From: a virus | DNA: 29,268 nt | IMG/VR virus record: IMGVR_UViG_3300032893_001567 | Location: 1 to 29,268 of that record | Reading direction: 5' to 3' (one strand) | Part shown: in pieces, positions 1 through 29,268 of the stretch | Layout: every line of letters begins with the position of its first letter | How positions within the stretch are numbered: the stretch's first letter is position 1 | The notes under the pieces: model-generated | Seen by the model: only the letters and a program-made list of their open reading frames with translations | The model's database searches: none | What the model was told of the DNA's origin: nothing | Made by a program: the position numbers and the translations under genes

Positions 1-166
1 AGAATGCTGAGCTAATAACCCTGATCATATACTCTTGATAATCCAACTCGATCGAATCTAAAGACGGTTCAATCTGAAACAAAACTTCTTCCTTCAGGAT
101 TGGCAGTGGCAGTTGTGTTGCCGCTGCTGTCAACGCTGCTGTCTTTATGAATTTTCGTCTGTTCAT
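1..166 (-). CDS. Twin-arginine signal protein, partial
   Basis: The 5' part of a gene that runs off the window start; 55 codons are visible. The N-terminus MNRRKFIKTAALTAAA is a textbook Tat signal: an RRKFIK twin-arginine box followed by an Ala/Leu-rich stretch, suggesting export of a folded protein across the host inner membrane. The mature part (from about residue 25) is acidic and not recognisable. The ATG shares its A with the TGA stop of the gene before it (TGATG), which fixes the start and suggests translational coupling. It could instead be a virion protein with a chance match, but the box and hydrophobic stretch fit well. Confidence 0.6.
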   Translation of the reverse strand, partial: MNRRKFIKTAALTAAATQLPLPILKEEVLFQIEPSLDSIELDYQEYMIRVISSAF

Positions 167-324
167 CACTGCACCGAGAATCCCGGCCCACAGGGAGCCC
201 ACGCTTCACAAGGCGGAGGTTCCGGATTGTTATCCATCCGTGCTTTCATCCACCACAACCAGGCATCCAGAATCTCGCTGTAGAGATCGACATAGCCTAT
301 CACCTGTGCGCCGATGAGTTTCAT
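166..324 (-). CDS. Small hypothetical protein (52 aa)
   Basis: Unrecognised. The start is set at the ATGA overlap with the stop of the GT9-like gene; a longer in-frame extension upstream would overlap that gene by about 60 bases and looks like a shadow. The N-terminal half (MKLIGAQVIGYVDLYSEILD) is probably helical. The C-terminus is rich in Pro, Trp and Gly with two Cys. It lies between the glycosyltransferase-like gene and the Tat-signal gene with overlaps on both sides, so it belongs to the same operon. Confidence 0.5.
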   Translation of the reverse strand: MKLIGAQVIGYVDLYSEILDAWLWWMKARMDNNPEPPPCEAWAPCGPGFSVQ

Positions 325-1202
325 GGCACATCGGCGTATTGTTTTACTTCCGCCGCTCTCTTCCGAAGCATCGATGCGCAAGCTTCTGCCGCCACTTCCG
401 GAGGCAGTGCGAACGGAAGCGCGAACTCCCGCCCGTAGGGACTACCGAATACCCTACCCAAGTGACAGTCCTTGTGCCGTGACGGATGAGGTTCAAACGT
501 GAAAGTTTCCTGACCCAATCCCATCGCCAGAACCCAGTCCGCTGACCTACACCCGACATAGGCAATCGACTTGGAAATGATCCATGCCGCCTCTCTCCAT
601 CCCAGTTCCCCAACATTGAAAAATTCCAAACCATCTTCCCTTGTAACGTGCCACAACTTCTCAAAGAACTTCTGCTTCGGTTCCGGATACTGATCGTTAA
701 ATGCGTACGACACCAATCTCTTTTCCAGAATCACATCAGGCAACTGTCCGCTGGAGAAATGAATCGGTGTGGCCAGCTCTTCCACATCCTCACTCGGAGC
801 GATGAATGGAATCGGATTCCAGTCGTTAAAGCAGATCCCTTGTTGATACGCCACGAACTCAATCAACGGCATGTTCGGTGCCGTAATCCCGGGATGTCCT
901 TTATAGGTCAGATGCCACATCCGTTCATATTCCTGTGGCTCATAGGGTTTGAACTTAATGGTATCAGGTGGCTGCCATGGCTGGTCGCCGTGATTCGAAT
1001 GCGTCCTCAGCCAATCTTCCTTCACAAAGGCATGCTCGATGTAAGGCTGTGCCGCCAGCAGCGGGAGCAGATTCTTGTAGTAGGGCATGACACAAAAATC
1101 CACCTTCGAATTGACAATCTTCTCGCTGATGAACTTCGCCGTGGGCAGACTCCAGAGAATGTCGCCGAACTTTCCGCTGAATGTGCAGAGGTACTTACTC
1201 AT
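321..1202 (-). CDS. GT9-like glycosyltransferase (heptosyltransferase fold)
   Basis: A 293-residue protein with the layout of family 9 (ADP-heptose:LPS heptosyltransferase-like) GT-B enzymes. Near the N-terminus is a Gly-rich loop, GKFGDILWSLP (10-20), of the type GDxxxxLP. In the second half, 206-229 (AWIISKSIAYVGCRSADWVLAMGL) resembles the nucleotide-sugar region of GT9, where a helix and a conserved S/T-x-x-x-H-x-A turn lie; the His is not evident here. Sugar donor and acceptor cannot be read. In a virion-gene context it may decorate a virion protein or alter host surface sugar. It starts with an ATGA overlap on the gene upstream. It is shorter than cellular GT9 enzymes (about 350), so activity is uncertain. 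Confidence 0.5.
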   Translation of the reverse strand: MSKYLCTFSGKFGDILWSLPTAKFISEKIVNSKVDFCVMPYYKNLLPLLAAQPYIEHAFVKEDWLRTHSNHGDQPWQPPDTIKFKPYEPQEYERMWHLTYKGHPGITAPNMPLIEFVAYQQGICFNDWNPIPFIAPSEDVEELATPIHFSSGQLPDVILEKRLVSYAFNDQYPEPKQKFFEKLWHVTREDGLEFFNVGELGWREAAWIISKSIAYVGCRSADWVLAMGLGQETFTFEPHPSRHKDCHLGRVFGSPYGREFALPFALPPEVAAEACASMLRKRAAEVKQYADVP

Positions 1203-1522
1203 GACTTTTCCTCAGCGAATTTCTTAAACAGTGACACGCCATCCTTGTCGGTATTGTTTTTGAGCGTAAACTCCACATCTATCACGTCGCCAAGCTTGGT
1301 GAATATGCCTCCCGTCGTGATAAACATCTCACCCGACCCAAACTTAACGGTCTTCTTCGGTGGCCACTCACCGTTTCTCATGTAGCGATTACGACGCCTA
1401 CGAATTCCACGCAGCAGTTTCTTGAACTCTTGCTGTGCCGGATGGTCAGCTGAGGACTTCACCTGTCTCTTCAGCCAATCCATGTAACCGTTGATTCTCC
1501 GTCGTTCTATTGTCGCGCTCAT
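1199..1522 (-). CDS. Basic hypothetical protein (107 aa)
   Basis: Unrecognised. The ATG at 1522 is chosen because GAGGGC sits about 6 bases ahead of it; a TTG at 1549 would add nine Lys/Arg-rich residues. The first half is very basic with an Arg cluster (LLRGIRRRRNRYMR), suggesting nucleic-acid or scaffold contact. The second half alternates beta-like segments (KTVKFGSGEMFITTGG, GDVIDVEFTLKNN). It overlaps the GT9-like gene by four bases (ATGA). Confidence 0.5.
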   Translation of the reverse strand: MSATIERRRINGYMDWLKRQVKSSADHPAQQEFKKLLRGIRRRRNRYMRNGEWPPKKTVKFGSGEMFITTGGIFTKLGDVIDVEFTLKNNTDKDGVSLFKKFAEEKS

Positions 1523-1549
1523 CCGTGCCCTCTTTCTTTTCTTTCTCAA

Positions 1550-1777
1550 CTACTCTTGTGGAAAGTCCGGCAACTCACCCAGTGCATCCAGAACCTTACA
1601 ACCCACTGTATCGTTAGCCAGAATCTCCCTGACCTTCTCCATTGCCCGTTGTCGCATACTGACAGCACCCGCTGTCGCCCCTCCCTGAAACGCTTCGAAC
1701 TTGTTTAACACTTCCGGATTGTTTCCCTTCTCTGCCAACCACTCGTTGTACGTTGTTCCGAGCCAATCGAATCCCAT
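1550..1777 (-). CDS. Small hypothetical protein (75 aa)
   Basis: Unrecognised, mostly helical and mildly acidic protein (MGFDWLGTTYNEWLAEKG...). AAAGGAG lies 11 bases upstream of the ATG, a somewhat long spacing. Its position just after the CmcI-like gene with a 16-base gap places it in the same late-type operon. Confidence 0.5.
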   Translation of the reverse strand: MGFDWLGTTYNEWLAEKGNNPEVLNKFEAFQGGATAGAVSMRQRAMEKVREILANDTVGCKVLDALGELPDFPQE

Positions 1778-1793
1778 ATTGTTCTATTCTCCT

Positions 1794-2684
1794 TTACGCA
1801 ACTCTCTTCAAGTAGCCACCCGGATTCCACGTCAGAAATAACTTCTCCCTCGTTCGATCCACGACAAAATCATTTCTGGTCTTCAACCACTCGCGCAACG
1901 CATCCTGTGGCCCCGCGCCGTAACCGGCCATGATCGGCTCGCCGTTGACGTTTGTATCCTCGACGATGAGATACTGGCCGACCGAGACGAGTGCCGGATA
2001 CCGTTCCAGTTCCTGTGCAACATGATTTGCATGATGATCGTCATCCAGAATCACCATTACCCGGTTGTATCCACTTGCAATGTAGCGAACCCTACGCAGC
2101 ACCTCTTCATCCAACGTCGAGCCGGTGATAAACTCCAATCGGGGATGAATCGGTAACCCGCCATGTCCGTTCATGATGTCGATACTGATGACCTTGCAAT
2201 CCATGCTGTTATGCCAGTTCAGAGTCAATTGATCTGCCAGCCACAACGCACTGGCTCCATCCGCCGTACCGCACTCGATGATGAGATCCGGCTTATTTTC
2301 CCAGATGATCTCGTGATAGATCTGCAGATCCAAGGGACACTTCTGCATCTGTATGCCCTTGTAGGTGATTCGTGTCTGAGCCTCCATCTTCTGCCCGTCG
2401 ATGTAGCCCTTCTCGTAATATAACCGAGCAAAGTCGGCAACCATCTTCTCTTCCGTTCTCGAATCCACTCCCGCTTTTCTGACCGCATCCGACAGGATGA
2501 TCTGAAAACGGTCTGCCAGCTCGGTTGCCTCCGCCAACGACTTACAGGGGATTCCAAACATCACATTCTTGTTGCCGTCGAAAAAAGCAACCATCGGTGG
2601 CCGTGACAAATCCTCCGCGTTATACAGAGGCTGTACGTAGTCGCTGATTATCAACTTCTCTGCCGTTGCTTCGCCTACGATCAT
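1794..2684 (-). CDS. CmcI-type (cephalosporin hydroxylase family) methyltransferase-fold protein
   Basis: A 296-residue protein whose last two thirds follow the CmcI/cephalosporin hydroxylase family, a Rossmann SAM-dependent methyltransferase fold. Visible are the SAM loop IIECGTADGAS (135-145), the second acidic strand VISIDI (165-170), the metal-type cluster VILDDDHHANH (211-221) and IVEDTNVNG (240-248). The family name is historical: many members are putative O-methyltransferases found with sugar or cell-wall genes. The first ~100 residues are extra and have no recognised domain. GGAGATGAGAA precedes the ATG. It overlaps the upstream gene by 65 bases. With the nearby GT9-like gene it suggests a small sugar-modification group. 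The substrate is unknown. Confidence 0.75.
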   Translation of the reverse strand: MIVGEATAEKLIISDYVQPLYNAEDLSRPPMVAFFDGNKNVMFGIPCKSLAEATELADRFQIILSDAVRKAGVDSRTEEKMVADFARLYYEKGYIDGQKMEAQTRITYKGIQMQKCPLDLQIYHEIIWENKPDLIIECGTADGASALWLADQLTLNWHNSMDCKVISIDIMNGHGGLPIHPRLEFITGSTLDEEVLRRVRYIASGYNRVMVILDDDHHANHVAQELERYPALVSVGQYLIVEDTNVNGEPIMAGYGAGPQDALREWLKTRNDFVVDRTREKLFLTWNPGGYLKRVA

Positions 2685-3015
2685 TTCTCATCTCCGTTCT
2701 TTCTTCTTTTGGTATCGCACACTCTCTGTGACAAGGAATCGCGTATTCGACGCCCAAACAGTTCACCGACCGGATGAATCTCCATCTGGTCTGCTTGCCG
2801 CACTCAATGCATCGCTTCTTGGTGGAGTGGTACGCCCAACCCTTCCTCCGCCATTTCGCGTACCACTCCCCAACCTTTCGAGCAACACGTTGTTTATGTT
2901 CCCGTCGCCACTTCGTGACCCTCTTCTTACAGAGAGCACGCCACTTCTTGTCCCGCGCCCATCGCTTCTTAAACCAGCGATTGTAGCGTGCCCTCTTCTT
3001 TACCACATCTACCAA
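2620..3015 (-). CDS. Very basic zinc-finger-like protein (131 aa)
   Basis: Unrecognised. The first 65 residues are extremely rich in Lys, Arg and Trp (for example KKRWARDKKWRALCKKR). They are followed by a probable zinc site: RCIECGKQT, then a strand, then CHREC (C-x2-C ... C-x3-C with a His). The C-terminal 20 residues overlap the CmcI-like gene in another frame. The start is a TTG with GGAAAG about 14 bases upstream; a GTG three codons later is an alternative. The composition suggests a nucleic-acid-binding protein. Confidence 0.45.
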   Translation of the reverse strand: MVDVVKKRARYNRWFKKRWARDKKWRALCKKRVTKWRREHKQRVARKVGEWYAKWRRKGWAYHSTKKRCIECGKQTRWRFIRSVNCLGVEYAIPCHRECAIPKEERTEMRNDRRRSNGREVDNQRLRTASV

Positions 3016-3018
3016 GGC

Positions 3019-3336
3019 TTACCGCACTTTCCTGAGAATCGGTTGTCCTACCTGTGAAGGTGCGACGCCGATCATCGTTTCCAGCTTGTCCAGCTCGTCG
3101 TGAACGCCAACAAGGCATTCCCTCAGATCACAAGCGACAGACAGGATCGTCTCGGTCCTATCCGGTGCTTCAGCCTCGTTTCCGGACTCTCCCGACCCTT
3201 CCATGAAAGACCGAATTCCCTTCAGTCTTTCAAGTGCCTTCTCCAATCCGTATTTCTGATCCAAGAGACGGCCAAAGAGGTTATCCGCATCAGGTACTTT
3301 CTGGGGTACTTTCTGATCACGCAGCATATTCTTCAT
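3019..3336 (-). CDS. Hypothetical helical protein (105 aa)
   Basis: Unrecognised. The ATG at 3336 follows GAGGAG at a good distance; an upstream extension to 3393 would overlap the preceding gene and is judged a shadow. It reads as helical with one low-complexity Gly/Glu segment (SGESGNEAEAPD) in the middle and a helix rich in Leu and Glu after it. No domain can be named. Confidence 0.5.
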   Translation of the reverse strand: MKNMLRDQKVPQKVPDADNLFGRLLDQKYGLEKALERLKGIRSFMEGSGESGNEAEAPDRTETILSVACDLRECLVGVHDELDKLETMIGVAPSQVGQPILRKVR

Positions 3337-3347
3337 TCTTTTTCTCC

Positions 3348-3632
3348 TCAAATTGTTTCCGTTAATGACTGCACCCACAACTTCATCTTCCACTCCCGCG
3401 TCCTGAGTATACCGCTTCTGATTCGGTGAGTCTGTCGCGGGGTGACGCTGTCGCGCTCCTTTGCCGCCGCCATGCCCCGCTTCCTGCCCGCGAACAGAGC
3501 GGACAGAAACTCACGAAACCACAATGCCCAGAATTTTGGATTCCTGCGCTCGTCAAGATAGGGGAACATACTTGTAGAGGGCGCAACAGCACTCCTGCAA
3601 CAATCCAACCCGTAGTAGTAGGACAACATCAT
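3348..3632 (-). CDS. Hypothetical protein (94 aa)
   Basis: Unrecognised. The start is put at the ATG overlapping the TGA of the preceding gene (ATGA), with AGGAG nine bases upstream; the frame is open farther upstream but only as a shadow. The N-terminal part has Tyr and Cys clusters (LSYYYGLDCC). The middle contains NPKFWALWFREFLSALFAG, a possible amphipathic or membrane-associated helix. The tail is basic. Confidence 0.45.
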   Translation of the reverse strand: MMLSYYYGLDCCRSAVAPSTSMFPYLDERRNPKFWALWFREFLSALFAGRKRGMAAAKERDSVTPRQTHRIRSGILRTREWKMKLWVQSLTETI

Positions 3633-3847
3633 TTTTCCAACTCCTCCAACCTCTGTTTCACAAATGGTTCCAACATCCCCTTGTTCCAACCAACGTGATA
3701 ACTGCAAACGGGAAGCATCGGAATTCTGGGCAGGTCATATTGACCGTTGTCCATCTTCCTCAGCTTCCCCTTCGCAAACAAGGCTCCCACGCTGGCCACG
3801 CCGTGTTCCCCGCAGACGATGCAGCCGTTCTTCTTCTGCTCGTCCAT
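3629..3847 (-). CDS. Small CxxC zinc-binding-type protein (72 aa)
   Basis: Unrecognised. The start MDEQKKNGCIVCGEHG is supported by AGAGG about 8 bases upstream and by the position just after the fibre-like gene; the longer open frame upstream lies antisense-like inside that gene's other frames and is rejected. It contains C-x2-C followed by a later Cys-x2-His (CSYH), a plausible one-zinc fold. The role is unknown. Confidence 0.5.
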   Translation of the reverse strand: MDEQKKNGCIVCGEHGVASVGALFAKGKLRKMDNGQYDLPRIPMLPVCSYHVGWNKGMLEPFVKQRLEELEK

Positions 3848-3857
3848 GATACAACCT

Positions 3858-4355
3858 CTAGTTCGAAATCGTATAGCTGATTGCGAGGGTGTTCGAGGTC
3901 GTCTTGTTGATGGTTGCGAACGTAACGTGAGACAGCATCGTCTGCACGTTCGCACCCGTGGCGTTGAACAATCCCGCTTCGCCCAACGTGGTGTTTGCCT
4001 GGTTCGTGGCAAACGTTACCTGTGCCTGCCAGCTTGGCGGAGAGTTCGTCAAACCAGTTGTCGCGAATGAAGCAATCGTGGTCCGCAACGCTTCCGAACC
4101 CAACAGCGTATCCGTAGAAGCAGGTGCGGTTGTGGAGGTTCCGACTGCAATCGAATTGATTGTGTCGGTCTGTGGAGAGGCGGAAAGGATCCGCGACAAG
4201 ACGTAGGACCGTCCGGTCGTCACAACCGTATTGTCCACCTTGCGCGTGCAGATAACTTCCTGCGTCTTCGAATTCAACAGTGCCAGCTCGATGCAACCGC
4301 GGAACTTGATACAGTCCACCGCTGCCCGATCCGGATGATACAAGTCTCGGCTCAT
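3858..4355 (-). CDS. Phage fibre/baseplate-type structural protein (165 aa)
   Basis: The sequence has the style of phage tail-fibre or virion surface proteins. A short N-terminal adaptor leads into a beta-rich region full of Thr, Ser and Ala. Segments such as INSIAVGTSTTAPASTDTLL and GEAGLFNATGANVQTMLSHV match the 'GTGTTAP..TDT.L' and 'EAGLFN' phrases seen in many phage structural proteins of unknown exact location. The start overlaps the stop of the upstream miniprotein (ATGA), so the two are probably coupled. Its length suits a small fibre or decoration subunit. Assignment to tail rather than head is inference. Confidence 0.6.
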   Translation of the reverse strand: MSRDLYHPDRAAVDCIKFRGCIELALLNSKTQEVICTRKVDNTVVTTGRSYVLSRILSASPQTDTINSIAVGTSTTAPASTDTLLGSEALRTTIASFATTGLTNSPPSWQAQVTFATNQANTTLGEAGLFNATGANVQTMLSHVTFATINKTTSNTLAISYTISN

Positions 4356-4507
4356 TCCTTATGCTCCTGCGGCTCGGCCGCTTTGGAATCGGAACTCCTC
4401 GGCACGAAATGCCGACAGAGTTCGCACCACTCACCTTCGTTCTTGTTCGGGTGCCCGCATTCTAGTTGTATCGTCACCTGCTCGCGAAGTTCCATCTCAT
4501 CCTGCAT
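4352..4507 (-). CDS. Miniprotein with CxH...CxxC cluster (51 aa)
   Basis: Reads MQDEMELREQVTIQLECGHP and then continues with WCELC about 8 residues later. C17, H19, C28 and C31 form a likely zinc knuckle; the tail is Pro/Glu/Ser rich. The stop overlaps the start of the fibre-like gene (ATGA) and the gene fills an otherwise empty gap, which supports it despite its size. The function is unknown. Confidence 0.5.
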   Translation of the reverse strand: MQDEMELREQVTIQLECGHPNKNEGEWCELCRHFVPRSSDSKAAEPQEHKE

Positions 4508-4511
4508 GATC

Positions 4512-4835
4512 CTAGTCCTTCTTTCCTTTTCTCACAGACTCGCGATACAGCTGAGTCTTGAGTTCCTCCGTTGCCTGTAGCTTGGTTAATCGATCCTCCA
4601 AGCTCTGCAACCTGATGACCAGCGTCTTATCTTCAAAATCACCCAGCTGCTTTCTTAGCTTGACATTCTCGAGGTACTGCAGCTCCATCATCTTGTTTGA
4701 AGAATCCAGATTCGATCTGAGCAAGTGGCCGATGTACTCGGTGCAGATGAGCATCGACAACAACATCACAAAGACCGAGATAGGGACTTCATAATATTTC
4801 CAAGCTCGCAGCCTAGACAGGAGTGAAAATTCCAT
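4512..4835 (-). CDS. Membrane-anchored coiled-coil protein (107 aa), lysis candidate
   Basis: One strong transmembrane segment (about 18-37, VPISVFVMLLSMLIC...) is followed by a long charged helix with heptad-like Leu/Ile spacing (50-95) and a basic end. This N-in, C-out topology resembles inner-membrane spanins or phage membrane proteins of the lysis cassette, but no endolysin gene is visible nearby, so the role is open. GGAGG precedes the ATG by about 9 bases. The next gene upstream has the same TM plus coiled-coil layout. Confidence 0.5.
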   Translation of the reverse strand: MEFSLLSRLRAWKYYEVPISVFVMLLSMLICTEYIGHLLRSNLDSSNKMMELQYLENVKLRKQLGDFEDKTLVIRLQSLEDRLTKLQATEELKTQLYRESVRKGKKD

Positions 4836-4868
4836 TGAAGCGATCCTCCAAAAATTTGGCTGGGCCCG

Positions 4869-5162
4869 TTAGTGTACTCCGTTGCCCCGTCCCAGTAGAA
4901 TTTGGGTTTGCTGTTTCTGTTCCGCCTCGATCTTCGCCAAGGTGTCTTCGATGTTCTTTAGCCTCACATCCACAACATCCTTCCGTTCGTATTCCGATTC
5001 AACTTTGGCCATTTCCTTTTCCAGCGTGCTCATCCGACTATCCAGCTGAGCATCCGATCCGCTGGCACGCCAGACCAGCGTTCCGGCCAAAAAAGCAACG
5101 GTAATGAGTGAGGCTATCGCCGGCCATTTTTGCCACCAGTAGACTTTTACCTGATCACCCAC
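4869..5162 (-). CDS. Membrane-anchored coiled-coil protein (97 aa), holin/spanin-like
   Basis: Starts with GTG preceded by GGAGG at five bases. Residues 14-32 (AIASLITVAFLAGTLVW) form a transmembrane helix. They are followed by a coiled coil (40-90, LDSRMSTLEKEMAKVESEYE...). The layout recalls XhlA-type haemolysin/holin partners or i-spanins. Paired with the similar protein downstream it may form a membrane complex. No catalytic motif is present. Confidence 0.5.
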   Translation of the reverse strand: MGDQVKVYWWQKWPAIASLITVAFLAGTLVWRASGSDAQLDSRMSTLEKEMAKVESEYERKDVVDVRLKNIEDTLAKIEAEQKQQTQILLGRGNGVH

Positions 5163-5290
5163 CTATTCCTCCCGGTCCTTGCCTACTCTCTCCTTTCCAT
5201 CATCCTGTTCTAAAGCGGGAGAGTCATCCTGTTCTGTTTCCACCAAGAAAGCAGGGGAGCGATGGTCAGAATCGCTCCCCCTCGCGACTC
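5163..5290 (-). other. Intergenic gap with terminator
   Basis: A 128-base gap after the Ig-like gene. It holds the 9-bp stem hairpin described separately and the GGAGG ribosome site of the next gene. A frame stays open through it and ends at TAG next to that site, giving at most about 27 charged residues from a TTG or GTG; this is not counted as a gene. Confidence 0.4.
5254..5280 (-). terminator. Rho-independent-type terminator after Ig-like gene
   Basis: On the minus strand GGGGAGCGA, a 9-base loop, then TCGCTCCCC form a perfect 9-bp stem 10 bases past the TGA of the Ig-like gene. It is followed by TGCTTTCTT, a moderate T-rich run. This probably ends or attenuates transcription between the Ig-like gene and the membrane-protein pair. 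Confidence 0.7.
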
Positions 5291-5656
5291 TCAGGCAGGC
5301 GTTCCGAACAGGATGCCTTCCTTCACGGCAGTGCCGGCAACAATCGTCACCGTATCCGTCGCATCCGGAATCGAAGATGCCGATCCGTCCGCGTTCGCAA
5401 TGTGTGACGTGATGGTGATGGCCACTCCGGGCTGAGCAACCGATGGAGCTGCCGCAACTTTTCCGCTTGCAATGCTGGCCGATCCGTCAGGAGCATTCCG
5501 CGGCGTGGCATCCTGTGTGATCACCACGCTGTTCGGATCCCCGGAAGAAACGGTTACCACAGCACCCGTCGGGAGTGAAGCCCCACTGATACCGTGATTA
5601 TCCTGTGCCGAGACGAAGAAATCGTCCGACATATCGCTCGAAAGATTCAAAGGCAT
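5291..5656 (-). CDS. Ig-like (Big-type) virion protein (121 aa)
   Basis: A beta-rich protein with the composition of bacterial-Ig/Big domains on phage capsids and tails. TGAVVTVSSGDPNSVVITQD and a second strand set ending TDTVTIVAGTAV surround a Gly/Ser/Ala-rich linker. There is no signal peptide, consistent with a virion component assembled in the cytoplasm. TTAGGAGA precedes the ATG. It is followed immediately by a strong terminator, which is typical for abundantly expressed decoration or major structural proteins. The exact location in the particle cannot be read. Confidence 0.55.
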   Translation of the reverse strand: MPLNLSSDMSDDFFVSAQDNHGISGASLPTGAVVTVSSGDPNSVVITQDATPRNAPDGSASIASGKVAAAPSVAQPGVAITITSHIANADGSASSIPDATDTVTIVAGTAVKEGILFGTPA

Positions 5657-5670
5657 TTGATTCTCCTAAT

Positions 5671-5928
5671 TTAAGATTTTACCGCAACACCAAAAGTGAT
5701 TTTCTGACTGACCGCAACTCCCGGGCCACTGGGAACCAGTTTGTTAACCGCCGCCAGAATTTGAGTCAACACATCCAACTGCTGTTTCTGATTCGCATAC
5801 TGGAGCAGCTGGAGCTTGTACATGTTTGTCAACGTCTGGAATATAGCCTGCTCTTTCACCAACTCATTGCTCACGTCGATGTGGAGCTGTGCCAGTTCCT
5901 TTTCTATCTCCTGCAACGGATTCAACAT
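5671..5928 (-). CDS. Helical hypothetical protein (85 aa)
   Basis: Unrecognised. Residues 1-65 are a continuous amphipathic helix set (MLNPLQEIEKELAQLHIDVS..., then VNKLVPSGPGVAVSQ), ending in a short beta-like tail. Its position between a terminase-small-like gene and the Ig-like virion gene suggests a small virion or assembly factor. Confidence 0.5.
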   Translation of the reverse strand: MLNPLQEIEKELAQLHIDVSNELVKEQAIFQTLTNMYKLQLLQYANQKQQLDVLTQILAAVNKLVPSGPGVAVSQKITFGVAVKS

Positions 5929-5940
5929 GTGTTTCCGCTC

Positions 5941-6570
5941 CTACTCGTCATCATCTTCTTCTCGAACAGGAACCAGTGGTATATCCACTGTTCTCCTTCT
6001 TGCTTCCGCCACCTCCTCCACCCTTGGCAATGGTAGTCCGAATGCTCTCCTCGTCTCCAGTCCAATCCGTGTGTAGGCTTCCGTCAACTGGGCCACCATC
6101 TCATCACTGGACCCACCGACTCCCACCAATGTTGCCTCTCCCTGCTGCCCCGTTTTCGTTACGCCTATAATCCTTTGTGCCTTGGGAGGTAGAATTCCCA
6201 ACCGGTCCCAGATATCCATTGCCAGTGTTGCTCCCATTTTGGACTTCCTGTTTCTGATCTCCGAAAGGATTCTCGGACCACTGGCAGGTAGGATCCGGTC
6301 TCTCAGGAAGTTTTGCTGAGCCTGAATCTGAGCTTCCTTCATTCTGTCCGCAACATCACTCCTCACCAGATAGGTGATCGTGGACACATCACGATTGTAC
6401 TTGATGGCCAGTCTCTGAATACTATTGTCAGGACCTCCGCTCAGGTAATCAGAAATAATATTTATCTGCTCCGTCTCGGGCAGATAGCTTCTCTTCGGAG
6501 GCCTCCTCTTCTGTTTCCTCCGACCTTTTCTGATTCTCTGTCTGTGTGGGAATGGATGGACAGTTGCCAT
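5941..6570 (-). CDS. Helix-turn-helix protein, terminase small subunit candidate (209 aa)
   Basis: A strongly basic N-terminus (RQRIRKGRRKQKRRPPKR) precedes a helix-turn-helix-like stretch (35-70, with SIQRLAIKYNRDVSTITYLV). A helical middle and an acidic tail (VREEDDDE) follow. This order, N-terminal HTH, central helices and a C-terminal acidic tail, is usual for terminase small subunits, which bind packaging sites on phage DNA and recruit the large ATPase. The position at the head of the structural genes fits. The large subunit is not in the window, so a transcription regulator is the main alternative. It starts two bases after the preceding stop. Confidence 0.5.
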   Translation of the reverse strand: MATVHPFPHRQRIRKGRRKQKRRPPKRSYLPETEQINIISDYLSGGPDNSIQRLAIKYNRDVSTITYLVRSDVADRMKEAQIQAQQNFLRDRILPASGPRILSEIRNRKSKMGATLAMDIWDRLGILPPKAQRIIGVTKTGQQGEATLVGVGGSSDEMVAQLTEAYTRIGLETRRAFGLPLPRVEEVAEARRRTVDIPLVPVREEDDDE

Positions 6571-6571
6571 T

Positions 6572-6757
6572 TTACGCCGTCCTCATCATTCTGATGCTAC
6601 GATAGAAATTCTTTCCGTAACGCATCAGACAGGTATTGCCGCCCTGACGTGCCCGTTCTTCGCAGAACTGTGCACCGTGAATTTCAGCGACACGTTGTCC
6701 GCCCTTCTGTCCGTTCTTTCTGTTCTGTTCTATTTTCTTTTTTAGTTCGGAAGCCAT
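6572..6757 (-). CDS. Small basic Gly-rich protein (61 aa)
   Basis: Reads MASELKKKIEQNRKNGQKGG and later RQGGNT. The KGG...GG spacing recalls the KGG repeat proteins and small basic proteins often found next to HNH or terminase genes in phages; it is not a confident match. The start is chosen at the ATG after GGGGAGG rather than an upstream TTG-type extension. It is probably DNA-binding by charge. It ends two bases before the HTH gene. Confidence 0.45.
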   Translation of the reverse strand: MASELKKKIEQNRKNGQKGGQRVAEIHGAQFCEERARQGGNTCLMRYGKNFYRSIRMMRTA

Positions 6758-6872
6758 GGTGTCAGACCTCCCCGGGCAATCGCAACTGGTTGGATTCACT
6801 ACTGAGGATTAAAGCGAGGCGTAAAACGCGGAGAACTTCAGGAGATTGAAGTGGCCCGACACCAAACACGGA

Positions 6873-6944
6873 AACACTGGCAGGAACAATCGAGAGCAGT
6901 GTCTTATCCGAAGAAGTAACCGCTCTCTCCACCATGCCAGTGTT
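6873..6944 (-). ncRNA. Candidate structured RNA element (72 nt nested hairpin)
   Basis: On the minus strand AACACTGGCA pairs perfectly with TGCCAGTGTT (10 bp) across the element. Inside it GAGAGCGG pairs with CTGCTCTC (8 bp, one G-U). Inside that TCTT pairs with AAGA around a CGGAT loop. Internal loops of 7/9 and 5/2 bases separate the stems. Three nested stems of this quality in 72 bases are unlikely by chance. It could be a regulatory leader, a small RNA or a remnant of an intron linked to the HNH gene just upstream. No known RNA family was recognised. Confidence 0.45.
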
Positions 6945-7050
6945 GAAAGTCTTGTTTATCATTCGCCGAGTCTCTCTGTCAGTTTTTTTCTTGAACGACC
7001 TCCCAACGTTCTTTTTCCCGACATGCTCGAGCGTCCAACACAACAATGCC

Positions 7051-7076
7051 GGGAACCGGAGCTCGGACCGGTTCCC
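7051..7076 (-). terminator. Hairpin after HNH gene, terminator-like
   Basis: GGGAACCGG, an 8-base loop, then CCGGTTCCC form a perfect 9-bp GC-rich stem starting 13 bases past the HNH stop. What follows (GGCATTGTTGTG) has only a weak T bias, so it may be a weak terminator, a transcript stabiliser or a protein site. Confidence 0.5.
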
Positions 7077-7088
7077 AGCGATGGCGCC

Positions 7089-7430
7089 TTATCTGTCTGA
7101 ATGAATTCTGTTGCCCACGGATAGAGTAGGTTGACCACTACTCCCTTGGCAAGTCCTTTCTTTTTTCTTCAAATTCCATTTCACCAGTGCGTTGCGCCTG
7201 TGTGGTTCAGCTTTTACTAGTTCAAAATTCTCCAACACGTTATGTGTTCTGTTTTCGTCCACATGATGCACGTCCATCCCTTCCGGTATGGGTCCGTATG
7301 CCTGTTCCCACAACACTCTGTGTACATATTTTCCGCGTAACGGACCCGCCGAATACTGCATATAACCGTCACTGTTGATTCTCACGCCGCCTTTCCACTT
7401 CGGATTTCTTTCCCCTGATTGGAATAGCAC
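7089..7430 (-). CDS. HNH homing endonuclease
   Basis: A 113-residue free-standing HNH nuclease of the type that inserts between phage genes. The core reads YVHRVLWEQAYGPIPEG (35-51) followed by DVHHVDENRTHN (53-64) and ENFEL (67-71): the first His, the HH pair, and the Asn of the beta-beta-alpha-metal site are visible, with H77 as the likely last ligand. The N-terminal NPKWKGG is also common in this family. The start is a GTG after GGAGGG at about five bases. Likely selfish and mobile; an alternative is a role in DNA packaging. Strong RNA structures lie directly downstream. Confidence 0.8.
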   Translation of the reverse strand: MLFQSGERNPKWKGGVRINSDGYMQYSAGPLRGKYVHRVLWEQAYGPIPEGMDVHHVDENRTHNVLENFELVKAEPHRRNALVKWNLKKKERTCQGSSGQPTLSVGNRIHSDR

Positions 7431-7454
7431 GAGCCCTCCCGAGCTTTTTGTTTT

Positions 7455-7736
7455 TCACCTCAACGCCGACTTTCTTTTCTTCTCGAGTATCACGGCCAGT
7501 TCCCGGCCATATTCAATTTCCCTTGCACCGCATCTGATCGCCAACTTTCTTTTCGTCAAACAGATGTCGAAGTGTTCCAAATAGGTCCCTTCATTCTGAA
7601 TCCATTTTCTCTTCACACCGATGCGATCGACCATCGACAACAGCTCGTTGTGCCCCTGCCTGGAGAATTGATCAGAAAGCAGGTGACACATTTTCATCCC
7701 GCGATACGACGCGAACATGTCGTCAACAAGAATCAA
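7455..7736 (-). CDS. DUF4031 family protein
   Basis: The N-terminus ILVDDMFASYRGMKMCHLL and the later segment LEHFDICLTKRKLAIRCGA match the DUF4031 pattern (VDD-x-x-AxYRGMxMCHLxAD ... HYDIxxxKRxxAV). This is a family of about 90-100 residues common in phages and bacteria with unknown function. The conserved Asp/His/Lys/Arg residues suggest a small enzyme or nucleotide-binding role, but none is proven. The start appears to be TTG, with GGTGGG about eight bases upstream; no in-frame ATG precedes the conserved VDD. Confidence 0.75.
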   Translation of the reverse strand: MILVDDMFASYRGMKMCHLLSDQFSRQGHNELLSMVDRIGVKRKWIQNEGTYLEHFDICLTKRKLAIRCGAREIEYGRELAVILEKKRKSALR

Positions 7737-7764
7737 TCAAACGACCCACCGGGTAAATGATTTT

Positions 7765-8031
7765 CTAGTCACCAAGTCCAACCGCGCGCTTGATACCGTT
7801 GAATACCATTCTTGTATCGTCGAATTTTTTCTTGGCCCGTTCCGTCTCATCCCGTAGGGCAGACCACAACGAATTCCAATCGTCTTCTTTGAACTTCTGA
7901 CCCAATCCTCGGCAGATGACTGTTCCGATGTTGGCCCCACCAAAGCTCGCTAGATAGGCCAACATAGCAACTTCCGTCTCCGTCAAGGTCAGTGTACAGG
8001 TCATTTCGACTTTGTTTTCCTGTGTCTTCAT
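7765..8031 (-). CDS. Hypothetical protein (88 aa)
   Basis: Unrecognised. The ATG follows GGGGTGA from the end of the SLOG-like gene, only three bases past its stop. A beta-like start (VEMTCTLTLTETEVAMLAYL) leads to a helical remainder with SLWSALRDETERAKKKFDD. The pattern 'TLTLTEtEvamLayLa' is typical of small phage proteins of unknown function that begin with a strand and a helix. Confidence 0.5.
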   Translation of the reverse strand: MKTQENKVEMTCTLTLTETEVAMLAYLASFGGANIGTVICRGLGQKFKEDDWNSLWSALRDETERAKKKFDDTRMVFNGIKRAVGLGD

Positions 8032-8034
8032 TGC

Positions 8035-8433
8035 TCACCCCTCATACTCGTAGATCTTCACCCTTTGCTCACCGACCTTCCTTTGCGCCGGCTGGATGAT
8101 TCCCTCGATGATTCCGTTTTCGTTCGGCCCACGGAAAACATAGAACTCATCCCCCAACTCGAGCAACGAGGCATTTCTGGACTGAAAGACATGAACAAAG
8201 AATGTTCTGGGAATGTCGAGCCCTTCCAGCTTGGCCCTGATCTCAGTAAAGATGATGCCATGCGCTATGCAGAATTCACGGGCGAATTTCCCGATACCCT
8301 TGTCGCATCCGACAGACACAATATGCAGGCTTCGACCGTAGTTTTTTGACAAGGTGCGAATGAGCTCTTCCACTTCCTGCTTGTCCTTCGGTGTTTCCGG
8401 ACGTTCCCTTGCCCCATCGATGACGACATTCAT
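8035..8433 (-). CDS. SLOG/YspA-like Rossmann protein (132 aa)
   Basis: The layout suggests a SLOG-superfamily nucleotide-binding domain. A first strand ends VVIDGARERP. A Gly-rich loop IVSVGCDKGIGKFA (38-51) resembles 'VhGGArGaDxLA'. Then come a second helix, FQSRNASLLELGDEFYVF (83-100), matching the 'RNxxMlxxaDxvxaF' phrase, and a final Gly loop FRGPNENG (100-107). SLOG proteins bind or process nucleotide-derived ligands; some act in defence or counter-defence, others release cytokinins. The Gly loops are degenerate, so the ligand is unclear. It follows the upstream miniprotein with TAAATG spacing. Confidence 0.5.
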   Translation of the reverse strand: MNVVIDGARERPETPKDKQEVEELIRTLSKNYGRSLHIVSVGCDKGIGKFAREFCIAHGIIFTEIRAKLEGLDIPRTFFVHVFQSRNASLLELGDEFYVFRGPNENGIIEGIIQPAQRKVGEQRVKIYEYEG

Positions 8434-8583
8434 TTACTTCCTCCCCTGATCCTTGGCTTGTTTCTTCACGTACTCGAATACTTCCCTCAACAACTCTACA
8501 AAATCCTTCAACGAAGACGCCGCTACTCCTATCGCTTCGACGAAGTTTGATTCATTTCTCTCATTGTTGAACCACGACGACAT
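8434..8583 (-). CDS. Helical miniprotein (49 aa)
   Basis: Reads MSSWFNNERNESNFVEAIGV and continues as one long amphipathic helix with a basic end (KKQAKDQGRK). A perfect GAGGAGG stands six bases ahead of the ATG. It starts nine bases after the SbcDC stop and ends directly at the SLOG-like start. The fit in the operon and the strong ribosome site make it credible. The function is unknown. Confidence 0.6.
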   Translation of the reverse strand: MSSWFNNERNESNFVEAIGVAASSLKDFVELLREVFEYVKKQAKDQGRK

Positions 8584-8592
8584 GTTTCCTCC

Positions 8593-11382
8593 TCACACGA
8601 CCCTCGAAACTCCATCCTCTTTCACAACAGAAACCGAACGGGCATCAGAAAGCTCACTGAGGATTGCCGGGTTATGTGTCGTCAGGAGAATTGTTCCAAA
8701 CCTCGACACAACCTTTTTCAAACCACGCGCGAAGGCCCTTGCAGATGTAGAGTCCAGACCATCGCCCGGCTCATCCAAAATCAAGATGTTCGTCTTCGGT
8801 GCAACCGACCTCACAGCGAAAGAAGTGATCAACGAAGCCATTTTCATCTCTCCCTCCGATTGATCCTCAACATTCTCTCCACCATGAGCATTCACCACAG
8901 ATACATCCAATCTTCCTTCCGTATCCACTTCGAACCGAACGTGGATTTCACTCTGTGCGAAAAGTTCGCTGTATTCCTCCGCTGCCCTATTCAACTCAGG
9001 ACAGATCTGTGCGTTGAGATAGGCGGGGAGACCATCGCGCCGGAAAACAATCATTGCGTATTTTAATACACTCAGCCATTTGCCGATCTTCTTCTTCTTT
9101 CCTTCCAGCTGTGTAATCTTTTCTTTCAGACCCCTCAGCTTGTCACGCATGACAGAAAGCACCTTCTCGTTCCTCTCGTGTTGTTCCATCTTCAGACGAG
9201 CTGATTCATATTCAAGGGAAGCCGAGCCGACCTCATCTTCCAAAGCCGTATTCCTTTCCCACTTAGCCTGCAAAGTCAATAGTCTGTCTCTCTCGGCTAC
9301 TGAATCCTGAGCAACGCTCCTATCAGTCTTGATCTGACTGGAAAGGGCTTCGATTTCGGCTTTCGTTGGGCCAATCTGTTTCTGGATATAGTCCGCGCTT
9401 ACTTCCTGTCCGCACCTAGGACATGTTCCTTCCAGATTTCTGTACTTCGCCAAGCGAGTCCTCAACTCCTCCAACTGCGATTCCGACACAGCCAGCTTCC
9501 TCTCGGATTGAATCTGCTGCTTGCGGTTGTCCAACATCTGCTGTCTTATGCCTTCAAGCTTCAACGAAGCCTTTTCCTGCCATTCCTTCAATTCCGCATT
9601 CTTCTGACGGTATAGACCCTTTTTCCGGCGGTAAATTTCCGCTATAGAGCCGTTTAGAGCCATTATTTTCTTTGTTTGGGATATTGTGTCGATTAGGGAG
9701 TTTCTTTCGTTTGTGAGCGCCCCCAACGACGCAGAAATCAGGGTATAGCGCTCGTCAAAGTCCTGTTTTTGGGAATTCACAGATTTCTGTGCCCGTTCAA
9801 ACCTCTCGAGGTTCTGGATCTTGGCAAGAAAGCCTTTTCTCTCTGCCTCCGTTCCGGTCAGCATCAGATGCGACTTCGCCTGATCGACGTAGATCGCATT
9901 CGAAAGAGTCTCCCACGTATATCCAGTAATCTGTTCAATGAGCTTCTGTGTGTTCTCCGGTCTGTTGCCCGACTCAATGATCTCTCCCGACACCTTTAGG
10001 ACCAGATCCTTCGGCTGACGAGATCGGAGGATTGAGCACGCTCTACCTTGTGAATCCAGAAACCAGATCTTGACATACGAGTTCAGTTTCTTATCCGCAC
10101 CGCGACGAATCCAGTGATCATGTTTCTGATCCTTGAACGTCTGTCCGGAATGAGCAACTGCCACAGGTTGTAAGAAGGAAGTTTTGCCTGAGCCGTTTGA
10201 CCTCCCGCCCCAATCCTTGTTCAATCCAGAGACAACACATAGACCAGGTTCAAAATCGAACTTCAGCTTTTCATAACTGAGGAAGTTTTCCGCAGTGAAC
10301 CCTTTGAAGGTCAGCTCCCCGTTCTCCCTTTGTAGGCCCCCCGCTTGTTCGAGCTGGTCGATAAGGAACTTTTGGATTTTCTTTTCATAGACACGGAGCT
10401 CATCAGGGATAGTTTCCGCCACGTACAGTCGTATCTTCTTTTCGTCCGGATAAGTTGCCCTAATCTTTTTAGAAGATCGTCCTGCTTCTTTAAACTCAGG
10501 GACAACATGAGTGATGGCTCCCTCAAAATTCTTTCTAGCCGCAGTTTCTGCTTCCTCAAGCTTCTCTCTAATCTGATGAATTCCCTCAACAGGGACCTTG
10601 ACTCTGATATGCGAACCATTCCAATCCTCCGGCTTCGATTCCTCAAATCCCGGCCATGACGGATCGTACCAGCCCGGAATCTTTGAACGAACTCTTGTCA
10701 CGCTCTTTTCATCCAGATCAACTACAAGATAGCCTTTCTTCTGGTTCGCTTCGCCCCAGTCCGTGGCAAATGGACTTCCGCAGTACCAAACGTTCCTTTC
10801 CACTTTCTGCTGGAGGTGATAGTGCCCGCCGATACAGTATAAATATCGTCCCGCACACAAATCATCAACACATATGGCCGCGTCATCCGCCCTCGTGAGA
10901 ACGTTGTACTTAGCCCCCCGTAGTTCTGAATGAAAGATGAGCACACAGTTTGCAGCAGCAGGATTCCTTGCAAGCTCACGGGCTTCCGTTCGAAGAAGCT
11001 GTGGAGAATTTCTGAAAGGTAAGATCGCAAGAACCCGTCTGTCTCGAATGTCAATATAAGTTGGCTCGTCATAAGCAAGAGCCCCTGCCTTTCTAAGAAC
11101 AGGTAACCAGTTTTGCTTGTCGACATGCATTCCTACGCGGTCATGATTTCCCAAACAAACAACAACCACCAATCCTTGCTTCCGCCACCTCGCGATAGTC
11201 CGCAACCAGAAGTTCACCACACGGACATCCACCGGATTGTAGACGTGCTTTAAGTCCCCTGCCAGAACAAGAACCTCGATTCCGTGTTGACTGCACGTCC
11301 GGGAGACTTCTTTGGCTGCGTGCTTGCACAAATCGAGGTTCTCATAATCTGCTTGCCAATCTGATGTGACAAGAATTTTCAT
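8593..11382 (-). CDS. Single-chain SbcD-SbcC (Mre11-Rad50, gp47-gp46) nuclease/ATPase fusion
   Basis: A 929-residue fusion. Residues 1-340 carry the SbcD/Mre11 phosphoesterase motifs: SDWQ (D8), LAGDLKH (D43), GNHD (79-81), FHSE (H151) and GGHYH (187-189). From about 357 the SbcC/Rad50 part begins: Walker A GRSNGSGKTS (K400), coiled coil, zinc hook CPRC (654-657), returning coil, a signature QSEGE (841-845) in place of LSGGE, Walker B ILILDEP (866-872) and D-loop GLDS. It would process DNA ends for recombination-dependent replication, as T4 gp46/47 does with UvsX and gp32, all of which have counterparts here. In most bacteria and T4 these are two adjacent genes; here one chain. The coils are short, about 130 residues each way. 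It starts directly after the SPFH stop. Confidence 0.95.
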   Translation of the reverse strand: MKILVTSDWQADYENLDLCKHAAKEVSRTCSQHGIEVLVLAGDLKHVYNPVDVRVVNFWLRTIARWRKQGLVVVVCLGNHDRVGMHVDKQNWLPVLRKAGALAYDEPTYIDIRDRRVLAILPFRNSPQLLRTEARELARNPAAANCVLIFHSELRGAKYNVLTRADDAAICVDDLCAGRYLYCIGGHYHLQQKVERNVWYCGSPFATDWGEANQKKGYLVVDLDEKSVTRVRSKIPGWYDPSWPGFEESKPEDWNGSHIRVKVPVEGIHQIREKLEEAETAARKNFEGAITHVVPEFKEAGRSSKKIRATYPDEKKIRLYVAETIPDELRVYEKKIQKFLIDQLEQAGGLQRENGELTFKGFTAENFLSYEKLKFDFEPGLCVVSGLNKDWGGRSNGSGKTSFLQPVAVAHSGQTFKDQKHDHWIRRGADKKLNSYVKIWFLDSQGRACSILRSRQPKDLVLKVSGEIIESGNRPENTQKLIEQITGYTWETLSNAIYVDQAKSHLMLTGTEAERKGFLAKIQNLERFERAQKSVNSQKQDFDERYTLISASLGALTNERNSLIDTISQTKKIMALNGSIAEIYRRKKGLYRQKNAELKEWQEKASLKLEGIRQQMLDNRKQQIQSERKLAVSESQLEELRTRLAKYRNLEGTCPRCGQEVSADYIQKQIGPTKAEIEALSSQIKTDRSVAQDSVAERDRLLTLQAKWERNTALEDEVGSASLEYESARLKMEQHERNEKVLSVMRDKLRGLKEKITQLEGKKKKIGKWLSVLKYAMIVFRRDGLPAYLNAQICPELNRAAEEYSELFAQSEIHVRFEVDTEGRLDVSVVNAHGGENVEDQSEGEMKMASLITSFAVRSVAPKTNILILDEPGDGLDSTSARAFARGLKKVVSRFGTILLTTHNPAILSELSDARSVSVVKEDGVSRVV

Positions 11383-12300
11383 TTAGTGTGCTTGCTGTGC
11401 CCCTGTGTTCAGATTCAACAGCATGCCCGGAGGATTCCCGCCGGCATTCACCTGTGGAACTTGTCCGTTCCATCTCGCAATCCAACGATCCGTCACCATG
11501 AGCTTCTGCCACTCGATAATCTGTGGATTGATGGAAGCTGAGCGAATTCTGTTTGCTTCTGCTTCGCCGTTTGCTATCGCAATGGCCGACTTGGCCTGAC
11601 CTTCCGCCTCTGCCACTTTCTTTTTAGCATCTGCCTCTGCCTGCAAAACTTCATTCTGCTTCTGTAGGGCAATCTGAGCCGCCTGTACTTTCAGATTGAT
11701 TGAATCAATTACCTGCTGTGGTGGCCTCGGTGCCCCGATAATCCCGAACTGCTGAATGTTCACACCGATGTCGGTCACCCGTCCCTGCAAACAGTCCCTT
11801 GCATCTTTTAGAAATGGAGCGTTGTCCCCCATGATCTGTTCCACACCAAATTTCCCGGCAACCTCGTTGAAGCAATCTCTTGCAACGTTGTGGAGAAACC
11901 CGTGTGTAAACGTGTCCAAATCATCCGATCGGAACTTCACATAGAACGAAGGGACCTTATCCGCCAGCAACTGATAACTTAGATTCACGTCGGCCGAAAC
12001 CACCATCGAATCCTTCGTCGTGAAAGTAAGCTCTTCGTTCGTCGGATGTCCCTCGTGTGGATTCGCCGTCCACACCACCGTCTGCATGTAAGTCGGATAT
12101 TCAACAACAGACGTAAATAGAGGATTGTACAAAAGATATCCCGTCTTTACGGTGAAGTCCTGAACACCCCTTTGCGAACCCGCCTGATTGATCTCGATTC
12201 CGACATGGCCCGGACCGATTCTAGTGCATCCGAACATCCCGAACACCACCACCATCAGCAACACCGCTGCTGCCACTATCGCTACCACTCTTAGTTCCAT
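11383..12300 (-). CDS. SPFH/band-7 (HflK/C-prohibitin-like) membrane protein
   Basis: A 305-residue protein. Residues 5-23 form a membrane anchor ending at GMFGC25, an imperfect lipobox. Then a band-7/SPFH domain (IGPGHVGIEINQAG..., about 28-190, with 'DSMVVSADVNLSYQL') and a long Ala/Glu/Lys coiled coil (200-265, AEAEGQAKSAIAIANGEAEA), the signature of prohibitin/HflK-C proteins. These form membrane ring scaffolds; in bacteria HflKC restrains FtsH, and some phages carry SPFH proteins of unknown use. The ATG at 12300 follows GGAG; it overlaps the upstream membrane protein's tail by 80 bases, so the two are probably coupled. Confidence 0.85.
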   Translation of the reverse strand: MELRVVAIVAAAVLLMVVVFGMFGCTRIGPGHVGIEINQAGSQRGVQDFTVKTGYLLYNPLFTSVVEYPTYMQTVVWTANPHEGHPTNEELTFTTKDSMVVSADVNLSYQLLADKVPSFYVKFRSDDLDTFTHGFLHNVARDCFNEVAGKFGVEQIMGDNAPFLKDARDCLQGRVTDIGVNIQQFGIIGAPRPPQQVIDSINLKVQAAQIALQKQNEVLQAEADAKKKVAEAEGQAKSAIAIANGEAEANRIRSASINPQIIEWQKLMVTDRWIARWNGQVPQVNAGGNPPGMLLNLNTGAQQAH

Positions 12301-13036
12301 CTTTCTTCTCCTTTGACTCCGCATTCTTTTTGACCCAAAAAACTAACGACCACAACACAAAGGTACACCAAGACGCCGCCAGAACCAGAACCGTCAGGGC
12401 CCCGGCCAACCACTGCCACGTACTTGGCTTATTCATCAATCCGTAGGCATAAACAGAAGCCCAGACCGTTGCCAAGAACGCAACGAGCAAATACACACAC
12501 CAACGCTCCCACTTGAAAATATTCCTGAACTCAAGCATTCCCTTCCTCCTTCCCACCAAATCAACACACTCTCCCATCATCGCTGCAAGCTGATCCGCCA
12601 ACCGCTCCGTTTCCTGTTCCACCTCTTCCTGTGTCCAGTAGTGCTCATCCTCCAATGATTGTTCGAATCGAGCCGCTACTTCCAAATGAATCCGGCGAAC
12701 GTTTTTGTATTCTTCACTAACAATGCCCGTCGGATCCGGATTAACAAGCGCGTCTCCGAAATGAGCACAATCGAATCCGAACCAAGTCCCCCGTCCATCT
12801 TTGCCAGGTTCTCCGAAAGTCAAACCGCCGTGAACATCAACGTCTACATCACCATAGTCTTTTCCATCCGCCGGATGACCCGCTGGCACAAATACATATC
12901 CGCAGCGATGAAAGCCTTCGCGCGTCTGAACAACAACACAAGGGAGTCCCGCATGTATCCACTCCCGTTCAATTCTGTATGGTCTGTAGGAATAAGAACA
13001 ATCCGACTGTCTTACAATCTCTTTCTCAGTCATCAT
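12221..13036 (-). CDS. Two-TM protein with conserved phage cytosolic domain (271 aa)
   Basis: The N-terminal 110 residues hold a Gly/Asp/His-rich module, GYVFVPAGHPADGKDYGD followed by DVDVHGGLTF and WFGFDCAHFGD, a phrase seen in many phage and bacterial hypothetical proteins of unknown activity. The conserved His and Asp residues suggest a metal or nucleotide site. A charged helix follows, then two transmembrane helices (about 179-200 and 208-235) and a low-complexity Lys/Ser/Gly tail encoded inside the overlap with the SPFH gene. Start: ATG ATG pair with GAGAGGG upstream, overlapping the clamp loader stop. Membrane partnership with the SPFH protein is inferred from the overlap. Confidence 0.65.
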   Translation of the reverse strand: MMTEKEIVRQSDCSYSYRPYRIEREWIHAGLPCVVVQTREGFHRCGYVFVPAGHPADGKDYGDVDVDVHGGLTFGEPGKDGRGTWFGFDCAHFGDALVNPDPTGIVSEEYKNVRRIHLEVAARFEQSLEDEHYWTQEEVEQETERLADQLAAMMGECVDLVGRRKGMLEFRNIFKWERWCVYLLVAFLATVWASVYAYGLMNKPSTWQWLAGALTVLVLAASWCTFVLWSLVFWVKKNAESKEKKDGTKSGSDSGSSGVADGGGVRDVRMH

Positions 13037-14036
13037 CGTCCCTCTCTTCTTTTGGTCCTGCGAACAACTGACAAAGGTCATAGAGGGCCGCTACCGTCGC
13101 CGCCCCTTGTGTCGCATCTGTATAGCTGTCCACTTGAGCCAATCCCTTAATGGCTTTCGAAAACTCGCCAGCCCGGGGTCCCGGTATTGCTTTCTCAAGG
13201 CACCGTCGCAGATAACCTGCAACCTGTGCACGAATGCTTCGAAGGTCATCGTTTTCAGCTTCCGCCGTTTCCTTCCTGATAGCATCCCAATCACCTTTCT
13301 CCAATGAACGACAGATCGCTATGACATCCGCAAACTGCCCGATGGACTTCACCGCTTCCTTTTCAGACATCCCCGACAGAAACGATTCCACGGCATTAAG
13401 AATAAATCCGGGCGATTGGACTCTAGCCTCCCACAACGCATCTATCAGCTTGGCAGGATCCCTTTTGTCACCAACATACTTAAATGCACGACGAACAAGT
13501 TTTGCAACCGAATTGGCCTGCAACAACCTCAACTGAGCACGTTGTCCTCGTCGAAGGATTGTTTTCAATAGCTTGTTTTCTTCCGTCGTACAGATGATCC
13601 AGACAGTAGACTGTGGAGCATCCTCGATGTATTTCAACAACAGATTCTGTGCCGCCGGTGATAATCTTTGTGCCTCGTCCAGAATGATTACCAGACGTCT
13701 AGACCCCATCGGGGTATAGACAGAACTCGCGGCTATCTTTTGAATATCCTCAACACCATTGACTTCCGAGGCGTTGATCTCCTGAATAGCGAAGTCGTTT
13801 CTTTTTTCAAGACAGACCTCACACGGTTCCCCAAAATCTCCGTGTGTACATTGCAAACTAAGAGCAAGGATGCGAGCCACCGTCGTCTTACCAGTCCCCG
13901 TAGGTCCGACGAATAACCATCCCGATGGCTCGCGCTTGCTCTTATACTGATTCCGAACCGTCTGTACAAGCTCATCCTGCCCGATAAGCCGGGACAACGA
14001 ATTCGGCCTCAGAAGCTGTGCTAAAGTTCTTGGCAT
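13026..14036 (-). CDS. DnaX-like clamp loader AAA+ ATPase
   Basis: A 336-residue AAA+ protein with clamp loader features: N-terminal RPNSLSRLIGQ, Walker A GPTGTGKT (44-51), a partial zinc module with C63, C72 and C75 (DnaX has four Cys), Walker B VIILDE (116-121), sensor 1 ICTTEEN (148-154), and ILRRGQRAQLR where SRC-x-x-F is usual; the arginine finger position is kept. It would load the beta-clamp-like protein encoded at 22091-23188. No second loader subunit (gp62-like) is obvious among the neighbours. It shares an 11-base overlap with the next gene. Confidence 0.88.
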   Translation of the reverse strand: MPRTLAQLLRPNSLSRLIGQDELVQTVRNQYKSKREPSGWLFVGPTGTGKTTVARILALSLQCTHGDFGEPCEVCLEKRNDFAIQEINASEVNGVEDIQKIAASSVYTPMGSRRLVIILDEAQRLSPAAQNLLLKYIEDAPQSTVWIICTTEENKLLKTILRRGQRAQLRLLQANSVAKLVRRAFKYVGDKRDPAKLIDALWEARVQSPGFILNAVESFLSGMSEKEAVKSIGQFADVIAICRSLEKGDWDAIRKETAEAENDDLRSIRAQVAGYLRRCLEKAIPGPRAGEFSKAIKGLAQVDSYTDATQGAATVAALYDLCQLFAGPKEERDDDD

Positions 14037-14062
14037 TCTAGATCACCAAAAGCAAGTTCTCT

Positions 14063-14326
14063 TCACTGCCCAGCCCCGATAACCGTCAGCTCCGCCAGAA
14101 AGGCCTCGCTAACCGAAGTCAACAGCCGTCCGTATTCACGAAGCTTACCGCGCAATTCGGTCTGTTCCTCTTCGGGAAGTTCCCCGATAAAGGCCCGAAT
14201 GGATTTCCCTGCATCCTGCATAGTGATCTTCTTCTCCGCTACCTGCCTGAACAACGTCAGGATGAGATCCTCCGACCCACCGATATTCAGTTTCTGAACC
14301 TGATCTTTCTTCTTGTTGTCCGCCAT
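14063..14326 (-). CDS. Hypothetical helical protein (87 aa)
   Basis: Unrecognised helical protein: a Lys-rich start (MADNKKKDQVQKLN), then LILTLFRQVAEKKITMQDA and FIGELPEEEQTELRGKLRE. It lies directly after a 67-residue gene, and GAGAGGT precedes the ATG. Its position in front of the clamp loader gives no firm clue; it might be an accessory subunit. Confidence 0.5.
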   Translation of the reverse strand: MADNKKKDQVQKLNIGGSEDLILTLFRQVAEKKITMQDAGKSIRAFIGELPEEEQTELRGKLREYGRLLTSVSEAFLAELTVIGAGQ

Positions 14327-14328
14327 TT

Positions 14329-14532
14329 TTACCTCTCCTCAATCCTTGCCGAGAAATCTTCGGCAGTAAACTCAAACGTTCGACACACGTTGTTAGGATC
14401 TTCCATGAGTGGCCGCCCGACCATGATGTTGATACCCACCGCATCTTTCGACTCAGCGACGAGAGTTTCGAAATCATCCTCATCGATATCATTTGACTCC
14501 ATTGGTATTTCAATCACTAGCCATTTCGCCAT
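14329..14532 (-). CDS. Small acidic hypothetical protein (67 aa)
   Basis: Unrecognised. The ATG at 14532 follows an ideal GGAGGATGAA. It reads MAKWLVIEIPMESNDIDEDD then an alpha/beta remainder (FETLVAESKDAVGINIMVGR). An upstream ATG at 14559 would overlap the previous gene without a ribosome site. The alternation of strands and helices suggests a compact single domain. Confidence 0.5.
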   Translation of the reverse strand: MAKWLVIEIPMESNDIDEDDFETLVAESKDAVGINIMVGRPLMEDPNNVCRTFEFTAEDFSARIEER

Positions 14533-14533
14533 T

Positions 14534-14794
14534 TCATCCTCCAAATCGTTTGAACACATCCTGATCCAACTCCGTCCCGATCCAGATCACCCGCCTCTTA
14601 AAATCTTCGAGCACAAGCTTCGTCTGGTGCTCCACTATGTTTCTTTCAGCAATGGTCAGGTTAAGAGACAGAAACCAGCGCTTCAACTCTCGTGTCGCGT
14701 TCGCCGGAATGAATTCTTTTCTCGTCAACGAAGCCTTCAACACCCGAGACACCTTTGTACGAATCACACGCTCATTGAGAGAAGACTCAGACAT
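14534..14794 (-). CDS. Small basic helical protein (86 aa)
   Basis: The ATG at 14794 overlaps the recA stop and has GGAG six bases ahead; longer frames upstream lie within recA. Three helices are likely: ERVIRTKVSRVLKAS, then a long one beginning at NATRELKRWFLSLNLTIAER, then KLVLEDFKRRVIWIG. The short-long-short order with basic charge loosely recalls a histone-fold monomer, but this is only a visual pattern. It could equally be a recombinase accessory protein. Confidence 0.5.
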   Translation of the reverse strand: MSESSLNERVIRTKVSRVLKASLTRKEFIPANATRELKRWFLSLNLTIAERNIVEHQTKLVLEDFKRRVIWIGTELDQDVFKRFGG

Positions 14795-15731
14795 TAGCTT
14801 CTCCATCCGACTTGATTTCATCCGCGTCGACGTACTTGATCCTTCCGTCAAAATACAACTTATAGCCACAGCTCAGACCTTCACAGGAACCACCACCTGC
14901 CTTGTTCTTCCAGTTCATCAAGAGACCTCTGATGCCGATGGACTTTCCTCCTTTCAAAATCTTCTTCGACTTCCTCTGCATACGAACACGAACGGAAGCG
15001 TAAAGCCGAACAGCGTTTCCGCCCGGAGTATATTCCGGATTACCCCAAGCCCCCGGTGCCGTTCTAAGCTGATTGATAAACATCATCATGATGTTGTAGT
15101 TCGCCACCAAGGCCACCCACTGCCTCAGAAAACCGGAAAGGAACGAAGCTAGCGAGACTTTCGTTCGCATATTCTGATCCTGAATACCGGCAGCTGCCTC
15201 TTCCTCAGTCAACATCGCAGCAATAGAATCAACACATACGAACATCCGTCCGTTTGGATTCTCCCGACCCTTCCGCCTAATCAACTCTTCAACTTCTGTA
15301 AGAAGCTCTTCGACCGTTTGCAATCTCCCTTCCTGTACTTTCTTCTTTTTCTTTTCCTTCTTTTTCAACACATCCGGATCTTCACTCACAACGATGCCTG
15401 GACGAAACAAATAAACCAGATTAGTATCCAGTCCGAGTTTTCTAGCCCACTCCTCATCCCAGCTGGATTCCAGATCCACCCAAATAACGATAGCTCCATC
15501 CTTCTGTGCCATTCCTGCGAGCTTTTTCAACGCTGCAGTCTTTCCTCTGGACTCCATACCTGATAGTTCGAAGATCTTTCCGTAAGGAATCCCGAGTTCC
15601 TCTGAACCAAACACACGATTCAAATACAAGTTTCCGGTATCAAGCCAATACTTCACTTTCTTTTCGAGAGTAAAATGTTTTAGCTTCTTCCGGATCAGAG
15701 CCATCTCTTCGTCAGGTGTCAACTGTTTCAT
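14787..15731 (-). CDS. RecA/UvsX-type recombinase
   Basis: A 314-residue RecA-fold ATPase. Walker A is GMESRGKT (58-65, usual GPESSGKT), the catalytic-Glu strand is IVIWVDLESSWD (81-92), Walker B is VCVDSIAAM (165-173), the L1/L2 region holds INQLRTAPGAWGNPEYTPGG (219-238), and there is the following AVRLYASVRVRM strand. The protein lacks the long C-terminal domain of bacterial RecA and has a Lys-rich insertion (123-131). It promotes strand exchange and recombination-dependent replication together with the SSB, SbcDC and possibly the UvsY-like protein of this window. TTGAGGGA lies 6 bases before the ATG, and its leader carries a 35-base tandem repeat array. Confidence 0.92.
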   Translation of the reverse strand: MKQLTPDEEMALIRKKLKHFTLEKKVKYWLDTGNLYLNRVFGSEELGIPYGKIFELSGMESRGKTAALKKLAGMAQKDGAIVIWVDLESSWDEEWARKLGLDTNLVYLFRPGIVVSEDPDVLKKKEKKKKKVQEGRLQTVEELLTEVEELIRRKGRENPNGRMFVCVDSIAAMLTEEEAAAGIQDQNMRTKVSLASFLSGFLRQWVALVANYNIMMMFINQLRTAPGAWGNPEYTPGGNAVRLYASVRVRMQRKSKKILKGGKSIGIRGLLMNWKNKAGGGSCEGLSCGYKLYFDGRIKYVDADEIKSDGEANV

Positions 15732-16035
15732 AAGCTTCCCTCAACAAAAATGCTTTGTCCATGCTCAATGAGTCCATCACCATGTATGTTCATTCTTTCG
15801 GTCTGGGTCCCTCAACTTGAATGTTCATTCATTCGCGCTGGGTCCTTCTTATCCGATGCTAATTCTCTTGAGGTGAGTCCCTCGGTGGCAATGCTAATTC
15901 TTACACTCTGAGTCCCTCAGGTTCAATGCTAATTCTCTCGAAGTGAGTCCCTCGGTTGCAATGCCAATTCATACACACCGGGTCCTTCGTTCTTCCTGTG
16001 CTTTGAATCAACCGCTATGAGTTTAATCCGGACCC
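15732..16035 (-). other. 304-base non-coding leader of recA
   Basis: The longest clear non-coding gap in the window. Reading toward recA it holds the second arm of a strong hairpin, a 30-base AT-balanced spacer, seven 35-base tandem repeats, and a short leader with the recA ribosome site. Only short chance frames are open (a 23-codon ATG frame across the repeats). No obvious sigma-70 promoter was recognised, so the recA promoter, if present, may be of a phage-specific type. Confidence 0.6.
15751..15995 (-). repeat. Seven tandem 35-bp bipartite repeats upstream of recA
   Basis: Six perfectly phased 35-base units begin at 15786, 15821, 15856, 15891, 15926 and 15961, and a degenerate seventh covers 15751-15785. 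On the coding strand each unit holds two conserved 10-base blocks, GAGGGACTCA and GAATTAGCAT (GAATGAACAT in the two units nearest recA), with 8 variable bases between and 7 after. The variable bases differ from unit to unit. The period is not a multiple of three. The regularity, about 3.3 helical turns, suits an array of protein sites or iterons. The recA ribosome site TTGAGGGA falls almost in phase with block one. Confidence 0.9.
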
Positions 16036-16053
16036 TTATTCAGGGTCCGGATT
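16025..16053 (-). terminator. Strong hairpin at end of SSB operon, stop codon in loop
   Basis: AATCCGGACCC, a 7-base loop TGAATAA, then GGGTCCGGATT make a perfect 11-bp stem. The TAA of the small acidic frame lies in the loop. The stem is followed by AAACTCATAG, without a T-run on this strand, so it may stabilise the 3' end of the ssb transcript or act as a weak terminator rather than a classic one. Confidence 0.6.
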
Positions 16054-16170
16054 GTCATTCGGATCGTCACCGATATCGAGCTGTGTCAAATCAGATTCAT
16101 CGATGTCGCCAGACTCCATCTCGCTCTCATCCGAAAGTGTATCGTCAACGACCTGCTCATTCGTCGTCAT
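16036..16170 (-). CDS. Acidic miniprotein or frameshifted SSB tail (44 aa)
   Basis: An ATG 14 bases before the end of the ssb gene, in the +1 frame, opens a frame of 44 codons. It reads MTTNEQVVDDTLSDESEMES and continues equally acidic to its TAA inside the hairpin loop. No ribosome site precedes the ATG, so it would need translational coupling to ssb or a +1 frameshift that would add an acidic end to the SSB. The composition (about one third Asp/Glu) and lack of stops argue that it is used. Which of the two is true cannot be read. Confidence 0.45.
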   Translation of the reverse strand: MTTNEQVVDDTLSDESEMESGDIDESDLTQLDIGDDPNDNPDPE

Positions 16171-17233
16171 CGTCGTCGGCTGGTTTCTTTTTTCCTTTTC
16201 CTGACTTTGGTTTTTCTTCTTCCTCTTCGGACTCTTCTTCGTCTTCCTCAGAGGCTTTGCCTTTTTTGCCCTTGGGTTTTTCTTCTTCATCCTCGTCACC
16301 ACTTTCCTCCTCCTCGTCGGCTGGTTTCTTTTTTCCCGCCTTCGGTTTCTCTTCCTCATCCTCTTCATCTTCGAGGTTCGGAATATCATCATCATCGGAC
16401 ACGGCTTCTTCCTCCTCATCCTCATCAGCCGGTTTCTTTTTGTTCTTGTTCGAAGGCTTCTCTTCCTCCTCATCGGACTCATCCCCGCCAGACTCTTCTT
16501 CATCCTCGTCGACTGGTTTCTTTTTGTTTGGTTTCTTTTCTTTTTCTTCTTCCTCTTCGTCGTCGTCGGTTGGTTTTTTCTTTCCGGACGGTTTCTCTTC
16601 TTCCTCTTCCTCGTCCTGCTCGTGCCCGTAATACTCAGACTTCTGTTTCGCCTCGTCGTACTGTTTCAACACAGAACCGAAAGGCTCGAGCAGGTTCAGA
16701 AACTTCTCCGGCACAGCAGACTTCTCATCATCACGATCAATGTCCGAATACTCAGTCGAAGTCATTGTCGTACCAGTCCGTGTGATGGACAGATTGTATC
16801 CCTTTTCGGGATGGCTGACATCACGTTTGATCGCCAGACCGAGATACTTGTTGGCAAGAGTCTTGCTCATCTCCCACAACACAGGCCCGATCCACTTGCC
16901 CTCCGACTTGTAGATGATCTGAACGGCGAAATTTTCCTTGCGCTTCATCTCCTCCGCAGACTTTCGGTTCGCCGACTTTCCCGACTTCGAAAGCTTGGGG
17001 ATGAGATCGTCGCACAACCAACATTCACCCGTTCCATCTCGCTTCTTACCGCAGCGAAGATAAGCCTTTCGAGCACCAACATTGGAGTGCATTGCATACT
17101 CAATGTACTCGGGCTTCTCCACGCCCTTCTTGTTCGGAAGGACGCGAAACGTAGTCGTACCTTCAGGAAGCTTGAAACGTTTCGACGCCGTCCGTTCCTT
17201 CAACCGCTGTGCTGCTAGCTCTTTCTTATCCAT
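16157..17233 (-). CDS. gp32-like single-stranded DNA-binding protein with long charged tail
   Basis: The first ~205 residues resemble T4 gp32-type SSBs: a basic N-terminus for cooperativity (MDKKELAAQRLKERTASKRF), an OB-like core and a zinc site with H49, C61, C71 and C74 (RCGKKRDGTGECWLC). It coats single strands and supports polymerase and recombinase. Residues 206-358 are a low-complexity tail built of about six imperfect repeats of acidic run, KPxxKKKP and acidic run, ending DDDDDE. Normal SSBs have a short acidic tip only. AAGGAAGG precedes the ATG. The next gene downstream on the transcript is recA after the repeat array. Confidence 0.8.
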   Translation of the reverse strand: MDKKELAAQRLKERTASKRFKLPEGTTTFRVLPNKKGVEKPEYIEYAMHSNVGARKAYLRCGKKRDGTGECWLCDDLIPKLSKSGKSANRKSAEEMKRKENFAVQIIYKSEGKWIGPVLWEMSKTLANKYLGLAIKRDVSHPEKGYNLSITRTGTTMTSTEYSDIDRDDEKSAVPEKFLNLLEPFGSVLKQYDEAKQKSEYYGHEQDEEEEEEKPSGKKKPTDDDEEEEEKEKKPNKKKPVDEDEEESGGDESDEEEEKPSNKNKKKPADEDEEEEAVSDDDDIPNLEDEEDEEEKPKAGKKKPADEEEESGDEDEEEKPKGKKGKASEEDEEESEEEEEKPKSGKGKKKPADDDDDE

Positions 17234-17266
17234 CGTGCCTTCCTTTCAGAGTTCACTTCTTCCGAG

Positions 17267-17464
17267 TTAGTTTGGAAAATCTTTCATGCCACGACCATAC
17301 TCTTTTTCCATCTGTTCGAAGACTTCTTTCTTCCGCTTCAAATGGAACTCGATCAGCTCCTGTCCAAGCTGTTTCGAAAGTGCATATAAAACGGCCAGCC
17401 CAAATCCGGACAGAAGCAAAACACCTATCACAACAAGGATCATAGTAACCACGCTAATCATCAT
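17267..17464 (-). CDS. Single-TM small protein (65 aa)
   Basis: A hydrophobic N-terminal helix (3-28, SVVTMILVVIGVLLLSG...) is followed by a charged helix (LIEFHLKRKKEVFEQMEKE). The start overlaps the end of the preceding gene by 11 bases, with GGAGG just upstream; the second ATG of the pair has the better spacing. Membrane protein of unknown role between the recombination genes. Confidence 0.55.
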   Translation of the reverse strand: MMISVVTMILVVIGVLLLSGFGLAVLYALSKQLGQELIEFHLKRKKEVFEQMEKEYGRGMKDFPN

Positions 17465-17942
17465 CGCCTCCGGCGCGTCTCATCCTCTCCCTCATCCTTT
17501 TCATCTTATCCACTTCCGATTGACCACTGAATGTATCGTGCATAAACGCAAACTGAGTGAGGATCTTGAGGGACGACCGTCTGTGTTCGTAGGCGTCCAG
17601 CAGAAGTTTCGAGTATTCTTCCATGCGTTTTGTCTTTGCCAGTTCCTCTTCGGCCTGTCTGATTTCCGGTACACGTTGAACCATCTCTTTGATGGCTCCT
17701 TCGGTCATGCCTTTCTGTCCCTTGAACTTCACGCGCATCTTTATGCTGTAATCCACTCGAAGGTTATCCGCTCGCATCTCTGCTTCCTGACGCTTTCTCA
17801 TCTTATCGACACGATAAGTTGCCGCCGCCATAAACAACTTCGCTTGCTCCAGAGCCGCATCTTCCACTTCTTCCTGTGTAAAGGCTAGGCGTTCCAGCAG
17901 ATCCTCTTTTTCGACAACTCCAATCAATTGTTTTCTTGGCAT
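17454..17942 (-). CDS. Helical recombination-accessory candidate, UvsY-like (162 aa)
   Basis: An all-helical charged protein. The central part, with EAEMRADNLRVDYSIKMRVK and KGMTEGAIKEMVQRVPEIRQ, then a helix near 110-135 with LLLDAYEHRRSSLKILTQ, follows the order of T4 UvsY: a basic helix, an acidic hinge, and a final helix ending in a Arg/Lys patch. UvsY is a mediator that loads UvsX on gp32-covered DNA. The location beside an SSB and a RecA supports this, but the sequence likeness is weak and structural prediction is needed. The acidic GGDDD end overlaps the next gene. Confidence 0.4.
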   Translation of the reverse strand: MPRKQLIGVVEKEDLLERLAFTQEEVEDAALEQAKLFMAAATYRVDKMRKRQEAEMRADNLRVDYSIKMRVKFKGQKGMTEGAIKEMVQRVPEIRQAEEELAKTKRMEEYSKLLLDAYEHRRSSLKILTQFAFMHDTFSGQSEVDKMKRMRERMRRAGGDDD

Positions 17943-17978
17943 GACTTATTGTACAAGCCCCTTTCGAATGTTTTGTTT

Positions 17979-18869
17979 CTAACCGAGCGAGGCCATCATT
18001 TCCTTTCTGAACTTATTCTCAAACTTCTGATTTGCCCGGCACCATTCCTCGATAAACTGTTCCGGTGGCTGTCCCTTATACTCCACCATCACACCCAATC
18101 TAAACCCGGCTTTTGCCTCCGCTTTGAGAGGCACAACCCACTTCACTTCCGGCCACCACTTCTTCACATAGACGAGAACCTCGTTCTCCATCAGCTGAAT
18201 AAACTGCCTATAAGTTTCCCGCATCAGTTTAAGCTGAGAGAACACATAGAACGCGTCGTGAATCTCCATCGAAGACTCTTGCAGCCTGTCGTACGTCTTG
18301 GGTTTTATCCCGATTATTGCCATTGCTATCAACATCAACTGATGGGCCGTTCCTTGGATTGGGCTATTGACCGCCTGATTTGCCCAGAATGTTCCGCGAG
18401 TATCATCGCCAGCCAACGCAATCTCTCTCAAGAATCCGAACAGGGTGGACACATACGAATTCTCTTCCGCAAACACGTGTTGTCGTTCGATAAATCTCGC
18501 CACACCCTTGAACTTGGAAAAGTAGGCATTGTACAACTCTTCCACTTCCTCAAATTTCATGGCAAACTTCTCACCACGTTTCGCCGCATCCGTCTTCAGC
18601 TTATTGTAAACCGATTCTGGCGTCATTCCGAAAATGATCCCGAAATGCAATTGTTTGATGGCAGTGCGAAGTGTTCTGTCCTTCTTGATCAACTCTTTTG
18701 GCTTGTTGGTCAACTCATGCCCGACGTCCCCGTGGATATCATCACCTTCCTGAATCAGTTTAATGAGCTTCTGGTCGCCGGACATCTGTGCAAGGACCCG
18801 AATTTCCAACTGCGAGTGATCCGCGCCCATGTACACTTTCAAATTACCGAACCTGTCAAGAAGGGTCAT
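17979..18869 (-). CDS. Family A DNA polymerase, C-terminal palm/fingers fragment
   Basis: A 296-residue fragment that begins just before motif A. It holds motif A GADHSQLEIR (D17 is the catalytic Asp), the O-helix RTAIKQLHFGIIFG (R68, K72, F76; F80 stands where Tyr is usual), the QAVNSPIQGTAHQL helix, and motif C EIHDAFYVF (H204, D205), where the usual Glu after Asp is Ala. It lacks the thumb and exonuclease, which are on the gene at 19639-21534; together they make one complete polymerase. F76 at the Taq F667 position is the wild-type discriminating residue. The start is a TAATG overlap with the gene between. The two chains must associate to be active. Confidence 0.92.
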   Translation of the reverse strand: MTLLDRFGNLKVYMGADHSQLEIRVLAQMSGDQKLIKLIQEGDDIHGDVGHELTNKPKELIKKDRTLRTAIKQLHFGIIFGMTPESVYNKLKTDAAKRGEKFAMKFEEVEELYNAYFSKFKGVARFIERQHVFAEENSYVSTLFGFLREIALAGDDTRGTFWANQAVNSPIQGTAHQLMLIAMAIIGIKPKTYDRLQESSMEIHDAFYVFSQLKLMRETYRQFIQLMENEVLVYVKKWWPEVKWVVPLKAEAKAGFRLGVMVEYKGQPPEQFIEEWCRANQKFENKFRKEMMASLG

Positions 18870-19351
18870 TACCGTCCCTCTCCATCCAGTAGAGAGATCG
18901 CATCGAAGAACGTATCAGGCTGCCTTCCACCGGGCCATTCTCTCATGCAAAGGCGATCTTCAAACTCATCAACAGTCTCCACAGTAAGGTGAAAGGCACT
19001 GCACATTCCTTGGAATAGGAGGAAAGCCGAATGTCTCTCAATAATACCCGGATGTCTGTAGGCTACGACTTCCAGTGCATGCATCAGATGAGAGTAGAAA
19101 TGCTGCGTACAGAATTCGAGTTCCTTTGCCAACGGTCCCTTTTCCACCATTACAGGAAGATCATTGACGTCAGTCATAAACTCCTTCACATTGTCCGGAT
19201 TCCCCGGCCTGAAGACAATGCCTCTCAACCAGCGTTGGACCTTCTTCACATTCGGACAGACATGAGTATCCGGGCCTCTCAGTCCAAGAACAAGCGTTGA
19301 CTGCATACGAATGGGGATTTCTTCCAACCAAGATTGAAGTACGCTAGGCAT
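18869..19351 (-). CDS. Conserved-looking phage protein of unknown function (160 aa), between polymerase halves
   Basis: Unrecognised function. It is helical, starting MPSVLQSWLEEIPIRMQSTL, with LGLRGPDTH near 22-30, a proline-rich loop (FRPGNPDNV), and a His-rich helix (CTQHFYSHLMHALEVVAYRH). The style is that of widespread phage early proteins. It has its own ribosome site (AGGAGAGAATAGG), overlaps the downstream polymerase fragment by one base, and begins one base after the zinc-protein gene. No nuclease, intein or intron motif is seen, so it does not look like a splicing element. Confidence 0.6.
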   Translation of the reverse strand: MPSVLQSWLEEIPIRMQSTLVLGLRGPDTHVCPNVKKVQRWLRGIVFRPGNPDNVKEFMTDVNDLPVMVEKGPLAKELEFCTQHFYSHLMHALEVVAYRHPGIIERHSAFLLFQGMCSAFHLTVETVDEFEDRLCMREWPGGRQPDTFFDAISLLDGEGR

Positions 19352-19352
19352 C

Positions 19353-19652
19353 CTATTCTCTCCTTAACCACCAGAAGTATTTCTCTGCTTCCTCATGTCG
19401 CTTCTTCCACAACGATCGCAAGCCCTCAACACCCCCATGATCGACAAAACACTTTCGACAAGTGAGAGGATTCCCTCCCGGGATATCCGGAATAGGATTG
19501 GTCCAAATCATACGAAACTCTGAACCAACTGTAAATCTTCCGCCACAGAAGTAGCAACGAAAGTACTTTCCGTTTGCGCCGCCGCTCCAAGGTAGCTTAA
19601 CGTCCTTCGCTGTCACTCTGACAAACTCTTTCATAAAATCACCGATCGCCAT
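19353..19652 (-). CDS. Zinc-ribbon-like small protein (99 aa), between polymerase halves
   Basis: Two CxxC pairs, CYFC and CRKC, about 33 residues apart, with a His shortly after, give a plausible zinc ribbon; a basic helix with aromatic residues ends the chain (KYFWWLRRE). GGAGGG precedes the ATG, which overlaps the upstream polymerase fragment by 14 bases. It may be a nucleic-acid-binding partner of the polymerase, or unrelated. No HNH motif is visible despite the Cys pairs. Confidence 0.6.
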   Translation of the reverse strand: MAIGDFMKEFVRVTAKDVKLPWSGGANGKYFRCYFCGGRFTVGSEFRMIWTNPIPDIPGGNPLTCRKCFVDHGGVEGLRSLWKKRHEEAEKYFWWLRRE

Positions 19653-21534
19653 TTTCCACCCTCCATGCTTTATACAAATCTCTCCATCTCAAATCACTAA
19701 CCAACAGACATTCAATTTCTTCCGCACCATGGATGTTCTGTAGATTAACGATTCCTTTTTCGGTCTTGTTTCCTCGCTCACCTCCGGAACGAAGACGACA
19801 GGTGATTGTTCCAGTCAGATGCCATTTCGTTCTGACTCTTCCGCCATGCAAATCCGCCGACTTCCTGTAGCCGTCCATATAGGTAGATTTCTTCTTCGAC
19901 ATCTGTCTGTACTCAGTCACCAATCCCGGGAACTCATGGAAGTCGGATAGAATCGCCATCGACTCTTTCCGCGTAGACCGAGGAAACTCCTTGAGCCACT
20001 TCTGATCTAGATGCTTGCCTAGCCGCAAGTCATCATAAATTACTCGCGCCACATCTTGTGGCTTATTAGGATTGAATTTGTCATCCTTGGCGATAGCCCT
20101 GATTTGTCCCAACAGCTTCTCCAGACGAACAGGGATCCAGCGCTCCAGCATATCCGCATGTTTGTAGTCTAGCCAAGGCCCGTGCTCTTCCATGCGTGCC
20201 AATACAGGCGAAACATACATCAAGCACCTTAACAATGCCTCATTCACCCGACCCTTGTTCGAAATCTGAATTCTCTTCGTCAGATCACAGTCCGCTCCGT
20301 TGTATACGACGATGACCTTCATCGGAATTTCATAGAAATTCACCAGCTTCGTTTTCTCATCACGATAAGGATCGAGAATCCCTTTGTACCCTGCAAACTC
20401 TCTAAACCGGATGTCGGCTGTTGCCTCCAGACCATAGGCACGCCGACCTGAGAATCTCAAATACTCGGAGAGCATCGTATCATGCACAAACCCTTTGACC
20501 ACAATGCCGAGCAGCTTCTTCAATTTCCAAACATCATAAGCACCGTACTGGAAGGCTTTGAGAATTTCGGGATCTTCCAGAATCCTTTTCAGGTAAGCTA
20601 TTCTCTTCGACAGAATCCGATTCTTTAGCTTCAGATCCTTATGGCGAAGGAACACACCGCGAGAGATCCCTTTCTTCCAACAAAATCCAACATAGACAAC
20701 TACATTCTCGCCGTTCTCGTCCTTGCCATCCTCGATGTCGACAGAAATCAAAATTCCTTTTTTGGCAGCGGCAAGAATCGGATTGAGAATTTCCTGTTCG
20801 AAGTCCAACGTCCTTACAGACTTATAATCCATCGAACGGATGTAGGAAAACTTTCCTCCAGTTCCCTTTATCTTTGATACAGCTATCCTGATTGCCTCCT
20901 TGAACTCATCCAACTTTGAGCGAGGCGCCCCTCTAAGGAAATAACTGGGATGGTAAGTCAGGATAACCCATGCCTTGAGTCTTTCGGAGTAGAACGTCTT
21001 CTGTTCTTTTCTGTACTCACCCTTCAATAAGGCCTTGGCCGCCACTTGCCCGAATACCAGATGAACCTTTGTCCTACCACTCACCTTTTCCAAGGCCTCT
21101 TCGGTATAGATGGAGCAGCATTTCAACTCTTCCTTGTTCGGCGTATGACGAGGCGTCCACTGTCCCTCTTCATTCACATCCACCGGGAAACATCTAACCA
21201 CATTCTGGATGTCACAATCCTTCCTGTAAAGCCCCGACTCCGCTGCATGCTCCCATAGGAATTGGCCAGCATCACCCACAAGCTCCCGTCCCTCTCTGTT
21301 CTCATTGGATCCGGGACTCTGTGCCCAGACCATGACCGGTTTTCCCTGAAGCTTATCCAGATTCTTAATCTTCTTTAAGCCACGAACCTTATTCAAGGGA
21401 CAAAAATCACAACCTCTGTTCTCGTCTTTCTTCTTGGCGGTTTGCTTCTTTACAGGCTTCTTGTCACGTGCCGTCCGAACGGGCTTAAATTCTTTCGACT
21501 CGTTGTCGAAATCTAGAATATTCTGGTACGCCAT
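19639..21534 (-). CDS. UDG-like domain fused to family A DNA polymerase N-terminal fragment
   Basis: A 631-residue protein. Residues 40-225 look like a family 4/5 uracil-DNA glycosylase with a probable 4Fe-4S site (C42, C45, C115 and C139 or C140), the loop AQSPGSNENREG (71-82) where GEAPG is usual, and HPSYFLR (195-201). Residues 260-425 are a DnaQ-like 3'-5' exonuclease: VDIED (265-269), FQYGAYD (328-334) and YNGADCD (411-417). From about 440 the polymerase thumb begins and reaches TGTITCRLRS (574-583) and NLQNIH (597-602), then the protein stops. Palm and fingers follow on a separate gene. UDG-PolA fusions are known in SPO1-like phages. The DNA entry and proofreading part of the replicative polymerase. 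Confidence 0.9.
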   Translation of the reverse strand: MAYQNILDFDNESKEFKPVRTARDKKPVKKQTAKKKDENRGCDFCPLNKVRGLKKIKNLDKLQGKPVMVWAQSPGSNENREGRELVGDAGQFLWEHAAESGLYRKDCDIQNVVRCFPVDVNEEGQWTPRHTPNKEELKCCSIYTEEALEKVSGRTKVHLVFGQVAAKALLKGEYRKEQKTFYSERLKAWVILTYHPSYFLRGAPRSKLDEFKEAIRIAVSKIKGTGGKFSYIRSMDYKSVRTLDFEQEILNPILAAAKKGILISVDIEDGKDENGENVVVYVGFCWKKGISRGVFLRHKDLKLKNRILSKRIAYLKRILEDPEILKAFQYGAYDVWKLKKLLGIVVKGFVHDTMLSEYLRFSGRRAYGLEATADIRFREFAGYKGILDPYRDEKTKLVNFYEIPMKVIVVYNGADCDLTKRIQISNKGRVNEALLRCLMYVSPVLARMEEHGPWLDYKHADMLERWIPVRLEKLLGQIRAIAKDDKFNPNKPQDVARVIYDDLRLGKHLDQKWLKEFPRSTRKESMAILSDFHEFPGLVTEYRQMSKKKSTYMDGYRKSADLHGGRVRTKWHLTGTITCRLRSGGERGNKTEKGIVNLQNIHGAEEIECLLVSDLRWRDLYKAWRVENGDR

Positions 21535-21648
21535 TTATCTGCACCTGCATGACGGGTCCGTAGACATAAGCCATGCAATTACCGCAAGTCCAAATAACGC
21601 GAACAAACCAAACATTACGGTAAGTACCGTCGCGATTTTATTCTTCAT
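21535..21648 (-). CDS. Very small membrane protein (37 aa)
   Basis: Reads MKNKIATVLTVMFGLFALFG and continues hydrophobic to residue 28, then ends with CRCR. The ATG overlaps the cupin stop (ATGA) and the TAA directly precedes the ATG of the polymerase gene. A single-pass microprotein; the exact fit between two real genes is the main support. Confidence 0.55.
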   Translation of the reverse strand: MKNKIATVLTVMFGLFALFGLAVIAWLMSTDPSCRCR

Positions 21649-22091
21649 CGACTTACTCCATCCTCATCCTGTGGCAGCGGCATACTAGGATCATCCTCGC
21701 GGAGTCTCTGGCTTTCAGTTTCTCGTACAACATCATCATCCTTATGACGCGTCGAGGCTTCGTAGATTACACAGGGCTTCTTCGACGCATGAGGAAGATA
21801 GAAACGATGCTTTCTTCCGGGGCTGATAGTGATAGAATCCCCCTGCTCCAGTCTGACTGTTTCCAACACATTCCCACCGAGCACACCGATGCCCTTCTCC
21901 AGCTCGAGAAAACAGAAACCTTTCTTGATGATGAAGGTTTCTTTCTTTCCACGATGATAGTGTAACGACGAGGTAAAGCCGGGATGCAACGTCAGAATCT
22001 TCAGGCAATACGACTCGTTGTTCACCAACCACTGTTCCGAACCCCACAACTTACCAACAGTCCTAACGGGAGTTTTCTCCACATGTGCCAT
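21645..22091 (-). CDS. Cupin protein, type II phosphomannose isomerase-like (148 aa)
   Basis: One cupin barrel. It carries LHYHRGKKETF (43-53; H44, H46 and E51 as metal ligands) and a second motif SPGRKHRF (90-97; H95). The phrase VIYEASTRHKDDDVVR (108-123) matches the end of the mannose-6-phosphate isomerase/GDP-mannose pyrophosphorylase type II cupin. A free-standing domain in that family usually binds a sugar phosphate. It could alter nucleotide-sugars for DNA, capsid or host modification. Start by TAATG overlap with the clamp; ends ATGA with the microprotein. The tail after 123 is acidic and probably disordered. Confidence 0.8.
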   Translation of the reverse strand: MAHVEKTPVRTVGKLWGSEQWLVNNESYCLKILTLHPGFTSSLHYHRGKKETFIIKKGFCFLELEKGIGVLGGNVLETVRLEQGDSITISPGRKHRFYLPHASKKPCVIYEASTRHKDDDVVRETESQRLREDDPSMPLPQDEDGVSR

Positions 22092-23188
22092 TATAGTTTC
22101 CTCGCAACCATCATTTCCACTCCACCACCCGAAATAAGATAGGGAGTTTTCTTTTTCTCGTCCACCCTTATACGGACGTATGCAGATGCTTCGGCTATAT
22201 AGTCCAGAACCGGCTTCACCTGCTCCAACGGCCAAGAGACAGAACCTTCGATCGTCATGCCGTCAACATCCATTGTCTCTTCAAATCTTCCCTGCTGCAC
22301 CTTTACAGATGCAGAAACCTTTCCGTTGGTCATCTCCAACGACACCAGCCAATCTTCCCTTTTTACAGAGACAAGATAGTTTACAAGACGCTGCATCATT
22401 TTCGACAACCGCTCGGCTGGAATCTTTGCCAACACAGGCCACGTCCGAGCCTTTTTTACATTCTCGATCAATCCACCCTTCGGAAAGTTTTTCTTAGCGA
22501 CGGCCGAGACAGTCCCTTCGACGTAGCCACATCCACAATCAAGAATAACACGGTCCCCATCAACGCCCACGGAATCCACCAACTGATCCCCCAGCAAAGG
22601 AATGATGCCAACAGGAAAGGGTATCTTAAGCGCATCCTCTTTTGTCCTTATTCCGACGAACAACGAAATCAGGTTCGTCGACAAAACCAAACGACCACCA
22701 ACATACACACAGTTCAAATGAGGAAGAGAAGGATCCCCCGTCGAACAAGCGTTGGAAGCCAACAGCAGCTTTCTCAATTCATCATTGAGCTTGATTTCCT
22801 TCAACCCATCTCTGTTCGCCCACGACCCATAACCACCAAGAGGTTCCTGTCGCATAGAAAGTTCGGCATGGCGACTACCCTGACGAATGTAGAACTTCGA
22901 CTCATCGACTCCCACCTTGAAGTTACCCTTCCAGTTCTTCCCGCCGACCACGAATGCCGAAAGCATCCCATTGTCGATGAAGAAATCCGTCGCAGCATTC
23001 AGCGAACCGTTCAAATACCCAGCCCGTACCACAGCTGTTACTGTAGAGGACAAGGACATCTCGATGAGTTTCTTCTTCGGTGTCACCTTGGCAAAATCCG
23101 ATGACGGAACTCCAGCTCTTTGGGGAACAAGGCTCAAAACAGAAACCGCTTTGATTAAATCTTCTTTCTTGATCTCCGCCCAATTCAT
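22091..23188 (-). CDS. Beta-clamp-like DNA polymerase processivity factor
   Basis: A 365-residue protein, almost exactly the length of bacterial DnaN (366), with alternating helix/strand repeats. The opening MNWAEIKKEDLIKAVSVLS is typical of a clamp's first strand and helix, 'CVYVGGRLVLSTNLISLFVG' (about 160-180) matches an inner strand, and the C-terminus ISGGGVEMMVARKL is like the end of DnaN (strand then a short M-x-x-x-L). As a ring around DNA it would tether the split polymerase; the matching loader is at 13026-14036. The start is at the ATGA overlap with the zinc miniprotein, with AAGGAG six bases upstream. Sequence identity to any clamp is low, so the call is by fold impression. Confidence 0.65.
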   Translation of the reverse strand: MNWAEIKKEDLIKAVSVLSLVPQRAGVPSSDFAKVTPKKKLIEMSLSSTVTAVVRAGYLNGSLNAATDFFIDNGMLSAFVVGGKNWKGNFKVGVDESKFYIRQGSRHAELSMRQEPLGGYGSWANRDGLKEIKLNDELRKLLLASNACSTGDPSLPHLNCVYVGGRLVLSTNLISLFVGIRTKEDALKIPFPVGIIPLLGDQLVDSVGVDGDRVILDCGCGYVEGTVSAVAKKNFPKGGLIENVKKARTWPVLAKIPAERLSKMMQRLVNYLVSVKREDWLVSLEMTNGKVSASVKVQQGRFEETMDVDGMTIEGSVSWPLEQVKPVLDYIAEASAYVRIRVDEKKKTPYLISGGGVEMMVARKL

Positions 23189-23355
23189 TTCTGCTCCTTG
23201 GAAATTTGTGTCACCCACCAATAGAGGTTATCAAAATCCTCGTCCCAGTCCGTATCCATCCACGTCCCACAGTGAGGACACATCACACTGTCGCCGAATG
23301 GACATTCCTCCGATTCGAATTCCTCATCACAATGAAGGCAAGTAGCCATATTCAT
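23185..23355 (-). CDS. Zinc-ribbon miniprotein (56 aa)
   Basis: Reads MNMATCLHCDEEFESEECPF and later MCPHCGTW: C6-x2-C9, C18 and C26-x2-C29 are a compact zinc ribbon. The rest is acidic with aromatic residues (DWDEDFDNLYWW). The TGA overlaps the clamp start (ATGA). It sits between FolE and the clamp with no room for another gene. The function is unknown, perhaps a transcription or replication accessory factor. Confidence 0.6.
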   Translation of the reverse strand: MNMATCLHCDEEFESEECPFGDSVMCPHCGTWMDTDWDEDFDNLYWWVTQISKEQK

Positions 23356-23370
23356 TTCCACGTTCTTTTT

Positions 23371-24000
23371 TCATCGGTCACCTCTCACAGCAGCGAGAAA
23401 CTCCGACTTAGCTTCCGGCTTGGTCCGAAACACCCCTTCGATAGCCGTCGTCGTGGTTACCGCCTTCTTCTTCACACCACGCATTTCCATGCAGAGGTGC
23501 CGACCCTTGATGAGCACCGCAACACCGACAGGCGCCAATCCTTTCTGAATGGTTGCTGCGATTTCCTGAGTCGTGTCTTCCTGCAGTGCCGGCTTCTTGG
23601 CAATCAACTCAGCGATTCGGGCCAACTTCGAAAGCCCCAGAACCTTCTTCTTGGGGATATAAGAAATCCACACCCACAACTGCACAGGCAACAGATGATG
23701 AGGACACATCGACCACACTTCAACCGGGCCGACGGTAATCATTTCGTCAGACTTGGCAGGAAAGGTCTTCGAGAGAATTTTGTTTACTTGGTCACCATTG
23801 TCGAAGAGCCCATCAAAGATTTCCGAATAGGCTCGCGACACCCGTTCAGGAGTCTCTTCGAAGTTCGGCCCGTGGCGAAGGATTTTTCCGGTCCACCTCT
23901 GAAGTGAATTGAGAATGTCAGCAACTGACCTCTTCACATCGTGCTCAAATTCGAACTTCGAGTTCTTTCTCACTTCGTCTGTCACATCGTGCTTTTTCAT
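23371..24000 (-). CDS. folE: GTP cyclohydrolase I (FolE)
   Basis: A 209-residue FolE; the enzyme turns GTP into dihydroneopterin triphosphate, the first step both of folate and of queuosine/7-deazaguanine synthesis. Visible are ETPERVSRAY (48-57), the zinc site SMCPHHLLPV (97-106; C99, H101, H102) with the second Cys in RHLCMEMRGV (168-175; C170), GLSKLARI (122-129), and TTTTAIEGVF (182-191). The usual MCEHH is MCPHH: the Glu next to the first zinc Cys is Pro. Beside a DpdA-like gene this fits DNA hypermodification. The expected partners queC, queD and queE are not in the window; the host could supply them. Confidence 0.92.
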   Translation of the reverse strand: MKKHDVTDEVRKNSKFEFEHDVKRSVADILNSLQRWTGKILRHGPNFEETPERVSRAYSEIFDGLFDNGDQVNKILSKTFPAKSDEMITVGPVEVWSMCPHHLLPVQLWVWISYIPKKKVLGLSKLARIAELIAKKPALQEDTTQEIAATIQKGLAPVGVAVLIKGRHLCMEMRGVKKKAVTTTTAIEGVFRTKPEAKSEFLAAVRGDR

Positions 24001-24042
24001 CTCACATGTCTCCTGTTCCGTCCCTTAACCGCAGAATCAAAC

Positions 24043-25050
24043 TTAAAGCAAAGACTGATACCGAACATGAGTATCTTGTATCTGTTTTTTGAACTGATGC
24101 AAGTGAGAAAAGAGCCAACCATTGTACACATGACGGTAAGTCACAGATTTTCTCAGCAGATCAAAGTCGAAACCTCGACGCTCAACCTGTTCCTGAATTG
24201 CCACTTGTGCCCCTTTTGCCAATGTCGAAAAAGAATTCGGGTTCGTTGCCGATTCCATAGACACATGACAAGTCCCCATTGTGTTCTTACCCTCGTCCAC
24301 CGTGTAGATACATCCATAAGAGCTTGTACGTGACCAACTCGACGAGTCCACACTCCACCACGGATATGCGAACATCGTTGAAAGGCTGGTCATAGCGAAA
24401 CCATGCAACTTCACGTCTTTGTACTGGCCCACAAGCTTGAACAAGTTGTCCAAGTAAAATCTTAAGTTCTTGTGGCTGGAACGAACTCCCAGCAGGGGCG
24501 AGATGCCGATTCGTTTGTATCCAGCATCCAGGTACCTTTTCATCCAATCCAAAGACTGATCCCCATGATACACCGGAGTCGGCTTCAATCCCTCCTTCTC
24601 CAATCTTTTTGTTATCTTCCATACAAGCTCCACATCGCGAATGTAGTCAAACGTTACATAAAAGTCCCACTCCTTCGCTCTCTTCCGGCAGAACTCCATG
24701 TAAGCTGAGATTGTCTTTTCCCTTAAAGCATCCACATTCGGAATTTCCTGATGCTTGAACAGGAACATCTGAAACGAGAACGCTCCGCTGTCCATCATGA
24801 TGTGATTCCCGCGCTCGACGTTTAGCTGATAACCCTCCCACGCACGCGGAGTCCAATAGATCATCTCGGGATGCAAATACACAAACGAACAGCATCTGTA
24901 GCGAACGCCCGTGCAATCCAGAAACTCTTTTTCCAACTCCCTTGTATGCACGATAGAGTGAGAAAGATATACGATCGGCTTCTCCGAAGACTGTAGAACC
25001 AACTTCGGTACCTTGCCATTCGCAAGTTTCAGCTTAGGTTCTTTTTTCAT
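24043..25050 (-). CDS. dpdA: DpdA-like tRNA/DNA transglycosylase (TGT superfamily)
   Basis: A 335-residue TIM-barrel protein of the TGT superfamily. Diagnostic phrases are IMMDSGAFSF (84-93, cf. DSGGFQ of TGT), VTFDYIRD (132-139) and HGFAMTSLSTMFAYPWWSVD (216-235) followed by SSSW, the nucleophile Asp being probably D235. No zinc CxCxxC-His cluster of classical TGT is present, as in phage DpdA proteins. DpdA swaps guanine in DNA for a 7-deazaguanine base, protecting against restriction. With FolE next to it the pathway is strongly suggested. TAATG overlap with the gene upstream; FolE follows after 42 bases with AGGAG. Confidence 0.82.
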   Translation of the reverse strand: MKKEPKLKLANGKVPKLVLQSSEKPIVYLSHSIVHTRELEKEFLDCTGVRYRCCSFVYLHPEMIYWTPRAWEGYQLNVERGNHIMMDSGAFSFQMFLFKHQEIPNVDALREKTISAYMEFCRKRAKEWDFYVTFDYIRDVELVWKITKRLEKEGLKPTPVYHGDQSLDWMKRYLDAGYKRIGISPLLGVRSSHKNLRFYLDNLFKLVGQYKDVKLHGFAMTSLSTMFAYPWWSVDSSSWSRTSSYGCIYTVDEGKNTMGTCHVSMESATNPNSFSTLAKGAQVAIQEQVERRGFDFDLLRKSVTYRHVYNGWLFSHLHQFKKQIQDTHVRYQSLL

Positions 25051-25325
25051 TAACGACTACATCCCATCCAGTGAATTCTGCGATACTCCTCGCTGATGTA
25101 CCCGCGCTTACGGAAGAAGCGTAGCAGATCCTCAGCACTAGCTCCCAGCCTTTTCTCAACAAAGGTCCTGAACTCGGAGAGTGTCCTTCCCTCAATCTCC
25201 TGTGCCAGAAACCTCGCCGCGTGCCACCTTACGCTTCCGCCTCTGAACGAATTCCCTACAAGCCTTTCTATCCGGGCAGAACTCTTTGCACTCGAGCGTT
25301 TCCTCATCGTAGCCGTAGCGCTCAT
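25050..25325 (-). CDS. Basic hypothetical protein (91 aa), overlapping start
   Basis: The C-terminal half (VEKRLGASAEDLLRFFRKRG, YISEEYRRIHW) reads like a real helical domain and stops with TAATG onto the dpdA start. The beginning is unclear: the ATG at 25325 has AAAGGA eight bases upstream but overlaps the Cys-rich gene by 134 bases. Shorter versions have no ATG or GTG; longer ones lie in another frame of that gene. If the overlap is real it is unusual. The function is not recognised. Confidence 0.4.
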   Translation of the reverse strand: MSATATMRKRSSAKSSARIERLVGNSFRGGSVRWHAARFLAQEIEGRTLSEFRTFVEKRLGASAEDLLRFFRKRGYISEEYRRIHWMGCSR

Positions 25326-25494
25326 CCGTCGTTTCCTTTCCAAAGCAGATTTTCGCATTTCGTGCCATCCTTTGATAGCAAGCTGTACAAATTCCTGTTT
25401 CTGCAACATACAAACATTTTTCAATGTCTTCGATTGTAAACTTGTCGTTGCAGAGAAGACACCAGAGAAGTTCCTTCTTCTCGATCAGACCCAT
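25192..25494 (-). CDS. Cys-rich zinc-binding-type protein (100 aa)
   Basis: It has C-x2-C (CLLC), a later CTAC, CFG and CKEFCPDRKAC: eight Cys in pairs, implying one or two zinc sites, ending in a basic stretch (VQRRKRKVARGE). The ATG at 25494 has AGGAG six bases upstream; a further upstream ATG would overlap the sigma-like gene by 37 bases. It is downstream of the sigma-like gene and may be a transcription-related factor, which is only an inference from location. Confidence 0.55.
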   Translation of the reverse strand: MGLIEKKELLWCLLCNDKFTIEDIEKCLYVAETGICTACYQRMARNAKICFGKETTDERYGYDEETLECKEFCPDRKACREFVQRRKRKVARGEVSGTGD

Positions 25495-26030
25495 ACCCCA
25501 CTCCTGAGCAAGAGGCGACAATCACTCGGAGTCAATCGATGGATTCTTGCAAGCCGGTAGAATTCGGAAGTGAGGGCACGACCATTCACACCCCAACGAG
25601 GTGCCCGTCTATCAGGACCAAACCATCTGCGTATTTCATCCTTAAGATCAGGAGAAGCCTTCTTGAATACCACTTCTAACGCTTCCCGTGCTTCGATGAG
25701 ATCAAACAACTTCTCATCGACATGAAGGTGTCCAACATCTTCCAGATCCTTGCGCCATCCAAACCGTTTTTTATTCTGTTGTGCCAGAGTGAAGTTTAAC
25801 ATGTGACTGTTTACGGTACAATACAAAAACGTACTGACAGAACCTCGTTTGGCATTGTGATTCCTTCCAACGAAGCTCATAACATGCAATACTGCCTCAG
25901 CGATCATGTCTTCCGGGTCAACCCACATCTTTGTTGAAGCCGGAAGTGTACGCCAATACTGCCATGCGATTTTCCGTGCCATATCCTTGTACTGCTCATA
26001 CAAAGCAAGCCTGCGGATTCTGGGTGTCAT
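25485..26030 (-). CDS. Sigma-70 region-2-like RNA polymerase sigma factor
   Basis: A 181-residue protein. Residues 10-90 look like sigma region 2: YKDMARKIAWQYW, then DPEDMIAEAVLHVMSFVGR (38-56), then GSVSTFLYCTVNSHMLNF (63-80), the region that binds the core polymerase and melts the -10. A region-4-like HTH is not clear; the last 50 residues (RALTSEFYRLARIHRLTPSD) may replace it. It likely switches host RNA polymerase to phage promoters. The ATG lacks a good ribosome site (GGAG is 12 bases off), so translation may be weak. A promoter-like sequence precedes the gene. Confidence 0.7.
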   Translation of the reverse strand: MTPRIRRLALYEQYKDMARKIAWQYWRTLPASTKMWVDPEDMIAEAVLHVMSFVGRNHNAKRGSVSTFLYCTVNSHMLNFTLAQQNKKRFGWRKDLEDVGHLHVDEKLFDLIEAREALEVVFKKASPDLKDEIRRWFGPDRRAPRWGVNGRALTSEFYRLARIHRLTPSDCRLLLRSGVWV

Positions 26031-26085
26031 GCTGGGGACTGTCTCCGTTTCTTTCGGATTGTAGTACGAGTGACTGCCTACATTA

Positions 26086-26115
26086 ATTTTATGTTAAACA
26101 TGCCCTAAAATGCAA
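26086..26115 (-). promoter_or_regulatory. Candidate sigma-70 promoter ahead of sigma-like gene
   Basis: In the 85-base gap before the sigma-like gene, TTGCAT (26110-26115) and TAAAAT (26086-26091) are 18 bases apart on the minus strand; the -10 is one base off consensus and the -35 three bases off. The AT-rich run TTTAACATAAAATTAATG around it is unlike the rest of the window. It would start a transcript about 50 bases before the ATG. Confidence 0.4.
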
Positions 26116-26123
26116 TCAGGGCA
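26101..26123 (-). terminator. Small stem-loop over the exonuclease stop codon
   Basis: TGCCCT, an 11-base loop, then AGGGCA; the TGA of the exonuclease gene is inside. A short stem with no T-run after it. It may weakly slow transcription or modulate translation at the end of the exonuclease gene. It overlaps the -35 of the candidate promoter. Confidence 0.25.
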
Positions 26124-27012
26124 AACTGAAAAGTGTATGACGATCGGCAATGAGTGTCGACAACTCATACCGCGCCAGTAACCTGTACACCTCCTCTCTG
26201 TTCTTCTCTGCATGTTTCCAATCTCTTCCGGGCCTCTGAGCGATTCGCTCCATAATCTCTGTCAGATACTCACGCTGCTCAACGGACCACACACGACTGT
26301 TCGTGTCTCGGATGATCTTCGACAACTGATATTCCTTTTCAACCCTCGGCTGCTCTCCGGCACGGTCACCCCATCCGATTGGAGATTCTGGTTTCATTCC
26401 GCTCTTCCACAACTTCAACGCCGTCTTTGGACCCACACCCATTAGCCCTTTAAGATTGTCCGATGAATCCCCGGCCAATGCCCGTATCTCAGAAATGAAG
26501 ATCGGTTCAACACCAAATACTTTCTTCACATCCTTTTCCGTCAGAGGTTTTTCGTCCAGCTTGGGCCATACCGTTACAGAACTTCCACGGACCAGCTGGT
26601 ACATATCCTGATCCGCGGAATGAATTCTGATTTCATTGCCATCACAAGCAAGTCTGGTCGCCGCCATTCCGATCATATCATCCGCTTCAATACCGTCCCT
26701 TTTCAAAACCCGGAACCCGAGCATCTGAAGTAAAGGAATCAATACACCAGCTCCCTGTTTCATCCGCGGCATTTCAGGATTCGGCTGCCTGTTCTGTTTG
26801 TAAGGGGGATAAAGCTTGTGCCTCCATGTTGGGCCTTCTCCATCCCAACAGATCACAGAAACAGCAGTAGGCCATTTCTTGTTGATTCGTATGAGCTCAT
26901 GCATAAACCCGTACAACATTCCGGTCGGTTTCCCATCAGAAGTCTTCAAGGACAGATGGGAGAAGTGCATTCTGTAGGCAACCCACTTACCGTCAACGAG
27001 TACTATGTTCAT
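26116..27012 (-). CDS. FEN/T5 D15-type 5'-3' exonuclease (flap nuclease)
   Basis: A 298-residue protein of the PolI 5'-nuclease family; removes RNA primers and flaps. From the ATG at 27012: VDGK (D7), ICWDGEG (D57), GIEADDMIG (E109, D111, D112), HSADQDMYQL (D134, D136) and the helix-3-turn-helix GDSSDNLKGLMGVGPKTA (181-198; D182 and D185), so nearly all metal ligands are seen. The GAGGGGG in front of 27012 makes this start more likely than a GTG at 27027 which overlaps the upstream stop (GTGA). It complements the polymerase of this window, which has no 5' nuclease domain of its own. Confidence 0.93.
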   Translation of the reverse strand: MNIVLVDGKWVAYRMHFSHLSLKTSDGKPTGMLYGFMHELIRINKKWPTAVSVICWDGEGPTWRHKLYPPYKQNRQPNPEMPRMKQGAGVLIPLLQMLGFRVLKRDGIEADDMIGMAATRLACDGNEIRIHSADQDMYQLVRGSSVTVWPKLDEKPLTEKDVKKVFGVEPIFISEIRALAGDSSDNLKGLMGVGPKTALKLWKSGMKPESPIGWGDRAGEQPRVEKEYQLSKIIRDTNSRVWSVEQREYLTEIMERIAQRPGRDWKHAEKNREEVYRLLARYELSTLIADRHTLFSLP

Positions 27013-27023
27013 CCGAATCCCCC

Positions 27024-27512
27024 TCACCTACTACTTTCCGGAACCCACTTACCGCCTTCGTTGAAAGCCGCCGGTTCCTCCTCCAACACCAGAAGTTTAT
27101 TTCCGGTCACAACACGATAAGAATGCCTAAGCCACATCGGGTAATAGACCGGGCAGTAACCGCTGAGCCGGAACCATCCCATCTTGTCCATCCACATCCG
27201 AAAATCCAGTTCCGTTCCTTCGAAAACAGGGATAACGTGTGGCCTCAGGTGATTACAAATCAGCTCTCCGGGCTTTAGCTTCTCAAGCAGCCCTTCCCTA
27301 AGCTTGTCCGATTCTTCCAACAGCACTCTAATTACGCGCTCTTCACGACTTTCGACCTGATCCATGTTAAATATCTTCTTTCCGAAGATGCCTTTCTGTG
27401 GCTTTAATTCCAACGGAACAGCAAGTGTATTGAGAAAGTGCTCCCCGCTTTGTTCCAGCCACATACGAAGTGTTCTGTCAAGAACCGTGTCGCCGTGTAG
27501 ATAGTCAGTCAT
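27024..27512 (-). CDS. Hypothetical protein (162 aa)
   Basis: Unrecognised. The N-terminal helix (TDYLHGDTVLDRTLRMWLEQ), a middle acidic helix (SREERVIRVLLEESDKLREG), and a C-terminal part rich in aromatic residues (WFRLSGYCPVYYPMWLRHSY) suggest an alpha/beta domain. It lies between the primase and the exonuclease genes, so it is a possible replication accessory. The stop overlaps the alternative GTG start of the exonuclease. Confidence 0.5.
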   Translation of the reverse strand: MTDYLHGDTVLDRTLRMWLEQSGEHFLNTLAVPLELKPQKGIFGKKIFNMDQVESREERVIRVLLEESDKLREGLLEKLKPGELICNHLRPHVIPVFEGTELDFRMWMDKMGWFRLSGYCPVYYPMWLRHSYRVVTGNKLLVLEEEPAAFNEGGKWVPESSR

Positions 27513-27546
27513 TAGCCGATCCTCTCATTCAATTCCGATGACGGTA

Positions 27547-28506
27547 TCATCTAAACCGCATCTCTGATCTGATCTTCAATCTCAATACCGGACTTACCCA
27601 ACGTCTGTTCTCAATCACTTCAAGGATTTCATTCTGAGACATTTCGTCGGCTTGTTTCTTCGGCCAAGGCCAAACCATAGAAACCCTCTTGACCAGATGT
27701 TCCATGTTCTCGGCACAATCCATAAATCCGATAATTCCGGGCAGATCCGGGTCAGGAAACAGGACCACCTCATCGAACTCTTTTAGTTCCAGAGTCTGAC
27801 CCGGTGTCACAGCATTGCCGAGCGAAGCCGCACAACAAACTGTGTACGCCAATGCCCGTTCACCTGCTAGTGCTTTGAGAACCCCTTCAAAGAGGATAAC
27901 CCTTTTCGTTCCCTCAGGATAATCCTTCCTCAGATTGTAAACCACCTTCACACCACGGGAGTTTTTATACTTCATCTGATTCTCTCCCGTCCAATCCCTC
28001 CCGACAAAACCGCAGAGCATTTTTCCTTGTCTAACAGGAAAAACAACCCTACACCGATAGTAATCGTCGTCCCTAGTCGCCCCGACTTCATGAATGCGGA
28101 GTTGCTTCTGTGTTACCCCCCGTCGCATAATGTATCTTCTAGGAGGACCCCACAACGGATCGTCATCATCCACATTCTTAAGCAAAGTCCAATCTGTTGG
28201 AAACTTTACCGGTTTCGGACGTTCTCTAGTTTCCCCGGTAAAGTCCGTTGCCCGTACCTCATCAATATAGGAACCCACCGATCCCGTCGCACGGAGGATC
28301 TCCACCAACGCCTTTCGAGAAGACCAGTTACAACGAAAACAATGACCCAACCCAGACTTGATGTTAAATCCAAGACGATAACCAAAATCCCTGCCTCTGC
28401 CACGCTCTAGACAGAACGGACAATTGATCTTATACTCATCAGGATCAGACGTATGTTGACGAACATCCATTCCATGCAATCTGAGCTGGGAGAAGAAGTC
28501 GATCAT
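27547..28506 (-). CDS. DnaG-like DNA primase (zinc finger plus Toprim)
   Basis: A 319-residue primase. Zinc ribbon: NCPFC (28-32) and GHCFRCN (54-60), four Cys in place of the CHC2 mix. The Toprim fold is around VILFEGVLKALAG (203-215; E207) and VVLFPDPDLPG (247-257; D252, D254), the acidic metal triad. A following KKQADEMSQNE resembles the usual 'KDxxDxL' after the Toprim. It makes RNA primers for lagging-strand synthesis. It is shorter than bacterial DnaG (about 580) and has no helicase domain, so the helicase must be separate and outside this window. A 34-base gap separates it from the next gene. Confidence 0.88.
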   Translation of the reverse strand: MIDFFSQLRLHGMDVRQHTSDPDEYKINCPFCLERGRGRDFGYRLGFNIKSGLGHCFRCNWSSRKALVEILRATGSVGSYIDEVRATDFTGETRERPKPVKFPTDWTLLKNVDDDDPLWGPPRRYIMRRGVTQKQLRIHEVGATRDDDYYRCRVVFPVRQGKMLCGFVGRDWTGENQMKYKNSRGVKVVYNLRKDYPEGTKRVILFEGVLKALAGERALAYTVCCAASLGNAVTPGQTLELKEFDEVVLFPDPDLPGIIGFMDCAENMEHLVKRVSMVWPWPKKQADEMSQNEILEVIENRRWVSPVLRLKIRSEMRFR

Positions 28507-28514
28507 AGTAGATT

Positions 28515-28652
28515 CTATTTATTGATACGTTCGCGGGCATGACCGTTTTCTACTTCTCTTCTCATTCTGTGCATTCCGCGAACAAGATCGACGATGATCC
28601 AAAACATGATCGACAAAGGAATCAAAGAAGCCAACACAAGTACCTTCACCAT
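28515..28652 (-). CDS. Single-TM small protein (45 aa)
   Basis: Reads MVKVLVLASLIPLSIMFWII followed by VDLVRGMHRMRREVENGHAR: one membrane helix and a basic tail. It starts one base after the Tat-like gene's stop and ends eight bases before the primase start. GGGGAT lies in front of the ATG. The role is unknown. Confidence 0.6.
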   Translation of the reverse strand: MVKVLVLASLIPLSIMFWIIVDLVRGMHRMRREVENGHARERINK

Positions 28653-28653
28653 T

Positions 28654-28947
28654 TTATCCCCACAACTGTCTGAAGTTTACCCCATACATCACACCGCACT
28701 TACTGCAAATCCTACCATCATAGACCGTCGTACCAGATTGCCCAGTCGTAAGATTGAAGGTAACAGCCCCGAACGTCGTGACGAGATACGGCACCTGCAA
28801 ATCCCCCAACGGACACAATTCTTGTGGCGGCGGAACCAGCTGAACGTTTAATCTGGTCGGTGCTGACAGTACCTTCTGTCCGCCGAGCAAAGCTGCTAAC
28901 CCACCCAGTAAGAATCTACGAAAAATGTTTCTTCTATTATTCACCAC
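28654..28947 (-). CDS. Secreted CxxC protein with twin-arginine-like signal (97 aa)
   Basis: The N-terminus NIFRRFLLGGLAALLG (7-22) has a twin Arg with FLL and a hydrophobic stretch, like a Tat or Sec signal; a cleavage site may be near VLSA29. The mature part has Pro-rich and beta segments and three Cys (C45 and CSKC 81-84). The function is unknown. It is the second protein in the window with a Tat-type start. Confidence 0.5.
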   Translation of the reverse strand: MVNNRRNIFRRFLLGGLAALLGGQKVLSAPTRLNVQLVPPPQELCPLGDLQVPYLVTTFGAVTFNLTTGQSGTTVYDGRICSKCGVMYGVNFRQLWG

Positions 28948-28976
28948 ACACCTCTTGAGTCTGGAGGGACTGAAGT

Positions 28977-29135
28977 CTATTTGCCCTTACCCAACCAGCT
29001 TCTAAACGGCTTTCCGGTACGGATGCAATACTTCTCGTAACTCATGCGATAGGCGTAGATCGCCAAAGTTAACGTAGCAACTAGAATCACTCCTCCTATT
29101 AAAACAAGGAAAACAATCAATGGCCAATTCCTCAT
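28977..29135 (-). CDS. Single-TM small protein (52 aa)
   Basis: Reads MRNWPLIVFLVLIGGVILVA and stays hydrophobic to about residue 27, then a basic tail (EKYCIRTGKPFRSWLGKGK). The start is at the ATGA overlap with the gene cut by the window end; a longer frame up to 29192 lies within that gene. It resembles other one-TM microproteins in this window. Confidence 0.6.
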   Translation of the reverse strand: MRNWPLIVFLVLIGGVILVATLTLAIYAYRMSYEKYCIRTGKPFRSWLGKGK

Positions 29136-29268
29136 TTCCCGCCCTTCGCTTTCTCCAGCGCGGCGTCCCATGCCTTTTGCATCCGCTCCCAATTCTCATA
29201 AACATTTGGTTCCCAGTCCCGCATCGCCTGTCCGGCCTCCAAAAGCGGGAGCAGGCGGCGCTTGAGCA
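29132..29268 (-). CDS. Hypothetical protein, partial 3' end
   Basis: The last 44 residues are visible (helical, with MRDWEPNVYENWERMQKAWD) to the TGA that overlaps the next start. The beginning is beyond the window. Charged and aromatic helical tail; no domain can be named. Confidence 0.5.
   Translation of the reverse strand, partial: LKRRLLPLLEAGQAMRDWEPNVYENWERMQKAWDAALEKAKGGK

What the first reader, a model, noticed from the sequence alone, without database searches (positions are those of the whole stretch)
15751..15995. Array of seven 35-bp bipartite tandem repeats in front of recA
Two 10-base blocks (GAGGGACTCA, GAATTAGCAT) repeat every 35 bases exactly, while the spacers of 8 and 7 bases vary between units. 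This pattern means selection on both blocks and on the period. Candidates: iterons of a replication origin, an operator array, a set of phage-type promoters for the encoded sigma factor, or a repeated mRNA element; block one is SD-like and the true recA ribosome site lies almost in phase with it.
Basis: seen in the sequence. Interest (0 to 1): 0.8.

Follow-up and report, generated by a model that had tools for sequence, protein, structure and literature searches.

The report
Direct-repeat array before phage recA
An uncultured phage carries, just before its recA gene, a private run of evenly spaced two-part DNA repeats that looks like a row of protein-binding sites; it is real and non-random, but no relative of it was found in the collections searched and what binds it is not known.

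Summary
On the minus strand, 15988 to 15733, between ssb and recA/uvsX, two ten-base blocks (A = GANGGACYCR, B = GAATKRRCAT) alternate at an exact 35-bp period. Seven A and six B blocks are in register; a degenerate B7-A8 pair follows, shifted by 1 bp, and A8 is the recA ribosome site. Blocks are about 85% identical between units, spacers 30-43%. In the most recent duplicate pairs, blocks differ at 5/60 sites and spacers at 16/45 (p = 0.001), so selection on the blocks is supported. There is no consensus RNA fold and no coding frame. The array is absent from the rest of the contig, 15 related virus records, IMG/VR, and the phage and plasmid collections. In relatives ssb and recA are nearly adjacent, so the ~300-bp segment is a private gain. 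Best reading: a lineage-specific row of direct-repeat binding sites controlling recA, binder unknown. Sigma promoters are disfavoured; an origin and an RNA-level leader remain open. The three nearest relatives carry other intergenic arrays (GGYNN, 5-nt period) that match the recently described VIPR guide RNAs; this contig has none.

The parts
15733..15988 (-). Whole array: A1-B1 ... A7-B7-A8, 35-bp period
15979..15988 (-). A1 GAAGGACCCG
15961..15970 (-). B1 GAATTGGCAT
15944..15953 (-). A2 GAGGGACTCA
15926..15935 (-). B2 GAATTAGCAT
15909..15918 (-). A3 GAGGGACTCA
15891..15900 (-). B3 GAATTAGCAT
15874..15883 (-). A4 GAGGGACTCA
15856..15865 (-). B4 GAATTAGCAT
15839..15848 (-). A5 GAAGGACCCA
15821..15830 (-). 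B5 GAATGAACAT
15804..15813 (-). A6 GAGGGACCCA
15786..15795 (-). B6 GAATGAACAT
15769..15778 (-). A7 GATGGACTCA
15750..15759 (-). B7 GACAAAGCAT, degenerate, 1 bp out of register
15733..15742 (-). A8 GAGGGAAGCT, degenerate; GAGGGA is the likely recA Shine-Dalgarno
16025..16053 (-). Perfect 12-bp inverted repeat, 5-nt loop, spanning the stop codon of the small ORF; no T run, so not a canonical terminator
14787..15731 (-). recA/uvsX recombinase, 314 aa
16157..17233 (-). ssb (phrog_1192) with long acidic tail
16036..16170 (-). Small acidic ORF (about 44 aa) overlapping the ssb end; similar short acidic ORFs sit between ssb and recA in sister phages

Best explanation
The array is a lineage-specific row of eight (seven good, one degenerate) bipartite direct-repeat sites for a protein that binds double-stranded DNA, placed between ssb and recA. 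A subunit or pair of subunits would contact A and B of each unit, neighbours would fill the row cooperatively at a fixed 17-18 bp step, and the filled row would switch recA expression on or off, separating recA from the ssb gene it is joined to in relatives. Shown: position, blocks, period, block-versus-spacer contrast, absence in relatives, private gain of the segment. Inferred: that the ligand is a protein, that it reads DNA rather than RNA, and that recA is the gene controlled. The binder is unknown and may be encoded outside this 29-kb fragment or by the host.
For: Two blocks at 85-86% mean pairwise identity against 43% and 30% for the spacers. In the three most recent duplicate pairs the blocks differ at 5/60 and the spacers at 16/45 sites, Fisher p = 0.001. 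There is no indel in 12 consecutive spacers although these have diverged far, which fits a spacing constraint (inference). Sites are asymmetric, all in one orientation and confined to this intergenic gap. No conserved RNA structure. In relatives with the same gene order ssb and recA are a few to about 160 bp apart with no array, so a ~300-bp segment with an inverted repeat and the array was gained in front of recA.
Against: No DNA-binding regulator other than the sigma-like gene was recognised among the window proteins scanned. The 35-bp step is 3.33 helical turns, so equivalent blocks do not lie on one face of the helix. Absence in every relative means that conservation between genomes cannot be shown; selection is inferred from contrast within the array only.
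Confidence: 0.42

Rival explanations
1. Iterons of a replication origin: an initiator binds the repeats, melts nearby DNA and loads the replisome encoded in the same gene block.
For: Evenly spaced direct repeats inside the replication gene cluster. A 40-bp stretch at 15647, about 50-85 bp from the array, is among the most AT-rich of the window.
Against: That AT-rich stretch is inside recA and equally AT-rich in L014, which has no array. No initiator gene was recognised and GC skew shows no turn here. Array GC (0.465) is near the window mean of 0.493. If it were the origin, all relatives would have to use another one.
Confidence: 0.2
2. RNA-level leader: each A block carries ANGGA, the core of CsrA/RsmA sites, and the last one covers the recA ribosome site, so a CsrA-like or other RNA-binding protein would load on the leader and block translation.
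For: GANGGA in all eight A copies with the variable base exactly at N, spaced 35 nt, within the 10-55 nt used for cooperative CsrA binding (PMC6028588); A8 is the likely Shine-Dalgarno.
Against: B is equally conserved and has no ANGGA. The blocks are not displayed in conserved hairpins. No CsrA gene in the window or nine related records. ANGGA is common on this strand, 278 in 29 kb. RNA binding does not easily explain the exact 35-base spacing.
Confidence: 0.17
3. Leftover of tandem duplication of the recA leader with no present function.
For: Units group as duplicated dimers (1/3, 2/4) and a duplicated monomer (5/6). No copy was found outside this contig.
Against: Blocks and spacers diverged at very different rates (p = 0.001) and no indel interrupts the period from A1 to A7.
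Confidence: 0.14
4. A set of promoters for the phage sigma-like factor.
For: A sigma-70 region 2-like protein is encoded at 25485-26030, though its Pfam score is just below the cut-off.
Against: The gene is conserved in sisters, yet A/B pairs occur nowhere else in the window and only at control level in 15 related records. Six tandem promoters for one gene would be odd.
Confidence: 0.05
5. A repeat-coded guide RNA analogous to the GGYNN arrays of the sister phages, with the 7- and 8-base spacers as the variable code.
For: Conserved blocks alternate with variable segments; the three nearest relatives carry vrRNA-like arrays in other gaps and this contig has none.
Against: No GGYNN repeats and no 5-base periodicity (0.22); spacers track duplication history; no RAMP protein was identified.
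Confidence: 0.02

Closest known systems
Iterons of phage T4 oriE (PMC3016281)
   Same: Evenly spaced direct repeats in a T4-like replication setting; role there also undefined
   Different: T4 units are 12 nt and found in syntenic regions of close relatives; here the unit is 35 bp with two blocks and no relative has it
Iteron plasmid origins and operator arrays (general knowledge)
   Same: Asymmetric sites, one orientation, strict spacing, next to a gene of the pathway
   Different: No initiator or repressor gene identified; spacing is not a whole number of helical turns
CsrA-repressed leaders with several ANGGA sites (PMC6028588)
   Same: Several ANGGA, the last over the ribosome site
   Different: Second conserved block B, no conserved hairpins, no csrA gene found
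T4 gene 32 leader autoregulation (PMC3014915)
   Same: Leader of a recombination/replication gene that reaches the ribosome site
   Different: T4 uses a pseudoknot plus an A+U-rich tract; neither was seen here
VIPR vrRNA arrays (PMC13142463), pattern seen in the sister phages
   Same: Conserved blocks alternating with variable bases in an intergenic gap
   Different: 35-bp unit, not GGYNN; no 5-base period

Membership tests
Iteron-type replication origin | Tandem direct repeats of one orientation with strict spacing | tested here: met
Iteron-type replication origin | Adjacent AT-rich melting region specific to the site | tested here: inconclusive
   AT-rich stretch lies in recA coding and is shared by L014 without array
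Iteron-type replication origin | Cognate initiator and origin activity | not testable with these tools
   only 29 kb of a probably >100-kb genome; no initiator family seen
CsrA-regulated leader | Several ANGGA sites 10-55 nt apart, one over the ribosome site | tested here: met
CsrA-regulated leader | GGA displayed in hairpin loops (preferred, not absolute) | tested here: not met
CsrA-regulated leader | CsrA present in the host | not testable with these tools
   host unknown; no phage csrA
Promoter array of the encoded sigma factor | Same motif before other phage genes and in relatives with the same sigma | tested here: not met
VIPR vrRNA | 9-16 GGYNN pentanucleotide repeats | tested here: not met
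Structured repeated RNA element | Conserved or covarying secondary structure | tested here: not met
Protein-coding tandem repeat | Open frame through the array | tested here: not met
   35 is not a multiple of 3; no ORF of 60 aa or more lies in the array

The most novel reading that the evidence does not exclude
The array is transcribed as a repeat-coded RNA in which fixed blocks are bound by a protein and the 7- and 8-base spacers carry the specificity: a second kind of tandem-repeat code in a phage group whose other members carry VIPR-like GGYNN arrays.
Probability: 0.02. Interest if true: 0.85.

Novelty: new member of a known kind. Interest (0 to 1): 0.4.

Why it matters
If it is an operator or origin, it shows a phage rewiring its core recombination gene by growing a cis-acting array in a gap that its relatives keep nearly closed. 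The comparison also places VIPR-like arrays in the sister phages, which would tie an environmental phage group to a newly described RNA-guided system.

Tried and rejected
RNA hairpins and Rfam families: nothing. Sigma-70 promoters and terminators: chance level, and the hairpin at 16025-16053 has no T run. The blastn hits to Lu11 and PhiXhv-16 fall in the query part that holds the acidic ssb tail and were set aside as low-complexity (only the Lu11 record was opened; the alignments were not read). Eight IMG/VR contigs with three GGACYC at 35-bp spacing were inspected; none has block B or the array. vrRNA target search of the sister arrays against this window and relatives under the one-base skip rule: no better than a few shuffled codes. 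A 141-aa protein next to the largest L014 GGYNN array was folded as a possible Vipr, but the model is too poor to use (mean pLDDT 41). Relatives of a virus record cannot be drawn by the genome search. Palindromic reading of block A (GAG-N3-CTC): variants in A1, A5, A6 and A7 break it, so it was not kept.

Full report
What is there. The window is a 29,268-bp virus record, classed linear. Its main genes run on the minus strand and include a replication block: primase, 5' exonuclease, sigma-like factor, GTP cyclohydrolase, DNA polymerase A with a UDG domain, ssb, recA/uvsX, clamp loader and a fused SbcD-SbcC protein. The array fills the 304-bp gap between the small acidic ORF behind ssb and recA, the largest internal non-coding gap on my gene list.

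Anatomy. Reading along the minus strand from 15988, block A (GANGGACYCR), 8 bases, block B (GAATKRRCAT) and 7 bases repeat with a period of exactly 35. Seven A and six B blocks are in register. One base out of register follow B7 (GACAAAGCAT, 15759) and A8 (GAGGGAAGCT, 15742) with the same 7-base spacing; this pair ranks fourth among B-N7-A matches on the gene strand outside the main six. The GAGGGA of A8 is the likely recA ribosome site.

Is it more than chance? Period-35 identity is 0.60 against a maximum of 0.40 in shuffles. The closest unit pairs are 1/3, 2/4 and 5/6, each 28/35, which suggests duplication of a 70-bp dimer and of one monomer. Within these pairs blocks differ at 5 of 60 sites and spacers at 16 of 45 (Fisher p = 0.001). 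Over six units, blocks are 85-86% and spacers 43% and 30% identical. No spacer has gained or lost a base in the twelve steps from A1 to A7. I take this as selection on the blocks and probably on the spacing; the second part rests on inference about indel rates.

Relatives. A scan with the C-terminal polymerase part found nine syntenic loci; L012, L013 and L014 share 66-69% of it, the others 33-42%. A recA-profile scan added more. In L012-L014, L024-L029, L032 and L033, ssb and recA lie a few to about 160 bp apart with no array, and the period scan found no comparable array in any recA-family locus. A/B pairs occur only at control level in 15 whole related records. Blastn of the segment found nothing in phages or plasmids. 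The simplest account is a private gain of about 300 bp, made of a perfect 12-bp inverted repeat and the array, in front of recA.

Mechanism. The array has no consensus RNA structure, no significant folding of the leader once the separate inverted repeat is left out (z = -1.1), no Rfam match and no long reading frame. Both blocks are asymmetric and confined to this gap. Fixed spacing of both A-to-B and B-to-A fits a protein row on double-stranded DNA better than loose RNA sites. I therefore favour an operator-like array acting on recA, at 0.42. An iteron origin is the main rival: the setting is right, but the AT-rich neighbour is shared by L014, which lacks the array, and no initiator is seen. 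An RNA leader is the second rival: every A block holds ANGGA and the last covers the ribosome site, but B is unexplained, conserved hairpins are missing and no csrA gene is present in the records searched. Sigma promoters are disfavoured by absence of the motif elsewhere although the sigma-like gene is conserved.

Known kinds. T4 oriE also has evenly spaced direct repeats whose role is undefined (PMC3016281). T4 gp32 controls its own leader through a pseudoknot (PMC3014915), not seen here. By tested features this array is a new member of the broad kind 'direct-repeat cis array'; no narrower membership could be shown.

A side result. The three nearest relatives carry intergenic arrays of GGYNN pentanucleotides: L012 1112-1204, 6584-6701, 14290-14352; L013 1261-1323, 9177-9239; L014 5219-5336, 14644-14786, 14816-14953, 17297-17549. 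These match the vrRNA pattern of the VIPR systems described in a 2026 preprint (PMC13142463). The window and the other recA relatives have none at the same threshold. I did not identify a Vipr protein, and predicted targets were not found among the loci held, so the identification rests on the repeat pattern alone.

Limits. The fragment is perhaps a quarter of the genome, judged from relatives' records; the host is unknown, and nothing here tests binding, transcription or replication.

Noticed in passing
L012 1112-1204, 6584-6701, 14290-14352; L013 1261-1323, 9177-9239; L014 5219-5336, 14644-14786, 14816-14953, 17297-17549: Intergenic GGYNN pentanucleotide arrays (about 10-50 repeats) in the three nearest sister phages match the vrRNA pattern of VIPR systems (PMC13142463); several run into a GTGAGGGAAA-like ribosome site and start codon. 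No Vipr gene identified.
   Followed up: partly
L056-L175 (IMG/VR loci): An exact eight-repeat GGTNN pattern hits 120 or more IMG/VR stretches (scan stopped at its limit); L130 alone has 23 matches in 14.6 kb.
   Followed up: no
window 17979-21534: DNA polymerase A is split into two ORFs (UDG, exonuclease and N-terminal polymerase; C-terminal polymerase) with two small ORFs between; the sisters are split at the same place with partly different cargo, including a dCTP deaminase-like ORF by eye (L012 8888-9325).
   Followed up: partly
window 16036-16170; also L012, L013, L014, L024: A short acidic ORF overlaps or follows the ssb end before recA in this phage and its sisters, varying in length.
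   Followed up: partly
window 24043-25050 and 23371-24000: A TGT/DpdA-like protein by eye (no Pfam hit) next to GTP cyclohydrolase suggests 7-deazaguanine DNA modification; the former is 84% identical to L014, far above neighbouring genes, hinting at recent exchange.
   Followed up: no
window 8593-11382: SbcD and SbcC homologs are fused in one 929-aa protein, also in the sisters.
   Followed up: no
window 16025-16053: Perfect 12-bp inverted repeat spanning the stop codon of the small ORF, without a T run.
   Followed up: partly
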